From the NCBI GenBank assembly GCA_007694935.1, contig REES01000087.1, forward strand, positions 1 to 64,000: a DNA stretch of 64,000 bases. Reading direction: 5' to 3'. Source of the DNA: Rhodospirillales bacterium (GTDB lineage Bacteria; Pseudomonadota; Alphaproteobacteria; Rhodospirillales; Defluviicoccaceae). Position 1 is the stretch's first letter. Each line of letters starts with the position of its first letter. The notes under the pieces are model-generated. The model was given only the letters and a program-made list of their open reading frames with translations, was not told the origin of the DNA and ran no database searches. The position numbers and the translations under genes are program-made. Of the stretch, positions 1 through 64,000 are shown one piece after another.

Positions 1-1
1 C

Positions 2-316
2 AAGGACATGATCCTGTCCGGCGGCGTCAACGTCTATCCCAAGGACATCGAGGAGGTGGTGGTGCAGCACCCAGCGGTGCGCGAGGCGGCGGTGTTCGGC
101 GCCCCTGATGACCGCTGGGGCGAGATTCCGGTGGCCGCGGTGGCGCTCAAGGAAGGGATGACCGCCACGGCGGAGGAGATCGTCGCCTGGACCAACAGCC
201 GGGTCGGCGCCAAGTTCCAGCGGCTGCACGACGCGGTGTTCTATGAAGAGTTTCCCCGCAACGTCGCCGGCAAGACCCTGAAGCGGGAGATGCGGGCGCG
301 CTACCAGAAGGGCTGA
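2..316 (+). CDS. Acyl-CoA synthetase (AMP-binding family), C-terminal part
   Basis: This is the last 104 residues of an acyl-activating enzyme; its start lies before the window. The visible part is the mobile C-terminal domain. It begins with the hinge-following [13 protein letters not shown] stretch, continues with the [19 protein letters not shown] segment and ends with the GKTLKRE lysine motif that completes the adenylation site. Such enzymes use ATP to join a carboxylic acid to CoA through an acyl-adenylate. The substrate cannot be told because the N-terminal domain is missing. The frame is open from the first full codon to the stop. Confidence 0.93.
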
Positions 317-386
317 GCGCGACAGGCGCCGGCCCGGGCCGTCAACCGCGATGTCGGGCCACGCGGTGGCGCGCGGAACCGGCGGT

Positions 387-668
387 TTACAGTTCCAGCA
401 TCGCCGATTGCGGGCGGTGGTCACTGGGGGCCGCCTCCCGTCCGCTGGCGCCGGGCACCACCGCGGCATCGAACGCCTTGTGGTCGATCCAGGCGTTGCG
501 CAGGCCGCTCCAGTAAAGACCCGGCGACAGGAGGATGTGGTCGAGCCGCAGCGGCCGGTCCGGGATGCTGTCGATGAAGTCATCGAAGCGGGAGGTGAAC
601 TTCAGGGTGGCCGTGGCCGTGTCGCTCCTGGATGAGGCGTACGCATGGTACGCGCCGTCGCCCTGCCA
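387..668 (-). pseudogene. 3' remnant of an endonuclease/exonuclease/phosphatase family gene
   Basis: About 93 codons read in frame on the minus strand and end in TAA. The translation carries hallmarks of the C-terminal end of the endonuclease/exonuclease/phosphatase fold: RPLRLDHILLSP, followed some 35 residues later by the catalytic SDHRPQSAML motif just before the stop. The homologous part starts near WQGDGAYHAY. Upstream the frame runs into the end of ssb and meets a stop at 723-725. No ATG, GTG or TTG start is available in between, and the N-terminal two thirds of the domain are missing. The gene therefore looks truncated at its 5' side, with ssb lying immediately upstream. Confidence 0.72.
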
Positions 669-693
669 CCGCCGGTGCCGGCGGTGAGACTGC

Positions 694-1173
694 TCAGAAC
701 GGGATGTCGTCGTCCAGGTCGGTCACCGCCGCCCGCTCCCGCAGGCCGCCGCCGCCCCCGCCGGGGTCGGATTCCATGGACGGATCAGGACCGCCCGGGC
801 CGCCAGCGAAGGATGACTCGCCACGGCTGTCGAGCAGGGTCAACTCCCCACGGAAGCGTTGCAGCACCACTTCGGTGGTATAGCGTTCCTGCCCGTCGTT
901 GCCGGTCCACTTGCGGGTCTGCAGGGAGCCTTCCAGGTAGACCTTGGAACCCTTGCGCAGGTAGCGCTCGGCAATCTCCCCGATGCGGTCGTTGAAGATC
1001 ACCACCCGGTGCCACTCCGTCCGCTCCCGCGGCTCGCCGCTCTGGCGGTCCTTCCATCGCTCCGACGTGGCCACCGACAGGTTCACCACCTTGCCGCCGT
1101 CCTGCAAGAACCGCACCTCCGGATCGCGGCCGAGGTTGCCGACCAGTATGACCTTGTTGACCGAGCCTGCCAT
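694..1173 (-). CDS. ssb: Single-stranded DNA-binding protein
   Basis: The protein of 159 residues has an N-terminal OB fold ([19 protein letters not shown]..., roughly residues 1-110), a glycine- and proline-rich linker, and the acidic tip DDDIPF that recruits replication and repair partners. It coats single-stranded DNA in replication, recombination and repair. The start at 1173 gives the usual SSB N terminus; an in-frame start six codons earlier would add an uncharacteristic MGWGRS. It diverges from uvrA across 242 bases containing an SOS box, so damage induction is likely. The DDDIPF end is intact although a truncated nuclease remnant follows directly. Confidence 0.96.
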
Positions 1174-1249
1174 GGACCGTCCCCACCCCATTGTGACACG
1201 CCCCGCGCCTGATCCCGGAACCGACGGGAAGTGGCTCGAAGCGCGCTGT

Positions 1250-1264
1250 GTTCCACTCCTGTTC
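1250..1264 (+). promoter_or_regulatory. LexA (SOS) box between ssb and uvrA
   Basis: GTTCCACTCCTGTTC matches the alphaproteobacterial LexA direct repeat GTTC-N7-GTTC exactly. It lies in the divergent spacer between ssb and uvrA, both classical DNA-repair genes, and reads as GAAC-N7-GAAC from the ssb side, so it may serve both promoters. Confidence 0.82.
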
Positions 1265-1415
1265 CACCCTCCTACAACGCCGCACCCGAAAACGCAACCC
1301 CCTCGCGCCCGGTTGCCGGGCCTTCCTGCATGTCGGTGGCAGTGGCGCGTCCCGGCCGCTATATGAGGCGCACCGAGCCGGGGGCGTTCGGGTCGTGCCT
1401 CGAGAAGGGATCAGC

Positions 1416-4262
<2,847 letters not shown>

Positions 4263-4266
4263 GCGC

Positions 4267-5088
4267 TCAGTCGGTGTCGTCTGCCGCCAGGTGCTGCAGG
4301 CGCTGCACCTGGGTGGAGTAGGTCAGGCAAATCCCCCGCTTGCTGGCCCGGATGAAGTCAACCATTTCCCGAACCTCTTCCGTCATCGGCTGCGCCTCCA
4401 GCGCGGTCAACGCATCCCGCACCGGCCGGGATGAGCGGAAAATCTCCCGGAATGCCCGGTCCAGCGCTTTCAGGGCGTCGAGCGAGAGGCCGGCCCGGCG
4501 CAGCCCCACCTTGTTGAGGCTGCGAACCGTATTGGTCTGGTCGACCAGCACGAACGGGACGACGTCCTTGCCGAGCGCGGTCATGCCCCGCACCATCACG
4601 CGGCGTCCGATCCGAACGAACTGGTGCACCACGCAGTTGCCGGAGATGAAGGCATGATCGCCCACTTCCACATGGCCGGCCAGCAGCGCGCCGTTGACCA
4701 GGGTGACGCCTTCACCGAGACGGCAATCATGAGCCACATGGCTGGACGCCATGAGGTAACAGCCGTCGCCCACGACGGTCTCGTCGCCCGCCGCCTTGGC
4801 CCGATGTACCGAGGCGTATTCGCGGATCGTGGTGCCGGAACCGATGACGACGCGGCTATCCACCGGGGTCCAGCCGATGATCTGCGGATCGCCACCGACC
4901 ATGGCCGCAAGTCCGATCCGGGTGTCGGGACCGACCACGCTCAGGCGGCCGATGAAGGCATGCGGGCCGACCGCCACCCGGTCGCCCAGTTCAACATCGT
5001 CCTCGACGACCGCGCCGGGACCGATATGCACGTCGGCGCCCAGGCTGACGCGAACCCCCACCGCCGCCGAAGAATGGATCTCGGCCAT
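4267..5088 (-). CDS. LpxA-family acyl-ACP:UDP-GlcNAc O-acyltransferase (orphan)
   Basis: The 273-residue protein is a left-handed beta-helix acyltransferase. Hexapeptide repeats fill about residues 5-190, followed by an alpha-helical C-terminal domain. The SHVAHDC motif places the catalytic-type histidine at residue 120, matching His125 of E. coli LpxA. LpxA adds a 3-hydroxyacyl chain to UDP-GlcNAc in the first step of lipid A synthesis. The usual partners lpxD, fabZ and lpxB are absent, so this may be the only LpxA moved elsewhere or a second copy with another acceptor. It converges on uvrA with only four bases between the stops. Confidence 0.8.
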   Translation of the reverse strand: MAEIHSSAAVGVRVSLGADVHIGPGAVVEDDVELGDRVAVGPHAFIGRLSVVGPDTRIGLAAMVGGDPQIIGWTPVDSRVVIGSGTTIREYASVHRAKAAGDETVVGDGCYLMASSHVAHDCRLGEGVTLVNGALLAGHVEVGDHAFISGNCVVHQFVRIGRRVMVRGMTALGKDVVPFVLVDQTNTVRSLNKVGLRRAGLSLDALKALDRAFREIFRSSRPVRDALTALEAQPMTEEVREMVDFIRASKRGICLTYSTQVQRLQHLAADDTD

Positions 5089-5309
5089 CGCTACCTCATG
5101 GTCTCAGTGCGGTGCCGGCCAGGGCCTCTGATGCCCGGCCCCTGCGCCGGGGCCGATCCCTCGCATGCCGTTCCGTCGTCGCCGGCGCACCAGTCACGGG
5201 TTGCGGACCGTGACAGACCTGGGGAATGGTGTGCCCGCGGCCTCGGACGGTCGCCGGTGCCCATCGGTATCGCCCCGTTTCCCCCAGCCTTGAAGGAGAA
5301 CAACCAGAC

Positions 5310-5651
5310 ATGGCGTGGTTTCTGCTCGCATGCGCCATCGCGTTCGAAGTCACCGGTACCGTCGCGCTCAAGCTGTCCGAAGGGCTTTCGCGGCTGGTGC
5401 CGTCCCTGGTGATGGTTCCGGCCTATGGCGTCAGCTTCGCCTGCCTCGCCTTCGCGGTCAAAACCATTCCGATCAGCGTCGCCTATGCCATCTGGGCGGC
5501 GGTCGGAACGGCGCTGATCGCCGCCATCGGCATCGCCTGGTTTCGCGAACCGGTGACGGCGGCCAAGCTGGTCTTCCTCGGTCTGATCATCGTCGGCGTC
5601 GTGGGACTGCACATCGCCAGCAACGCGTCCGCCCCGAGGTTGCCCGACTAG
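5310..5651 (+). CDS. Small multidrug resistance (SMR) family transporter, Qac type
   Basis: This 113-residue, four-helix membrane protein belongs to the SMR family of proton-coupled exporters, which work as antiparallel dimers. The key proton/substrate glutamate is at residue 13 (AIAFEVTGT), matching Glu14 of EmrE. The second conserved block AYAIWAAVG is intact. The motif pattern is closer to the quaternary-cation (EmrE/Qac) branch than to guanidinium exporters, and no guanidine riboswitch was recognised upstream. AAGGAG lies about ten bases before the ATG. The gene converges on the MarR-type regulator. Confidence 0.9.
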   Translation: MAWFLLACAIAFEVTGTVALKLSEGLSRLVPSLVMVPAYGVSFACLAFAVKTIPISVAYAIWAAVGTALIAAIGIAWFREPVTAAKLVFLGLIIVGVVGLHIASNASAPRLPD

Positions 5652-5678
5652 CGAACCAACCGCCGCCGGTGGGTGTGG

Positions 5679-6131
5679 TCACGGCCCGTAGTGGATGAAG
5701 TCGGTCCAGGCCCGCTCGACATGGCGGAGGGTTCGGATGGCAGCGGCCATGTCCTGGGTCTTGATGCTTTGTTCACCAAGGCCCTTGGCAATGCGTTCTT
5801 CCAGATCCTGAACCGCCTTGACCACCTCAAGCGCTTTCGGGGTCAAGGTAATACTGATAGAGCGTCGGTCATGGGGCGAGCGATTCTGCTCGAGATAGCC
5901 CATTTGACTCAGTTTCTTGATGTTGTACGACACATTTGATCCCTGATAATAGCCGCGATCCACCAGGTCACGAATGGCGACTGCCTCCTCGCCGACATTG
6001 GCGAGAAGCAGGGCCTGGACGCCATTGATGTCGCGGATCCCAAGACGATTGAGTTCGGACCTCAGAACGTCCAGGAACCGCCGGTGCAGGCGCTCGATCG
6101 TGCGGATAAGGTCGAGATACTCGCGTTTCAT
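5679..6131 (-). CDS. MarR-family winged-helix regulator, LdtR-like
   Basis: The 150-residue protein has a MarR-type winged helix. The recognition region is GYYQGSNVSYNIKKLSQMGYLE and the wing is RSPHDRRSISITLT. The helical N terminus MKREYLDLIRTIERLHRRFLDVLRSEL and the GIRDINGVQALLL block resemble LdtR-type regulators of alphaproteobacteria, which control cell-wall L,D-transpeptidases and stress tolerance; assignment to that subgroup is by recollection. The ATG at 6131 gives the conserved N terminus. A perfect 7-7-7 inverted repeat lies about 50 bases upstream and could be its own operator. No L,D-transpeptidase gene is nearby. Confidence 0.85.
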   Translation of the reverse strand: MKREYLDLIRTIERLHRRFLDVLRSELNRLGIRDINGVQALLLANVGEEAVAIRDLVDRGYYQGSNVSYNIKKLSQMGYLEQNRSPHDRRSISITLTPKALEVVKAVQDLEERIAKGLGEQSIKTQDMAAAIRTLRHVERAWTDFIHYGP

Positions 6132-6182
6132 GTGCCAGCCTTGTTTTTGGTTGTTGTGGCTTTGCGCCACCGTATGTGCGCT

Positions 6183-6203
6183 ACCGATGCCATAAACATC
6201 GGT
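6183..6203. promoter_or_regulatory. Inverted repeat upstream of the MarR-type gene
   Basis: ACCGATG, seven bases, CATCGGT: a perfect inverted repeat 52 bases before the MarR-type start, in the spacer shared with the sigma-factor gene. Dyads of this kind are typical MarR-family operators; assignment is inference. Confidence 0.45.
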
Positions 6204-6405
6204 GCACTGCATTTGAAAAAAATTCGCGCCGGCGATCAACCGGGCGACCGGTCGTCCCCAGGGTGCGTGTTTGCCCCCCCGGGTGGCTGGCATCGGCAGC
6301 CGCCTGTGCGTGCGGCCTCGCGGCAACTCCGCCACCCAGGATCACATCAAGCGATCCTCAGCATCGCATAAGCTGTGCCATCAGGGCTATAGGCGTATTT
6401 TAGGT

Positions 6406-6434
6406 TGCAATGTTCTGCTTTTGTTCTTATCATG
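6406..6434 (+). promoter_or_regulatory. Promoter of the RpoH-like gene with an embedded LexA box
   Basis: A -35 element TTGCAA (6406-6411) and a -10 element TATCAT (6429-6434) are 17 bases apart. The spacer contains GTTCTGCTTTTGTTC (6413-6427), an exact GTTC-N7-GTTC LexA box. LexA bound there would block RNA polymerase, so the sigma gene 65 bases downstream is probably SOS-controlled. Confidence 0.72.
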
Positions 6435-6498
6435 CTGCCCCGTATGGGGTGGCAGGGGTCGCTCCGAGAACGGAACCGCACTCACCACGGAGGCAGCC

Positions 6499-7488
6499 AT
6501 GACCGATCGGCCCACGACTTGTCCAGAATCATCGCGACCGGTTTGCGCGAATCGCGCGGACTTTCTGGACCCCGAAACCGAGCTGCGCCTGATTCGCCGG
6601 TGGCAGGGACAGCGGGACGAGCAGGCCGCCGACCGCCTGATTCGCCGTTATCAGCCGCTGGTGACCGGGCTTGCCCGGCGCTACCGCGGCCTCGGGGTGC
6701 TGTTCGACGATCTCGTTGCCGAGGGCAATACCGGCCTGCTGCGGGCGATGGACCGGTTTGACGCCGCACACGGGGCCCGACTGTCCACGTATGCCACCTG
6801 GTGGATCCGCGCCGCGGTGGCGGATGCGGTGCTCAACGGTCCGATCGTTCGCATCGTCGTCTCCGAACAGGGCCGCAAGCTGTTTTTCAACCTCCGTCGC
6901 TTGAAGGCGAAGCTCGGCGCCACCGAGTCCGGGGATCTGGCGCCGGACGTGGTCACCGCCATTGCCGCGGAGGTCGACGTGAGCGAGGACGAAGTGATCC
7001 GGGTCAACCGGCGGCTGGCCGCCCGCGATCTGTCGCTGAACGCCCCGGTCGCCGGTCGCGATGGCTCACCGGTGGAATGGCAGGACGTCATGGCAGATCC
7101 GGCGGCGGACCTGGAAGACCAGGTTGCCGAGCGGGATCAGTTCAGCAAGCGCATGGCGGTGTTGGAGCAGGCGATGGCCGGCCTCAACGGGCGGGAGCAA
7201 CAGATCCTTTGCCAGCGCTGGCTCAGCGACGAGCCGAGGAGCCTGGCCGATATCGGGGCGGAACTCGGCATCACCCGCGAGCGGGTTCGCCAGATCGAGA
7301 ACGCGGCGCTGAAAAAGTTGCAGAGTCGCGTGCGGGGCGATGCGCTGGGCGCAACCCTTAGTGGAGATGCCGCCCCTAAATCGGTGAAGTCCTCCGCCCG
7401 TCCCCGAGCACGGCCGATGCCGGGTCGGACCATCCGCCCGGCCAAGCCGGTGGCGCAGGGGGGCACCGATGGCCTCGCCGGGTTGTGA
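6499..7488 (+). CDS. RNA polymerase sigma factor, RpoH (sigma-32)-like
   Basis: The 329-residue sigma-70-family protein shows region 2 (LVAEGNTGLLRAMDRFD and STYATWWIRAAV, residues 72-108). It also has the RpoH box GRKLFFNLRRLK near 125-136 and a region 4 helix-turn-helix (LADIGAELGITRERVRQIE). The RpoH box separates it from housekeeping and general-stress sigmas. Classical RpoH drives heat-shock genes; this copy is divergent and carries a basic, proline-rich tail of about 50 residues after region 4, so it is probably a paralogue. GGAGG lies nine bases before the ATG. The promoter contains an SOS box, suggesting induction by DNA damage rather than heat. Confidence 0.88.
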   Translation: MTDRPTTCPESSRPVCANRADFLDPETELRLIRRWQGQRDEQAADRLIRRYQPLVTGLARRYRGLGVLFDDLVAEGNTGLLRAMDRFDAAHGARLSTYATWWIRAAVADAVLNGPIVRIVVSEQGRKLFFNLRRLKAKLGATESGDLAPDVVTAIAAEVDVSEDEVIRVNRRLAARDLSLNAPVAGRDGSPVEWQDVMADPAADLEDQVAERDQFSKRMAVLEQAMAGLNGREQQILCQRWLSDEPRSLADIGAELGITRERVRQIENAALKKLQSRVRGDALGATLSGDAAPKSVKSSARPRARPMPGRTIRPAKPVAQGGTDGLAGL

Positions 7489-7684
7489 TTCCCCTGGCGT
7501 TGCGGCATCGCGGCGGGGCCCCGGCGACCGTTGCTTTCGTCGAGGGTTAAGCCCAATTTCTGTCGGACATTCGCGATCTCGTTTGGAGAGCGGGAACAAG
7601 CGCCGTTAGCCGGGCCTTTGCTGCGCATCCGCCGAGGAACCAACTTCTCCGGGCGGTCGCACTCGGCGCCGGTGAGGACATCCG

Positions 7685-9190
7685 ATGTTCGGGAGACGGA
7701 CTGTGAAAGCACGGCTGAGCGGGTGGTTGCGACCGTTGGCATTGCTGGTGGTCGCCGGGTTGCTGGGACCGGCCCTGGCGGGTTGCTTCCAGGAACCGGG
7801 GGGCGGGGACAGCACCCGTGCCGACTTTGTCGGGATCATCCTCGCCAGGGGCGATGGCCGGACTGCCGGCGAGCTCGCGCGCTTCGAACACGCGTTTCTC
7901 CGACACGCGGAACCGCCCCACGACTCCCGGCAACTCAAGCATTTCCGCGATGTGCTGTCACGGGTGCAGTCGTCCTACGTCCATCCGGTATCGGAAGCTG
8001 CGCTGATCGATGCGGCAATCGCCGGGATGGCCGCGGCGGCGGGCGAAAGCGGACGGCTGCCGGCGGACCGGGCGATGAGGGCGGCGCTCGACGCGATGAC
8101 CGCGTCCCTTGATCCGCATTCCGATTATCTCGACCCCGAAGAATTGCGTGACCTGGAGGTGGTCACCACCGGCGAATTCGGGGGCATGGGCATCCAGGTC
8201 ACCATGGAAGACGGCATGGTCAAGGTGGTCGCGCCCATCGAAGGCACGCCCGCCGACCGGGCTGGTCTGCGCGCCGGCGACCTGATCACCCGGGTCGACG
8301 GCAGCCCCATCGCCGGCATGACCCTGTCCCAGGCCATCCAGGCCATGCGCGGGGCGCCGGGCAGCCGCGTCCGCCTGACGGTGGAACGTCCCGGCCGCGG
8401 TGCGTTCGAGGTAGCCATCACCCGTGCGGTGATCACCGTTCAGCCGGTCCGCTGGGCCACCCACGGCGACATCGGCTACCTCCGTATCGTCGCCTTCAAC
8501 GAGCGGACCGCGGACGGCGTGGCCGATGCGATGGCGGCGATGCAGCATGCCCTGGGCGGCCGGATGAGCGGGCTGGTGATGGATCTGCGCAGCAACCCAG
8601 GCGGCCTGTTCGACCAGTCGTACAAGGTTTCCGATGCCTTCCTTGACAGTGGCTTGATCGTGTCGATCCGCGGCCGGGACTCCGAGCGTGCCCAGATTTA
8701 CCGGGCGCGGCGCGGGGACCTTGCCCGCGGTCTGCCCATCGTGGTGCTGGTGGACGGCGGTTCGGCGTCCGCGTCGGAGATCGTCGCGGGGGCCCTCCAG
8801 GATAACGGCCGGGCCACGGTGATGGGCACCCCGTCGTTTGGCAAGGGATCGGTGCAGATGGTGATGATGCTGCCGGAAGGTGGCGGCCTCAAGCTTACCA
8901 CTGCGCTCTATTACACGCCCGCCGGCCACGCCATCCAGGCTCGCGGCGTGGTGCCCGACATCATGCTGACGGGGATGGACGATATCTACGATAATTTCCG
9001 CGAGAGGGCCATCCCCGGGGCTCTTCCTGGCGCCGGGGCCGATGACCACCGGTGGCAGACTCGGATCGACGTGTCGTCGTGCCCGCAGGTGGACGCCGAC
9101 GACCGCCAGCTCGGCTGTGCCATCGGGCTTTTGGATGCCGGCTCGCTGGAGCGCTTCCTGTCGAGTGCCGAACCCGCTTCCGCCGGCTAG
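7685..9190 (+). CDS. S41 family C-terminal processing peptidase, lipoprotein
   Basis: The 501-residue protein begins with a lipoprotein signal; its lipobox LAGC puts the lipidated cysteine at residue 34. A PDZ domain follows (GGMGIQVTMEDGMVKVVAPIEG, roughly residues 165-245) and then the S41 protease domain. The catalytic serine is in DGGSASASEI and the lysine in GTPSFGKGSVQ, the standard Ser-Lys dyad. CtpA/Prc-type enzymes trim C termini of envelope proteins or degrade them in the periplasm. A GTG seven codons into the frame is an alternative start and would keep the signal peptide. No adaptor lipoprotein is visible next to it. Confidence 0.93.
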   Translation: MFGRRTVKARLSGWLRPLALLVVAGLLGPALAGCFQEPGGGDSTRADFVGIILARGDGRTAGELARFEHAFLRHAEPPHDSRQLKHFRDVLSRVQSSYVHPVSEAALIDAAIAGMAAAAGESGRLPADRAMRAALDAMTASLDPHSDYLDPEELRDLEVVTTGEFGGMGIQVTMEDGMVKVVAPIEGTPADRAGLRAGDLITRVDGSPIAGMTLSQAIQAMRGAPGSRVRLTVERPGRGAFEVAITRAVITVQPVRWATHGDIGYLRIVAFNERTADGVADAMAAMQHALGGRMSGLVMDLRSNPGGLFDQSYKVSDAFLDSGLIVSIRGRDSERAQIYRARRGDLARGLPIVVLVDGGSASASEIVAGALQDNGRATVMGTPSFGKGSVQMVMMLPEGGGLKLTTALYYTPAGHAIQARGVVPDIMLTGMDDIYDNFRERAIPGALPGAGADDHRWQTRIDVSSCPQVDADDRQLGCAIGLLDAGSLERFLSSAEPASAG

Positions 9191-9231
9191 CCGGGGGGAG
9201 AATTGGCCGGGCACCAGGCGGCGCGCAAGCC

Positions 9232-9435
9232 TCAGCGGCCGGCTTCTGCGATGCCGTATCCAAGAACCATGGGGTCGTCGCCCTGAGTTGCCGCGGCACG
9301 GGCGTCGTAGTTCATGGCCGACAGGCCGGCCAGAAGAGTGATCGCCGCCAGGACACCGACCACCCAGGCGATCCGGCGATCAACACTCTTTTGCAACAAG
9401 GCCGCGTCTTCGCTGGTCATCCTCATGTCAGCCAC
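9232..9435 (-). CDS. Small single-pass membrane protein, function unknown
   Basis: A 67-residue frame lies between the S41 protease and the LapG-like gene. It has one hydrophobic segment (AWVVGVLAAITLLAGL, about residues 23-38) after a charged N terminus and ends in a polar tail. In-frame ATGs at codons 4 and 6 are alternative starts. I do not recognise the family. The neat membrane segment and its place in an otherwise empty 318-base gap are the only support. Confidence 0.42.
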   Translation of the reverse strand: MADMRMTSEDAALLQKSVDRRIAWVVGVLAAITLLAGLSAMNYDARAAATQGDDPMVLGYGIAEAGR

Positions 9436-9508
9436 CGTGAGCTGCGTTAATCCATGTTATACTAATCAGTGGTAGTAGTCGCTCTCCCTTAAGGATGAGT
9501 GACTGCGC

Positions 9509-10222
9509 GTGGTTCTGCCGACCCCGGCCGCCGTCGGCGGCCCGCCTTGCCGCATCCGGGCCCGCCGATCGTGGGGTCTTGCCCTGTTTGTCATGGCCAC
9601 GATGGCGGCCGTGACCGAGCCGGGGACGCCGGCGGCCGCCGAGCCCTTTAACTTCCTCGAGGTGGCCGAGCGGCGGTCCGACGACATCACCGCCTTCACC
9701 AAATGGACCGCCGTGCTGGAGCGCCATGCCGACCAGGCGGCACTCGCCCCGAGACTGCCCTGCGCGCCGGACCGCCCCTGGGTTTGCGCCCATCACCGCT
9801 TGACGGCGTTTCTCGACGGCCTGCACCACGTTGATCCGTGGCAGCAGTTGGTCGCCGTCAACGGCTACATCAACGGCATCCCCTATGTTCCGGACCGGGT
9901 CAAACACGGCTTGCCGGACTTCTGGCAGACCCCCGCCGAGTTCCTGGCCGGCGGCGGCGATTGCGAGGATTTCGCCATCGCCAAGTATTTTTCGCTGAAG
10001 CGGCTCGGCTGGACCGACGACGCCTTGCGCCTGGTGGTTGCCCACGACCTCAAGACCGAGACCGGTCATGCCACCCTGGCGGTGCGGCTGGCGGGCCGGA
10101 CCTGGCTTCTCGACAATCAGTTGAAGGAGATCGCCGAGTGGCGCAGGGTGCAGCGCTACCGTCCGCTGTTCTCCATAAACCGCTCGTCCTGGTGGCTGCA
10201 TCAGGAATTCCCCAGAACCTAA
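9509..10222 (+). CDS. Transglutaminase-like cysteine protease, LapG-type
   Basis: The 237-residue protein has an N-terminal export signal (GLALFVMATMAAV... ending near PAAAEP). The bacterial transglutaminase-like cysteine proteinase triad is visible: Cys152 in GGGDCEDFA, His187 in TGHATLAV and Asp202 in WLLDNQ. LapG, the best-known member, is a periplasmic protease that releases a large surface adhesin when cyclic-di-GMP falls. No LapD receptor or adhesin lies in this window. The start is GTG at 9509. Whether it acts on an adhesin here is inference from the family. Confidence 0.87.
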   Translation: MVLPTPAAVGGPPCRIRARRSWGLALFVMATMAAVTEPGTPAAAEPFNFLEVAERRSDDITAFTKWTAVLERHADQAALAPRLPCAPDRPWVCAHHRLTAFLDGLHHVDPWQQLVAVNGYINGIPYVPDRVKHGLPDFWQTPAEFLAGGGDCEDFAIAKYFSLKRLGWTDDALRLVVAHDLKTETGHATLAVRLAGRTWLLDNQLKEIAEWRRVQRYRPLFSINRSSWWLHQEFPRT

Positions 10223-10659
10223 TCCGCCGGCATGCGCCGGCGCCGCCCATCGCGGCGGCCCTTCTGTGGCCGCGTCGCCGTGGCGATATCGCTGCCGCCC
10301 GGCCCCACGACCGCAGGCTGTTGTGCGCGCAATCGCCGAGCGTTGGAAGGCCGCCCGCCGAAAGCCCCGAAATTCGCGGAGTTTTTCCGGGCACCCTGGC
10401 CGAAACCGGGATGCAGACGGAACCATCGCGCCGAATCGACGGGAACCTTGCGACTGGCTGCACCAGCAACCGCACACCGGCCGCCAGAGAACCGCCAGCG
10501 GGCGGTTCTCTACCAGATCGGCCCCGGCGGTTTCAAGGCCGCGGTGTTGCCCGCACGGCTGTCACGCCCATCGTGACCCTGGCGCCATCATCCACCTGGT
10601 GTCCCGGCCGGATCGTGCCACCTAAGGGGAATGCGACCCATATCGCTCCGGCCGCGGCG
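10223..10659. other. Gene-free 437-base region with two hairpins
   Basis: No convincing gene lies here. A 7-bp hairpin with a 4-base loop at 10225-10242 directly follows the LapG-like stop but has no T run. A perfect 11-bp inverted repeat occurs at 10486-10511. Frames crossing the region have no recognisable protein content. Confidence 0.55.
10486..10511. repeat. Perfect 11-bp inverted repeat, 4-base loop
   Basis: AGAGAACCGCC, loop AGCG, GGCGGTTCTCT. The stem is perfect and GC-rich but lacks a T tract on either strand. It could be a factor-assisted terminator, an RNA-stabilising hairpin or a protein site, about 150 bases before the amidotransferase start. Confidence 0.6.
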
Positions 10660-11397
10660 ATGAGCCGGCGCCCGCGCATCGCCGTGACCAGCTCCCGCCG
10701 GCGCGGCACCCTGATGTGGTGGTTCAACCGGCTCTCCCTGTGGCGGGCCGGCGCCCGGGCGGTGCGCCTGGTGCCGGGCGACGGTCGCATCGGCCTGGAC
10801 GGCATCGACGGAGTCGTCCTCGGCGGCGGGGATGACATCCATGCGGAATTGTACGGTGCCGAGCTGCGCCCGCGGGTGCGCATCGACCCCGAGCGCGACG
10901 AACTGGAGCTCAACGTGCTGAAGGCCGCTCTCGCTGCCGGCCTGCCGGCGCTCGGCATCTGCCGGGGCGCCCAGATGATCAATGTCTTTCTCGGCGGCAC
11001 GCTGCATGCCGACATCCACGAGATCTACCTGACGGCGCCGCGGATGCAGACGGCGCTGCCGCGAAAGACGGTCACCCTGGAGGCGGACAGCCGGCTGAAG
11101 CGGATCATCGGGCGGGCGCGGGACCGGGTGAATGCCCTCCACCACCAGTCCATCGATCGGCTTGGCCGCGGCCTTCGGGTCGTCGCCCGGGACGAGCACG
11201 GCATCATCCAGGCGATCGAGCGGGAGACCGAGCCGTTCCTGGTGGGAGTGCAGTGGCATCCCGAGTTCATGGTCTTCGATTCGGGCCAGCAGCGGCTGTT
11301 CCGGGCGCTGGTTGCCGCGGCTGCCGGAATGCCGGCCGTGGGAGCCGAGGGTGCACCACAAGGCCTGACGGATACCGCCGGTGGGTCCGGCAGCTGA
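10660..11397 (+). CDS. Class I glutamine amidotransferase-like, gamma-glutamyl-GABA hydrolase family
   Basis: The 245-residue protein has a class I amidotransferase/hydrolase fold. The nucleophile is Cys101 in ALGICRGAQMINV, and the His-Glu pair is in GVQWHPEFM near residue 205. GGGDDIHAELYG is typical of the PuuD/peptidase C26 branch, which hydrolyses gamma-glutamyl bonds, for instance in polyamine breakdown. No other putrescine genes are nearby, so the substrate is open. The ATG at 10660 starts the conserved RPRIAVTSS; upstream in-frame sequence is not family-like. Confidence 0.87.
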   Translation: MSRRPRIAVTSSRRRGTLMWWFNRLSLWRAGARAVRLVPGDGRIGLDGIDGVVLGGGDDIHAELYGAELRPRVRIDPERDELELNVLKAALAAGLPALGICRGAQMINVFLGGTLHADIHEIYLTAPRMQTALPRKTVTLEADSRLKRIIGRARDRVNALHHQSIDRLGRGLRVVARDEHGIIQAIERETEPFLVGVQWHPEFMVFDSGQQRLFRALVAAAAGMPAVGAEGAPQGLTDTAGGSGS

Positions 11398-11550
11398 TGC
11401 CGGCTCCCTTGCCGACCGGCCCCGGCGTGCCCAAGTGCTGGCACGGCAGCGCCCCGGCGGGGCGGCTCGCGCGTGAATCCGTTGCGTGATCCGTGACGCC
11501 CCTGTAACCATGCCGTGCACCAGTGGGGCGCGTCGAGGGGGCCCGCCCGC

Positions 11551-11555
11551 GGAGG
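11551..11555 (+). promoter_or_regulatory. Ribosome binding site supporting a TTG start
   Basis: GGAGG lies seven bases before the TTG at 11563. No other start of the N-formylglutamate amidohydrolase frame has a comparable site. Confidence 0.55.
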
Positions 11556-11562
11556 ATTGAGG

Positions 11563-12477
11563 TTGCGACCGGACCACGACCGCACTCTGGCTACGGTGAC
11601 CGAGGCCCACGACGACGAAGGCCCGGCGTGGACGGCGCTGGAGCCGGCGGAGCAGACCCTGCCCCTTGTGTTCGCGTCCCCGCACAGCGGCATCCGCTAC
11701 CCGCCGTCATTCATCGCCGCCTCGCGGCTCGACCCGGTGACGCTCCGCCAGTCGGAGGACGCCTTCATCGACGAGCTGTTCGCCGACGTGGTGAGCCACG
11801 GCGTGCCCCTGTTGAAGGCGAACTTCCCGCGCGCCTACGTGGATCCCAACCGGGAACCCTATGAGCTCGATCCGGCGATGTTCGACACGCCGCTGCCGGC
11901 CTACGTGAACATCAGCTCGCCGCGGGTTCAGGCCGGACTCGGTACGGTGGCCCGGGTGGTGACCAGTGGTGAGGAGATCTACCGCGCCAAGCTCAGCTTC
12001 GCGGAGGTGCGGCAGCGGATCGACCGGCTGTACTTTCCCTACCACGCGGCCCTGGCCCGGCTGATCGACGGCACCCGGGAGCGGTTCGGCGTTTGCCTGC
12101 TCATCGACTGCCACTCGATGCCGTCGGTGGGCGGGCCGATGGATGCCGATCCGGGCTTGCGCCGGGTCGACACCGTGCTGGGGGACCGCTTCGGAACGTC
12201 TTGCGCGCCCGCGGTGACGGATGCTGCCGAGGCGGCGCTGCTCCAGCTCGGCTTTTCGGTCTGCCGCAATGTTCCCTATGCCGGCGGCTTCACCACCAAG
12301 CACTATGGCCAACCGCGCAAGCGGGTGCACGCCCTGCAGATCGAGCTGAACCGTGCTCTCTACATGGACGAGAAGACGATCACACCAACCGCGGGGCTCG
12401 CGGTCGTGCGCGCCAAGATGCGGGGGCTGATCGAGAGCTTCGCGCGCCTGGACCTGGATGTCCTGAGGGCGGCATGA
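11563..12477 (+). CDS. N-formylglutamate amidohydrolase family protein
   Basis: The 304-residue protein carries the family's metal-site motifs FASPHSGIRYP, RAYVDPNREPYELDP and LLIDCHSMPS. N-formylglutamate amidohydrolase (HutG) releases formate and glutamate in the last step of one histidine-degradation route. No other hut genes lie here, so the true substrate may differ. TTG at 11563 is preferred for its ribosome site; an in-frame start at 11515 would add 16 residues. The stop overlaps the ATG of the acetyltransferase (ATGA), so the two are translationally coupled. Confidence 0.88.
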   Translation: MRPDHDRTLATVTEAHDDEGPAWTALEPAEQTLPLVFASPHSGIRYPPSFIAASRLDPVTLRQSEDAFIDELFADVVSHGVPLLKANFPRAYVDPNREPYELDPAMFDTPLPAYVNISSPRVQAGLGTVARVVTSGEEIYRAKLSFAEVRQRIDRLYFPYHAALARLIDGTRERFGVCLLIDCHSMPSVGGPMDADPGLRRVDTVLGDRFGTSCAPAVTDAAEAALLQLGFSVCRNVPYAGGFTTKHYGQPRKRVHALQIELNRALYMDEKTITPTAGLAVVRAKMRGLIESFARLDLDVLRAA

Positions 12478-13049
12478 GTCTTGACTCGCATTCGGGCGGC
12501 GGCGCGATGCTGCGCGCCCCGCGTCCTCTTGGCCGTTTGCGAGACGCCACCGATGCGGATATCGGCCGCATCCGTGCGATCTATGCCGAGCACGTCGCCC
12601 ATGGTACCGGGTCGTTCGAAGAGGTTCCGCCGGACCTGGCTGAGATGCAGGCCCGCTTCGAAGCCCTCCAGGCCAGGGAGTTGCCGTTCCTGGTGGTGGA
12701 AGATCGGGGGCAGGTGCAGGGCTTTGCATACGCGGCGCCGTTCCGGCCACGCTCCGCATACCGTTACACGGTGGAGGACTCGATCTACATCGCGCCCGAG
12801 GCGACGGGCCGGGGTCTCGGCCGTCGTCTGTTGGCCGAGCTGATCGGTCAGTGCACGGTCTTGGGTTACCGCCAGATGGTGGCGGTGGTGGGCGACTCCG
12901 GCAACCACCGGTCGATCCGACTGCACGAATCGCTGGGCTTCCGCCGCACCGGGACCTTTACGGCCGTCGGGTTCAAATTCGGCCGCTGGCTGGATGCGGT
13001 GTTCATGCAGCGCTCGCTGTGGGATGGCAGCACCTCTCCCGGCCGTTGA
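12474..13049 (+). CDS. GNAT N-acetyltransferase, phosphinothricin acetyltransferase-like
   Basis: The 191-residue protein is a GNAT-fold acetyltransferase. Motif A (SIYIAPEATGRGLGRRLLAEL) binds acetyl-CoA. GSFEEVPPDLAEM and FKFGRWLDAVFMQRSL are typical of the Pat/Bar/MddA branch, which acetylates phosphinothricin, methionine sulfoximine and related amino-acid analogues. The ATG overlaps the stop of the upstream amidohydrolase. An internal ATG 12 codons in is an alternative start. The natural substrate is not known from sequence. Confidence 0.88.
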   Translation: MSLDSHSGGGAMLRAPRPLGRLRDATDADIGRIRAIYAEHVAHGTGSFEEVPPDLAEMQARFEALQARELPFLVVEDRGQVQGFAYAAPFRPRSAYRYTVEDSIYIAPEATGRGLGRRLLAELIGQCTVLGYRQMVAVVGDSGNHRSIRLHESLGFRRTGTFTAVGFKFGRWLDAVFMQRSLWDGSTSPGR

Positions 13050-14336
<1,287 letters not shown>

Positions 14337-14504
14337 GCCGGCTCGCGGCTGATCCGGGCCGGCCGCCCTGGGGTCTCCCGGCGGCCGCCCGGCATTCGCC
14401 TTTTTCCTTGATTCGGCCTAAGGTGACGGTAGGGTTTCACTGTGGGGCGCCGCGACGGTGCTTCCCCAAGACCATGATAACAATCGGTTCCCGGGAGGAG
14501 CTCT

Positions 14505-16529
14505 GTGACCGCCAAACCGCCGTCATCGCCCCGTGCCGCCGCCCTGGTCGGCCCTTACCTCAGTGGCAAGACCACCCTGCTCGAGAGCATCCTGTTCCGC
14601 TGCGGCGCGATCACCCGCAAAGGTAGCGTCAGGGAGGGCAACACCGTCGGCGACGGCAGCCAGGAGGCCCGCGACCGGCAGATGAGCACGGAGCTGAACG
14701 TCGCCGCCGCGGAGTACCTCGGCGAGCGTTGGACGTTCATCGATTGTCCCGGGTTCATCGAACTGGCGCAGGACGCTCGCAACGCCCTGATGGTGGTCGA
14801 TACCGCGGTGGTGGTCTGCGAGCCGGAGCCGGCGAAGGGCCTCACCCTGGCACCGCTGTTTCGCTTCCTGGATCAGCAGGAGATCCCCCACATGGTGTTC
14901 ATCAACAAGATGGACATGCCGGGGACAGAGCTTTCACGCACCCTCGAGGCGATCCAGGCGGTCTCCGAACGGCCGCTGGTGCTGCGGGAGGTGCCGATCC
15001 GGGAGGGGGAGCAGATCACCGGCTTCGTCGACCTGGTGAGCGAGCGGGCCTTCCGTTGGCAGCAGGGCAAGCCTTCGGAACTGATCCAGGTACCGGAAGC
15101 GGTGGCCGAGCGGGAGCAACAGGCGCGGTCCGACATGCTGGAATCGCTCGCCGATTTCGATGACGAGCTTCTGGAAAAGCTGCTGGAGGACGTGGTCCCG
15201 GCCACTGATGACATCTATGCCAACTTGGCCCGGGATCTCCGCCACGACCGCATCGTGCCGGTGTTCTTCGGTTCTGCCGAAGGCATGCACGGGGTCACTC
15301 GGCTGCTCAAGGCGTTGCGGCACGAGGCGCCGGAGCCGCAGGCGAGCGCCGAGCGGCTGGGTGTCGACCCGGAGGGGGAGCCCTGCGCCCGGGTGTTCAA
15401 GAGCGTGCATGCCGCCCACACCGGCAAGCTTTCCTATGTGCGGGTGTGGCGGGGAGAGATCACTGACGGGATGACGTTGAATGGCGAGCGGGTCAGCGGA
15501 GTCGGCCGGCCGCTCGGCGCCAAGCTGGAGAAGGTGGCCAAGGCTGGGGTCGGCGAGGTGGTGGCGCTGGGCCGGCTGGACGGCGCGGTGACCGGTTCGA
15601 TGCCGTCGCCTTCGGGTCAGGTCAGCGCCGGTACCTGGCCGCCGCCGCTCAGCCCGCTGTTCGCCCTGGCCGTGCGGGCGGCGCAGCGGTCCGACGAGGT
15701 CAAGCTTACGGCGGCGCTGAGCCGGCTCTCCGACGAGGACCCGTCGCTGTCCTACGGCCATGACCCGGATACCGGCGAGCTGCTGCTGTGGGGCCAGGGG
15801 GAGATGCACCTGCTCGTCGCCATCGATCGTCTGCGTAACCGCTACAACATGACCATCGATGCCAGCCGGCCCCAGGTCCCGTACAAGGAGACCATTCGCG
15901 CCTCGGTCAGCCAGCACGCACGGCACAAAAAGCAGTCCGGTGGACATGGCGAGTTCGGTGACGTCCATCTGGACATCCGGCCGCTGCCCCGAGGCGGCGG
16001 CTTCGAGTTTTCCGACAGCATCACCGGCGGGGCGGTGCCGAAGCAGTACATCCCGGCCGTGGAGACCGGGGTTCGGGACTACCTGCAGCAGGGCGTTCTC
16101 GGGTTCCCGGTGGTCGACGTGGCGGTGACCCTGACCGACGGGCAGTTCCACACCGTCGACAGTTCGGACATGGCGTTCCGCAAGGCCGGCGCGCTGGCCA
16201 TGCGCGAAGGCATGCCGAAATGCAGCCCGGTGCTGCTGGAGCCGATCTTCAACGTCAAGGTGGCGATCCCCACCGACTTCACCTCCCGGGTGCAGCGGCT
16301 GGTCAGCGGCCGGCGTGGCCAGATCCTGGGCTTCGAGCCCAAGGCCGACTGGCCCGGGTGGGACGAGGTCGCGGTGCTGCTGCCCCAGGCGGAGATGCAC
16401 GGCCTGATCGTCGATTTGCGCTCGCTCACCCTCGGCGTCGGCACCTTCGAGTGGCAGTTCGACCACCTGCAGGAACTGAGCGGCCGGCTTGCCGACGAGG
16501 TGGTTGCCCAGCGGACTGAGGCAAGTTAG
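14505..16529 (+). CDS. EF-G-like translational GTPase paralogue
   Basis: The 674-residue protein follows the EF-G domain order (G, II, III, IV, V). The P-loop is GPYLSGKTT (residues 16-24) and the G4 motif is NKMD. The G3 motif is DCPGF (80-84): the catalytic histidine of DTPGH in true EF-G is phenylalanine here. It belongs to the widespread EF-G-like group whose cellular role is unsettled. It is not in a str operon, so the standard fusA is presumably elsewhere. The start is GTG with GGGAGGAG a few bases upstream. Confidence 0.9.
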   Translation: MTAKPPSSPRAAALVGPYLSGKTTLLESILFRCGAITRKGSVREGNTVGDGSQEARDRQMSTELNVAAAEYLGERWTFIDCPGFIELAQDARNALMVVDTAVVVCEPEPAKGLTLAPLFRFLDQQEIPHMVFINKMDMPGTELSRTLEAIQAVSERPLVLREVPIREGEQITGFVDLVSERAFRWQQGKPSELIQVPEAVAEREQQARSDMLESLADFDDELLEKLLEDVVPATDDIYANLARDLRHDRIVPVFFGSAEGMHGVTRLLKALRHEAPEPQASAERLGVDPEGEPCARVFKSVHAAHTGKLSYVRVWRGEITDGMTLNGERVSGVGRPLGAKLEKVAKAGVGEVVALGRLDGAVTGSMPSPSGQVSAGTWPPPLSPLFALAVRAAQRSDEVKLTAALSRLSDEDPSLSYGHDPDTGELLLWGQGEMHLLVAIDRLRNRYNMTIDASRPQVPYKETIRASVSQHARHKKQSGGHGEFGDVHLDIRPLPRGGGFEFSDSITGGAVPKQYIPAVETGVRDYLQQGVLGFPVVDVAVTLTDGQFHTVDSSDMAFRKAGALAMREGMPKCSPVLLEPIFNVKVAIPTDFTSRVQRLVSGRRGQILGFEPKADWPGWDEVAVLLPQAEMHGLIVDLRSLTLGVGTFEWQFDHLQELSGRLADEVVAQRTEAS

Positions 16530-16539
16530 ACGGCTTCCG

Positions 16540-16623
16540 GCGGGCCCAGAGTCACCGTTCGCGCTGATCGGCGGCTTCTGCCTGTTGATGGTGCTGGATG
16601 TGGCGCTCGGCAACGGCGTCTGA
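16540..16623 (+). pseudogene. Possible C-terminal remnant of a ZIP-family metal transporter
   Basis: About 27 codons in a frame different from the EF-G-like gene end in TGA. They contain a hydrophobic helix, GGFCLLMVLDVALG, resembling the last membrane helix of bacterial ZIP transporters. No start or upstream transporter sequence is present. The stretch is short, so this is tentative. Confidence 0.3.
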
Positions 16624-16795
16624 GGGGGGCTCTCCATCTGAGCAGGGGCAGCAAAAAGCGCCGCGGTTGACCGATGTTGACCGCGTTTTCGCGGCATTGT
16701 CGGCCCCGCCGCAAGCTCCTTGGGGCCGGCCGAGTCGCTTGCGCAGGCGTCGGCGGGCTTCCGGCGGGATCCGGCTGCCTCGGGACAAGTTCCTG

Positions 16796-16831
16796 AAAAA
16801 CAAAGAAAAAGCCGGGCCACGAAGGCCCGGC
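16796..16831 (-). terminator. Rho-independent terminator, minus strand
   Basis: On the minus strand an 8-bp stem GCCGGGCC/GGCCCGGC with loop TTCGT is followed by TTTTTCTTTGTTTTT. This is a strong intrinsic terminator. It ends either the candidate small RNA or the tenA transcript, whose stop is about 245 bases upstream. Confidence 0.87.
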
Positions 16832-16935
16832 AAGTCTAGCAGGGAGGCTTCACGTCTGGGAGACGTAGGACCCGTCGAAACGAGCCCCTTCCGGGCATTG
16901 CACCCGAAACTCGCGATGCTGCGATGCAGCATCAG
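16796..16935 (-). ncRNA. Candidate structured small RNA
   Basis: About 140 bases of minus strand without a supported gene contain four hairpins in a row. They are an 8-bp stem with a 3-base loop at 16915-16933, a CGGG/CCCG hairpin near 16888-16902, ACGTCT-CCC-AGACGT at 16852-16866, and the terminator at 16811-16831. A possible -10 TATATG (16942-16947) and weak -35 TTCCGG (16965-16970), 17 bases apart, place the start near 16935. The apparently single-stranded piece between hairpins three and four contains CCTCCC, able to pair with ribosome binding sites. I do not recognise a known RNA family. It could instead be a tenA 3' untranslated region. Confidence 0.45.
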
Positions 16936-17075
16936 AGTTAACATATAAACGAGGGGCGGGAATGCCGGAACCATTAACCACGCATTCCCCCTATGCGCTT
17001 GGTGCATGCCAAGTAGAATGCTGCAAGGCACTGTTCGCCAATTGACGATGTTATCGACGTAGCAGGCTGTCGGGG

Positions 17076-17783
17076 TCAGGGAGTGGGCGGTGTTTCCACG
17101 AAGGCTTCGTCGAAGAACGCCTTCTCCAGCTCGACGGTGTGGCGGAACACCTCGGCGGCGGTGTTCTGCTTGCGGGGCAGCAGTTCGGGCCCGGCGGCGT
17201 CGAGCTGGCGCCTGAGCCAGTCGACGAAGGCGACGAAATCCGGGTTGGCGTGCAAGTCGATCCATTCCCGAAAGTAGAATTTTCCGGGTCGGCGGTCGGC
17301 GACCGCGCTGGCCCAGTCCAGATAGAGCCATTCGAACACCACCAGCGGCACCAGCGTCTCGCCATAGGTTTTGGCGGCCACCGCGTCGGCCATCACCGCG
17401 TGGAATCCGCGGGTCGGCTGCCGCAGATCCGGGGCGGTGCGCTCCGCCTCGCTGACGCCGAGGGTGTCGAAGGCGCGATGGAAATAGGTATTCTCGTCAC
17501 TGGTGACCACCGCGAGGAACCGGCACAACGGCAGCCGTTCGGCCAGCGTCGGTGCCTTGGCGACGGCGCTGCCGACCAGGCGGACGAAGTGGTCGAGGAA
17601 CGAATAGTCCTGCACCAGGTAGCGGGCCATCACCGCGTCGGGTAGCGTGTCGTCGGCCAGGTCGCGGACGAACCGGTGGGTGACCGCCTGGGTCCACAGT
17701 GGTTGCGCCTGTTCGCGAAGCCAGTCGGTGAAACGGGGGTCGGGCCGGCCGGCGGCCCAGTCGTCGAAGCTCTGATCGGGCAT
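17076..17783 (-). CDS. tenA: TenA family protein (thiaminase II-like), TenA_E type
   Basis: The 235-residue all-helical protein matches the TenA/PQQC fold (FTDWLREQAQPLWTQAVTHRFVRDLADDTLP, YLVQDYSFLDHFVRL, EWLYLDWA). TenA enzymes hydrolyse aminopyrimidine breakdown products of thiamin for salvage. The position of the TenA_C active-site cysteine appears to be occupied by PLVVFEW, with a glutamate nearby, which fits the TenA_E clade; that alignment is by eye. The ATG at 17783 is preferred: the 55 upstream in-frame codons are not family-like. No TPP riboswitch was recognised upstream. Confidence 0.85.
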   Translation of the reverse strand: MPDQSFDDWAAGRPDPRFTDWLREQAQPLWTQAVTHRFVRDLADDTLPDAVMARYLVQDYSFLDHFVRLVGSAVAKAPTLAERLPLCRFLAVVTSDENTYFHRAFDTLGVSEAERTAPDLRQPTRGFHAVMADAVAAKTYGETLVPLVVFEWLYLDWASAVADRRPGKFYFREWIDLHANPDFVAFVDWLRRQLDAAGPELLPRKQNTAAEVFRHTVELEKAFFDEAFVETPPTP

Positions 17784-17926
17784 GGCAGCGCTGTCCTTCA
17801 ACTTGCTGGCTTTCAACTCATCTAGTGAGGCGACGGCCGCTTGCGTAGGCCGTCTGGGGCGCAGCCCTGTTACGGCCACGCAAAGCGGGTTATGTAGCGG
17901 GCGAATGCGGCAGTCGGCAAACCCCA

Positions 17927-18628
17927 ATGCCCGGTCTCGAGCACTCATCCGGTCTTTCCGTGGTGATTCCGGCCCTCAACGCGGCACCCGGTCTTGCCGC
18001 CGCCTTGCATGCCGTTACCGCCCGGGCGTCCGGCCTGGCGCCTGAGGTGGTGGTGGTGGACGGTGGCTCCACCGACGATACGCGCGCCATCGCCCGGCAG
18101 CATGGCGCCCGGGTGATCCGGGCCGCCCGCGGGCGGGGAACACAGCTGGCCGCCGGTGCCGCCGCCGCCGCCGGCCACTGGCTGCTGTTTCTGCACGCCG
18201 ACACCCGCCTGGCGCCCGGCTGGGGCGAGGCGGTGGCGGCCTTCACCCGGGAACCCGCGAATGCCGACCGGGCCGGTTATTTCCGGTTCGCGCTCGACGA
18301 TGCCGCCGCCGCCGCCCGACGGGTGGAAGCCACGGTCGCCTGGCGCAACCGGGTTCTGGGCCTGCCCTATGGCGACCAGGGCTTGCTGATCAGCCGGGCG
18401 TTCTACCGGGCGGTTGGCGGCTACCGGCCGCTCCCGTTGATGGAGGATGTCGACTTGGTCCGTCGGGTCGGCCGCAGGCGACTTGTGCTGCTGGATGTGC
18501 CCGCGATCACCTCCGCCGTCCGCTACCGCCGCGACGGCTACATCGGCCGGCCGTTGCGCAATGCCGCGTGCCTCAGCCTCTACCTTCTTGGGGTGCCGCC
18601 GCACCTCATCGTCCGGCTCTACCGGTGA
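17927..18628 (+). CDS. Glycosyltransferase family 2-like (TIGR04283 type)
   Basis: The 233-residue GT-A fold protein has the nucleotide-sugar motifs SVVIPALNAAPGL, VVVDGGSTDDT and LFLHADTRLAPG. It also has LPYGDQGLLISRAFYRAVGGYRPLPLMEDVDL, which is characteristic of the group named for co-occurrence with radical-SAM/selenodomain genes. No such genes are visible here. It overlaps the next gene by TGATG, and the two are a recurring pair. It diverges from tenA. Donor and acceptor are unknown. Confidence 0.85.
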   Translation: MPGLEHSSGLSVVIPALNAAPGLAAALHAVTARASGLAPEVVVVDGGSTDDTRAIARQHGARVIRAARGRGTQLAAGAAAAAGHWLLFLHADTRLAPGWGEAVAAFTREPANADRAGYFRFALDDAAAAARRVEATVAWRNRVLGLPYGDQGLLISRAFYRAVGGYRPLPLMEDVDLVRRVGRRRLVLLDVPAITSAVRYRRDGYIGRPLRNAACLSLYLLGVPPHLIVRLYR

Positions 18629-19254
18629 TGGCCGCGGCGGGGGCACCGGTCCGGCACCTGGTGGTGTTCGTCAAGGCGCCCCGGCTCGGCCGGGTCAAGA
18701 CCCGTCTGGCCCGGGAGATCGGGGCGGTGGCGGCATGGCGGTTCTATCGTGAGACCACCCGGACCCTGCTCTGCCGCCTGCGGAGCCGGAGCCGTTGGCG
18801 CTGCTGGCTGGCGGTGACCCCGGACGGCACGGCCGCCGCGGCGTTGCCGTCACTTCCCGGCTGGCAGGCGATCGGCCAGGGACCGGGGGATCTCGGCGCC
18901 CGCATGGACCGGGTGATGCGACGCCTGCCGCCGGGACCGGTGGTAATCATCGGCTCCGACATCCCCGACATCCGGCCCCGCCACGTCGAGGAGGCGTTCC
19001 GCCGGCTGGGCCGGCATCCCGCGGTGTTCGGACCGGCGGCCGACGGCGGCTACTGGCTGGTGGGCCTCCGCCGCCGGCCGCGCTGCCCGCGGCCGTTCGC
19101 CGGGGTGCGCTGGTCGACGTCGCACGCCCTTGCCGACACCGTGGCCAACCTTGCGGCCGAGGCGGGCGCGCCTGCATTCCTGGAAATCCTGGAGGATATC
19201 GATGACGGCGCCGCCTGGGCCCGCTGGCAGGGCCTGCCGAAAGGCTTCAGTTGA
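18628..19254 (+). CDS. DUF2064 / TIGR04282 family, glycosyltransferase A-like
   Basis: The 208-residue protein has a nucleotidyl- or glycosyltransferase-A fold. Recognisable motifs are HLVVFVKAPRLGRVKTRLAREIG at the N terminus, VVIIGSDIPDI in the middle and FGPAADGGYWLVGL. This matches the family that pairs with TIGR04283 glycosyltransferases. It is translationally coupled to that partner (TGATG) and so probably works in the same unknown sugar or small-molecule pathway. The last eight bases overlap the convergent hspQ. Confidence 0.85.
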   Translation: MAAAGAPVRHLVVFVKAPRLGRVKTRLAREIGAVAAWRFYRETTRTLLCRLRSRSRWRCWLAVTPDGTAAAALPSLPGWQAIGQGPGDLGARMDRVMRRLPPGPVVIIGSDIPDIRPRHVEEAFRRLGRHPAVFGPAADGGYWLVGLRRRPRCPRPFAGVRWSTSHALADTVANLAAEAGAPAFLEILEDIDDGAAWARWQGLPKGFS

Positions 19255-19576
19255 CCGGGCGGGGGCGCCGGATGTAGCGGCCGTTCTCGATGCCGCAGAA
19301 GAATTCCGAAACCTGCGGGTGGGACACCGGCTGGCCGGTGTCATCGGGGAGCAGGTTCTGCTCCGAGACGTAGGCGACGTAGGTGGTCTCCGCATTCTCG
19401 GCCAACAGGTGGTAGAACGGCTGATCCTTGCGCGGTCGCACCTTCTCCGGGATGGCAAGCCACCATTCCTCGGTGTTGGCGAACTCCGGGTCGACGTCGA
19501 AGATGACACCCCGGAAAGGAAAAATCCGGTGGCGGACGATTTGACCGATCTGGAACCGTGCGACGCGCACTGTCAC
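19247..19576 (-). CDS. hspQ: Heat shock protein HspQ (YccV family)
   Basis: The 109-residue protein matches HspQ along its length: FQIGQIVRHRIFPFRGVIFDVDPEF, KDQPFYHLLAENAETTYVAYVSEQNLLPDD and the C-terminal FFCGIENGRYIRR. HspQ binds hemimethylated DNA and, in enterobacteria, acts as a specificity factor for Lon protease. It converges on the DUF2064 gene with an eight-base overlap and diverges from the cyclase gene. Confidence 0.92.
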   Translation of the reverse strand: MTVRVARFQIGQIVRHRIFPFRGVIFDVDPEFANTEEWWLAIPEKVRPRKDQPFYHLLAENAETTYVAYVSEQNLLPDDTGQPVSHPQVSEFFCGIENGRYIRRPRPVN

Positions 19577-19693
19577 TGATGATGCTCCTTGCTCGAAAGC
19601 TTAAATTGAGGGTGCGACCGCCGCTTTTGCAAGCCCTGAACTGGGAGCCTCTCGTCTACAGGTTGCAACAAGCACGCAGAACGCGCATGATCG

Positions 19694-19706
19694 CCGGACA
19701 GTCCGG
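19694..19706. promoter_or_regulatory. Palindrome upstream of the cyclase gene
   Basis: CCGGACAGTCCGG, a 6-1-6 perfect inverted repeat ending 18 bases before the cyclase ATG. It may be an operator or simply a hairpin around the ribosome site; no factor is suggested. Confidence 0.3.
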
Positions 19707-19723
19707 TGGCATGCTGAGGTCTT

Positions 19724-21253
19724 ATGCGTGGTCCAGAGTCGTCCCGTCGGATCAGCACCCTCGAACTCCGGGTTTGCCGCCAAGGTGCGGGCTGGCAGCG
19801 CTACGGCATCTATGCTCCGTCGGAGCAGGCCGATGCGATGGAAACCGCTCGCGCGCTGGAGCGCGACAGCACCGTCGCGGCAGTCAAGCTGATCAAGGAA
19901 AGCTTCGACCCGGAGGGGGATGACGGAACTACCACGGTGACCCTGTTCCGCTCCGCCAGCCTGGCGGTGGAGAACGGTTCCAAGGCGGCGTGGGCCGGGG
20001 CCGTCGCCGCCGGGGATGCAGGCCGGATCCTGCAACGAGGGACCGGGGATGCGGTGCCCCGCACCCCCGCCAGCGGTAGCGGTGGACTGTTCGAGCAGCT
20101 CAGGCAGCTGGTGGCGCGGCTGGTTGCCCTGTCGCCCAGCCTGTTCAGCATGGGCGGCGGTCTCCGGGCTGGCGTCGCCGACCCGGACCGGGACGGCCGC
20201 CCCACCGCGCCGGACCCGGGCCCCCCGGTCCCGGCTGGACCACCGCCGTCCCGATGGCCGCAGGAACTGGGGTTGGTGTGGACGTTTCTCGACGATGCCC
20301 GCGCCCGGCTCGAGCACTTCCGGCGCGTTCGCGACAACTTTGGCCTGTTCGGGGTGTGCTTCTTCCTCGCCGGGGCCTGCGCGGTGATCCAGGATGAAAG
20401 CGGCATGACCGCCGATGACGGCAGCGACTTTCTCGTCGATTGCCTGGCCCTTGTCGGGCTGACGCCTCAGCGCGCACGCATCTTCGCCGACCGGTCGAGC
20501 CAGTATCTGTTGGAAAACGAACGCTACCTCGCGATGTTCCAGGCCGGGGTGGCCGCCCTGTCGGCGTTCCGCAGCGACGGTGTCACCGGCGCCAGCAGCC
20601 TGGCGGCCGCGCTCGCCCGCTGGACCGAGCCGCCGTCGGGCGCCGGCAGCGCCGGGCGGCGGCTTACCCTGATGTTCACCGACATCGTCGGCTCCACCAC
20701 GCTGGCGGCCGAACACGGGGACGCCGCCGCGATCCGGATCATCCGCATCCACAACCAGATCGTCGAGGCGGTTCTGCACCAGTTGGGCGGCCTGCACGTC
20801 AAGAACCTGGGCGACGGAACCCTCGCGGTGTTTGACACGGCGGCATCCGGTCTCCGCGCGGCGGTGATCATTCAGCGTTGCATCAGCGAGCACAACCGGC
20901 ACCTGCCGGCCCACGCGTTCCAGCTCCGCATCGGCCTGAACGTCGGCCCGGCCATCGTCGAGGCGGGCGATCTGATCGGTGCCACGGTCAACTTGGCGAG
21001 CCGGGTCTGCCAGGCCGCCGGGCCGGCGGAAATCCTTTGTACCGCAGCGCTGCGCGATGCCGTCGGCGGGACCACTCTGACCCTGACCGAATGGGGCATG
21101 CACGCCATCAAGGGCTACCGCCAGCCCATCATGCTCTACCGCGTCGCATGGCAGGAGGGTGGGCCCGCTGTGCCGGTTGCATCGGATGCCGCTGCACCGT
21201 CCCCGCGCCATCAACCACGCGCTAGCGCAGGTGCTCCCGCAACCGCGGCATGA
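19724..21253 (+). CDS. Class III adenylate cyclase with unassigned N-terminal region
   Basis: The C-terminal class III cyclase domain (about residues 312-460) is complete. Metal aspartates are D320 ([12 protein letters not shown]) and D364 (NLGDGTL); adenine-selecting residues are K360 and D416; transition-state residues are N423 and R427. These predict cAMP rather than cGMP synthesis. Residues 1-80 form a small conserved-looking domain ([18 protein letters not shown]). A proline-rich linker follows and then a helical region (181-290) that I cannot assign. No membrane segment or known sensor domain is evident. The last 32 bases overlap the convergent moaB. Confidence 0.88.
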
Positions 21254-21758
21254 GTTCGACGAAGTTGCAGGGCATGTGCCGGGAATCGAGCTGGTGAACC
21301 AGGATCTCGTCCCAGGCGTCCCGGCAGGCGCCGCCGGAACCCGGCAGGGCGAACAGGTAGGTGCCGGCAGCGACGGCGCCGATGGCTCGCGACTGGATCG
21401 TCGAGGTGCGAATCTTGGCGAAGCTGATCCAGCGGAACAGCTCCCCGAACCCGGGGATCTCCTTGTCCATCACCCGGCGGACCGCTTCCGGGGTGACGTC
21501 CCGCCCGGTCACCCCGGTGCCGCCGGTGGTCAGGATGACGTCGATGCCGGGGTCGGCGATCCAGGCGCGGAGCTTCCCTGCGATTGCGGCCACATCGTCG
21601 GTGACGACCGCCCGCTCAACCAACCGGTGCCCGGCCGCGGTGATGCGCTCGGCCAGGATTGGGCCCGATGTATCGGTCTCCAGGGTGCGGGTGTCAGACA
21701 CCGTCAGCACGGCGATGTTCACCGGCAGGAACGGGCGGTCGCCCTCGATGATGGTCAT
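21222..21758 (-). CDS. moaB: Molybdenum cofactor biosynthesis protein MoaB
   Basis: The 178-residue protein has the MoaB/MogA fold: [38 protein letters not shown], and [13 protein letters not shown]. The last part, [17 protein letters not shown], contains the conserved LPG(S)xGA loop. MoaB/MogA activates molybdopterin by adenylylation before molybdenum insertion. It is only 31 bases from the UDG gene on the same strand, so the two are probably cotranscribed. The molybdate transporter is 8 kb away. Confidence 0.93.
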
Positions 21759-21789
21759 GTCGGTCTCGTCTGCCGTTGCATGGGTTTAT

Positions 21790-22668
21790 TCACGTCTCCG
21801 CCGGCTGAGCCGGCGACGGCACCGACGCAGCCCCGGCGCCCGCCCCGACCAGCTTCGCCTGCACACCGAGAAAGTCGCGCCAGGCGAAGCGCTTCTGCTG
21901 GGGCGTCCGGAGCAGGTAGGCGGGATGGAAGGTGGCGGTGGCGGCGACCGGCCGGGCCAGCCCCGGCGTCTGGTAGGAGAACCATCGTCCGCGCAACTTT
22001 CCGATGCTGTCGCTCCGCCCCAGCAGCGCCTGCGCCGCCGGGCCGCCGAGACAGACCAGCACCTCCGGGTCGATCAACTCCAGCATTCGCTGCAGGAACG
22101 GCATGCAGGCGGCCGTCTCCGCCGAGGTCGGCGGGCGATTGCCGGGTGGCCGCCAGAACACCGTATTGGAGATGAACACGTCGCCCTCGCCAACGCCGAT
22201 GGAGGCCAGGATGCGGTCCAGCAGTCGGCCGCTGGGACCGACGAAGGGGAGCCCCTGACGGTCTTCCTCGGCGCCAGGGGCCTCGCCGATGCAGACCAGA
22301 CGGGCCCGGGGATTGCCGCGGCCGAATACCAGGTGGGTGGCGGTGCGCTTGAGTGGGCAGCCGTCGAAGTGCTCGAGGGCCGAGCGCACCGCATCGAGTG
22401 TCGTCGCCTCGCCGGCCAGAGCGACGGCATGGCGCACCGGCTGGTCAGCCTGCAGCATCGGCGCCGCCGGTGGCCGTGCCTGACGCGCTGGCGCCTGACG
22501 CGGGGCCTCCGGTGCCCGGGCGTCCCGGGCGTCAAGGCGCGATGGTGCGCCCGGCGCCGCGACCGGGGCAAAGCGGTTCACCGGCGCGGCTGCGATCGTC
22601 TCATCGACGCCGGCGTCCAGATACCAGCGCAGCAACGCCCGCAACGTGGACGGGTTTGCACTCCCCAT
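21790..22668 (-). CDS. Uracil-DNA glycosylase, family 4/5-like
   Basis: The 292-residue protein has a variable, alanine- and proline-rich N-terminal region of about 90 residues and a C-terminal UDG fold. GEAPGAEEDRQGLPFVGPSG is the uracil-binding/catalytic motif, FISNTVFWRPPGNRPPT is typical of the Fe-S cluster group, and ATFHPAYLLR is the second active-site motif. Cysteines for the 4Fe-4S cluster appear in GCPLKR and later. The enzyme excises uracil from DNA to start base-excision repair. Confidence 0.9.
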   Translation of the reverse strand: MGSANPSTLRALLRWYLDAGVDETIAAAPVNRFAPVAAPGAPSRLDARDARAPEAPRQAPARQARPPAAPMLQADQPVRHAVALAGEATTLDAVRSALEHFDGCPLKRTATHLVFGRGNPRARLVCIGEAPGAEEDRQGLPFVGPSGRLLDRILASIGVGEGDVFISNTVFWRPPGNRPPTSAETAACMPFLQRMLELIDPEVLVCLGGPAAQALLGRSDSIGKLRGRWFSYQTPGLARPVAATATFHPAYLLRTPQQKRFAWRDFLGVQAKLVGAGAGAASVPSPAQPAET

Positions 22669-22725
22669 GGCGGAATCATAACACGGCGGCAGGGGCGGAC
22701 AAGCGCCCCGGCACTCTGCGGAATT

Positions 22726-22754
22726 TTGCGACCGGCGCGCGGAAACGCTATGTT
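22726..22754 (+). promoter_or_regulatory. Candidate promoter of the ETF-QO gene
   Basis: TTGCGA (22726-22731) and TATGTT (22749-22754) are separated by 17 bases, each matching four of six consensus positions. They lie in the divergent spacer, 53 bases before the ATG. Confidence 0.42.
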
Positions 22755-22806
22755 AGACAAGGCTTGAGGAAGGAACGTTGGGAACAGCGGACGGGAAGGA
22801 GCACCC

Positions 22807-24435
22807 ATGGACCGGGACGCGATGGAATTTGACGTAGTCATTGTCGGCGGTGGACCGTCGGGGCTCTCGGCGGCCATCCGGCTCCGCCAGCTCGCCGCCG
22901 AGAAGGACCGCGAGCTCTCGGTCTGCGTGGTGGAGAAGGGTTCGGAGATCGGCGCCCACATTCTCTCCGGCGCGGTGATCGAGACCCGGGCGCTGGACGA
23001 GTTGATCCCCGACTGGAAGGACAAGGGCGCGCCGCTGATCACCCCCGCGGGCGAGGATCAGTTTCTGTTCCTCACCGAGAAGAAATCCATCAAGCTGCCG
23101 ACGCCGCCGCAAATGCACAACCACGGCAATTACATCGTGAGCCTCGGCAACGTCTGTCGCTGGCTCGGCGAGCAGGCGGAGGGGCTCGGGGTCGAGATCT
23201 ATCCCGGCTTCGCGGCCGCGGAGGTGCTGTACGACGACCAAGGCCGGGTCAAGGGAGTGGCCACCGGCGACATGGGGGTGGGCCGCGACGGCAAGCCCAC
23301 CGACCATTATCAGCCCGGAGTGGAACTGCACGCCAAGTACACGCTGTTCGCCGAGGGCTGCCGCGGCTCCCTCACCAAGCTCCTGATGCAGCGGTTCAAT
23401 CTGGCGGACGGCGCGGACCCGCAAACCTACGGCCTTGGCGTCAAGGAGCTGTGGGAAGTCGAGCCGGCCAAGCACCAGCCGGGCAAGGTGGTGCACACCG
23501 TCGGCTGGCCGATGGATCGCAAAACCTACGGCGGCTCCTTCATCTACCACATGGAGAACAACCAGGTGGCGGTGGGCTTCGTGGTCGGTCTCGACTACCA
23601 GAACCCGCACTTGAGCCCCTATGACGAAATGCAGCGGTTCAAGACCCATCCCGCAATCCGACCCCTGTTCGAGGGCGGCCGGCGCATTGCTTACGGCGCC
23701 CGGGCGCTGGCGGAAGGCGGTTTCCAGTCGATCCCCAAGTTGGTGTTTCCTGGCGGCGCGCTGATCGGCGACACCGCGGGATTCCTCAACGTGCCCAAGA
23801 TCAAGGGCACCCACACGGCGATGAAGTCGGGCATGGTATGTGCCGATACGGTGTTCGAGGCTCTCGGCGGGGACAATGCGCCCGACCTTCTGGAGGACTA
23901 TCCCGAAGCCCTGAAGCGGAGTTGGTTGTGGGACGAACTCTATCGGGTGCGCAACGTCCGGCCGTCGTTCCACAGGGGGATGTGGGTCGGCATCGCCTAT
24001 TCCGCGATCGACACCTACGTGCTTCGCGGCCGCGCGCCCTGGACCTTCAAGAACCACGACGATCACAGCCGACTGAAGAAAGCGAGCGAGGCACCGAAGA
24101 TCGCCTATCCCAAGCCGGACGGGGTGATCACCTTCGACAAACTGTCGTCGGTCTACCTTTCCGGCACCGCGCACGAGGAAAATCAGCCGATCCACCTCAC
24201 CCTTAAGGACTCGACCATCCCCGTTGCGGTAAACTTGGCGGAGTACGATGGGCCGGAGGCACGCTATTGCCCGGCCGGCGTGTATGAGTTTGTCGAGGTC
24301 GACGGGGCGAAAAGGCTGCAGATCAACGCCAGCAACTGCGTCCACTGCAAGACCTGCGACATCAAGGATCCGTTGCAGAACATCCACTGGGTGGTTCCGG
24401 AAGGGGGGGGCGGTCCGAACTACCCCAACATGTAA
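22807..24435 (+). CDS. Electron transfer flavoprotein-ubiquinone oxidoreductase
   Basis: The 542-residue protein has an N-terminal FAD-binding motif ([17 protein letters not shown]) and a ubiquinone-binding membrane-surface region in the middle. The C-terminal 4Fe-4S module [16 protein letters not shown] ends with [10 protein letters not shown], as in mitochondrial ETFDH and bacterial homologues. It passes electrons from reduced ETF, gathered in fatty-acid and amino-acid oxidation, to quinone at the cytoplasmic membrane. GGAAGGAG precedes the ATG. The TPR and ispE genes follow closely. Confidence 0.97.
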
Positions 24436-24448
24436 GGGTGTGAGTCTG

Positions 24449-26254
24449 GTGACAGCGCGCCTTCGGTCGTTCCTGCCGGTGCTATCCGGCGTGCTTGGTG
24501 CCGCCGCCATGGTCGCGGTGGCGGCGGCTCCGGCTCAAGCGGTCGGAGCCTTCGGCGATCACGGGACATCGGCGACGCAGCCGCCGGTCGGCATCGGCGG
24601 GTCTTGGTCAGGCAACTACCTGGCCGCCCGCCATGCCCAGAGCCGGCATGACTTTGCGGCCGCCGCCGATTTCCTTGATGCGGCGCTGGCGGATACGCCG
24701 GAAGCGCCAGCCCTGCTGCCCGGGCTGCATCTCGCCCGGGTACTCGACGGGCGCATCGATGCCGCGGCGGCGGTGGCGGAACGGTTGGTCAGCCTGGCCG
24801 CGGATTCAGCCGAACCAGCCGACCCGTTTGCTCAGCTCACCCTCGCCGTGGCCGCCTTGCGCGACGGGGATACCGGAACCGCCGAACGGCTGGCCGCCGC
24901 GCTGCCGGACACCCCCATCCATCGGGTGCTGCGCCCGGTCATCCGGGGCTGGGCCTTCTTGGCCGAGGATCGGCTGGACGACGCCATGGCGGCAATCGAG
25001 CCGCTGTCGTGGAACGAGCGCACCATGCCCTTCTATCACTTTCACGCGGCGCTGCTGAACGACGCCGCCGACCGGACCGAGGCGGCCCGCGATCACTTCC
25101 TGAAGGCAGCGGAGGATGACGCCGTGCCGTCCTTGCGGCTGGTTCAGATTCTTGCCCAGTTCCATCAGCGAACCGGCGACAGCACGGCGGCCGATGCGTT
25201 GATCGACCGCTTCCTTGACGAGCAGCCGGACCGGCGGGACTATCTGACGCGGGAGCGGAAGGCACTTGCCGCCGGGCGGCCGCTGCCGCGAGAGATCGCC
25301 ACAGCCGGCGACGGTGTCGCTGAAGCGATGTTCGGCGTCGCTTCGGCCCTGTCCCGTCAGGAGAGCCGGCAGACCGCGTTGGCTTTGGCCCATTATGGAC
25401 TTGCCCTGCGTCCGGACTTCGCATCCCTCCGGGTTCTGGCAGCCGGGCTGATGGAGTCGTTCGACCGCCACCAGGAAGCCAACGCCCTCTATGACACGGT
25501 GGCGCCGGATTCCAGCCTGCACTGGCATGCCCGCGTCAGCCAGGCGTCCAACCTCAACCGCATGGATCGGGTCGATGCGGCGGAGGCGGCATTGCGGGCA
25601 CTCAGCGCGGAACGTCCGGACCGGGCGGAGCCGATGATGGAACTGGGCGACATCCTGCGCAGCCGGGAGCGCTACCGTGAGGCGGTGGACGCCTACGACA
25701 GCGCGGTCGCGCGCCTGCCCGCCGTGGGACCGGAGCACTGGACTCTGCTCTATGCCCGCGGCATCGCCCTGGAGCGCTCGTCGATGTGGCCGCGGGCCGA
25801 GGCGGACTTCCTCAAGGCCCTCGAGTTCCAGCCCGACCAGCCGTATGTGCTGAACTATCTCGGCTATTCCTGGCTCGAGCAGGGGCGCAACCTGGAACAG
25901 GCGCTGGAGATGATCGAGCGGGCGGTGGCGGCGCGCCCCAACGACGGGTTCATTGTCGACAGCCTGGGCTGGGCCCACTACAAGCTCGGCAATTTCGATA
26001 GGGCGGTCCGGGAACTGGAGCGGGCGGTGTCGCTGCGCCCCCAGGACCCGGTGATCAACGACCACCTGGGCGATGCCTACTGGCGGGTCGGTCGCGTCAG
26101 GGAGGCCCGGCTGCAGTGGCGGGCCGCCCTGGCCCGGAATCCTGAGCCGGACATCCGGATGGAAATCGAGCGGAAGCTGGCCGATGGGCTCGGCGACGAC
26201 CCGACGGAGGCCACCGCGGAGCGGACGAGCGATCAGGCCCACAGCGACCGATGA
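24449..26254 (+). CDS. Secreted tetratricopeptide-repeat protein
   Basis: The 601-residue protein begins with a signal peptide ([24 protein letters not shown]). It then consists of helical TPR-like repeats through to about residue 580; the clearest are [29 protein letters not shown] and [26 protein letters not shown]. It is a predicted periplasmic or outer-membrane-associated scaffold, similar to long TPR proteins found next to ispE in other alphaproteobacteria. The GTG at 24449 has AAGGG ten bases upstream; GTG at 24440 is an alternative. It overlaps ispE by ATGA. Confidence 0.85.
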
Positions 26255-27147
26255 GCGGTGCCGGTGACGATCGCACCGTGAGGGCTTTCGCCCCGGCCAA
26301 GGTCAACCTCTACCTGCACGTGACCGGCCGGCGTGACGACGGCTACCATCTGCTGGACAGCTTGGTGGTGTTTGCCGAGTTGGGCGACGTCATCGTCGCC
26401 CAGCCGGCCGATGCGCTCTCGCTCAGCATCGACGGGCCGTTCGCCGCCGGGGTGCCGGACGGGCCCGACAACTTGGTTCTGCGGGCCGCCGCTGCCCTGG
26501 CCGCCGCCACCGGCATCGCCGCGGGCGCCCGCATTCACCTGACCAAGAACCTGCCGCCTGCCTCGGGGATCGGCGGCGGCTCGGCCGATGCCGCCGCGAC
26601 CCTGCGGGCTCTGCGGCAGCTCTGGGGGGTGACTGCCGACCCGCCCGACTTGGATCGGCTGGCGCTCGCCCTCGGCGCGGACGTACCGGTCTGTCTCTAC
26701 GGTCGCCCCGCGTTCTTCGCCGGCATCGGCGAGGAGCTCATGCCGCCGCCGCCGCTGCCGCCGGCTTGGCTGGTTCTGGTCAACCCGGGCGTGGCGGTGG
26801 CCACCGCCGCGGTGTTCCGCCACCGTGACGGCCCGTTTTCCCCCCCTGGCCGGTTCAGCGCGGCGCCACCGGATGCGGCGGCTCTGGCGGCGCTGCTGGC
26901 GGATCGCCGCAACGATCTGGAACCCGTGGCCATGGTGCTGGCGCCGCCGATCGTGGCGGTCCGGGCCCGCCTGGAGGCGGCGCCGGGTGCTCTGCTGGTT
27001 CGCATGTCCGGCAGCGGCGCTACCGTGTTCGCCCTGTTCGCCGGCCCGGTGGAGGCTCGGGCAGCAGCCGCTAAGATCCAGGCGGAGCGGCCGGGCTGGT
27101 GGGTGCGGGCGGCCGCCATCGCTTCAGCTCCCGAGATCGCGTCTTGA
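26251..27147 (+). CDS. ispE: 4-diphosphocytidyl-2-C-methyl-D-erythritol kinase
   Basis: The 298-residue GHMP-family kinase shows [22 protein letters not shown] at the N terminus and the ATP-binding glycine-rich [15 protein letters not shown] loop. C-terminal [14 protein letters not shown] is the third GHMP motif. It phosphorylates CDP-methylerythritol in the MEP isoprenoid pathway. Its ATG overlaps the TPR gene's stop. Normal chromosomal sequence ends here: the next genes downstream belong to a less GC-rich cassette on the other strand. Confidence 0.96.
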
Positions 27148-27318
27148 CAAGGCCAGAATCGTGATCGGTGAAAACGAACGCTCCCCGGGGCCGCGTTCGA
27201 TCCCGACATGGCGCCGCCGCCCTCCTGTTCCTCGCGAGCCTGATCGCGCTGCCGCGGATGGCGCGGTAGAACAGGGCGTGAGCGGCCGTGGTGCGAGCAT
27301 TGCCCCCCGGGTCGACGC
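27148..27318. other. Spacer between ispE and the DUF4365 cassette
   Basis: These 171 bases include a 33-codon frame (GTG at 27168, stop 27267-27269) encoding a basic N terminus plus a hydrophobic stretch (AALLFLASLIAL), like the start of an exported protein. It has no clear ribosome site and may be a remnant or chance. Confidence 0.3.
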
Positions 27319-28476
27319 TCAATCGTTGTCTTCGTACGCGGTGACCTCGAACTGCCGCGGGTTTTGCAGGCGAAGACCGCGTCCCTCCTGGGCTAGTTCC
27401 CCGGTGCATCTGACCTTGAGCCGATCGTCATGCGCCTTGACGGCTTTGGTGTAGTCATCCGGCACCAGCTCCATAGTGATGGGCCGCATGGGACCGTCGA
27501 CGGACGCCTGGACCGTCACCTCGCCGGCCTTCGCAGCCGGTCCGCGATTCAGTCGCGTCACGAACCCTTCGACCTCGAAATCCTCCAGAGGCGTCCTTTC
27601 CCTGAAATGGCGGGCAGCTTCCCGGATGATCGGGATGCTGTCGCTACTCAACGCCACACGTACGGATGCCTTCGGGTCAACCGGCCTCGAGCGTGACCAC
27701 GAGACACGAACGTCGATCGGAGCACCGGAACCGACCTCGGACAGGCCGACCACGGCTTCGCACAGGTTCGCGGAAACACCCCGCTCTACCGCATCGGCGA
27801 AGGGTTGCATGCTGCCGTCGAGGGCTGCGGCGCGCGCTGCTTCTCCGAGGGCGGTAAGGCCCCCCATGAGCGTTCGGATCACTCGCCGCTCGTAAGGTTG
27901 CACCGGTTCCAAGCCCGGAAGCTCTCCTTGGGCTGCTTTCAGTTCCGGAGAGACCGGGGACAGGATCGTCAACACATAGCTGCCGTGCTCCGTCTGACCC
28001 AGGCGAACTTGCCGCAGGTAGTCCATTGCCTGCTGCGGCTTTCTCTTGGCGAAGGATGGTCGCTTTTCGAGCGTCGCGCATGCTGCCGACAGGATCATGT
28101 CGCGGCTGCGTTCGACGAGAGTGACCGCAAGCTCCAGCGGCAGGGAACCATTGTCCGCGCCATGGCCGGTTGCACGGACCCGCACGAGATCCGCTGTCGT
28201 CGTCATGAGGTCACGCAGGACCTCGAGTTCGGACCGGCCCTCCACCTGCGCCACGGTCTGCAGCAGTTCACCCATTCGCAGAGCATAGTCGGCCAAATCT
28301 TGCCTGAGCGGCAGTGTGACGTCGAACTCTTCCCCGTCAGGGAGCTCCACCAGCCACAGGCTTCCCTTCCCGTTGATGTCGGCTTTCCGCCGCCAGCCCT
28401 TGGCTCGCAGATAGGCCGCCAACTCCAACGGCTTCAGCGCGTCAAGGACGGCCGCATCGCGAATCTGCACGTTCAT
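27319..28476 (-). CDS. Conserved protein of unknown function, partner of the DUF4365 protein
   Basis: This 385-residue soluble protein has no signal peptide, membrane segment or named domain that I can assign. Conserved-looking blocks are LELAAYLRAKGWRRK at the N terminus, SELEVLRDLM, PQQAMDYLRQVRLGQTEHGSYVLTILSP in the middle, and ERGVSANLCEAVVGL. A beta-rich C-terminal third ends with CTGELAQEGRGLRLQNP. I recall similar proteins adjacent to DUF4365 genes in actinobacteria and myxobacteria, which suggests a conserved pair. Its ATG overlaps the DUF4365 stop (ATGA). Base composition is visibly less GC-rich than that of neighbouring genes, hinting at transfer. Confidence 0.78.
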   Translation of the reverse strand: MNVQIRDAAVLDALKPLELAAYLRAKGWRRKADINGKGSLWLVELPDGEEFDVTLPLRQDLADYALRMGELLQTVAQVEGRSELEVLRDLMTTTADLVRVRATGHGADNGSLPLELAVTLVERSRDMILSAACATLEKRPSFAKRKPQQAMDYLRQVRLGQTEHGSYVLTILSPVSPELKAAQGELPGLEPVQPYERRVIRTLMGGLTALGEAARAAALDGSMQPFADAVERGVSANLCEAVVGLSEVGSGAPIDVRVSWSRSRPVDPKASVRVALSSDSIPIIREAARHFRERTPLEDFEVEGFVTRLNRGPAAKAGEVTVQASVDGPMRPITMELVPDDYTKAVKAHDDRLKVRCTGELAQEGRGLRLQNPRQFEVTAYEDND

Positions 28477-29000
28477 CGGGCACCTGCCGCGTCGATCTTG
28501 GCCATCATCTTCCGGACGGCCTCCGGTGTCAGCAGATTTGTTCGAGGAATGGTGACGGTCACGGTTGTTGCGTTGTCGCGCGCCGGTTTGCCCGCCAACG
28601 AAACCCAGTAGGCGCACCGTTTCAAGACGACTTGCTCGGCCGTCAGCGTGAGCCAATCATCGGGGCTCGTCGGCAGTATGACGAGAACGAGGATACGCGG
28701 GGTGAGAAGTTCGGTAAGCGTCAGGTCGGTATAGTTTTTTACCTTGAGACGATAGCGGATCGGTTCGTTGCCGTCAGCCACTGGCTCGGCAGTCGTTTTC
28801 ATCTGAATATCCAGTTTTGGCCGCCGCGGCAGTTTGCAAGAAAGCGTCCAATCAATACTGTCGTTATCCGTCCTGGGTTTGGCGACGGCGCAACCGGCAA
28901 CGCTGGCGACTGCTTGGAGAAAAACATCGCCGAACGCTTCCTGGCGCGCTGTTGTCGCCATCCCGAGCGCGCCTTGATATGGATCGTCTTGGTTCGTCAT
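28473..29000 (-). CDS. DUF4365 domain-containing protein, nuclease-like
   Basis: The 175-residue protein matches the DUF4365 pattern. E21 lies in ARQEAFGDVF, acidic residues occur at D45, D47 and D50 (RTDNDSIDWTL), and LDIQMKTT (63-70) provides Q66-x-K68. Further on come LTPRILVLVILPTSPDDWL and AYWVSLAG. The E...D...(D/Q)xK arrangement resembles PD-(D/E)XK nucleases; DUF4365 proteins are often reported in defence-type gene neighbourhoods. Catalysis is inferred, not shown. The ATG at 29000 is chosen because upstream in-frame sequence is not family-like. It is the first gene of a two-gene operon. Confidence 0.8.
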   Translation of the reverse strand: MTNQDDPYQGALGMATTARQEAFGDVFLQAVASVAGCAVAKPRTDNDSIDWTLSCKLPRRPKLDIQMKTTAEPVADGNEPIRYRLKVKNYTDLTLTELLTPRILVLVILPTSPDDWLTLTAEQVVLKRCAYWVSLAGKPARDNATTVTVTIPRTNLLTPEAVRKMMAKIDAAGAR

Positions 29001-29301
29001 TCTCTCATTGGTTTGCAGCGCTGGTTCGATGGCACGTGTCGATGCGCCGCCTGGGCTGAAGCAGTAGACCGTCCGCCGCCGCTGGTCGGCTGCATGAGGA
29101 TTATGGCTTCGATTGCGATGACGCGACAAGGCGGGCGTGAGCGTTCTGCATCACCCAAAGAACCGGGGTGGCCTGTCTCTCGGCTCAACGGCGCGCCAAT
29201 AAGGTGGACATCCTTCAACGTCGGTATCGCGCCACGTCATGATGATGGGCTTCCTTGCGGCGGAACACCCCCCGGTTCGCCGCCGGCTCCCCACTGCGGG
29301 G
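29001..29301. other. Leader region of the DUF4365 cassette
   Basis: This 301-base spacer follows the modC stop. A possible minus-strand promoter has -10 CATAAT (29100-29105) and -35 TTGTCG (29124-29129), 18 bases apart, giving a leader of about 95 bases. No transposase, integrase or repeat bounding the cassette was recognised. Confidence 0.35.
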
Positions 29302-30450
29302 CTACGGCGCCGCCGCACCCCGGTTCCCGTCATGGCGAACGGCGTCGGGCGTGCTGTCGCCGTCGAGCAGGGCCACACCCTTGATCTGGGCATGGACCAG
29401 AAGGCCCAGATCCAGTGCCAGGGTCTCCCACGACTTGCGGGACACCCGCGCGAGCAGCGCTGCCCCGGTGCCGTCCCGCCCCAGCCGCAAGATCACCGTG
29501 AGGCGATAGCGGTCGATGTCTTCGACGGCGGCAACGCGGGCGGGCAGGGCGTTGAGGATGGTGGTCTGCTCCGGACGCTTCAGGGTCAGGCTCACGTCCG
29601 AGGCCAGCACCCGCACCCGCCGCTTCGTTCCCGGCGGCCCCAGGTGGCCCGGCACCTGCAAGGTGGCCCCGTCCACATCCAGGCTGGCGAGACCGTAGCC
29701 GGCATCCTGCGCCATCACCACGCCATCCAGCACGGCGGCGGCGTCCGGCATCCGGACGAACGGCAACGCCGGATCGGACACCAGGACGGGAAGCGGCCCG
29801 GTCGCGCGCACCCGTCCTTCCTGCATCAGCACCAGGGTGTCGGCCAAGCGTTCCACCTCGGACAGGTCATGGCTCACGTAGAACACCGGGATCGCCAGGG
29901 ACCCGTGCAGGCGTTCCAGGTAGGGCAGGATGTCGTCCTTGCTGAACCGGTCGAGGGCGGCCAGCGGCTCGTCCATCAGCAGCAGCCGCGGCTGGCTCAG
30001 GAGTGCCCTGCCGATGGCCACGCGCTGGCGTTCCCCGCCCGACAGCACCGCGGTGGGGCGGTCGAGCAGGCGGGCGATGCCCAGGAGGTCGACCACGTCG
30101 TCGAAGGTGATCGCCGGCTTGTCGATGCCGGACCGGCGCAAGCCGTAACGCAGGTTGCCGACCACCGAGAGATGGGGGAACAGGCTCGCTTCCTGGAACA
30201 CGTACCCGACAGGACGGCGATGCGGCCTGATGAAACGACCCCCGTCCTGCCAGACCGTTCCGTCAACCGACAGTCGACCGTCGGCGAGTCGCAGCAGCCC
30301 GGCCATGCATCGCAGCACCGTGGTCTTGCCGCAGCCGGACGGTCCGAACAGGGCGGTCACACCGTTTGTCGGCACGTTGAACGTGGCATCGAGAAGAAAG
30401 CTGCCGAGCCGGCCGCGGAACCGCGCCTCAACGCCCGCCGCGCCGCTCAC
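29302..30450 (-). CDS. modC: Molybdate ABC transporter ATP-binding protein
   Basis: The 382-residue ATPase has Walker [10 protein letters not shown], signature [15 protein letters not shown] and Walker [13 protein letters not shown] in the first 230 residues. A C-terminal molybdate-binding (MOP/TOBE) domain follows around residues 290-355 ([19 protein letters not shown]). It powers molybdate uptake through ModB. Translation starts at GTG within a GTGA overlap with the modB stop. It is the last gene of the modEABC operon, and a short GC hairpin follows its stop without a T run. Confidence 0.95.
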
Positions 30451-31124
30451 CGCACCCGCCCGAGGCGCTTTTCGATCAGCATCATCACCACGATCACCAG
30501 GAACGAGAACACCAGCATGCCGGCGGACAGCAGATGCGCCTTGTCCCACTGCAGGGATTCGACGTAGTCGAAGATGGCGATGGAGAGCACCTTCGTCTCG
30601 CCCGGGATGGAGCCCCCGATCATCAGCACGACGCCGAACTCGCCAACGGTGTGGGCAAAGCCCAGCACCGCACCGGTGAGAAAGCCGGCCCGGGCCAGCG
30701 GCACGGCCACGGTGAAGAAGGCATCGAGCCGCGACGCGCGCAGCGTCGCCGCCACCTCCAGCGGCCGCTCGCCAATGGCTTCGAAGGCGTTGCGGATGGG
30801 ATTGACCACAAACGGCAGGGAATAGAACACCGAGCCCACCACCAGACCCTCGAAGGTGAAGGCGATGGAGCGCCCGCCGAACGCCTCCAGCATCCGGGTC
30901 ACCGGGCTTGCCGGGCTCATGGCGACGAGGAGATAGAACCCCAGCACGGTGGGTGGCAGCACGATGGGCAGGGTGACCACCGCAGCCACCGGCTCCCGCC
31001 ACCACGATCGGGTGCGGGCGAGCCACCAGGCGAGCGGCGTGCCAAGCACCAGCAACACGACGGTGGTGATGGTGGCAAGCCGCACCGTCAGCCAGATGAT
31101 CTCCCCCATCGCCGGGTCAAGCAT
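30447..31124 (-). CDS. modB: Molybdate ABC transporter permease
   Basis: The 225-residue permease has five to six hydrophobic segments and the ABC coupling loop [25 protein letters not shown], close to the classical EAA motif. [16 protein letters not shown] and [17 protein letters not shown] are characteristic of ModB. It forms the membrane channel for molybdate (and tungstate) import. It lies 27 bases after modA and overlaps modC. Confidence 0.95.
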
Positions 31125-31151
31125 GCGGGCCCTCGCGACGTATCAAGCCGG

Positions 31152-31910
31152 TCACGACGGATCCGGGATCGCGTAGCCGTAGCGGCGGATGATCTCGGTC
31201 GCCGTCGGCGACTGCAGAAACTCATGAAAGGCGACTGCCGCCGGGTTGTCGGCGCCCCGCTTCAGCAGCACCGCGTCCTGGCGGATCGGCTCATGCAGGT
31301 GGTCCGGCACGATCCAGAATGAACCGCGCTCGTCCAGGACCACCTGGGCGAGGGCAACGAAACCGATCTCCGCATTGCCGGTGGCGACGAACTGGTAGGC
31401 CTGGGCGATATTCGACCCCTGGACGATCTTCGGCTGAAGCGCCTCAACCAGCCCGAGGGAGTCCAGGACCTGCATGGCCGCCGCGCCGTAGGGCGCCACC
31501 ACGGGGTTGACGATGGCGAGCCGGCGGAACCGGCCTTCTGTCAGCACCGTCGCGTCGTCATCCACCAGACGGGGATCGGCGCTCCATAGCACCAGAGTGC
31601 CGATGGCATAGGTGAACCGACTGCCCGGCACCGCGAAGCCCTCGCGTTCGGCCATCTCGGGACGCTCGCGGTCGGCGGCCAGATAGACCTCGAACGGGGC
31701 GCCCTGGGTGATCTGGGTGTAGAGAACGCCGGTCGGGGCAAACGCCAAGCGCACGGTATGGCCCGAGGCTTCCGCGAACGCCGTCGCGATCTCGTTGGCG
31801 GCGGCGGTGAAGTTCACGGCAACGGCGACCAGGGCCTCCCCAGCCTTTGCCGGAAGAGCGGAAAGGCTGATGGCAAGAGCCAGCACGAGGGAACGGGATA
31901 GAACTGCCAT
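31152..31910 (-). CDS. modA: Molybdate ABC transporter substrate-binding protein
   Basis: The 252-residue protein has a cleavable signal peptide (SLVLALAISLSALPAKA). The ModA/type II periplasmic binding fold follows: ALVAVAVNFTAAANEIATAFAE, APFEVYLAADRERPEMAE, and GSNIAQAYQFVATGNAEIGFVAL. It captures molybdate for ModBC. The gene begins 13 bases after modE, so the four mod genes form one operon. Confidence 0.94.
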   Translation of the reverse strand: MAVLSRSLVLALAISLSALPAKAGEALVAVAVNFTAAANEIATAFAEASGHTVRLAFAPTGVLYTQITQGAPFEVYLAADRERPEMAEREGFAVPGSRFTYAIGTLVLWSADPRLVDDDATVLTEGRFRRLAIVNPVVAPYGAAAMQVLDSLGLVEALQPKIVQGSNIAQAYQFVATGNAEIGFVALAQVVLDERGSFWIVPDHLHEPIRQDAVLLKRGADNPAAVAFHEFLQSPTATEIIRRYGYAIPDPS

Positions 31911-31923
31911 GACCGGTCCTTCC

Positions 31924-32727
31924 TCAGTCCGCCGCGAGGATGATGTGGCTGGCCTTGACCAGAGCACAGGCGCGATCGCCCGGATGCAGGTCGAGGCTGT
32001 CGGCGCCCTTCCTGGTGACGATCGCGGTGACCGTCTTGCCGCCGCCGATATCCAGGGTGAATTCGCTGTTGATGGGCCCGTCCTCACGTTCCAGCACGGT
32101 CCCGGACAGCCGGTTGCGGACCGCGAGCCGGCCCAGGCCGTCCTCCCGCGCCAGGATCACGAAGGTGGACTTGATCAGGGCGATCACCTCCCGGCCGGGA
32201 GCGATCTCCAGTTCCTGGACGCTGCGGCGGGTGATGATGGCGGACAGCGTCTGGCCCTCGGCCAAGTCCATCAGCACCTCGGCGTTGATCGGGCCTTCGA
32301 CCACCGCGGTGACGGTGCAGCGGAAGACGTTGCGGGCACTGGTTTTCATGAAGACGTTACTCATCAGGGTAGTGGGGGATCGCATATCGGACTGGCGGAG
32401 GTGGGCCTGGAGCCGTTGCAGAAAACGGCCCAGTTCCCGTTCGACCACGGCGAAGGCAGCGATCACCTCGCTCCCGGCCGCAGTCAGGGTCGCCCCACCA
32501 CCGGTTCGGCCGCCGGGGCTGGCCACCACCAGCGGTGCTGGAAACAGGTTGTTCATGGCGTTGACTGCGTCCCAGGCCGCCTTGTAGGAGAGGCCCAGGG
32601 CGCGGGCCGCCGCGGAGATGGAGCCGTGATCTCGGATTGCCTCCAGCAGGCGAATCCGGTCGCGGCCGACCCGGGTGCCGGGGCCGCGCAGCCAAGTCAG
32701 GGCTGCTTCCGTCTCGCCGAGGGTCAT
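31924..32727 (-). CDS. modE: Molybdate-responsive regulator ModE
   Basis: The 267-residue protein has an N-terminal LysR-like winged helix (DRIRLLEAIRDHGSISAAARALGLSYKAAWDAVNAMN). Two Mop molybdate-binding modules follow (SARNVFRCTVTAVVEGPINAEV and RNRLSGTVLEREDGPINSEFTLDI). ModE with bound molybdate represses molybdate uptake genes. A ModE-type palindrome lies at 32748-32772, just upstream of its own start, so the operon is probably autoregulated. Confidence 0.95.
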   Translation of the reverse strand: MTLGETEAALTWLRGPGTRVGRDRIRLLEAIRDHGSISAAARALGLSYKAAWDAVNAMNNLFPAPLVVASPGGRTGGGATLTAAGSEVIAAFAVVERELGRFLQRLQAHLRQSDMRSPTTLMSNVFMKTSARNVFRCTVTAVVEGPINAEVLMDLAEGQTLSAIITRRSVQELEIAPGREVIALIKSTFVILAREDGLGRLAVRNRLSGTVLEREDGPINSEFTLDIGGGKTVTAIVTRKGADSLDLHPGDRACALVKASHIILAAD

Positions 32728-32747
32728 GGCCAGAGCCTTCGATTCGC

Positions 32748-32772
32748 CGTTATGTAGCCACGATACATAGCG
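32748..32772 (-). promoter_or_regulatory. ModE operator of the modEABC operon
   Basis: CGTTATGTA, seven bases, TACATAGCG: a 9-7-9 inverted repeat with one mismatch. It resembles the classical ModE site (CGTTATATA/TATATAACG halves) and starts 21 bases upstream of the modE start codon. Confidence 0.8.
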
Positions 32773-32807
32773 CATCTCAGTGCAAGCAAGGGGCCAGCAC
32801 AGAAGGC

Positions 32808-32820
32808 ATTGATATTCAAT
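32808..32820. promoter_or_regulatory. Short inverted repeat in the modE-rnd spacer
   Basis: ATTGA-TAT-TCAAT, a perfect 5-3-5 palindrome in a locally AT-rich stretch. It is too short for an FNR box. No factor is assigned. Confidence 0.3.
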
Positions 32821-32839
32821 AAGATGTCTCAAGTCGGCC

Positions 32840-32875
32840 GTGTCGCATTCGCGACGACGGTGTCGCGCTCGCGAC
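32840..32875. repeat. Two palindromic direct repeats, 20-bp period
   Basis: GTGTCGCATTCGCGAC (32840-32855) and GTGTCGCGCTCGCGAC (32860-32875) are near-identical 16-base units. Each contains GTCGC-N4-GCGAC, and they are spaced exactly 20 bases apart, about two DNA turns. This suggests a tandem operator upstream of rnd. Confidence 0.55.
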
Positions 32876-32980
32876 AACGCCGGAGCTTCCGGTGATCGCC
32901 GCGGGTCCGGCTGCCGTGCTTCCTGCAAGCACGCTTCCGGCCTTTTCGCTTCCGGTGTTTGCCTGTACATGCTGGGCATC

Positions 32981-34132
32981 ATGACCCTGATCACCGACAA
33001 CCAGGCACTGGTCGACTTCTGCCGCCGGGTCGCCGGCACCCCGGCCGTCACCGTCGATACCGAGTTCATGCGGGAGCGCACGTTCTGGCCCAAGCTCTGC
33101 CTGGTGCAGGTGGCGGGGCTGAAGGAGGCTGCGGCGATCGATCCGCTGGCCGGCCTGGATCTGTCGCCGCTGTTCGAGATCCTGGCCGATCCGGCCACCG
33201 TGAAGGTGTTCCATGCCGCCCGCCAGGATCTGGAAATCTTCTACCAGCTCATGGGCAAGCTGCCGGCGCCGGTGTTCGACACCCAGGTGGCGGCGATGGT
33301 GTGCGGGTTCGGCGACCAGGTGGGGTACGAGACCCTGGTCGCCAAGTTCGCCAAGGTGCGCCTGGACAAGGGGTCGCGCTTCACCGACTGGTCGCTCCGC
33401 CCCTTGAGCCGCCGCCAGATCGACTATGCGCTCAGCGACGTGATCCACCTGCGCAAGGTCTACGAGCGGCTTAGCGCCAAGCTGGAGGCGAGCGGGCGGG
33501 AGCCGTGGCTGCTGGAGGAGATGGCGGTGTTGACCGATCCGGCCACCTACGCCCTGGACCCGGAGCTGGCGTGGAAGCGGCTGAAGACCCGTGGCGGCAA
33601 CGGCCGCTTCCTCGCGGAGCTGAAGGAACTGGCGGCGTGGCGGGAACGCGAGGCCCAGGCGCGCGACGTGCCGCGCAACCGCATCCTCCGGGACGAGGCG
33701 CTGGTGGAGATCGCCCACCACACCCCGACCACCGCGGAGGCCCTCGCCCGTACCCGCGGTCTGCCCCGGTCGTTTGCCGAAAGTGCCGCCGGAGCCGCGG
33801 TGCTGGCGGCGGTGACCCGGGGCCTTGCCGTGCCGGAGGCGGAGCTGCCAGAGCCGGAAGCCAAGCGGGAGGTGCCGCGGCGGGTGGCCGCCACTGCCGA
33901 GCTGCTCAAGGTGCTCCTCAAGATGAGGGCTGACGAGCATGACGTGGCCCAGCGCCTGGTGGCATCGGCCGCCGACGTGGAGGCGATCGCCGCGTTCGGG
34001 GAGGAGGCAAAGGTGCAGGCCCTCACCGGCTGGCGCCGACAGGTGTTCGGCGACGCCGCCCTGGCGGTGCGGGAGGGCCGCTTGGCCCTGGCCCTCAAGG
34101 CCGGCCGCCTCACCCTGGTGGAGATTGCGTGA
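32981..34132 (+). CDS. rnd: Ribonuclease D
   Basis: The 383-residue exonuclease has the DEDD-type domain: VTVDTEFMRERTFWPKL supplies the first acidic pair, VFHAARQDLEIFY the second, and IDYALSDVIHL the third. An HRDC domain follows around residues 205-285 (NRILRDEALVEIAHHTP). RNase D trims 3' ends of tRNA precursors and other small stable RNAs. ATG at 32981 gives the usual MTLITDNQAL start; ATG at 32969 is an alternative. Two palindromic repeats lie 105-140 bases upstream. Confidence 0.95.
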   Translation: MTLITDNQALVDFCRRVAGTPAVTVDTEFMRERTFWPKLCLVQVAGLKEAAAIDPLAGLDLSPLFEILADPATVKVFHAARQDLEIFYQLMGKLPAPVFDTQVAAMVCGFGDQVGYETLVAKFAKVRLDKGSRFTDWSLRPLSRRQIDYALSDVIHLRKVYERLSAKLEASGREPWLLEEMAVLTDPATYALDPELAWKRLKTRGGNGRFLAELKELAAWREREAQARDVPRNRILRDEALVEIAHHTPTTAEALARTRGLPRSFAESAAGAAVLAAVTRGLAVPEAELPEPEAKREVPRRVAATAELLKVLLKMRADEHDVAQRLVASAADVEAIAAFGEEAKVQALTGWRRQVFGDAALAVREGRLALALKAGRLTLVEIA

Positions 34133-34266
34133 GACCCCCTTGAGGCGTGTCGACCGGGATACGCCCCGCGCCGTTGCCGTCGCCCCCCTCATGCGCCTAT
34201 GCCCCGGCCATCCCGGTTGGAGGACGATGCTTCCTGGAGGGGCGGGATAAGCCGGGTGATGACGGG

Positions 34267-34317
34267 AAAAAGAAAGGCCCGGGCCTCAAACGCGCGTCGC
34301 GGTCGAGAGCCCGGGCC
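34267..34317 (-). terminator. Rho-independent terminator of the pnt operon
   Basis: On the minus strand GGCCCGGGC (34317-34309), a 23-base loop and GCCCGGGCC are followed by TTTCTTTTT. It lies about 30 bases after the pntB stop. Confidence 0.82.
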
Positions 34318-34347
34318 GGAAGCCCTGGAGCGTTGGCGGTCGGCCGG

Positions 34348-35739
34348 TCAGCCGAGGGACTGGACGATCTCCTCGGTCATCTTCTTGGCGTCGCCGAACA
34401 GCATCATGGTCTTCTCGCCGAAGAACAGCGGGTTGTCGACGCCGGCATAGCCGGAGCCCATAGACCGCTTGACGAACAGCACCGTCCCCGACTTGTCGGC
34501 ATCAAGGATCGGCATGCCGTAGATCGGGCTGGTCTTGTCGGTGCGCGCCGAGGGGTTGGTGATGTCGTTGGCGCCGATGACGTAAGCTACGTCGGCGGTG
34601 GAGAACTCGTGGTTGATCTCCTCCAGTTCGAACACCTCGTCATAGGGCACATTGGCCTCCGCCAGCAGCACGTTCATGTGCCCCGGCATGCGCCCCGCCA
34701 CCGGATGGATGGCGTACTTCACCTCAACCCCTTCCTCCTTGAGGAGGTCGGCCATCTCCCGCACCGCGTGCTGGGCCTGGGCCACCGCCATGCCATAGCC
34801 GGGGATGATGATCACCTTGCCGGCGTTCTTCATGATGAAGGCGGCGTCCTCGGCACTGCCGGCCTTGACGCTGCGATCGCCCGCTGCCGCCGATGGCCCC
34901 GCGGTCTCGCCGCCGAAGCCGCCCAGCAGCACGTTGAAGATGGAGCGGTTCATCCCCTTGCACATGATGTAGCTGAGGATGGCGCCGGCCGAGCCGACAA
35001 GAGCCCCGGTGATCACCAGCGCCGGGTTCTGCAGGGTGAAGCCGATGCCGGCAGCCGCCCACCCGGAGTAGGAGTTCAGCATCGACACCACCACCGGCAT
35101 GTCGGCACCGCCGATCGGAATGATCAGCAGGAAGCCGATGGCAAACGCCAGCAGCACCAGCAGCCAGTAGGCGCTGTAGGACTCGGTGGCGCTGAAGATG
35201 ATGATCAGGAGGACGATCAGCGCCCCGATCACCGCGTTCAACGGATGCTGGAACGGGAAGATGATGGGATTGCCGCTCATCAGGCCCTGGAGCTTGAGGA
35301 AGGCGATCACCGAACCGGAGAAGGTGACGGCGCCGATGGCGGTGCCGAGCGCCATCTCGATCAGGCTGGCGGCGTGGATGTTGCCGACCACGCCGATCCC
35401 GTAGGCTTCCGGGTGGTACAGAGCCGCGGTCGCCACCAGCACGGCGGCCATGCCGACCAGGCTGTGGAACCCGGCGACGAGCTGCGGCAATGCCGTCATC
35501 TGGATGCGGAGCGCGATCATCGTGCCGACCGTGCCGCCGATCAGTACCCCCGGGATGATCAGCCAGAAGTTGACCACGCCCGGCAGGGATATCGTCGCGA
35601 CCACCGCGATCGCCATGCCGGAGATGCCGAAGATGTTGCCGCGGCGGGCGGTTTCCGGCGAGCTCAGACCGCGCAACGCCAGAATGAAGAGGACGGCCGC
35701 AATGAGATAAGCGAACCCGGTGATTTCCGTAACGCCCAT
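34348..35739 (-). CDS. pntB: NAD(P) transhydrogenase subunit beta
   Basis: The 463-residue protein has about eight to nine membrane helices in the first 260 residues. The NADP(H)-binding domain III follows (GKVIIIPGYGMAVAQAQHAVREM and IHPVAGRMPGHMNVLLAEA). It couples proton entry to hydride transfer from NADH to NADP+, giving NADPH. Its length matches the Rhodospirillum three-subunit enzyme. It is the last gene of pntAA-pntAB-pntB, and an intrinsic terminator follows. Confidence 0.97.
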   Translation of the reverse strand: MGVTEITGFAYLIAAVLFILALRGLSSPETARRGNIFGISGMAIAVVATISLPGVVNFWLIIPGVLIGGTVGTMIALRIQMTALPQLVAGFHSLVGMAAVLVATAALYHPEAYGIGVVGNIHAASLIEMALGTAIGAVTFSGSVIAFLKLQGLMSGNPIIFPFQHPLNAVIGALIVLLIIIFSATESYSAYWLLVLLAFAIGFLLIIPIGGADMPVVVSMLNSYSGWAAAGIGFTLQNPALVITGALVGSAGAILSYIMCKGMNRSIFNVLLGGFGGETAGPSAAAGDRSVKAGSAEDAAFIMKNAGKVIIIPGYGMAVAQAQHAVREMADLLKEEGVEVKYAIHPVAGRMPGHMNVLLAEANVPYDEVFELEEINHEFSTADVAYVIGANDITNPSARTDKTSPIYGMPILDADKSGTVLFVKRSMGSGYAGVDNPLFFGEKTMMLFGDAKKMTEEIVQSLG

Positions 35740-35752
35740 GATCAGGCCCCCC

Positions 35753-36169
35753 TCACTTCCTTACTTTTTTCTTGTACATCGACAGCATCCGCTGGGTGAC
35801 GATGAAGCCGCCGAAGATGTTCACCGAGGCGATCGTCACGGCGAAGAAGCCGAGGATGCTGGAAAAGTCGATGTGCGAGGGACCTGCCGCCAGCAGGCCG
35901 CCGACGATGATCACCGACGAGATCGCGTTGGTGACGCTCATCAGCGGCGAATGCAGCGCCGGCGTGACGCTCCACACCACATAGAAACCGACGAACACCG
36001 CCAGCACGAACACTGTGAACAGCGACAGGAACTCGCCGCCGGTGGCGGCCAAATCCGGTGCGGTCACCAGCATCGTGGTGTCGACGGCGAAGCGGGCCGC
36101 CTGCTCGGCGAGCCGGGCGGCTTCGACCGCGATCTGCTGCGCCTGTTCTACGAGCCTTTCCGGATCCAT
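35753..36169 (-). CDS. pntAB: NAD(P) transhydrogenase subunit alpha, membrane part
   Basis: The 138-residue protein corresponds to the separate membrane portion of the alpha subunit (alpha-2). A charged helical N terminus is followed by three to four hydrophobic segments ([55 protein letters not shown]). It completes the proton channel with PntB. A split alpha subunit is usual in alphaproteobacteria such as Rhodospirillum. It lies between pntAA (3-base gap) and pntB (13-base gap). Confidence 0.96.
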
Positions 36170-36172
36170 GGG

Positions 36173-37324
36173 TCAGCTCCCCTCCCCTGTCAACATGGGG
36201 TTCACCACCTTGCCGTCCCGGGTCACCAGGGTACCCTTGACGGTCTCGTCATCCCAATCGAACTTGAGGGTCTTGCCCTCCTTGTCGATGTGCGGGTTGA
36301 TGAAGTTCAGCAGGTTCTTGGCGAACAGGGTGCTCGCGTCCTTGGCGATCCGGCCGGGGAAGTTGGCATGGCCGACCAGCTTGACGCCGTGCTTCACCAC
36401 CACCTTGCCCAACTCCGACAACGGACAATTGCCGCCGGCTTCGACCGCGAGATCGACAATCACCGAACCGGCGCGCATGGTCTTGAGCATGTCCTCGGTG
36501 ACCAGCACCGGCGCCGGCTTACCCGGGATCAGGGCAGTGGTGATGACGATGTCCTGCTTCTTGACGTGCTCGGCGACCACTTCCGCCTGCTTGCGCTTGA
36601 AGTCCTCGGACATTTCCTTGGCGTAACCGCCCGACGTCTCCGCCTCCTTCATCGCCGCCTCGTCGACGGTGATGAACTTGCCGCCCAGGCTTTCCACCTG
36701 CTCCTTGGTGGCGGGGCGCACATCGGTGGCGGTGATCACCGCACCCATGCGCTTGGCTGTGGCGATCGCCTGCAGGCCGGCAACGCCGACGCCCATCACG
36801 AACACCTTGGCAGGCGCAACGGTGCCGGCTGCGGTCATCATCATCGGCAGGGCGCTGTGGAACTCGGCGGCACCATCGATCACCGCCCGGTATCCGGCCA
36901 GGTTGCTCTGGCTCGACAGGATGTCCATGGACTGGGCGCGGGAGATCCGCGGCATCAGCTCCATGGCGAAGGCGGTGATACCGGCCTTGGCGTAGGCTTC
37001 CATGTCATCGCGATGGATCAGCGCACCAAGGTGGGCGATCAGAACCGCCCCTGATTTCATCAGCGCCAGCTCGTTGGCATCGCCGTCCAGGATCGGCCGC
37101 TGCACCTTGAAGATGACATCGGCATCCTTGAGGGCGGCCGCCTCGTCGTCGGCGATGCTGGCGCCTGCGTCCTGGAATTCCTTGTCGGTCAGCGAAGCGG
37201 CCGCACCGGCGTCCCTTTCGACGACCACCTCAAAACCGAATCCGACCAGCTTCTTGGTCACGTCGGGCGAGATGGCGACGCGAGTCTCGCCCGGCATTCG
37301 CTCCCTGGGTATGGCTATCTTCAT
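36173..37324 (-). CDS. pntAA: NAD(P) transhydrogenase subunit alpha, NAD(H)-binding part
   Basis: The 383-residue soluble domain I binds NAD(H). MKIAIPRERMPGETRVAISP opens the protein, RAQSMDILSSQSNLAGYRAV is the conserved interface loop, and VFVMGVGVAGLQAIATAKRMGA is the dinucleotide-binding motif. It hands hydride to PntB's NADP+ domain. The frame is open much further upstream, but the ATG at 37324 gives the correct N terminus and length. It is the first gene of the pnt operon. Confidence 0.97.
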   Translation of the reverse strand: MKIAIPRERMPGETRVAISPDVTKKLVGFGFEVVVERDAGAAASLTDKEFQDAGASIADDEAAALKDADVIFKVQRPILDGDANELALMKSGAVLIAHLGALIHRDDMEAYAKAGITAFAMELMPRISRAQSMDILSSQSNLAGYRAVIDGAAEFHSALPMMMTAAGTVAPAKVFVMGVGVAGLQAIATAKRMGAVITATDVRPATKEQVESLGGKFITVDEAAMKEAETSGGYAKEMSEDFKRKQAEVVAEHVKKQDIVITTALIPGKPAPVLVTEDMLKTMRAGSVIVDLAVEAGGNCPLSELGKVVVKHGVKLVGHANFPGRIAKDASTLFAKNLLNFINPHIDKEGKTLKFDWDDETVKGTLVTRDGKVVNPMLTGEGS

Positions 37325-37478
37325 GATTGGAGTCCCCCGCGCTCTCCCTGGAGGAAGTTGTGCGGCACGGGTTATGCACGCTCCCGCCACCCGGCACAAG
37401 GGGGCCCCCGGCAAAAAACCGCAAGCCGGCGGACAAAAGCGTTCTCCTGCAAGCGTTGGCGCGAAAGCCTTTGACGCC

Positions 37479-37492
37479 GGTGCGCGCGCACC
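37479..37492. promoter_or_regulatory. Perfect 14-bp palindrome between pntAA and the HOT gene
   Basis: GGTGCGCGCGCACC lies two bases after TTGACG (37471-37476), a possible -35 element facing the downstream gene. A repressor bound there would sit in the promoter spacer, but no clear -10 follows. Confidence 0.25.
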
Positions 37493-37546
37493 GCGAAACT
37501 CGCCATCCTCGCCGGCAGCGGCAGCAACGGATCGGGGACGGAGGCC

Positions 37547-38851
37547 ATGGACGCTCGGTTTTATGCGGCGCAGGTGGGGGGTGAGATTGCGTTCACGGTA
37601 AGTCCGCAGCCGGTCAAGTTCGGCGCCGGCGCTCTCGGCGAGCTCGGCGCCGACGCCCGAAGCCTCGGCATGCACCGGGTCGCCCTGTTCATCGACCCGC
37701 GGGTGGCCACCACCGAACCCGCCGCGGTGGCTGCGCGGGCGCTGGCCGATGCCGGCATCGACGCGGTGCCCTATTCCGGCATCCGCATCGAGCCCACCGA
37801 CCGCTCGTTCCTGGACGCGGCAGGGTTTGCCGCCGACGGGCGGTTCGACGGCTTCGTTTCCCTCGGCGGTGGCTCCACCATCGATACCGCCAAGGCCGCC
37901 AACCTGCTCGCCACCTGGCCGGACGACCTTCTGACCTACGTCAACGCACCGATCGGACGGGCCAAGCCGGTGCCGGGGCCGCTCAAGCCGCACATTGCCT
38001 GCCCAACCACCGCCGGTACCGGCAGCGAAACCACCGGCGTCGCGGTGTTCGATCTCGTCGAGTCCCATGTCAAGACCGGCATCTCGTCGAAATGGCTGAA
38101 GCCGGCCCTGGCGGTGGTCGATCCCACCACTACCGAAAGCCTGCCGGCGGGGGTGGTCGCCTGCACCGGATTCGATGTGTTCACCCACGCCATCGAGTCG
38201 TTCACCGCCCGCCCGTTCACCAGCCGTGACCGCCCGGCGAGCCCCGAGCTGCGCCCGCCCTACCAAGGGTCCAACCCGCACAGCGACATCGGGGCGATGG
38301 CGGCGATCCGGCTCGGCGCCCGCTACCTCGCCCGTGCGGTCAACGGCGCCGCCGACCGCGAAGCCCGCCATGCCATGATGTTCGCCTCGACCCTGGCCGG
38401 GCTGGCCTTCGGCAATGCCGGGGTGCACATCCCCCACGCCATGTCCTACGCCGTCGCCGGCCTCAACCACCGCTACCGGGCGTGCGGCTACGAGGACGAT
38501 GGCCCGATGGTGCCACACGGCCTCTCGGTGGTGATCAACGCACCCGCGGCGTTCCGCTTCACTGCCGAGGCCGCTCCCGAGCGGCACCTGGAGGTGGCGG
38601 CGGCACTGGGCGTGGACGTCCGCAACCACCATCCCCGGGATGCCGGCCCGCTGCTGGCCGAACGGCTGGCGGCGATGATGCGCGAGACCGGCCTGCCGGG
38701 CGGGCTTGCCGAGATCGGCTATGGCGACGACGCCGTCCCGGCCCTGGTAGAGGGGGCCTTCCAGCAGCAGCGGCTGCTGACGATCGCGCCCCGGCCGGTC
38801 AGCCGTGACGATCTCGCCGCCCTGTTCCGGGCCGCCATGCGGTACTGGTAG
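37547..38851 (+). CDS. Hydroxyacid-oxoacid transhydrogenase, iron-type alcohol dehydrogenase family
   Basis: The 434-residue protein is an iron-containing (group III) alcohol dehydrogenase most like mitochondrial ADHFE1/HOT. It has the nucleotide-binding SLGGGSTIDTAKAANLL, CPTTAGTGSETTGVAVF, metal ligands in GFDVFTHAIESF and VHIPHAMSYAVAG, and the HOT-type insert LRPPYQGSNPHSD. HOT oxidises 4-hydroxybutyrate or similar hydroxyacids while reducing 2-oxoglutarate, with tightly bound NAD. GGAGG precedes the ATG. It diverges from the pnt operon. Confidence 0.9.
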   Translation: MDARFYAAQVGGEIAFTVSPQPVKFGAGALGELGADARSLGMHRVALFIDPRVATTEPAAVAARALADAGIDAVPYSGIRIEPTDRSFLDAAGFAADGRFDGFVSLGGGSTIDTAKAANLLATWPDDLLTYVNAPIGRAKPVPGPLKPHIACPTTAGTGSETTGVAVFDLVESHVKTGISSKWLKPALAVVDPTTTESLPAGVVACTGFDVFTHAIESFTARPFTSRDRPASPELRPPYQGSNPHSDIGAMAAIRLGARYLARAVNGAADREARHAMMFASTLAGLAFGNAGVHIPHAMSYAVAGLNHRYRACGYEDDGPMVPHGLSVVINAPAAFRFTAEAAPERHLEVAAALGVDVRNHHPRDAGPLLAERLAAMMRETGLPGGLAEIGYGDDAVPALVEGAFQQQRLLTIAPRPVSRDDLAALFRAAMRYW

Positions 38852-38980
38852 GGACGTGGCCGGCGGACGGCTCGCCACGCCGCCAGCGTCGCTGCCGAGG
38901 GCGATGACCGTCCGCTTGTCCCAAGGGAATCACCACTATAGGATGATCTGCTTTTTCCACAGGCGGTAGCGGACGGCAGC

Positions 38981-39496
38981 ATGGACATCAAGGACCACAT
39001 CCGGGCGGTTCCCGATTTCCCGAAGCCCGGCATCCTGTTTTACGACATCTCCACACTGCTGGCCCATGCGGATGCCTGGTCGGTGGCGATGGGACGCCTT
39101 GCCAAGGCGGTGAGCCGGCAGCGCCCGGACATCCTGGCCGGGGTGGAATCCCGCGGCTTTCTGGTGGCGGCACCGCTCGCGCTCAAGCTCGGCCTCGGCT
39201 TCGTCATGGTGCGCAAGCGCGGCAAACTGCCGGGCCACACCATTCCTTATGAGTACTCGCTGGAGTACGGCACCGACACCATCGAGGTGCAGGCGGATGC
39301 CATCGAGCCGGGACAGCGGGTGGTGGTGCTGGACGACCTTCTGGCCACCGGCGGCACCCTGGTCGCGGCCATTCAACTGTTCCGCAACATCGGTGCCGAG
39401 GTGGTGGGCAGCGCCTGCATCATCGAGCTTCGCTTTCTCGACGGCCGCAGCAGGCTGGACGTGCCGTTCACCGCGCTGGTCAGCTACGACGCGTAG
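38981..39496 (+). CDS. apt: Adenine phosphoribosyltransferase
   Basis: The 171-residue protein shows the full APRT pattern: [18 protein letters not shown] at the N terminus, [18 protein letters not shown], the flexible loop RKRGKLPG and the PRPP motif [14 protein letters not shown]. It salvages adenine to AMP. The last 13 bases overlap the convergent mutY. Confidence 0.97.
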
Positions 39497-40611
39497 CCGG
39501 GCCATCCCGGCGCCGACCGGGATGCGGCCCGCGACAACGCAGCAGCGGCGATCTTGCGCATGAGGGTCGGCAGCGGCTCGCCGTCAAGCCCGTCCAGGGC
39601 CACCCACCGGCCACCGGGTACCGGGGCGGTGGCGGCCAACCGCCCCGTGACCACCGCCATCTCCAGCCGGAAGTGGGTGAACACATGCATGACCGCGTTC
39701 GGCAGCGGCTGCCAGGCGGCGGTGAGCGGGGCGAAGCGGAGTGCTTCCCGCTGTGACCATGGCTCATCCCGCCATGGTGTCGACGGGATTTCCATCATCC
39801 CGCCCAGCAGGCCATCCGGCGGGCGGCGGCGCAGCAGCACCGTCTCGCCCGGACCGGTGACCCAGAAGGCCACCCCATGGCGCACCGGCCGGTCCCGGCG
39901 CGCTGCCTTGACCGGGAAGGCCTCGGGCCGTCCCGCGGCCAAGGCCATGCAATCCGCCGCCCATGGACAGGCGTCACAGCGAGGCGAACGCGGCGTACAG
40001 ACGGTCGCTCCCAGGTCCATCAGCGCCTGGGCAAAATCCCCCGGCCGCCGGTCCGGCAGGAGCGTCCGCGCAAGCCGCTCCACCAACGGCCGGGCTGCCG
40101 GCATCACCGCGTCCAGCGCCGCCACCCGGCTGATCACCCGGACCACGTTTCCGTCAACCGGTACCGCCGGCCGGCCGAAGGCGATCGCGGCGATGGCCGC
40201 GGCGGTGTAGGCCCCGACGCCCGGAAGCGCGCGCAGGCCCTCCTCGGTATCGGGAAAGCCGCCGTCGCCGGCAACCGTCCGGGCACAGGCGTGCAGGTTG
40301 CGGGCGCGGGCGTAGTAGCCGAGCCCCTGCCACGCCACCAGCACCTCGTCCAGGCTGGCCGCCGCCAAGTCGGCCACCCCGGGCCAGCGCGCGACGAAAC
40401 GGTGGAAGTAAGGCTTGACCGTGGCCACGGTCGTCTGCTGCAGCATGATCTCGCTGAGCCAGACCCGGTACGGGTCGGGGCGCCCTCCCGGCGCCGCGCG
40501 CCAGGGCAAGTCCCGCCGGTTGCCATCGTACCAAGCGAGCAGCCGCCGCCCCAGAGCGCGCCGCGCGGCATCGGAGCCCGATTCTCGCCAAGACGTGATC
40601 GCCGCAGGCAT
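39484..40611 (-). CDS. mutY: A/G-specific adenine glycosylase
   Basis: The 375-residue enzyme contains RDLPWR, the catalytic glutamate in [12 protein letters not shown], the helix-hairpin-helix [12 protein letters not shown] and the catalytic aspartate in [10 protein letters not shown]. The 4Fe-4S motif has C-x6-C-x2-C-x5-C spacing ([17 protein letters not shown]). The C-terminal NUDIX-like domain recognises 8-oxoguanine opposite the mispaired adenine. ATG at 40611 is chosen over longer open extensions. It diverges from the DciA-like gene. Confidence 0.96.
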
Positions 40612-40657
40612 GCGCCGCGCCGCTCCTGCATTGTGTTCGCTGCGGTGGAACCGTAGC

Positions 40658-41194
40658 ATGACGGCGACAGAAATTGTCATCCGGGGTTGGTCTCCCGGTG
40701 CCGGCGGTGAGTCGATCATGGCATGGGGTCCCAAGGCGATTGCGGCACCGGTGGCCAGGATCACGGCGCCGATGTTCCGGCGCCGCGGACTGGCCGACGG
40801 ACTGGTGGTGGCCGAATGGCGTGCCGTGGTGGGCGAGCGGCTCGCCGCCGTGACCGCGCCGGAACGGGTGGTGTTCCCGCCCCGTCGGCGGGAAGGCGGC
40901 ACCCTCAGGTTGCGCACCGCCTCGAGTGCACTCGCACTGGAACTGCAGCATCTCCAGCCCCAGATCATTGAGCGCGTGAACGGTTATCTGGGTTATCCGG
41001 CGGTTGCCCGCCTGCAGATCGTTCACGGCCCGCTGCCCGGCCGCGACCGCCCTGAGCCACCGGCGATTCGCGACCTCAGCGCGGGTGAGCGGGACCGTTT
41101 GCAGGCTGCCGTGGCGGGGCTGGACGATGCCGGCCTGAAGGCCGCGGTGAACCGCCTGGGACAGGCTGTGCTGGGCCGAACCGCCAAGGTTTGA
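40658..41194 (+). CDS. DUF721 / DciA-like protein
   Basis: The 178-residue protein carries the DUF721 core: VVAEWRAVVGERLAAVTAPERVVF..., LRLRTASSALALELQHLQPQIIERVNGYLG and VARLQIVHGP. DciA-type DUF721 proteins help load the replicative helicase in bacteria without DnaC/DnaI; the family is diverse, so that role is inferred. ATG at 40718 is an alternative start. The mutY-DUF721-dsbA-smc order recurs in alphaproteobacteria. Confidence 0.82.
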   Translation: MTATEIVIRGWSPGAGGESIMAWGPKAIAAPVARITAPMFRRRGLADGLVVAEWRAVVGERLAAVTAPERVVFPPRRREGGTLRLRTASSALALELQHLQPQIIERVNGYLGYPAVARLQIVHGPLPGRDRPEPPAIRDLSAGERDRLQAAVAGLDDAGLKAAVNRLGQAVLGRTAKV

Positions 41195-41330
41195 GCGGCG
41201 TTGCGGGCCCAGAGCCACGCGGCCCGCATGGCGCAGGCGTTCCGCTGGTTCCACCAACCTGAGCCACCGACTTGCGCTGGCTCGACTACCGCTCGTATAG
41301 TCAACAACATGTTGTGGAGGGAGTACCCCT

Positions 41331-42038
41331 GTGCGCCACTGGATACGATTGGCTGGTCTGTTGCTGCTCGCGGCTTCGGTCGCCGCCGGCCCGGCGGCTG
41401 CCGACAATCCGCGGACGACGGAACGTGCGTTCGGCGACCCGGATGCCCCGGTCACGCTGACGGAGTTCTCGTCGCTGACGTGTCCCCACTGTGCGACCTT
41501 CCACGTGGAGACCCTGCCCCGGATCAAGGCCGAGTACGTGGACACCGGCAAGGTGCGCGTCGTCTACCACGATTTTCCGCTGGATCCACTGGCGCTGGCG
41601 GCGGCAATGACCGCGCGGTGCGTGGCTCCGGAACGCTATTTCGGCTTTCTCGAGACTCTCTACGCCAGCCAGGCCCAGTGGGCGCGGAGCCAGGATCCGC
41701 TCCGGGAACTCGAGCAGCTGGCCCGCCTGGCCGGCCTCTCGCCGTCGGCGTTGCGGGACTGCCTGAACGATCAGGAGTTGCTGACCAGCATCCGGTCGCG
41801 CCAGGCGGAGGCGGAACGCCAGCATGGCATCACCTCGACTCCCAGCTTCATCGTGAACGGTGAAAAGATCATCGGCGCCCAGCCGTTCGAGCGGTTTCAG
41901 AGCGCCATCGACCAGGCACTGGCCACCGCCCCGGCCGTCGACCAACCGGAACAGCCCGAGCCTGCCGCCTCGACCGATGCCGCCGCCACATGGTGGTCCG
42001 GACTGAAGGCTTGGTGGCAGGCTGCGTTGGCGCGCTGA
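41331..42038 (+). CDS. DsbA-family periplasmic thiol:disulfide protein
   Basis: The 235-residue protein has a signal peptide (LAGLLLLAASVAAGPAAA) and a DsbA-like thioredoxin fold. The redox motif CPHC is at residues 51-54 and the cis-proline loop is ITSTPSFIVNG. A C-terminal low-complexity tail is rich in Ala, Pro and Gln. It presumably oxidises or isomerises disulfides of exported proteins. The start is GTG at 41331. Its stop lies six bases before smc. Confidence 0.92.
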   Translation: MRHWIRLAGLLLLAASVAAGPAAADNPRTTERAFGDPDAPVTLTEFSSLTCPHCATFHVETLPRIKAEYVDTGKVRVVYHDFPLDPLALAAAMTARCVAPERYFGFLETLYASQAQWARSQDPLRELEQLARLAGLSPSALRDCLNDQELLTSIRSRQAEAERQHGITSTPSFIVNGEKIIGAQPFERFQSAIDQALATAPAVDQPEQPEPAASTDAAATWWSGLKAWWQAALAR

Positions 42039-42044
42039 TCCCGA

Positions 42045-45000
42045 GTGGACGGCTTCCCTGCAGCAGCCGTTGAGCCGGCATCGACGCCGGCGCTGTCGCG
42101 GCCGGCGCTTCGGTTCGTCCGGCTGCACCTCGCAGGGTTCAAGTCGTTCGTCGATCCGGCGGATCTGCTGATCGAGAGCGGGCTGACCGGTATCGTCGGT
42201 CCCAACGGCTGCGGCAAGTCCAACCTGGTGGAAGCGCTGCGCTGGGTGATGGGGGAAAGCTCCGCCCGGCAGATGCGCGGCGGCGAGATGGATGACGTCA
42301 TCTTCAGCGGCACCGTCGACCGAAGGGCCCGCGAGTTCGCCGAGGTCTCGGTGGAGCTGGATACCGCGGGACAGCCGCTTCCCATCGGACTGCCGGCGAA
42401 CCATGCCGTGGTCGTCAGCCGGCGGATCGACCGAGGGCGGGGGTCGCTCTATCGGGTGAACGGCAAGGAGGTCCGGGCCCGTGACGTCCAGCTGCTGTTT
42501 GCCGACGCCCAGACCGGGGCGCGTTCCTCGGCCATCATCAGCCAGGGCCAGATCGGCAGCCTGATCGCCGCCAAGCCGCAGGAACGGCGAGTCCTGCTTG
42601 AAGAGGCGGCGGGGATCACCGGCCTGCACGCCCGCCGTCACGAAGCGGAACAGCGCTTGAATGCGGCCGAAGCCAACCTCGAGCGGCTCGATGACGTCAT
42701 CGCCACCTTGCAGGTACAGCTCGATCATCTGGGCAAGCAGGCCCGTCACGCCGTTCGCTTCCGCTCCCTTGCCGAGACCATCCGGCGCTCCGAAGCACTC
42801 TTGTACGGGCTCCGCTGGCAGTCCGCCTGCGCGGCGGTGGACGCGGCTTCGGAACGGTTTTCTGCGGCCGAGGCGACAGTGGCCGAGGCGACCGGCGCGG
42901 CGGGCGTCGCCGCCGCCCGGCAAACCGAATGCGCTGCTCTGCTGCCGGATCTCAGGCGCACGTTGAACGAGGCCGACGCCGAATCACAACGCCTCGCCCT
43001 GGCCGAGGAGACTCTGGCCGCGGAGGAACGCCGGCTGGCCGACGCTCGGGCCGCGTGCCGAACCCGACGGGAACAGGCGGGTCGCGACCTGGAACGGGAG
43101 CAACGGCTGGCCGGCGACGCCGAAGCCGCCGTCACCCGGCTTGCCGGCGATGCCGACCGGATCCGCCGCGCCTGTGCGGACGAGGAGCGCCTCAACGGCG
43201 AAGCGGAAGCAGCGCTGGCGGCCGCCGACGCCGAGGTCCGTCGCCTCGACGGAGAGCGGGCCGAGGTCACCGCTGCGGTCGCCACCGCCGATGCCGAACG
43301 GGCAAACCTGAGCCGCCAGCGCAGCGATCTGGCGGGACGGCGGGACCGGCTGGCCGCCCGTCGGCTCGAGCTGACCCGCCGACGTGGCGACCTCGAGCGT
43401 CGGATCGGCGGCCTGGCCGACCTGGATGCGATCGAGGCGGCGGCGGCAGCGGCGGCAGAGGCCCTGGACGCCGCCAACGCCGCTGCCGGGGACGCCGAAC
43501 GGAAACGCCTTGAGGCAGAGGCGGCCCAGCGGGCCGCCGAGGCTGCCCGGCAGGAGGCGTCCGGCCGGCATGCCCGGGTGACGGCGGAAGCCGCCGCCCT
43601 GGAGCAGGTCCTGGGCGACGACGAGCGGACTGGCGGCGTCCCGCTCGTCGACCTGGTGACCGCCGAGCCCGGTATCGAGACGGCGCTGTCCGCCGGCGTC
43701 GGCGACGCCCTGCTGGCGCCGACCGACTCCTGCGCCACTGTGCACTGGCGGACCCTTCCGCCGCTGGCGGACGCACCGCCGCTACCCCACGGCAGCACGC
43801 CCCTTGCAGATCTCGTCGACGCGCCACCGGTGCTGACCCGGCGCCTGGCCGGCGTGGGACTGGTGTCGGACGACGCGGAAGGAGATCGCCTGCAACCGCT
43901 GTTGTCCCCCGGCCAGCGGCTGGTCAGTCGTGACGGGGCGGTGTGGCGATGGGACGGCTACACTGCGGCCGCGTCCTCGACGGCCGCCACCGCGCGGCTT
44001 CGTCAGCGTGCCCGCCTCAAGGATCTGAGACTGGCGGAGGCCGACGCCGAAGCGGCGCTGGTTGCCGCTACCGAGCGGGCCGAGGCGGCCCGGCTGCAAT
44101 TCACCGATGCTCTTGCCGGCGAACGCGGAGCGCGCGCCCGCCTGCGCGAGGCCGAAGTGGCCCACACCCGAGCCGCCGACGCCCGGGCCGAGGCACGGGA
44201 GCGGGCGGCACGGATCGCCGCCGACCGTGCCGCTCTGGACGAGGCCGAAGCCGGCGTCAACCAGGAACTGGCGGAGGTCGGCCAAGCACTGGCGGCAGCG
44301 GAGGCGGCACTGGCGGCGATGCCGCCGCAGGAAGGCGAGCGCCGGCGGGCGGAGACGCTTCGCCAGGCCCTGGACCATGCCCGCAACCATCAGAGCGACC
44401 GCCGAGCCGCCCGCGACTCTCTGCTCCGCGATGCCAAGGCCAGGCGCCGACGCCTGGCCGCGATCGACGAGGAACTGCGGTCATGGTGCGCCCGCCGCGA
44501 TGGTGCTCGCGACCAGGCGGCAGAACTGCGCCGAAGGCTTGCGGAGGCCGAGGCGGAGGGCCAACGCCTCGATGGACTCCCCGCCGAAATGGCCCGGCAG
44601 CGGACCACGTTGCTGTCGGCAGCAGAAGCACAGGCGCGCACCTGCCGGGATGCCCGCGAGCGGCTGAGCGCCGCCGAAGCGGCGATGACCGACGCGGACC
44701 GGCGCGTCCGCGCCGCCGAGACCGAACTCGCCCGGGCCCGGGAGGAGCGGGTGCGGGCGGAAGCCGCCGTCGAGCAGGCGGCAGCCGCGCGGGCGGCCCT
44801 GGCCGAGCGGATCGCCGAGGTGCTGTCGGTCAATCCGGAACAGCTCGCCGCTGCCGAGCCGCTGAGCGATCCCGCGACACAGGATCCCGATGCGCTCGAA
44901 CGCAAGCTGGAGCGGCTGCGCCGGGAGCGGGATCTGATGGGGCCGGTCAATCTTCAGGCCGAGCAGGAGGCGCAGGCGTTGAGCCAGCGGATCGACGGCC

Positions 45001-45563
45001 TGCTGGCCCAGCGCCGGGACCTGGTCGCCGCCGTCGCCAAGCTGAGGCAGGCGATCGGCGAGCTGGACGACGAGGGCCGGCGACGGCTCATGGCGGCATT
45101 CACCGCCGCCGACCGGCATTTCCGGACCCTGTTCACCCGGCTGTTCGGCGGCGGCCGCGCCCACTTGGCGCTGGCCGATTCCGAAAACCCGCTGGAAGCC
45201 GGCCTGGAGATCATGGCGAGCCCGCCCGGCAAGCGGCTGCAGGCCCTGTCGCTGCTGTCCGGCGGCGAACAGACCTTGGCCGCACTCGCCCTGGTGTTCG
45301 CGGTGTTTCTGTGCACGCCGGCGCCGGTGTGCATGCTCGACGAGGTGGATGCGCCGCTCGACGATGCCAACGTCGACCGCTTCTGCGCCCTTCTGACCGA
45401 ACTCGCCGGAGTCAGCGGCACCCGCTTCCTGGTGGTGACCCATCACCGCATGACGATGGCCCGGATGGACCGCCTGTTCGGCGTCACCATGGCCGAGCGT
45501 GGCGTCTCGCAACTGGTGTCCGTCGACCTTGCCCGCGCCGAGGCTCTGGCCGATCCCGCCTGA
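42045..45563 (+). CDS. smc: Chromosome segregation protein SMC
   Basis: The 1172-residue protein has an N-terminal ATPase half with Walker A GPNGCGKSN near residue 55, then a long coiled coil. The hinge lies around residues 530-640 (LVDLVTAEPGIETALSAGVGDAL), followed by a second coiled coil. The C-terminal half has signature LLSGGEQTLAALALVFAVF and Walker B VCMLDEVDAPLDDANVDRF. SMC dimers compact and separate chromosomes with ScpAB. The coiled coils are extremely Ala/Arg/Glu-rich, as expected at this GC content. The start is GTG at 42045; the conserved part begins at LRFVRLHLAGFKSF. Confidence 0.96.
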   Translation: MDGFPAAAVEPASTPALSRPALRFVRLHLAGFKSFVDPADLLIESGLTGIVGPNGCGKSNLVEALRWVMGESSARQMRGGEMDDVIFSGTVDRRAREFAEVSVELDTAGQPLPIGLPANHAVVVSRRIDRGRGSLYRVNGKEVRARDVQLLFADAQTGARSSAIISQGQIGSLIAAKPQERRVLLEEAAGITGLHARRHEAEQRLNAAEANLERLDDVIATLQVQLDHLGKQARHAVRFRSLAETIRRSEALLYGLRWQSACAAVDAASERFSAAEATVAEATGAAGVAAARQTECAALLPDLRRTLNEADAESQRLALAEETLAAEERRLADARAACRTRREQAGRDLEREQRLAGDAEAAVTRLAGDADRIRRACADEERLNGEAEAALAAADAEVRRLDGERAEVTAAVATADAERANLSRQRSDLAGRRDRLAARRLELTRRRGDLERRIGGLADLDAIEAAAAAAAEALDAANAAAGDAERKRLEAEAAQRAAEAARQEASGRHARVTAEAAALEQVLGDDERTGGVPLVDLVTAEPGIETALSAGVGDALLAPTDSCATVHWRTLPPLADAPPLPHGSTPLADLVDAPPVLTRRLAGVGLVSDDAEGDRLQPLLSPGQRLVSRDGAVWRWDGYTAAASSTAATARLRQRARLKDLRLAEADAEAALVAATERAEAARLQFTDALAGERGARARLREAEVAHTRAADARAEARERAARIAADRAALDEAEAGVNQELAEVGQALAAAEAALAAMPPQEGERRRAETLRQALDHARNHQSDRRAARDSLLRDAKARRRRLAAIDEELRSWCARRDGARDQAAELRRRLAEAEAEGQRLDGLPAEMARQRTTLLSAAEAQARTCRDARERLSAAEAAMTDADRRVRAAETELARAREERVRAEAAVEQAAAARAALAERIAEVLSVNPEQLAAAEPLSDPATQDPDALERKLERLRRERDLMGPVNLQAEQEAQALSQRIDGLLAQRRDLVAAVAKLRQAIGELDDEGRRRLMAAFTAADRHFRTLFTRLFGGGRAHLALADSENPLEAGLEIMASPPGKRLQALSLLSGGEQTLAALALVFAVFLCTPAPVCMLDEVDAPLDDANVDRFCALLTELAGVSGTRFLVVTHHRMTMARMDRLFGVTMAERGVSQLVSVDLARAEALADPA

Positions 45564-45655
45564 CGCCGAACACGGCGCTCCCGGCGGTGTCGCACGGCAG
45601 GGTGGGAGCCGATGAATATCAGCCAGTTACCAGCGGAAGGTTGAACCGCGGCCGG

Positions 45656-45684
45656 TTGACAGCCTCCGGACCCGCCTCTATGGT
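45656..45684 (+). promoter_or_regulatory. Promoter of the Fo-ATPase operon
   Basis: TTGACA (45656-45661), a 17-base spacer and TATGGT (45679-45684): a perfect -35 and a four-of-six -10, 50 bases before the atpI start. Confidence 0.65.
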
Positions 45685-45733
45685 CGAGGCGGTGACGGCA
45701 TGGTGCCGATCGCCGTGTTGTGCGGCCCCTGCC

Positions 45734-46150
45734 ATGAACGGCAAGGCTCCTCCACCGCCTCGCGAGGACCTGGGAGAGCGTCTCAGGCGATTGCGGGAAG
45801 AGACCGCTCCGGCGGCAGAACGGCGGGCGGATCAGCCGGCGACCGGTCTAGGCATGGCGTTTGCCTGCGGTGCGCACATGGTTGCCGGTCTGGCGGTGGG
45901 AGCCGGAATCGGGTATGTGCTGGACCGCTGGCTCGGCACGTCGCCGTGGCTGTTCGTGGTGTTCTTCTTTCTGGGGGCCGCTGCCGGCATCCTGAACACC
46001 TACCGGACGGCAACCGGTATGGGTATGGCGCTGGGCTACCGCCCGGCCGAACAGGGGAACGAGGAAGGCCGGCCGGGGGCAACCCCCGCTGCCGGCGCCG
46101 AGGAAACGAAAAGCCAGAGGGGCGGGAACCGCGGTGGCCAATCCGCTTGA
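45734..46150 (+). CDS. atpI: ATP synthase-associated protein AtpI
   Basis: The 138-residue protein has a charged N terminus (REDLGERLRRLREE) and two membrane helices (GMAFACGAHMVAGLAVGAGIGYVLD and PWLFVVFFFLGAAAGILNTYR), the AtpI/AtpQ pattern. It assists assembly of the c-ring or magnesium supply for the enzyme. Its last 17 bases overlap atpB. Confidence 0.88.
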   Translation: MNGKAPPPPREDLGERLRRLREETAPAAERRADQPATGLGMAFACGAHMVAGLAVGAGIGYVLDRWLGTSPWLFVVFFFLGAAAGILNTYRTATGMGMALGYRPAEQGNEEGRPGATPAAGAEETKSQRGGNRGGQSA

Positions 46151-46856
46151 CCAGTTCGTCATCAAAACAATCGTGCCGATCACGGTCGGTGACGTCGACG
46201 CATCGTTCACCAATTCAAGCCTCTTCATGGTGATCGCGGTCGCGGCCGTTACCGTCTTCCTGACCCGGACCGTGCGCGACCGCCAGCTCGTGCCGGGCCG
46301 ATGGCAGTCGATCGCGGAACTCATGTATCAGTTCGTCGGCAACATGGTCAGGGACAACGTCGGGTCCAGCGGCAAACCCTACTTTCCTTTCATTTTCAGC
46401 CTGTTCATGTTCATCCTGATGGGCAACCTACTTGGGATGATCCCCTACAGCTTCACTTTTACCAGCCACATCGCCGTCACCCTCGGCATGGCATTGATGG
46501 TGTTCATCGGCACGACGGTGGTGGCGTTCGCCAAGCATGGCGTCAAGTTCTTCGGCTTCTTTCTGCCGCACGGGACACCCTGGTACATCGCGCCGGTGCT
46601 GGTCCCCATCGAGGTGCTGTCGTATTTCACCCGGCCGGTGAGCCTCTCGCTCCGATTGTTCGCCAACCTGACCGCCGGGCACACGCTGCTCAAGGTGTTT
46701 GCCGGCTTCATCTTCGCCATGGGCCTGGCAGGCGTAGTCCCGCTGGCGGCGTCGGTCGCACTCACCGGGTTGGAGTTCCTTTTGGCGATCCTTCAGGCCT
46801 ACGTATTCGCGGTATTGTCTTGCATCTACCTGCACGATGCGCTCCATATGCACTGA
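46134..46856 (+). CDS. atpB: ATP synthase Fo subunit a
   Basis: The 240-residue membrane protein has the essential proton-channel arginine at residue 174 in RPVSLSLRLFANLTAGH, preceded by YIAPVLVPIEVLSYFTRP. About six hydrophobic segments are present. Translation starts at GTG within the end of atpI. It forms the stator half-channels against the c-ring. Confidence 0.97.
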   Translation: MANPLDQFVIKTIVPITVGDVDASFTNSSLFMVIAVAAVTVFLTRTVRDRQLVPGRWQSIAELMYQFVGNMVRDNVGSSGKPYFPFIFSLFMFILMGNLLGMIPYSFTFTSHIAVTLGMALMVFIGTTVVAFAKHGVKFFGFFLPHGTPWYIAPVLVPIEVLSYFTRPVSLSLRLFANLTAGHTLLKVFAGFIFAMGLAGVVPLAASVALTGLEFLLAILQAYVFAVLSCIYLHDALHMH

Positions 46857-46952
46857 CCGGACCGACCGGATGACCACGAGAGGCGAGGGCCCAGCCATCG
46901 CCGACACACGCAAAGGCGAATAATTCCAACGACGAACGAGGGGTATAAGACG

Positions 46953-47180
46953 ATGGATATGGATGCTGCGAGAATGATCGGCGCCGGTATCGCGGTGGTC
47001 GGCCTGGGTGGGGTTGGTGCCGGCATCGGCAACATTTTCGCAACCACGATCGCCTCGCTGGCGCGCAATCCGGCCGCCCAACCGATCGTACAGCTTCCGA
47101 TGTGGGTGGGGTTCGCCCTGGTGGAGGCGGTGGCCCTGTATGCCCTGGTGGTGGCCCTGATCCTCATGTTCGTGTTCTAG
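46953..47180 (+). CDS. atpE: ATP synthase Fo subunit c
   Basis: The 75-residue hairpin protein has two helices joined by the polar loop ARNPAAQ. The proton-carrying glutamate is E58 in FALVEAVALYALVV. The glycine-rich first helix (GLGGVGAGIGN) is that of a proton-type ring. GAGGGG lies about nine bases before the ATG, a strong site suiting the high copy number of c. Confidence 0.97.
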   Translation: MDMDAARMIGAGIAVVGLGGVGAGIGNIFATTIASLARNPAAQPIVQLPMWVGFALVEAVALYALVVALILMFVF

Positions 47181-47273
47181 GGCTCGCCCGGAACACGGCC
47201 TGCCGGTCGCCGATCGCCCGGTCATAAGCGGCGGTCGTCGGCCGGTTACCGACCCGTGCCATGAGGGGGCATT

Positions 47274-47765
47274 ATGCCGCAGTTCGATCCCGCCGTCTGG
47301 TCGCCGCAACTGGTGTGGCTCGCGATCACCTTCGTGGTCATGTACCTGCTTATGTCGCGGGTGGCGCTGCCGCGGATCGGTCACATCCTGGAGGAACGGG
47401 AGACACGGATCGCCCGCAACCTTGAGAAGGCCGAAAGCCTGAAGAAGCAGGCTGACGAAGCGGTTGCAGCGTACGAACAGCGGATGGCCGATGCCCGGGC
47501 GCGCGCCCAGGAAGCCCTGCGGCAAGCCCGCGACGATGCGGCCGAGGACGCGGCGCGCCGGCATGCCGAGCTGAGTGAACGACTGAGCGAGCGGATCAGC
47601 GCCGGAGAGGCACGCATTGCCGAGGCCGAGCGCGAAGCCATCGCCAGCATTCGCGACATAGCCATCGACGTGGCCGCCGGAGCGGCGCAGAAGCTGCTGG
47701 GCGGGCGGGTCGACCGCAAGGGGGTGACCGCCGCGACCGATGCCGCGCTTGGCGAGGCTGGTTGA
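47274..47765 (+). CDS. atpF': ATP synthase Fo subunit b'
   Basis: The 163-residue protein has one N-terminal membrane helix (LVWLAITFVVMYLLMSRVALP) and a long coiled coil (EKAESLKKQADEAVAAYEQRM...), the b-type peripheral stalk. The first of two b-like genes is named b' in alphaproteobacteria. It pairs with the following atpF to form a heterodimeric stalk. Confidence 0.95.
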   Translation: MPQFDPAVWSPQLVWLAITFVVMYLLMSRVALPRIGHILEERETRIARNLEKAESLKKQADEAVAAYEQRMADARARAQEALRQARDDAAEDAARRHAELSERLSERISAGEARIAEAEREAIASIRDIAIDVAAGAAQKLLGGRVDRKGVTAATDAALGEAG

Positions 47766-47809
47766 GGCGCATCGCCGTCAGGCAAGGCACCAAGGGAGAT
47801 GAAAGCCGA

Positions 47810-48346
47810 ATGATCGAGGTGCTTGCGGCAGAGCCCGGGGCGGTGCACGCCGAACCGTTCTACGCCACCGGAGAGTTCTGGGTCCTGGTGGCGTTCGTGA
47901 CCTTTTTTGCGCTGACCGGGCGGATCATCTACCGCGTGGTAACTGTGGCGCTGGACGACCGCGCCGACCGCATCCGCCATCAACTGGAGGAAGCCGAGCG
48001 GCTTGCCACCGAGGCACAGGAGATGCTGGTCAACGCCGAGCGCCGGCAGCGCGAGGCCGAGGAAGAAGCGGAGGAGGTCATCTACCGCGCCCGCCAGGAG
48101 GCGGAGCGGTTCACCGAGCGTGCCGCCGCCGACCTGGAACACGCCCTGAAACGGCGTGAGCAACTCGCAATGGAGCGGCTCGCCTTTGCCGAGCAGACTG
48201 CCCTCGCCGACGTCCGGGCCCGCGCGGTCGACTTGGCCATCGAGGCGACCCGCCGCTACCTGCAATCCCAGGCCGACAGCAAGCGGGCCGATGCGCTGAT
48301 CGACGCGACCATACAAGACCTTCCCAACACCCTGAAGCTGCATTGA
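47810..48346 (+). CDS. atpF: ATP synthase Fo subunit b
   Basis: The 178-residue protein has a membrane helix (FWVLVAFVTFFALTGRIIYRVV) and a long charged coiled coil (EEAERLATEAQEMLVNAERRQ...), ending in DLPNTLKLH. It is the second stalk subunit. ATG at 47810 has AGGGAG 14 bases upstream. The F1 genes are not in this window, as is usual in alphaproteobacteria, where Fo and F1 operons are separate. Confidence 0.95.
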   Translation: MIEVLAAEPGAVHAEPFYATGEFWVLVAFVTFFALTGRIIYRVVTVALDDRADRIRHQLEEAERLATEAQEMLVNAERRQREAEEEAEEVIYRARQEAERFTERAAADLEHALKRREQLAMERLAFAEQTALADVRARAVDLAIEATRRYLQSQADSKRADALIDATIQDLPNTLKLH

Positions 48347-48446
48347 GGCCGGCACTTGGCCTGCCGGTGATCGCGGCCGCAGGGCCCATCGCTTCGGCGT
48401 TGCGCGCGGCCTGTCCTCGGATGAGACGCCAGCGACGCCCGCAACA

Positions 48447-48476
48447 TTGACGGTGGGTGCGCACTTCCGCTATGGC
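48447..48476 (+). promoter_or_regulatory. Possible promoter before the NDUFA9-like gene
   Basis: TTGACG (48447-48452) and TATGGC (48471-48476) are 18 bases apart; the -35 matches five of six, the -10 only three. Confidence 0.3.
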
Positions 48477-48521
48477 CAAGCCCCGACGGCTCGAAGTTGC
48501 TAACTTTGCTGAGGAGGCCAG

Positions 48522-49460
48522 ATGCCGCGTCGTGTCGCCACCGTGTTCGGCGGGTCGGGGTTCATCGGTCGGCACCTGATCCGCCGACTGGCAGCAGACG
48601 GCTGGATCATCCGCGTGGGTGTCCGCGATCCCGACGCGGCCCTGTTCCTCAAGCCCATGGGCGATCCCGGCCAGATCGTGCCGGTCCCTGCCGATGTCAC
48701 CGATGCCGAGGGGGTCGCGGCCCTCGTTCACGAAGCCCAGCTGGTGGTCAACCTCGTCGGCATCCTGTACGAGCGCGGCCGAACCACCTTCCAGCGCATC
48801 CACGTGGAGGGCGCTGCCACCGTGGCCGGTGCCGCCAAGGCCGCCCGCTGCGAGCGATTGGTGCACCTGTCCGCGATCGGTGCCGATGTCGATTCGCCGG
48901 CGCAGTACGCCCGCACCAAGGCTCAGGGCGAACGCGCCGTGACCGAAGCCTTCCCCGAAGCCACCATCATGCGGCCAAGCGTGGTGTTCGGTCCGGAGGA
49001 TCAGTTCCTCAACCGGTTTGCCGAAATTGCCCGGTTCTCCCCGGTCCTGCCGGTGTTCCCGGCCCGGTTCCAGCCGGTGTTCGTCGGCGACGTGGCGGAT
49101 GCGATTCTACAGGTGCTGGCCGATCCGGAGAGCCGGGGCAAGACCTATGAACTCGGCGGGCCCCGGGTGCTGAGCTTCCGGGAGATCATGGAGCTGATCA
49201 ACCGGGAGACCGGGCGCCACCGGCGGCTGATCCGGATGCCTCTCAGGCTTGCCGCCGCCTATGCCTGGTTTCTGGAATGGCTGCCGGTCCCGCCGCTCAC
49301 CCGGGACCAGGTGAGGCTGCTGTCCCGGGACAACGTCGTCGCCGCGGACGCGCTCACCCTGGCCGATCTCGGCGTGCAGCCCGCCGACATCGAAGCGATT
49401 GCACCGCTGTACGTCCGCATCTACGCCCGGCCGCGTGATCGCACCGCCCCGCAGATCTGA
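48522..49460 (+). CDS. NDUFA9-like NAD(P)-binding protein (complex I-associated SDR)
   Basis: The 312-residue atypical short-chain dehydrogenase has the Rossmann motif VFGGSGFIGRHLIRRLA and NVEG-like IHVEGAATVAGAAKAA. The tyrosine-lysine-type AQYARTKAQGERAV and the FQPVFVGDVADAI block are typical of the NDUFA9/complex I 39-kDa group. In mitochondria the subunit binds NADPH and stabilises complex I; bacterial homologues may do likewise or act as quinone-linked reductases. GAGGAGG precedes the ATG. Confidence 0.9.
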   Translation: MPRRVATVFGGSGFIGRHLIRRLAADGWIIRVGVRDPDAALFLKPMGDPGQIVPVPADVTDAEGVAALVHEAQLVVNLVGILYERGRTTFQRIHVEGAATVAGAAKAARCERLVHLSAIGADVDSPAQYARTKAQGERAVTEAFPEATIMRPSVVFGPEDQFLNRFAEIARFSPVLPVFPARFQPVFVGDVADAILQVLADPESRGKTYELGGPRVLSFREIMELINRETGRHRRLIRMPLRLAAAYAWFLEWLPVPPLTRDQVRLLSRDNVVAADALTLADLGVQPADIEAIAPLYVRIYARPRDRTAPQI

Positions 49461-49473
49461 CGCGGGCGCCGAT

Positions 49474-50217
49474 TCAGCCGTAGCGCAGCAACCCCGGTCC
49501 ATGCTCCTTGAGCCAAGACCGGGCCGCACCGGTGTCCCCAACCAGGGATTCGACCAGGACCCAGAACGCCGCGCCGTGATTGTGCTCGAGCAGGTGCGCC
49601 ACCTCGTGGGCGGCGACGTAGTCGACGACGTGGCCCAGCGACATGATCAGCCGCCAGGAGAACGAAAGGTTGCCGGCGGCCGAGCATGAGCCCCAGCGGC
49701 TCCGGGTATCGCGGATGCTGATGCGGCGGACGGTGCGGTGGAGCCGTCGGGCCAACGCGTCGGCGCGACCCTCGAGTTCCTGCCGGGCGGCGGCACGCAG
49801 CCAGGCGGCGACCCGCCCGGGAACGGCATCGATGGCGCCACTCACCCGAAGCTCGCCATTGGCCCGCTGAATCCCGGCACGATCACGGCCGACATGTCGG
49901 ATCTCATGCTCGACGCCCAGGATCGGCACCGCGGCACCAGGGATGAACGCGATCCGCTGCGGCAGGCGCGCCAGATGATCGATCACCCAGTCGGACCGAT
50001 CGTGCAGAAAGGCGATACCCTGCGCCTCGGAAACCCGGTTGGGCAGGGTCAGGACCACACCGGCGTTGGCCCTGTCGATGCTGAGACGAAGCCGCACCGC
50101 GCGGTCGTTGCGGCGCATGGTGAGCGGCACCGGCCGACCGGCAAGCTCGATCGTCCCGGAAGACACCGAGAGGCCGGCTCCGCGGCGACGAACCGAATCG
50201 CGCCCAGTCGGTTTCAT
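49474..50217 (-). CDS. YgjP-like zinc metallopeptidase (M48 family)
   Basis: The 247-residue protein has the YgjP/DUF45 pattern: a beta-rich N-terminal half (VRLRLSIDRANAGVVLTLPN), then RISIRDTRSRWGSCSAAGNLSFSWRLIM. The zinc motif is HEVAHLLEHNHGAAFW, in which HExxH and a third histidine bind the metal. The native substrate of the family is unknown. It overlaps the DapA-like gene by ATGA and is the last gene of a three-gene operon. Confidence 0.9.
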   Translation of the reverse strand: MKPTGRDSVRRRGAGLSVSSGTIELAGRPVPLTMRRNDRAVRLRLSIDRANAGVVLTLPNRVSEAQGIAFLHDRSDWVIDHLARLPQRIAFIPGAAVPILGVEHEIRHVGRDRAGIQRANGELRVSGAIDAVPGRVAAWLRAAARQELEGRADALARRLHRTVRRISIRDTRSRWGSCSAAGNLSFSWRLIMSLGHVVDYVAAHEVAHLLEHNHGAAFWVLVESLVGDTGAARSWLKEHGPGLLRYG

Positions 50218-51143
50218 GCCGGACCCGCAGCACGGCGAAACGGCAGGCCGGCGGTCGCGAGCGACGCCATGAGGCGATCCGCATCGTCGGCGGCCAGCGG
50301 CACCAGCGGCGGACGCACCCGCCGCCAGCCGTCGTCGCCCCAGCCTTCGGCCATGACCGCCTTGAGCGCGGCGGTCAGCGGGTACGCGGTGATCCCGTGG
50401 CGCACCCGGCTGAGGGCCTGGTGGGCCCGGTCCGCCGCATCGGCATCGCCGGCAACGAAGCAGCGCCGAGCCTCGGCGGACAGTGGGGCCGCCACGTTGG
50501 CGACGCCGGTGATGCAGCCGGCGCCACCGCCTCTCAGCAGTGGCAGCAGCAGTTCGTCCGCTCCGCTGAACACCGCGAGCCCCGGGAATTCCCGTACCAG
50601 CGACAGCATGTGGCCGAGGTCGCCGGCGCTGTCCTTGATGCCGACGATGGTGTCCGGATAGGCCTTGAGCAGTCGCGCGATCAGGCCATGGGTCAGCGGC
50701 ACGCCCGACAACTGTGGGAAGTGGTACAGGTAGACGCGAAGCCGGCCCTCCCCGACCGTATCGATGAGCTGGGCGTAGGCGGCGAACAGGCCGTCATCGC
50801 TCACCCCCTTGTAATAGAACGGCGGCAGCACCAGGACGCCGGCGAGGCCGAGCGCCACCGCCCGGCGGGTGAGGCGCACGGTATCCGGTACCGCACAGCA
50901 GCCGGTTCCCGCCAGCAGTACGCCGCCCGGGATGCCGCCTTCGACCAGCGACTCGAGGATATCCAGCCGCTCCTCCACGCTGAAGGAGTTGGCCTCACCG
51001 GTTGTTCCGAGGACCACCAGGGCATCGCAGCCATGTTCCAGGAGCCAACGGCAATGCAGCCTGAGGCGACCATGATCCGGGGCGAGATCGGCCTGGAGCG
51101 GGGTCAGAACCGCGGCCAGCACCCCTTCCGGCAACGGCGTCAT
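50214..51143 (-). CDS. DapA-like aldolase (dihydrodipicolinate synthase family)
   Basis: The 309-residue TIM-barrel lyase has VLGTTGEANSFSVEER (phosphate/pyruvate-binding), the tyrosine in VYLYHFPQL and the Schiff-base lysine in VGIKDSAGD. Family members condense or cleave pyruvate with aldehydes (DapA, NanA, KDG aldolase). Sequence and operon context (YcgN-like and YgjP-like neighbours) do not point to lysine synthesis, so the substrate is left open. It starts 13 bases after the YcgN-like gene. Confidence 0.87.
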   Translation of the reverse strand: MTPLPEGVLAAVLTPLQADLAPDHGRLRLHCRWLLEHGCDALVVLGTTGEANSFSVEERLDILESLVEGGIPGGVLLAGTGCCAVPDTVRLTRRAVALGLAGVLVLPPFYYKGVSDDGLFAAYAQLIDTVGEGRLRVYLYHFPQLSGVPLTHGLIARLLKAYPDTIVGIKDSAGDLGHMLSLVREFPGLAVFSGADELLLPLLRGGGAGCITGVANVAAPLSAEARRCFVAGDADAADRAHQALSRVRHGITAYPLTAALKAVMAEGWGDDGWRRVRPPLVPLAADDADRLMASLATAGLPFRRAAGPA

Positions 51144-51156
51144 GCCGGCGGGTACC

Positions 51157-51630
51157 TCATGCCGGCCACTCCACGATGTGGTGTTCCAGCGGTCCGGCGC
51201 TGGCCTCCGGCACCGCCCGGTCTCGAACCGAGGCGCCGATCCGGTGGACCAGATCCCGGTCCCCGGAAACCAGATGGTGCCACCAGGGGAGATCGTGGCC
51301 GGCCGCCACCAGCCGGTAGGCGCACGTGGACGGCAGCCAGTGCAGGTCGGAAACGCGTTCCGGGGTCAACACCTGGCAGCCGGGCACCCGGCGCTGCCGG
51401 TGGGCATAGTCACGGCACCGGCAGGTCTCGAGGTCCAGCAGGCGGCAGGCCACGTTGGTGTGGGCGATCTCGTCGGTATCCCAGTCCTGCAGCTTGGCGA
51501 GACAGCATTTGGCGCAGCCGTCGCACAACGATTCCCACTCCCCGCGGGTCATCGCCGCGAGCGTCTTCGCCTTCCAGAAGTCCCGGCCCGCACCGTCACG
51601 GGTACCAGGAGCGTCGAGCGGATCGAACAT
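51157..51630 (-). CDS. YcgN family cysteine-cluster protein
   Basis: The 157-residue protein matches the YcgN/UPF0260 family: [32 protein letters not shown] at the N terminus, then [14 protein letters not shown] and [13 protein letters not shown]. The clustered cysteines suggest metal or Fe-S binding; no function is established. It is the first gene of a minus-strand operon with the DapA-like and YgjP-like genes. Confidence 0.92.
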
Positions 51631-51735
51631 GGGAACTGACCCCGCGCTTCAAAGCATGTGCCGGCTGATTGCCGAATTTCGCCACTGTCGCCCGCTTCCG
51701 AGACCTCGTCAACGGGCTGGGCGGCGCTTCCGGCC

Positions 51736-53058
51736 TCAGTCTTCATCGATCAGATGGACGAACGAGCCCAACACCGATCCCTGGACCAGCCCGGTCGGTC
51801 CGAGATCCTGACCGGCCGCGCCCGAACAGTGAAACAGGGGCTGCCCCGGACCTTCCCGGAGCGTCCGCGCGTAGTGGAATTCGTGGCCGCGGTAGCCGGT
51901 GCCGACGGGACCCAGCACGGTTTCTGCCGGCAGCACGGCACGCCGATAGCCCAGATGGAGGTGACGGTCGGCAAACGACGTCTCCAGGTCGAGCAGATCC
52001 AGCATGGCGTGACGATGGCCCTCGCCGTCCACCAGACCACGGCCCAACACCATGTAGCCGCCGCACTCCCCGAACACCGTTGCGCCCCGCGCGGCGGCCT
52101 GTCGCACACCTTCGAGGAATGTCCGGTTGGCAGCGAGGCGCCCGGCGTGCAGTTCCGGGTAGCCGCCGGGCAGGTAGACCGCATCCGCCGCGGCATCCGG
52201 TGGTTGGTCGGCAAGCGGGGAGAACGGGCTGATCTCGGCCCCGGCGGCACGCCAGCCGTCGATCACCAGCGGGTATCTGAATGCGAAGGCGATGTCGTCC
52301 GCGACCGCGATGCGCTGCCCCAGCGGCCGAATTGGACGTGCTGCCGGCTGACCCCCGCCGGCCGAAGGGCTGAGCGGGTCGGCGCCCAGCGCCATCAGCG
52401 CCGACACGTCGACGTGGTCGGCCACCAGCCGCGCCGCCCGGTCCAGAAACGATCCCAGGTCGGGATGCTCCCGCGCCTGAACCAGCCCCAGATGCCGTTC
52501 CGGCAGATCGAGCCCCGGGGTGCGCGGCAGGCAGCCGAGCACCGCGACCTCGGGTACGGTCAGACGGCAAGCCTCCCGCACCACGTCGGCGTGGCGATCG
52601 CTGCCGACCCGGTTGAACACCACCGCCGCGACCCGGACTCCGGGACGGTGCCGGGCGAACCCGGCGACCACCGCCGCCGCCGATGCCGCCTGGGCCCGCA
52701 CGTCGACCACCAGCACCACCGGCCAGCCGAGCCCCACGGCGAGGTCGGCGGTGGAGCCCTGGCTGGCAGTGGCACCGTCGAAAAGGCCCATCACGCCCTC
52801 GCACACCACGATTTCGGCATGGTCCAGCAGCGTTGCGGCGGCGGCGGCCAGGGTTTCGGGACGCATCCCCCACGGATCCAGGTTGATGCATGGCCGTCCC
52901 GAGGCCGCGGCATGGAAGGCGGGATCGATGTAGTCCGGCCCGACCTTGGCGGAGGCGACGGCGACCCCCGCCGTGGCCAAGTGGCGGATCAGGCCGAGGG
53001 TAAGCACGGTCTTGCCGCTGCCAGAGGCGGGCGCGGCGATGATCACCCCGCCGGCCAT
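51736..53058 (-). CDS. cobB: Cobyrinate/hydrogenobyrinate a,c-diamide synthase
   Basis: The 440-residue protein has an N-terminal ATP-dependent amidoligase domain (P-loop APASGSGKT; VGPDYIDPAFH; EGVMGLFDG). The C-terminal glutamine amidotransferase domain has its nucleophile in FGECGGYMVLG. It amidates the a and c side chains of the corrin ring. The other cobalamin genes (cbiD, cobK, cobM) lie 1.7 kb away, separated by Sco1 and a TauE/SafE-like gene. Confidence 0.95.
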   Translation of the reverse strand: MAGGVIIAAPASGSGKTVLTLGLIRHLATAGVAVASAKVGPDYIDPAFHAAASGRPCINLDPWGMRPETLAAAAATLLDHAEIVVCEGVMGLFDGATASQGSTADLAVGLGWPVVLVVDVRAQAASAAAVVAGFARHRPGVRVAAVVFNRVGSDRHADVVREACRLTVPEVAVLGCLPRTPGLDLPERHLGLVQAREHPDLGSFLDRAARLVADHVDVSALMALGADPLSPSAGGGQPAARPIRPLGQRIAVADDIAFAFRYPLVIDGWRAAGAEISPFSPLADQPPDAAADAVYLPGGYPELHAGRLAANRTFLEGVRQAAARGATVFGECGGYMVLGRGLVDGEGHRHAMLDLLDLETSFADRHLHLGYRRAVLPAETVLGPVGTGYRGHEFHYARTLREGPGQPLFHCSGAAGQDLGPTGLVQGSVLGSFVHLIDED

Positions 53059-53102
53059 CGTCGGGCGTCAGGCGGGACTGGCCGGCATTGGGTCACCCCG
53101 GG

Positions 53103-53828
53103 TCACACCGCCGGACCGCCGGCCAGAATGGTTCGCAGGCGATCGGCAATCGCCTTGGGCGTCGCCTGGTGGCTGAAGTGGCGGATGTACACCCCGTCCG
53201 GTCCCATAAGATAGGTGATGGCGGTGTGATCCATGGTGTAGACGTCGGGCTCCGCCCCGTCCTCCTGGACCTTGGCGAAGTAGACCCGGTACTTGCGTGC
53301 CACATCGGCGATCTGCTCATCGGTGCCGGTGAGGGCCACCAGCCGGGGATGGAAGAATTCGGCATAGAGGCGGAGCTGCTCCGGCGTGTCCCGCGCCGGA
53401 TCAACGGTGATCAGGATCGGGACGATCCTTTCGGCTTCGTGTTCCTCCAGCATGTCCAGGGCGGATGCGATCTTGCTGAGGGTCATCGGGCAGACGTCGG
53501 GGCAGAAGGTGAAGCCGAAGTAGACCAGCATATACGAGCCGCGGAAGTCCGCATCGCTCATCGAATCGCCAAACTGGTTGGTCAGGGTGAACGGACCGCC
53601 GAGGGCGCCGACCGCATCGGGCGGGGCGGTACCGCCCCGGTGGGCCCCGGTAATGGCATCGAAATCTCCGAAGTAATGTCGCCCGGCCACGAAGCCCACC
53701 AATATCAGAACAAGGACGGCGAGAGCCACGGCCAAGCCGTTGAAGCGGCCGGACCGTTCGCGGCGATCGTCACCCGCCGACGGCGATGCAGGTTCGGGGG
53801 GTGCGGGACTGGATGGGGGCTTGGTCAT
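53103..53828 (-). CDS. Sco1/SenC/PrrC family copper protein
   Basis: The 241-residue protein is anchored by one helix (GLAVALAVLVLILVGFVAG) and faces the periplasm. Copper ligands are Cys109 and Cys113 in FCPDVCP and His200 in MDHTAITYL. Sco proteins deliver copper to the CuA site of cytochrome c oxidase or keep it reduced. The TauE/SafE-like gene upstream, 45 bases away on the same strand, may share this role. Confidence 0.94.
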   Translation of the reverse strand: MTKPPSSPAPPEPASPSAGDDRRERSGRFNGLAVALAVLVLILVGFVAGRHYFGDFDAITGAHRGGTAPPDAVGALGGPFTLTNQFGDSMSDADFRGSYMLVYFGFTFCPDVCPMTLSKIASALDMLEEHEAERIVPILITVDPARDTPEQLRLYAEFFHPRLVALTGTDEQIADVARKYRVYFAKVQEDGAEPDVYTMDHTAITYLMGPDGVYIRHFSHQATPKAIADRLRTILAGGPAV

Positions 53829-53873
53829 GATGTGCCTTTCCGACGTTGCTATCGTCTGCCCAGGATATCGGTT

Positions 53874-54656
53874 TCAGGCTGCCAGGCGCCAAGCCAGGAT
53901 CCCCAGGAGACCGGCGTTGATCATCAGCAGGGCAGGCATCACCCTGGCGGTCACGCGGCGGAAGCGGGCGCCGGCAACGTGCCCGGCAAGGCCGACCCCG
54001 ACCAGGACCGGGACGGTGCCCAGGGCGAAGGCCGCCATGGCGAAGGCCCCAGCGAGGGCGGTGCCGCTGGCTGCGGCGGCGGCAAGGGCGCCATAGAGAA
54101 GGCCGCAAGGCAGGAAGCCGAGGGCAAGGCCCAGGCCGTAGCCCCGCCACCCCACCGGCTTGGCGAACAAAGGCCGGATGCGCTGCCCCACCCGTCGCTG
54201 CCACCAGCCGGCGCCGCCCGCATCCAGCGGCAACGATACGATGCCGATACGGCTGAGCGCGTAGCCGGCGAAGAACATGGCCGCCAGCACCAGCAGACCC
54301 ACCGACAGCCAGCGGAACCCGGTGAGGTCGATAAAGCCGCCCGCCAGTGCCGCGGCACCCGCGCCGAGGCCGATGTACGTGGTCGCCCGGCCGAGGTGAT
54401 AGGGAGCAAGGGCCGCGCCCTGAAGGCGATGGAACTCGCTCATCCGCTCTGCCGGCACCGCTTCCAGCCGTGCCATCACCTGACCCAGCACGAACGGGCC
54501 GCACATGCCGGCACAATGTCCGGCACCACCGAGCAGGCCGGCGATGAACAGGCTTGCAAGGAGGCTTCCATGGTCGACAATGACGGCTTGGCAGTGGGCC
54601 GCGCCGAATACCAGGGCGTCGATGAGGTGACCGGGCAGATCATCGGGTTGGGACAC
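53874..54656 (-). CDS. TauE/SafE-like membrane protein (DsbD_2 type)
   Basis: The 260-residue protein has about six membrane helices and the conserved GGAGHCAGMCGPF near residue 42, followed by ALGFLPCGLLYGAL. Paired HCxGMCG and PCG motifs mark a group linked to cytochrome oxidase assembly and copper handling. The GTG at 54656 is preferred: an ATG at 54731 would overlap the divergent cbiD and add a non-membrane, non-family segment. It is adjacent to Sco1. Confidence 0.85.
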   Translation of the reverse strand: MSQPDDLPGHLIDALVFGAAHCQAVIVDHGSLLASLFIAGLLGGAGHCAGMCGPFVLGQVMARLEAVPAERMSEFHRLQGAALAPYHLGRATTYIGLGAGAAALAGGFIDLTGFRWLSVGLLVLAAMFFAGYALSRIGIVSLPLDAGGAGWWQRRVGQRIRPLFAKPVGWRGYGLGLALGFLPCGLLYGALAAAAASGTALAGAFAMAAFALGTVPVLVGVGLAGHVAGARFRRVTARVMPALLMINAGLLGILAWRLAA

Positions 54657-54729
54657 CGTCGTTGCCTTCGCGGCGGGAGAGGGTCTGGTCGGTAGTTGAC
54701 CGAACGCTAATGTACAGAATGGGCCGATC

Positions 54730-55872
54730 ATGGCACCGGGTCAAATCTTCCGCAACGCGCCAACCGGCGGGCACGGGCAGGGTGACGGCGTGAATGCCGA
54801 TGCCCCGACGCCGCTGCGACGTGGCTGGACCACCGGCACCTGTGCCGCCGCCGCCGCGGCTGCGGCCTACCAGGCGACGCTGACGGGGCGGTTCCCCGAT
54901 CCGGTGACGATCGGCCTGCCCCGGGGGGGCACCGTGACCCTGCCGCTCGCCCGCGCGGAACGCTGCGGCTCCGCCGCGACCGTCGGCGTGATCAAGGACG
55001 CGGGCGACGATCCCGACGTCACCCATGGTGCCGAAGTCAGCGCCACCGTGGTCCCGGCGGCGGCGGGTTCGGGCGTTACCTTCCGGGCCGGGCCTGGTGT
55101 GGGAACGGTGACCCGCCCCGGCCTGCCGCTGCCGGTCGGCGAACCCGCCATCAATCCGGGGCCAAGGGCGATGATCCGCGACACTCTCGGCAGGGTGGCG
55201 GCCCGCTTCGGCGGCAGCGGTGACGCCACCGTCACCATAGCCATCGCCGGCGGGGAGATCCTGGCGGCGAAGACGCTGAACGCCCGCCTCGGCATCGAGG
55301 GCGGACTGTCGGTCCTGGGGACCACCGGGGTGGTGGTGCCGTTCTCCTGCGCAGCGTGGATCCATTCGATTCATCGCGGCATCGACGTGGCGCTGGCAGC
55401 CGGCCTCAGCCACCTGGCCGCGGCCACCGGCAGCACATCGGAAGCGGCGGTGCGGCGGCGGTACGGCCTGCCTGATGTCGCCCTGATCGACATGGGGGAC
55501 TTCGTCGGCGGCACCCTCAAGTATCTGCGCCGGCATCCGGTGGAGCGGTTGTCCCTGGCCGGCGGCTTCGCCAAGCTGGCCAAGCTGGCACAGGGGCACC
55601 TCAACCTTCATTCGTCACGGTCGCGGCTGGACCTGGAGCGGCTGGCGGGCCGGGCGGCAGCGCTCGGCGCCGCATCGGCGACGGCAGCGCTGTTGCGCCA
55701 GGCGTCTACCGCCGCGGAAGCCCTGATGATCGCCGATGGGGCCGGCCTGCGACTGGCCGATGCGGTCGCCGCCGATGCCCTGGCGGTGGTGGGAGCTGCC
55801 CTCGACCCCAGGACATCCGTCGAGATCCTGGTGTTTGACCGTGCCGGAGCCTTGATTGGCCGTGCCCCCTGA
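54730..55872 (+). CDS. cbiD: Cobalt-precorrin-5B C1-methyltransferase
   Basis: The 380-residue protein has the CbiD pattern: LRRGWTTGTCAAAAAAAA near the start, EPAINPGPRAMIRDTLG, ILAAKTLNARLGIEGGLSVLGTTGVVVPFS and LSLAGGFAKLAKLAQGHLNLH. It methylates C-1 of precorrin-5B. Its presence with CobK and CobM suggests it replaces CobF, a combination known in alphaproteobacteria. GTG at 54790, just before the conserved region, is an alternative start with a better ribosome site. Its end overlaps cobK. Confidence 0.93.
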   Translation: MAPGQIFRNAPTGGHGQGDGVNADAPTPLRRGWTTGTCAAAAAAAAYQATLTGRFPDPVTIGLPRGGTVTLPLARAERCGSAATVGVIKDAGDDPDVTHGAEVSATVVPAAAGSGVTFRAGPGVGTVTRPGLPLPVGEPAINPGPRAMIRDTLGRVAARFGGSGDATVTIAIAGGEILAAKTLNARLGIEGGLSVLGTTGVVVPFSCAAWIHSIHRGIDVALAAGLSHLAAATGSTSEAAVRRRYGLPDVALIDMGDFVGGTLKYLRRHPVERLSLAGGFAKLAKLAQGHLNLHSSRSRLDLERLAGRAAALGAASATAALLRQASTAAEALMIADGAGLRLADAVAADALAVVGAALDPRTSVEILVFDRAGALIGRAP

Positions 55873-56611
55873 ACGCCTGCTGATCCTGGGCGGCACCACC
55901 GAGGCCGCGCAACTCGCCCGCGCCGTGCATGCGGAACTGGCCGACCGGTTCACCGTGATTACCTCGCTGGCCGGCCGCTTGCCGCCGCGCCAGACCCCAC
56001 CGGGCCGGCTTCGCATCGGCGGCTTCGGCGGGGCCGAGGGGCTTGGCCGGTTCCTGTCGGCCGAGGGCATTTCCGTGGTGATCGATGCCACCCACCCGTT
56101 CGCCTCGACCATTTCGCAGAATGCGGCAACGGCGTGCTCCGCCGCCGGCATTCCCCGGATATTGCTGGTCCGCCCCCCGTGGCAGCAGGAGCCGGGTGAC
56201 CGCTGGCTTCCCGTCGACTCCCTCGACGCCGCCGCCCGACTGCTGCCGGCGCTGGCCCGCCGGGCGTTCCTCACCACCGGTCCGGGGGGCATCAATGCCT
56301 TCGCCGCCCTGGCCGAGGTCTGGTTCCTGGTCCGTCTGTTCACGCCGGCGGCGGCGCCGCTGCCGCTCGCCCAGCACGCCGTGATCGTCGCACGCCCGCC
56401 GTTCACCCTGGCCGGTGAGCGGGCCCTGATCGAGACCCACCGGATCGATGCGATGGTGACCAAGCAGAGCGGTGGTCCCACCGATGCCAAGCTTCAGGCG
56501 GCACGGCAAGCCGCCATTCCGGTCATCATGATCCAGCGTCCGACCCCACCCGCCGGCGCCCAGGTGCCGACCGTCGAGGCGGCGCTGGCGTGGCTGGGCG
56601 GCCGTGCCTGA
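55862..56611 (+). CDS. cobK: Precorrin-6A reductase
   Basis: The 249-residue protein matches CobK/CbiJ: RLLILGGTTEAAQLARAV at the N terminus, VIDATHPFASTISQNAATAC, FLTTGPGGINAFAAL, and DAMVTKQSGGPTDAKLQAARQ. It reduces the C18-C19 double bond of the precorrin-6A ring. GTG at 55862 overlaps the cbiD stop; TTG two codons earlier is an alternative. It converges on cobM. Confidence 0.93.
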   Translation: MPPERLLILGGTTEAAQLARAVHAELADRFTVITSLAGRLPPRQTPPGRLRIGGFGGAEGLGRFLSAEGISVVIDATHPFASTISQNAATACSAAGIPRILLVRPPWQQEPGDRWLPVDSLDAAARLLPALARRAFLTTGPGGINAFAALAEVWFLVRLFTPAAAPLPLAQHAVIVARPPFTLAGERALIETHRIDAMVTKQSGGPTDAKLQAARQAAIPVIMIQRPTPPAGAQVPTVEAALAWLGGRA

Positions 56612-56628
56612 ACTGCGCGTCGGCGATC

Positions 56629-57390
56629 TCAGGCTTCGCGTGGGCGCAGCACGTGATGGTGGTCGGCGGCGTAAAGACGGCTGTCGGAGAACTCCGCTTC
56701 GCCCAGCACCCGACCCACCAGGATCAGCGCGGTGCGGGTGATGCCGGCTGCCTTCACCTTTGCCCGGATATCGGCGAGGGTGCCGAGCAGCACCAGCTGG
56801 TCCGGCCAGCTCACCCGGTAGACGACCGCCACCGGGCAGTCCTCGCCATAGCACGGAACCAAGTCCCGGAGCACTGCCGCCAAGTTGGTGACGGAGAGAT
56901 GAATGGCGAGGGTCGCCCCGGATCGCGCCAAGCTCGACAGGTCTTCCCCGGCGGGCATCGCCGAGGTGCGGGTGGCGGTGCGGGTGAGGATGACCGTCTG
57001 GCTCACCCCCGGCAGCGTCAGTTCGCGCTTCAGCACGGCAGCGGCGGCGGCGTAGGCCGGCACCCCGGGAATGATCTCGTAACCGATGCCGAGGGCATCC
57101 AGCCGGCGCATCTGCTCGGCGGTGGCGCCATAGAGGGACGGATCGCCCGAATGCAGCCGGGCCACGTCCAGCCCGCTGTGATCGGCGGCGGCCATCTCGG
57201 CGATGATGGCGTCCAGGTCCAGCGGCGCGGTATCGACGATGCGTGCCCCCGGTGACGCCTCCGCCACCACCGCCGACGGGACCAGGGAGCCGGCGTAGAG
57301 CACGACGGAACAGCGGCGGATGGTGGCCAGGGCGCGGAGAGTGAGAAGATCGGGGGCGCCCGGGCCGGCGCCGATGAAATGCACCGTCAT
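56629..57390 (-). CDS. cobM: Precorrin-4 C11-methyltransferase
   Basis: The 253-residue SAM-dependent tetrapyrrole methylase has [45 protein letters not shown] and [23 protein letters not shown], the CobM/CbiF pattern. It adds the C-11 methyl in corrin synthesis. ATG at 57390 is preferred over an upstream start that would extend into thyX. The ATG overlaps the thyX stop (ATGA). Confidence 0.95.
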
Positions 57391-58325
57391 GGCGCGCGGC
57401 CGAGGGCCTGCATCAGTTCCCGCCACTCCCGCCTGCCGAGCCCGCTCGCCGACTCGCTCACCGGCTCGCCGGCGACCAGGCGCTTCACCACGTCCAGGGC
57501 CTTGGCCGACAGGTGCAGCCCGCCCATTCGGTGCTCCCCGAACGCCGCAAAGGTGACCGGCACCCAGCGCGCCACCGTGTCCATCATCACCTCGGCGTAG
57601 GCCCGGATCTCATACTGGGCATGGGGGTCGGCACGAAGGCTGAGAAAATGCAGAAGATTGTGCAGATCGATCTTCCAGTACCACTGGGTGTAGGTGGCGA
57701 GGGTCAGGTTCATCCTGGCCAGCTCGCGGGCCAAACCCGAGCGCGTGTCATCGATCACCGTGCCGTACCGATCCTGGTTCAGCATCTCCTCATAATCGGC
57801 GTAGCAGCGCTCGGCATCGTCCCGCAACAGGGACAGCACCCGCGCCGTCTCCGCCCCGGACAACGCCTCGCCGCGCCCCTGACGGTTGGCCGACGACTGG
57901 GCCGCCAGATGCTCCGGAGCCGGCAGGTAGTATTCCTTGTCGAGGATGGAGTACCGGCCGGAAATCTCGTTGACGCTGGCGGTGCGGTGGCGGATCCACT
58001 GCCGGGCGACAAAGATCGGCAGCTTCACGTGATACTTGATCTCGCACATCTCGAACGGGGTGGTATGGCGGTGGCGCATCAGGTAGCCGATCAGCCCGGC
58101 ATCGTCCTGCACCCGCCGGGTGCCGGCACCGTAGGAGACGCGCGCGGCCTGCACCACCGCCCGGTCGTCGCCGAGATAGTCGACCACCCGGACGAAGCCG
58201 TGATCGAGCACCGCAAGCGGCTGGTAGAGGATGTCCTCCAGCGCCGGCACGGTTGCCCGGCGGGTGGTCGCCGTGGCCGCCCGCTCCGCGTCGATCGCCG
58301 CCTGCTGTTCCGCCGTGAGTTCCAT
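57387..58325 (-). CDS. thyX: FAD-dependent thymidylate synthase
   Basis: The 312-residue flavoenzyme carries the ThyX motif [15 protein letters not shown] at residues 112-126 and the C-terminal [21 protein letters not shown] helix. It makes dTMP from dUMP using methylene-tetrahydrofolate and NADPH. The ATG at 58325 gives the usual N terminus. Its stop overlaps cobM by ATGA, an unexpected coupling of thymidylate and cobalamin genes. Confidence 0.96.
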
Positions 58326-58494
58326 CGGGTCCCTCTTACCCGCATCTGGCGCGCTGATCCATTCCATAAGGCCCAGGCCCTCGGGGGTCACCCCCGATTG
58401 CCGAAGCGGTTGCGAAATTCTATGAATAGGCTCATGGCCCATGGGCGTGGACCTGCCCGTGGGCCGGACGCCTACTGGATGGAGAGTGCCCACC

Positions 58495-59142
58495 ATGCCC
58501 ACACGATCCCCCACGGACCGCCTGATTGACGGATACAAGGCCTTCCACGCCGAGTATTACCAGCATCGACCGGAGCTGTTCGAGAAGCTCTCGACCGGGC
58601 AGGCTCCGCAGGTGATGGTCATCGCCTGCTCGGATTCCAGGGTCGACCCGGCGATCCTATTGGGAACGCAGCCGGGTGAAATCTTCGTCGTCCGCAACGT
58701 CGCCAACATCGTCCCGCCGTACGCGCCGAGCGACATGCTGCACGGCACCAGCGCGGCGTTGGAATTCGCCGTGCGGGATCTGGGCGTCAAGGAGATCGTG
58801 ATCCTCGGGCATTCCGGCTGCGGGGGTATCCGCGGGTTGGTGCATACGGTCACCAAAGAGCCGCTGCCGCGGGAGTTCATCGGCCCGTGGATGCAGGCGG
58901 TTCGGCCCGCCTGCGACGTGCTGGCCGGCCATTCCCATGCCCATGGTGACGCCGATCCGGATCTGTCCGCCGTCGAACGGGCCGCGATCCGCGTCTCCCT
59001 CGGTCACCTTCGGACCTTCCCCTGGATCAAGGAACGGGTCGAGCGGGGTGATCTCGGCCTGCACGGCTGGTGGTTCGACCTCGCGACCGGCGACCTGATG
59101 GCTTGCCAACCCGAAACCGGGGCGTTCGCACCGGTCGGCTGA
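58495..59142 (+). CDS. Beta-class carbonic anhydrase
   Basis: The 215-residue enzyme has zinc ligands Cys45, His106 and Cys109 (ACSDSRVDP and GHSGCGG) with the Asp47-Arg49 dyad. It interconverts CO2 and bicarbonate, supplying bicarbonate to carboxylases and carbamoyl-phosphate synthesis. ATG at 58495 starts the conserved [17 protein letters not shown]; an upstream in-frame ATG is less likely. An arg operon follows, for which bicarbonate is a precursor. Confidence 0.95.
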
Positions 59143-59174
59143 CCCTTCACCATCAGCCCCCTCCGGCGTGGCCG

Positions 59175-59203
59175 TTGACAAGGCGACGGCGGGCTCAATA
59201 AAG
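59175..59203 (+). promoter_or_regulatory. Candidate promoter of argD-argF-hslO
   Basis: TTGACA (59175-59180) and ATAAAG (59198-59203), 17 bases apart; AATAAA with a 16-base spacer is equivalent. It points at argD, with an intrinsic terminator in between. Confidence 0.5.
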
Positions 59204-59222
59204 TTACGGTTTTTCGGGGCTG

Positions 59223-59247
59223 GGCCGGTGCTTGGCACCGGCCTTTT
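59223..59247 (+). terminator. Intrinsic terminator ahead of argD
   Basis: GGCCGGTGC-TTG-GCACCGGCC, a 9-bp stem with a 3-base loop, followed by TTTTCC. It lies after the carbonic anhydrase stop and after the candidate argD promoter, so it may end the upstream gene or attenuate argD. Confidence 0.75.
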
Positions 59248-59265
59248 CCGTTCGGGAGGGGGCCC

Positions 59266-60447
59266 GTGGCATCCGCCGTCATGCAGAACTACAGGCGACT
59301 GGATTTGGCCTTCCAGCGGGGCGAGGGGCCCTGGCTGTTTGCCGAGGACGGCCGCCGGTACCTGGATTTCGGCGCAGGCATCGCCGTTACCGGCCTCGGC
59401 CACTGCCATCCTCACCTGGTGGCGGCACTGACGCGCCAAGCGGAAACCTTATGGCATTGCTCCAACCTGTACCGGATACCGGAACAGGAGCGGCTCGCCA
59501 GCCGGCTGGCGTCGGCGAGCTTTGCCGATGCGGTGTTCTTCTGCAACAGCGGGGCTGAGGCGATCGAGTGCGGCCTCAAGCTGGTGCGCAAGTACCAGGA
59601 TGATGCGGGGCGGCCGGAACGCTACCGGGTGATCACCTTCGCCGGCGCCTTCCATGGCCGCACCCTGGCCACCATCGCCGCCGGCGGTTCGGCCAATGCG
59701 CTCGCCGGGTTCGATCCGGTGGTGGACGGCTTCGACCAGGTGCCGTTCGGGGACCTGGACGCCGTCCGTACCGCCGTCGGCGAGCGGACTGCGGCGATCC
59801 TGGTGGAACCGGTACAAGGCGAGGGCGGCATCCGCGTCGCCGATCCGGCATTCCTGCAGGGACTGAGGGCCGTCGCCGACGGGGCGGGGCTGATCCTGAT
59901 GTTCGACGAGGTGCAATGCGGCATCGGCCGCACCGGGCGGCTGTTCGCGCACCAATGGTCCGGCGTCGTCCCGGACGTGATGGCGGTGGCCAAGGGGTTG
60001 GGCGGCGGCTTCCCCATCGGCGCCTGCCTCACCGCCGGCCAGGCTGCACGGACGCTCACCCCCGGCAGCCACGGGACCACCTTCGGCGGCAATCCGCTGG
60101 CGATGGCGGTGGGCAACGCGGTTCTGGATGTGGTGCTGGCTCCGGGGTTTCTGGACCACGTCCGCCGGACGGGTGAGGTCCTGCGGGCCCAGCTGGAGCG
60201 GTTGCCGGCTCACTACCCCGGCGTGGTGGCCGAGGTGCGCGGCATCGGCCTGATGCTCGGCCTGAAGTGCGTGGTGGAGAACCGCCGGCTGGTGGCGGCG
60301 CTGATGGATGCGGGGCTGCTCACCGTGCCGGCATCCGACAACGTGGTCCGGCTGTTGCCGGCCCTGATCATCGATCAGGAGCACGCGGACGCAGCCCTGG
60401 AGAGAATCCATCAGGCATGCGCCGTCCTTGCCGACAAGGCGGCCTGA
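59266..60447 (+). CDS. argD: Acetylornithine aminotransferase
   Basis: The 393-residue class III aminotransferase shows FGAGIAVTGLGHCHP, FFCNSGAEAIECGLKLVRKY, ILVEPVQGEGGI, LMFDEVQCGIGRTG and the PLP lysine in AVAKGLGGGFPIGA. It forms N-acetylornithine in arginine synthesis. The GTG start has GGGAGG a few bases upstream. argF and hslO follow on the same strand. Confidence 0.95.
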   Translation: MASAVMQNYRRLDLAFQRGEGPWLFAEDGRRYLDFGAGIAVTGLGHCHPHLVAALTRQAETLWHCSNLYRIPEQERLASRLASASFADAVFFCNSGAEAIECGLKLVRKYQDDAGRPERYRVITFAGAFHGRTLATIAAGGSANALAGFDPVVDGFDQVPFGDLDAVRTAVGERTAAILVEPVQGEGGIRVADPAFLQGLRAVADGAGLILMFDEVQCGIGRTGRLFAHQWSGVVPDVMAVAKGLGGGFPIGACLTAGQAARTLTPGSHGTTFGGNPLAMAVGNAVLDVVLAPGFLDHVRRTGEVLRAQLERLPAHYPGVVAEVRGIGLMLGLKCVVENRRLVAALMDAGLLTVPASDNVVRLLPALIIDQEHADAALERIHQACAVLADKAA

Positions 60448-60480
60448 GCTGACGGGACGGTAAGATGAAGCGGGCTTGAG

Positions 60481-61386
60481 ATGGCAGTGCCCCGCCATTT
60501 TCTCGACCTCGACCGGTTCGACCGGGCGACCCTGCGTCACATCCTCGAACTGGCGGCGATCTTCAAGCACGACGCCGACAGGCGGCAGCACCCGCTTGCC
60601 GGCCGTACCCTCGCGATGATCTTCGAGAAGCCGTCGACCCGTACCCGGGTGTCGTTCGAGGTGGCGATGCATCAACTTGGCGGCACCGTTGTCGTGCTGA
60701 CGGATACCGACTCCCAACTCAACCGCGGCGAGTCCATGGCCGACACGGCGCGGGTGCTGTCCCGCTATGTCGATGCCATCATGATCCGGACATCCAAGCC
60801 GAGCAAGCTGGCCGAACTCGCCGATTATGCGTCGGTGCCGGTGATCAACGGGCTGACCGACGAATCCCACCCGTGCCAGCTGATGGCCGACGTGATGACC
60901 TTCGAGGAGCATCGGGGGCCCATCACCGGGCGGCTGGTGGCCTGGAGCGGGGACGCCAACAATGTTGCGCGATCGTGGATCCAGGCGGCGGTGCGCTTCG
61001 GCTTCCGGCTCCGCCTCGCCTGCCCGAAACCGCTCCAACCCGCCAACGGGCTTCTCGAATGGGCCCGGAGCGAGGGCGGGGAGGTGACACTGACCGCCTC
61101 GCCCGAGGATGCGGTTGCCGGTGCCGACCTGGTGGTGACCGATACCTGGGTATCGATGGGGACGCGGGAAGCGGAGACCCGTCACAACCTGCTTGCCCCC
61201 TACCGCGTCGACGAGGCCTTGATGGCGCGGGCCAAGCCCGATGCTCTGTTCATGCATTGCCTGCCGGCACACCGCGGCCAGGAGGTGTCCGCCGCCGTCA
61301 TCGACGGCCCGCAGTCGGTGGTGTGGGACGAGGCGGAGAACCGCCTGCACGCCCAGAAGGGCATCCTGGCCTGGTGCCTCGGTTGA
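60481..61386 (+). CDS. argF: Ornithine carbamoyltransferase
   Basis: The 301-residue enzyme has the carbamoyl-phosphate motif [12 protein letters not shown], the carbamoyl-binding HPCQLMAD, and the ornithine motif [11 protein letters not shown]. It joins carbamoyl phosphate and ornithine to citrulline. It follows argD by 33 bases. The ATG begins the conserved [18 protein letters not shown] region. Confidence 0.97.
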
Positions 61387-61463
61387 CATCCGATCGCGGC
61401 AGGCGGGGGCAAACCGTCTTCGGAAGCATTGGCGTCGACGCCTGAACCACCATCTTCAACGGC

Positions 61464-62414
61464 ATGTCCTTCGCTCCCGACCGACGTTCCGGCGACTACA
61501 TTCAGCCGTTCCAGATCGAAGGCGCCGGCGTGCGCGGCAGGCTGGTTCGCTTGGGCGCGGCGGTGGACGGGATGCTCGACCGCCACGCCTACCCGCCGGT
61601 GGTCGCGGCATTGCTGGCGGAAGCCATGGCGATGACCGCGGTGCTGGCGAGCAGCCTGAAGTTCGACGGCGTTTTCACCCTGCAGGTGCACGGCGGCGGC
61701 CCGGTGCGGCTGCTGGTGACCGACGTCACCAGTGACGGCAGCATGCGCGGCTATGCCCGGTTCGACGATGATGACCTTGCCATCATGACCGGGGTGCCCG
61801 CGGCACCGGTGCCGAAGCTGCTGGGCGCGGGGCACATGGCGTTCACCGTTGACCAGGGCCCCCACACCGAGCGCTATCAGGGGATCACGCCCCTCGAGGG
61901 CCACACCCTTGCGGACTGCGCCCACACCTACTTTCGGCAGTCGGAACAGCTGGAGACGGCGCTCGCGCTGTGCGCTTCCGACATGGTGATGCCGCCGGGC
62001 GAGCGCCGTGCCGCCGCCTTGATGATCCAGCGCCTGCCGGCCGGTCCCGGGAGCGCCGGTCCCCCGGACGAGGCGGCGGAGGACTCGTGGCGAAGGGCGG
62101 TGGTCCTGATGAGCAGCGTGACACCGGCTGAATTGCTGGAACCGCAACTCGACCCGACGGACCTGCTGTATCGGCTGTTTCATGAGGACGGCGTCCGCAT
62201 CTTTCGGCCGCGGCCACTGCGACACCACTGCCGCTGCTCGCGCACCCGGGTGGAACGGACGCTGCTGGCCTTCCCCAGGGCGGAGCTGAAGGACCTTGCC
62301 GTAGACGGCGTCGTCATTGTCACGTGCGAATTCTGCAAGGCGGAGTACCGGTTCGATGAACAGGCCATGGAGCGGCTGTTCGAACCGGCGGCGGCCCGCG
62401 CGCGCCGGCCTTGA
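61464..62414 (+). CDS. hslO: Hsp33 redox-regulated chaperone
   Basis: The 316-residue protein has the Hsp33 N-terminal domain (GRLVRLGAAVDGML, LLAEAMAMTAVLASSLKFDG) and the C-terminal zinc switch with cysteines 256 and 258 (CRC) and 288 and 291 (CEFC). Oxidation releases zinc and activates holdase function under oxidative stress. The argD-argF-hslO order is conserved in alphaproteobacteria. Confidence 0.95.
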   Translation: MSFAPDRRSGDYIQPFQIEGAGVRGRLVRLGAAVDGMLDRHAYPPVVAALLAEAMAMTAVLASSLKFDGVFTLQVHGGGPVRLLVTDVTSDGSMRGYARFDDDDLAIMTGVPAAPVPKLLGAGHMAFTVDQGPHTERYQGITPLEGHTLADCAHTYFRQSEQLETALALCASDMVMPPGERRAAALMIQRLPAGPGSAGPPDEAAEDSWRRAVVLMSSVTPAELLEPQLDPTDLLYRLFHEDGVRIFRPRPLRHHCRCSRTRVERTLLAFPRAELKDLAVDGVVIVTCEFCKAEYRFDEQAMERLFEPAAARARRP

Positions 62415-62445
62415 TGCCGGCCGGCCGGCTCGGCACTATGGCGGC

Positions 62446-63039
62446 ATGAGGTATTCCGCCGCATCGTTGCCGCTGCTGGTCCTTCTGGTCATGGCGGTGC
62501 TCCAGGCCTGCACGTATCCGGTGCAGCGCCAGGAACTGCCACAGATCACCTTCACCCATCAACCGCCGCTGGTTCTCAACGTCGCCGATGTCCGGGTGAC
62601 ATCGAGCCATCGGCCGGCAACCGGCCGCGACCACGTTGAAGACATCCTGCCGGCGCCGCCGGAAGCGGTGCTGCGACGTTGGGCCGAAGACCGGCTCCGC
62701 GCCGCCGGCCGATCGGGGAGCGCCCGGTTCGACATCACCGAGGCATCGGTGGTCAGGACCGCCCTGCCGCGGACCGGCGGGCTCCGCGGCCTGTTAACCG
62801 AGGACCAGGCGGAGCGCTACGACGCGGTCGCGGCGGCCACGCTGGAGATCTTCGATCCCCATGGCGTCCGGCTCGCCTACGTGCAGACCCGGGCGACCCG
62901 CGCCCGCTCGGTCTCCGAGAAGGCGACGCTCGACCAACGCGACCGCATCCGCTTCGAGATGATCGAGACGCTGATGCGGGAGTTCGATGCGGAGATGGAG
63001 AAGGCGATGCGCCGGCACCTCGGCGGCTGGCTGATGTAG
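62446..63039 (+). CDS. Conserved hypothetical lipoprotein
   Basis: The 197-residue protein starts with a lipoprotein signal (LPLLVLLVMAVLQAC, lipidated cysteine near residue 22). The mature part contains PPEAVLRRWAEDRLRAAG, FDITEASVVRT, LTEDQAERYDAVAAATLEIF and a helical C terminus. I recognise no named family; similar lipoproteins occur in other alphaproteobacteria. It follows hslO by about 30 bases and may be in the same operon. Confidence 0.82.
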   Translation: MRYSAASLPLLVLLVMAVLQACTYPVQRQELPQITFTHQPPLVLNVADVRVTSSHRPATGRDHVEDILPAPPEAVLRRWAEDRLRAAGRSGSARFDITEASVVRTALPRTGGLRGLLTEDQAERYDAVAAATLEIFDPHGVRLAYVQTRATRARSVSEKATLDQRDRIRFEMIETLMREFDAEMEKAMRRHLGGWLM

Positions 63040-63095
63040 CGGCCCGCCGCTCCGCCGGTCACCGGGGGGTGACGCCGGGAGGAGGAGGAGTTCCG

Positions 63096-64000
63096 ATGGT
63101 ATCTGCCGCCAGGCCGATCGTGTCTACCCCCTGGTCGCTGGTTGCGCTCGCGTGCGTTCTGTTGCTGCCGCTGGCCAGCTGCTCCCCGGCCCGCACCGGT
63201 GAGGCGATGAACGTGCTTCGCGACATCGAAGCCGGCCCCGGCGCCAGCCGGCTGAAGGAGTCAACGCCCACGCCGGAACGCCGCGCTGTCACCTTCACCG
63301 TGGACGGTCGTGAACACCGCGGCGACCTGTACGACCCGAAGCAACCGGTTGGTGCCGGTATGGTGATCGTTCCCGGAGCGGCCCAAGCCGGCAAGGATGA
63401 CCCACGCCTCGTCGCTTTCGCCAACACCTTCGCCCGTGCCCGGTTCGAGGTACTGGTGCCGGACGTGGAGGCGATGCGCGAGCTGCGTGTCACCAGCGAC
63501 GATGCCCGGGTGCTTGCCGATGCCATCATCCACCTGCACCAGCGGGATCCCGGCCGGCCGCTGGGCTTGGCGGCGATCTCGTTCGCGCTCGGCCCCGGGG
63601 TGCTCGCCCTGTTCGAGGAGGGGGCGGAAAACAAGGTCGATGTGGTGCTGGGCGTCGGCGGGTACTTCGACGTCACGGAAACCATCACCTTCTTCACCAC
63701 CGGCCACTACCGCGAGCGCCCCGACGCGCCGTGGCAGCACCGCTCGCCGAACGAATATGGCCAATGGGTCTTTGTTCTCTCCAATGCCGACCGTGTCGAT
63801 GATCCGGACGACGCAGCCCTGCTGGAGGAAATGGCCGAACGAAAGCTTCATGACTTGCGGGCGGATATCTCCGACCTCGTGGGCCGACTCGGGCCTGATG
63901 GGCAGGCCGTTTATGCCCTGCTGACCAACGAGGATCCTGACAAGGTTCCTGGTCTGATTGCCGATCTGCCCAACAGAATTGGCAGTGAGATCGAGGCACT
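63096..64000 (+). CDS. Putative alpha/beta-hydrolase lipoprotein, cut by the window end
   Basis: The frame is open from ATG at 63096 to the window end (about 301 codons) and continues beyond it. The protein begins with a lipoprotein signal (VALACVLLLPLASC). The domain PVGAGMVIVPGAAQAGKDDPRLVAFANTFARAR is typical of alpha/beta-hydrolases, and LGLAAISFALGPGVLALF is where a nucleophile elbow would be. The expected GxSxG serine is not clear (ISFALG). GGAGGAGGAG precedes the start. Substrate unknown. Confidence 0.8.
   Translation, partial: MVSAARPIVSTPWSLVALACVLLLPLASCSPARTGEAMNVLRDIEAGPGASRLKESTPTPERRAVTFTVDGREHRGDLYDPKQPVGAGMVIVPGAAQAGKDDPRLVAFANTFARARFEVLVPDVEAMRELRVTSDDARVLADAIIHLHQRDPGRPLGLAAISFALGPGVLALFEEGAENKVDVVLGVGGYFDVTETITFFTTGHYRERPDAPWQHRSPNEYGQWVFVLSNADRVDDPDDAALLEEMAERKLHDLRADISDLVGRLGPDGQAVYALLTNEDPDKVPGLIADLPNRIGSEIEA

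What the first reader, a model, noticed from the sequence alone, without database searches (positions are those of the whole stretch)
27319..29000. Two-gene DUF4365 cassette as a candidate undescribed defence-type system
Two genes overlap by ATGA and sit alone on the minus strand between ispE and modC. The first is DUF4365 with a PD-(D/E)XK-like E21...D50...Q66-x-K68 pattern; the second, 385 residues, has no domain I can name. The GC content looks visibly lower than in both flanks, suggesting transfer. A predicted nuclease translationally coupled to a conserved unknown partner looks like an effector plus sensor or regulator. I recall the same pair in distant bacteria. Function is inference.
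Basis: partly seen in the sequence, partly recalled or inferred. Interest (0 to 1): 0.78.

Follow-up and report, generated by a model that had tools for sequence, protein, structure and literature searches.

The report
Two-gene nuclease defence cassette, PDC-M02
Two overlapping bacterial genes encode a likely DNA-cutting enzyme and a partner that may be its nucleic-acid sensor; the pair is already listed as an untested candidate anti-virus system, and the evidence here makes that reading firmer and suggests how it could work.

Summary
Gene A (28473-29000, minus, 175 aa) is DUF4365; gene B (27319-28476, minus, 385 aa) overlaps it by ATGA. Only 3 of 1247 stretches of that length are as low in G+C, and all 3 overlap the cassette. 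It is not undescribed: both genes match PADLOC candidate PDC-M02 (A 3e-55, B 3e-140). I found no paper naming PDC-M02 in the held library. What this adds: (1) A's predicted fold is closest to the DREN nuclease domain of SPARDA, whose catalytic D/Q/K correspond to invariant D50/Q66/K68. (2) B (pLDDT 94.6) ends in an OB fold; its N-terminal domain is weakly HicA-like; three Nostoc plasmids keep only these two ends. (3) In 80 related loci, 62 have an intact A upstream, 58 with a 4-nt overlap in B's frame. (4) 18 of 80 loci hold type I restriction genes against 0 of 20 control regions; 11 pairs sit between hsdS and an hsdR-like ORF. (5) Nodularia phages encode B's N-terminal domain alone, a possible inhibitor. 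Best reading: B senses an infection-linked nucleic acid (or the restriction enzyme's state) and assembles A into an active, indiscriminate nuclease. Defence role about 0.85; this mechanism about 0.5.

The parts
28473..29000 (-). Gene A: 175-aa DUF4365 / PDC-M02A, predicted nuclease (DREN-like PD-(D/E)XK fold)
   Evidence: Pfam 9.9e-19; PADLOC PDC-M02A 3.1e-55; AlphaFold pLDDT 91.7; SPARDA DREN domain best solved match, Z 13.6, rmsd 3.0, 136 residues
28851..28853 (-). Codon of D50, predicted metal ligand
   Evidence: D in 67 of 67 A sequences; by motif order corresponds to NbaSPARDA D41 (PMC12205087)
28797..28805 (-). Codons of Q66-M67-K68, predicted catalytic Q-x-K
   Evidence: Q66 and K68 in 67 of 67 A sequences; by motif correspond to NbaSPARDA Q60/K62 and TmuRE Q62/K64
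28473..28476 (-). ATGA overlap: stop of A and start of B
   Evidence: 4-nt overlap in B's frame in 58 of 62 intact pairs among 80 related loci
27319..28476 (-). Gene B: 385-aa PDC-M02B partner
   Evidence: PADLOC PDC-M02B 3.2e-140; AlphaFold pLDDT 94.6, pTM 0.89
28195..28476 (-). B N-terminal domain (residues 1-94): helices, three strands, helices
   Evidence: weak profile match to HicA, probability 69% over 35 columns; occurs alone in Nodularia phages
27595..28194 (-). B middle region (residues 95-294), no known fold identified
   Evidence: absent from the 178-180-aa B of three Nostoc plasmids
27322..27594 (-). B C-terminal OB fold (residues 295-385)
   Evidence: VIA-align Z 7.5-9.0 to SSB, RPA, PriB and RecO structures, top row SilF 10.2; no Foldseek match under E 0.001 in the PDB, best 1.8e-3
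29100..29129 (-). Promoter-like site upstream of A (TTGTCG-18-CATAAT, 9 of 12)
   Evidence: consensus scan only; no evidence of function

Best explanation
This is a PDC-M02 cassette: a two-gene, horizontally moving anti-phage system. Shown by computation: A has the fold and an invariant D/Q/K site like the SPARDA DREN nuclease; B carries a C-terminal OB fold and a small alpha/beta N-terminal domain; the two genes are a coupled pair across phyla. Inferred: A alone is a poorly active monomer, as isolated DREN is; B binds it and holds it silent; in infection B meets a trigger (most likely single-stranded or otherwise unusual nucleic acid through its OB fold, or a change in a type I restriction enzyme where the pair sits in that operon), and B's assembly brings several A units together, switching on indiscriminate DNA and perhaps RNA cutting that stops the infected cell.
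For: PADLOC match of both genes. A: SPARDA DREN fills the top six rows, Z 11.5-13.6; Hjc resolvases reach 11.1, so the best DREN rows stand clear but the lowest are tied with Hjc. D45, D50, Q66, K68 in 67 of 67 sequences against catalytic D41/Q60/K62 in NbaSPARDA, whose isolated DREN is monomeric with undetectable activity and is activated by tetramerisation (passages of PMC12205087); Q62/K64 mutated as the active site in TmuRE (passages of PMC10810196). B: OB fold. Coupling: 62 of 80 loci with intact A, 58 of 62 with the 4-nt overlap. Dependence: 9 of 9 strong PDC-M02A matches in 398 genomes lie beside B, while 2 of the 10 genomes with B have no A match. Setting: 18 of 80 loci with HsdS or HsdM against 0 of 20 control regions; plasmids and temperate phages.
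Against: No activity test exists here. Two other PADLOC PDC candidates (PDC-M63AB, PDC-S04) were tested in their native host and showed no defence (passages of PMC12409345), so the label alone is weak evidence. OB folds bind many ligands, and most OB rows sit at Z 7.5-8, a range the tool warns is common. No A-B complex could be modelled. Next to the window's pair are housekeeping-type genes, and 62 of 80 relatives show no HsdS or HsdM hit in the stretch held. In SPARDA the nuclease is fused to APAZ and paired with Argonaute; nothing here shows that B oligomerises. The A-never-without-B count depends on the PDC-M02A model, and one of the two B-without-A genomes (G260) has a broken B.
Confidence: 0.5

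Rival explanations
1. A PrrC-like guard of type I restriction: Hsd proteins hold the A-B complex silent, and phage anti-restriction factors release the nuclease; free-standing copies such as this one act on an Hsd enzyme encoded elsewhere or have become independent.
For: 11 of 80 loci have the pair (or, in L094 and L101, B alone) between hsdS and a long DEAH-containing ORF read as hsdR. PrrC is linked to a type Ic system, silenced by it and released by T4 Stp (passages of PMC2610378; listing). The order hsdM-hsdS-prrC-hsdR is recalled.
Against: 62 of 80 loci had no HsdS or HsdM hit in the stretch held; the hsdS-hsdR gap is a seat for other defence genes such as darTG2 (passages of PMC12255303), so position alone proves little. 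I did not look for hsd genes elsewhere in the window's genome.
Confidence: 0.2
2. A toxin-antitoxin module: A is a toxic nuclease, B only its neutraliser, with a main benefit of maintaining plasmids and islands.
For: PDC-M02A was not found without B (9 of 9 strong matches) whereas B occurs without intact A; presence on plasmids (29 of 72,556 records).
Against: B is twice the size of A, conserved along its length, with an OB fold; the effector gene comes first; part of the relatives sit in restriction operons. A system that needs B for activation predicts the same orphan pattern if A alone is harmless but useless.
Confidence: 0.17
3. A Holliday-junction-resolvase-like or other DNA-repair enzyme with an SSB-like partner, not a defence system.
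For: Archaeal Hjc is the next fold after DREN, Z up to 11.1, tied with the lowest DREN rows; B's OB fold resembles SSB, PriB and RecO.
Against: Sporadic distribution (10 of 398 phylum genomes; 2 of 11 family genomes), signs of transfer, restriction genes nearby in 18 of 80 loci.
Confidence: 0.08

Closest known systems
PADLOC candidate PDC-M02 (PDC-M02A + PDC-M02B)
   Same: Both genes and their adjacency; the 25 model hits of A are PDC-M02A, and the 25 shown of B's 41 hits are PDC-M02B.
   Different: Nothing that I tested differs; this is one more member. No paper naming PDC-M02 was found in the held library.
SPARDA (short Argonaute with DREN/DUF4365-APAZ)
   Same: Nuclease fold and D/Q/K site of A.
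   Different: A is a free 175-aa protein; the SPARDA chains matched are 387-423 aa and carry APAZ; the partner here has no PIWI match in Pfam.
PrrC-EcoprrI anticodon nuclease in a type I restriction operon
   Same: A nuclease gene linked to hsd genes in a share of relatives.
   Different: PrrC is an anticodon nuclease invariably linked to type Ic systems (passages of PMC2610378); A is DUF4365, and 62 of 80 relatives, like the window's pair, show no HsdS or HsdM nearby.
HicA-type small alpha/beta domain
   Same: Order helix-three strands-helix in B residues 16-79; 69% profile probability over 35 columns.
   Different: No conserved histidine in B residues 1-94; the HicA histidine is recalled; no HicB-like partner was sought.

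Membership tests
PDC-M02 (PADLOC-DB 2.0.0) | First gene matches PDC-M02A models | tested here: met
   3.1e-55
PDC-M02 (PADLOC-DB 2.0.0) | Second gene matches PDC-M02B models | tested here: met
   3.2e-140, residues 1-382
PDC-M02 (PADLOC-DB 2.0.0) | A and B adjacent on one strand (the PADLOC rule itself was not seen) | tested here: met
   4-nt overlap
PDC-M02 (PADLOC-DB 2.0.0) | Protects against phage | not testable with these tools
   needs plating assays
SPARDA | DREN nuclease fold with D, Q, K | tested here: met
SPARDA | APAZ domain fused to the nuclease | tested here: not met
   A is 175 aa and the DREN match spans residues 12-174; APAZ in B was not tested directly
SPARDA | Short Argonaute (MID-PIWI) partner | tested here: not met
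   no PIWI match in B at E up to 1; flanking genes are ispE and modC by eye
HicA toxin (for B residues 1-94) | Profile similarity | tested here: inconclusive
   probability 69% over 35 columns, one-against-one comparison; no HicA among the 25 of 28 Pfam families shown for 81 B proteins
HicA toxin (for B residues 1-94) | Conserved catalytic histidine (recalled) | tested here: not met
   no histidine among the conserved columns of residues 1-94
Druantia type III (DruH) | B shares a module with DruH | tested here: inconclusive
   one PADLOC DruH model matched the short Nostoc B at 6.7e-6; B profiles gave no match below E 0.06 in eight ORFs from DruH-like loci, and hhalign probability at most 2.3% (output partly cut)

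The most novel reading that the evidence does not exclude
Nodularia phages carry a stand-alone copy of B's N-terminal domain (101 aa, with no A and no rest of B) among their nucleotide-metabolism genes; it is an anti-PDC-M02 decoy that occupies the surface by which B docks A or binds its trigger. That would be an inhibitor of a PDC-M02 system and would mark the N-terminal domain as the system's switch.
Probability: 0.25. Interest if true: 0.72.

Novelty: new member of a known kind. Interest (0 to 1): 0.5.

Why it matters
PDC-M02 is so far a name in a detection database, as far as the held library shows. Tying its nuclease to the DREN effector of SPARDA gives a ready catalytic-mutant test and suggests DREN working with a second, Argonaute-free controller. 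Defining B's parts (N-terminal domain, a middle that Nostoc plasmid copies lack, OB fold) and a phage-encoded copy of one part gives a short list of constructs that could settle how the system senses infection. The repeated seat between hsdS and hsdR makes a link with restriction directly testable.

Tried and rejected
Undescribed system: rejected. HlyD_3 for B: E 0.14, below cut-off. Druantia link: one model hit, not reproduced with ORFs from DruH-like loci. Toxin B subunits and SilF in the OB list: common-fold matches, given no weight. The 22-nt imperfect repeats at 27210 and 29306 (86%) look like GC-rich chance and were not taken as insertion scars. Low-G+C dips at about 5.5-6.5 kb and 46-47 kb are ordinary genes by eye. 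Solved-structure sequence searches with A, B and both profiles: no match. tblastn of the phage domain against plasmids: none. First single-protein scan of viral contigs with B: none. PADLOC neighbour tally: 159 model families matched near B against 44 in controls, 148 of 160 and 148 of 164 ORFs scanned; it is blunt because one gene hits many models, and controls also hit some (a type II methyltransferase, mad3 in 3 members). The HsdS/HsdM count was preferred. In the Pfam tallies (25 of 120 and 25 of 131 families shown) many listed neighbours are housekeeping or metabolic genes.

Limits on counts: the 80 loci are the best 80 of 233, so nearer relatives are favoured, and several repeat genomes already seen through the genome search. 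The HsdS/HsdM queries were three ORFs from L094, L101 and L028, so those three of 18 count by construction; without them 15 of 77 against 0 of 20 (one-sided Fisher 0.023), and without L094 the matched set is 5 of 19 against 0 of 20 (0.020). Control regions were 16 kb, B loci up to 21 kb. HsdR was called only by length and motifs. Gene picks near B were longest ORFs weighted by codon-position G+C.

Full report
1. What is there. On the minus strand, gene A (28473-29000, 175 aa) and gene B (27319-28476, 385 aa) share the bases ATGA. A is DUF4365 (E 9.9e-19); B has no Pfam family above cut-off. Its G+C is 0.620 against 0.683 for the window; 3 of 1247 equally long stretches are as low, and all 3 overlap the cassette. 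Third-position G+C is 0.65 and 0.74 against 0.86-0.88 in ispE, the ETF-QO-like gene and modC.

2. Signs of transfer. In the 7 regions read around ispE in same-family relatives, the ETF-QO-like gene and ispE lie a few kb apart as in the window, with the TPR gene between them matched in 4 (E 1e-15). ispE was found in 11 of 11 family genomes. In the one-contig genome G010, ispE and the best modC match are about 111 kb apart. PDC-M02B occurs in 2 of 11 family genomes. In the congener G001 the pair is on another contig, and the 4.1 kb beside its ispE has no match to A or B at E 1e-15. Its B is 39% identical, while the ETF-QO-like protein is 91% and ispE 69%. The closest B found, 57%, is in a proteobacterial MAG. 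Separate acquisitions are the simplest reading.

3. It is a catalogued candidate. PADLOC-DB assigns A to PDC-M02A (3.1e-55; all 25 hits) and B to PDC-M02B (3.2e-140; all 25 shown of 41). Papers call PADLOC's PDC names unpublished candidates of Payne et al. (PMC11811056, passages; PMC12988326, passages); the 2024 preprint was seen only as a reference entry. Two other PDC systems tested in a native host showed no defence (PMC12409345, passages). Searches for PDC-M02 and its spellings found no paper in the held open library. DUF4365 is named in 10 held papers (listing), of which I read passages of two. So 'undescribed' is wrong; 'untested' holds as far as that library shows.

4. The pair recurs as a unit. 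A scan of genome contigs with a B alignment found 233 relatives; the best 80 were kept, in several phyla by record title (Planctomycetota, Acidobacteriota, Verrucomicrobiota, Chloroflexota and others). Of these 80, A is intact in 62, in pieces in 5, partial in 4, not found in 6 and cut by a contig end in 3. Of the 62, 58 have a 4-nt overlap opening B's frame (50 ATGA, 7 GTGA, 1 TTGA) and 4 do not. In 398 genomes of the phylum, B was found in 10 and A in 9. One of the nine (G408) is a weak match (8.8e-4) inside a 671-aa frame and was set aside; the other nine A matches, in eight genomes, all lie beside B. G200 and G260 have B without an A match; B of G260 is broken. These counts depend on PADLOC's models, so DUF4365 proteins of other kinds are not counted. 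B also occurs in 29 of 72,556 plasmid records (13 of them Nostoc, Tolypothrix or Calothrix), in two Mycobacterium abscessus prophage records, in one of which I read the pair as genes 1 and 2, in temperate Leptospira phage LE1 and in 6 viral contigs, 4 of them with A.

5. Gene A is a nuclease by predicted fold and site. AlphaFold gave pLDDT 91.7. The nearest solved structures are SPARDA complexes (Foldseek E down to 1.9e-7; VIA-align Z 13.6, rmsd 3.0, 136 residues, aligned to their first 150 residues). Archaeal Hjc follows at up to 11.1, tied with the lowest SPARDA rows (11.5). In 67 of 67 A proteins D45, D50, Q66 and K68 are kept; E21 is E in 52. In NbaSPARDA the catalytic residues are D41, Q60 and K62, isolated DREN is a monomer without detectable activity, and tetramerisation switches it on (PMC12205087, passages). 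In TmuRE the pair is Q62/K64 (PMC10810196, passages). The correspondence is by motif and fold; the residues were not superposed.

6. Gene B has three parts. AlphaFold gave pLDDT 94.6 and pTM 0.89. Residues 295-384 form an OB fold (Z 7.5-9.0 to SSB, RPA, PriB and RecO, top row SilF at 10.2), though Foldseek alone gave no PDB match under 0.001 (best 1.8e-3). Two of 81 B proteins reach Pfam's OB-fold nucleic-acid-binding family weakly (0.023). The profile of residues 1-94 matches HicA at 69% over 35 columns, while the middle and OB parts score under 1%. This is a lead only: it was a one-against-one comparison, and no histidine is conserved there. In three Nostoc plasmids B is 178-180 aa and matches only the N-terminal domain and the OB fold, so the middle is dispensable there. 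Among viral predictions, an LE1 protein matches along most of B (E 2e-23, TM 0.59).

7. A phage carries one part of B. The 101-aa gp166 of Nodularia phage kac65v162 matches the B N-terminal domain only (E 1.9e-11 in the phage's own frames; PDC-M02B 2.9e-10). A 101-aa protein of that phage, presumably the same, matches B's predicted structure over 83 columns at 1.3 A. It is in 9 records of 6 Nodularia phages at 95-100% identity, among dUTPase, thymidylate synthase and dTMP kinase genes. The phage has no A match (best E 0.84). A decoy or inhibitor is one reading; a domain reused for something else is another. Whether Nodularia carries PDC-M02 was not tested.

8. Defence setting. With three HsdS/HsdM query ORFs, 18 of 80 B loci hold one or both, against 0 of 20 control regions from 20 of the same genomes (one-sided Fisher 0.012); for the 20 loci matched to those controls, 6 of 20 against 0 of 20 (0.010). 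Three of the 18 loci supplied the queries; without them 15 of 77 (0.023), and 5 of 19 in the matched set (0.020). In 11 of 80 (L034, L050, L052, L067, L071, L084, L091, L094, L099, L101, L102) A and B, or B alone in L094 and L101, lie between hsdS and a long DEAH-containing ORF read as hsdR. That gap also houses darTG2 elsewhere (PMC12255303, passages), and PrrC is linked to a type Ic system (PMC2610378, passages). Against this, 62 of 80 loci show no HsdS or HsdM hit, and many neighbours are ordinary genes, as in the window. On one Entomospira plasmid the pair lies near three DUF262 genes and an Abi gene.

9. How it most likely works. The nuclease site and the coupled partner rest on computation; the rest is inference. 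The DREN precedent says the domain needs assembly to cut. B, with a fold common among nucleic-acid binders and strict coupling to A, is the natural candidate to hold, sense and assemble. The orphan pattern (A not seen without B, B tolerated without A) fits either an activator-scaffold or an antitoxin; expressing A alone would decide. The restriction setting leaves room for a PrrC-like guard function in embedded copies.

10. Verdict. A well-preserved PDC-M02 cassette. The new elements are the DREN link, the anatomy of B with a minimal form, the phage-borne N-terminal domain, and the counted restriction-operon setting.

Noticed in passing
L202:12830-13135 (Nodularia phage kac65v162, record 112830-113135): Stand-alone homologue of the B N-terminal domain in 9 records of 6 Nodularia phages; possible PDC-M02 inhibitor or reused domain.
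   Followed up: partly
L023:6001-6537, L178:6001-6543, L179:6001-6543: Nostoc plasmid B of 178-180 aa keeps only the N-terminal domain and OB fold and stays coupled to DUF4365.
   Followed up: yes
L094:9800-11116 and L101:9845-11179: B without A, lying between hsdS and a long DEAH-containing hsdR-like ORF.
   Followed up: partly
BFVD A0A8S5QA00 (Siphoviridae ctoic9): A DUF6575 phage protein matches B's predicted structure at E 1.6e-7 but with low TM-score, 0.32; a possible distant family.
   Followed up: no
window 27210-27231 and 29306-29327: 22-nt imperfect direct repeats (86%) on either side of the cassette; probably chance in GC-rich sequence.
   Followed up: no
L077:14789-15142: A second, partial B (profile positions 134-211) about 4 kb from another pair.
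   Followed up: no
PADLOC model PDLC00044 (DruH3) against the Nostoc B (P0003): Weak hit 6.7e-6 over residues 45-148; not reproduced with ORFs from DruH-like loci.
   Followed up: partly
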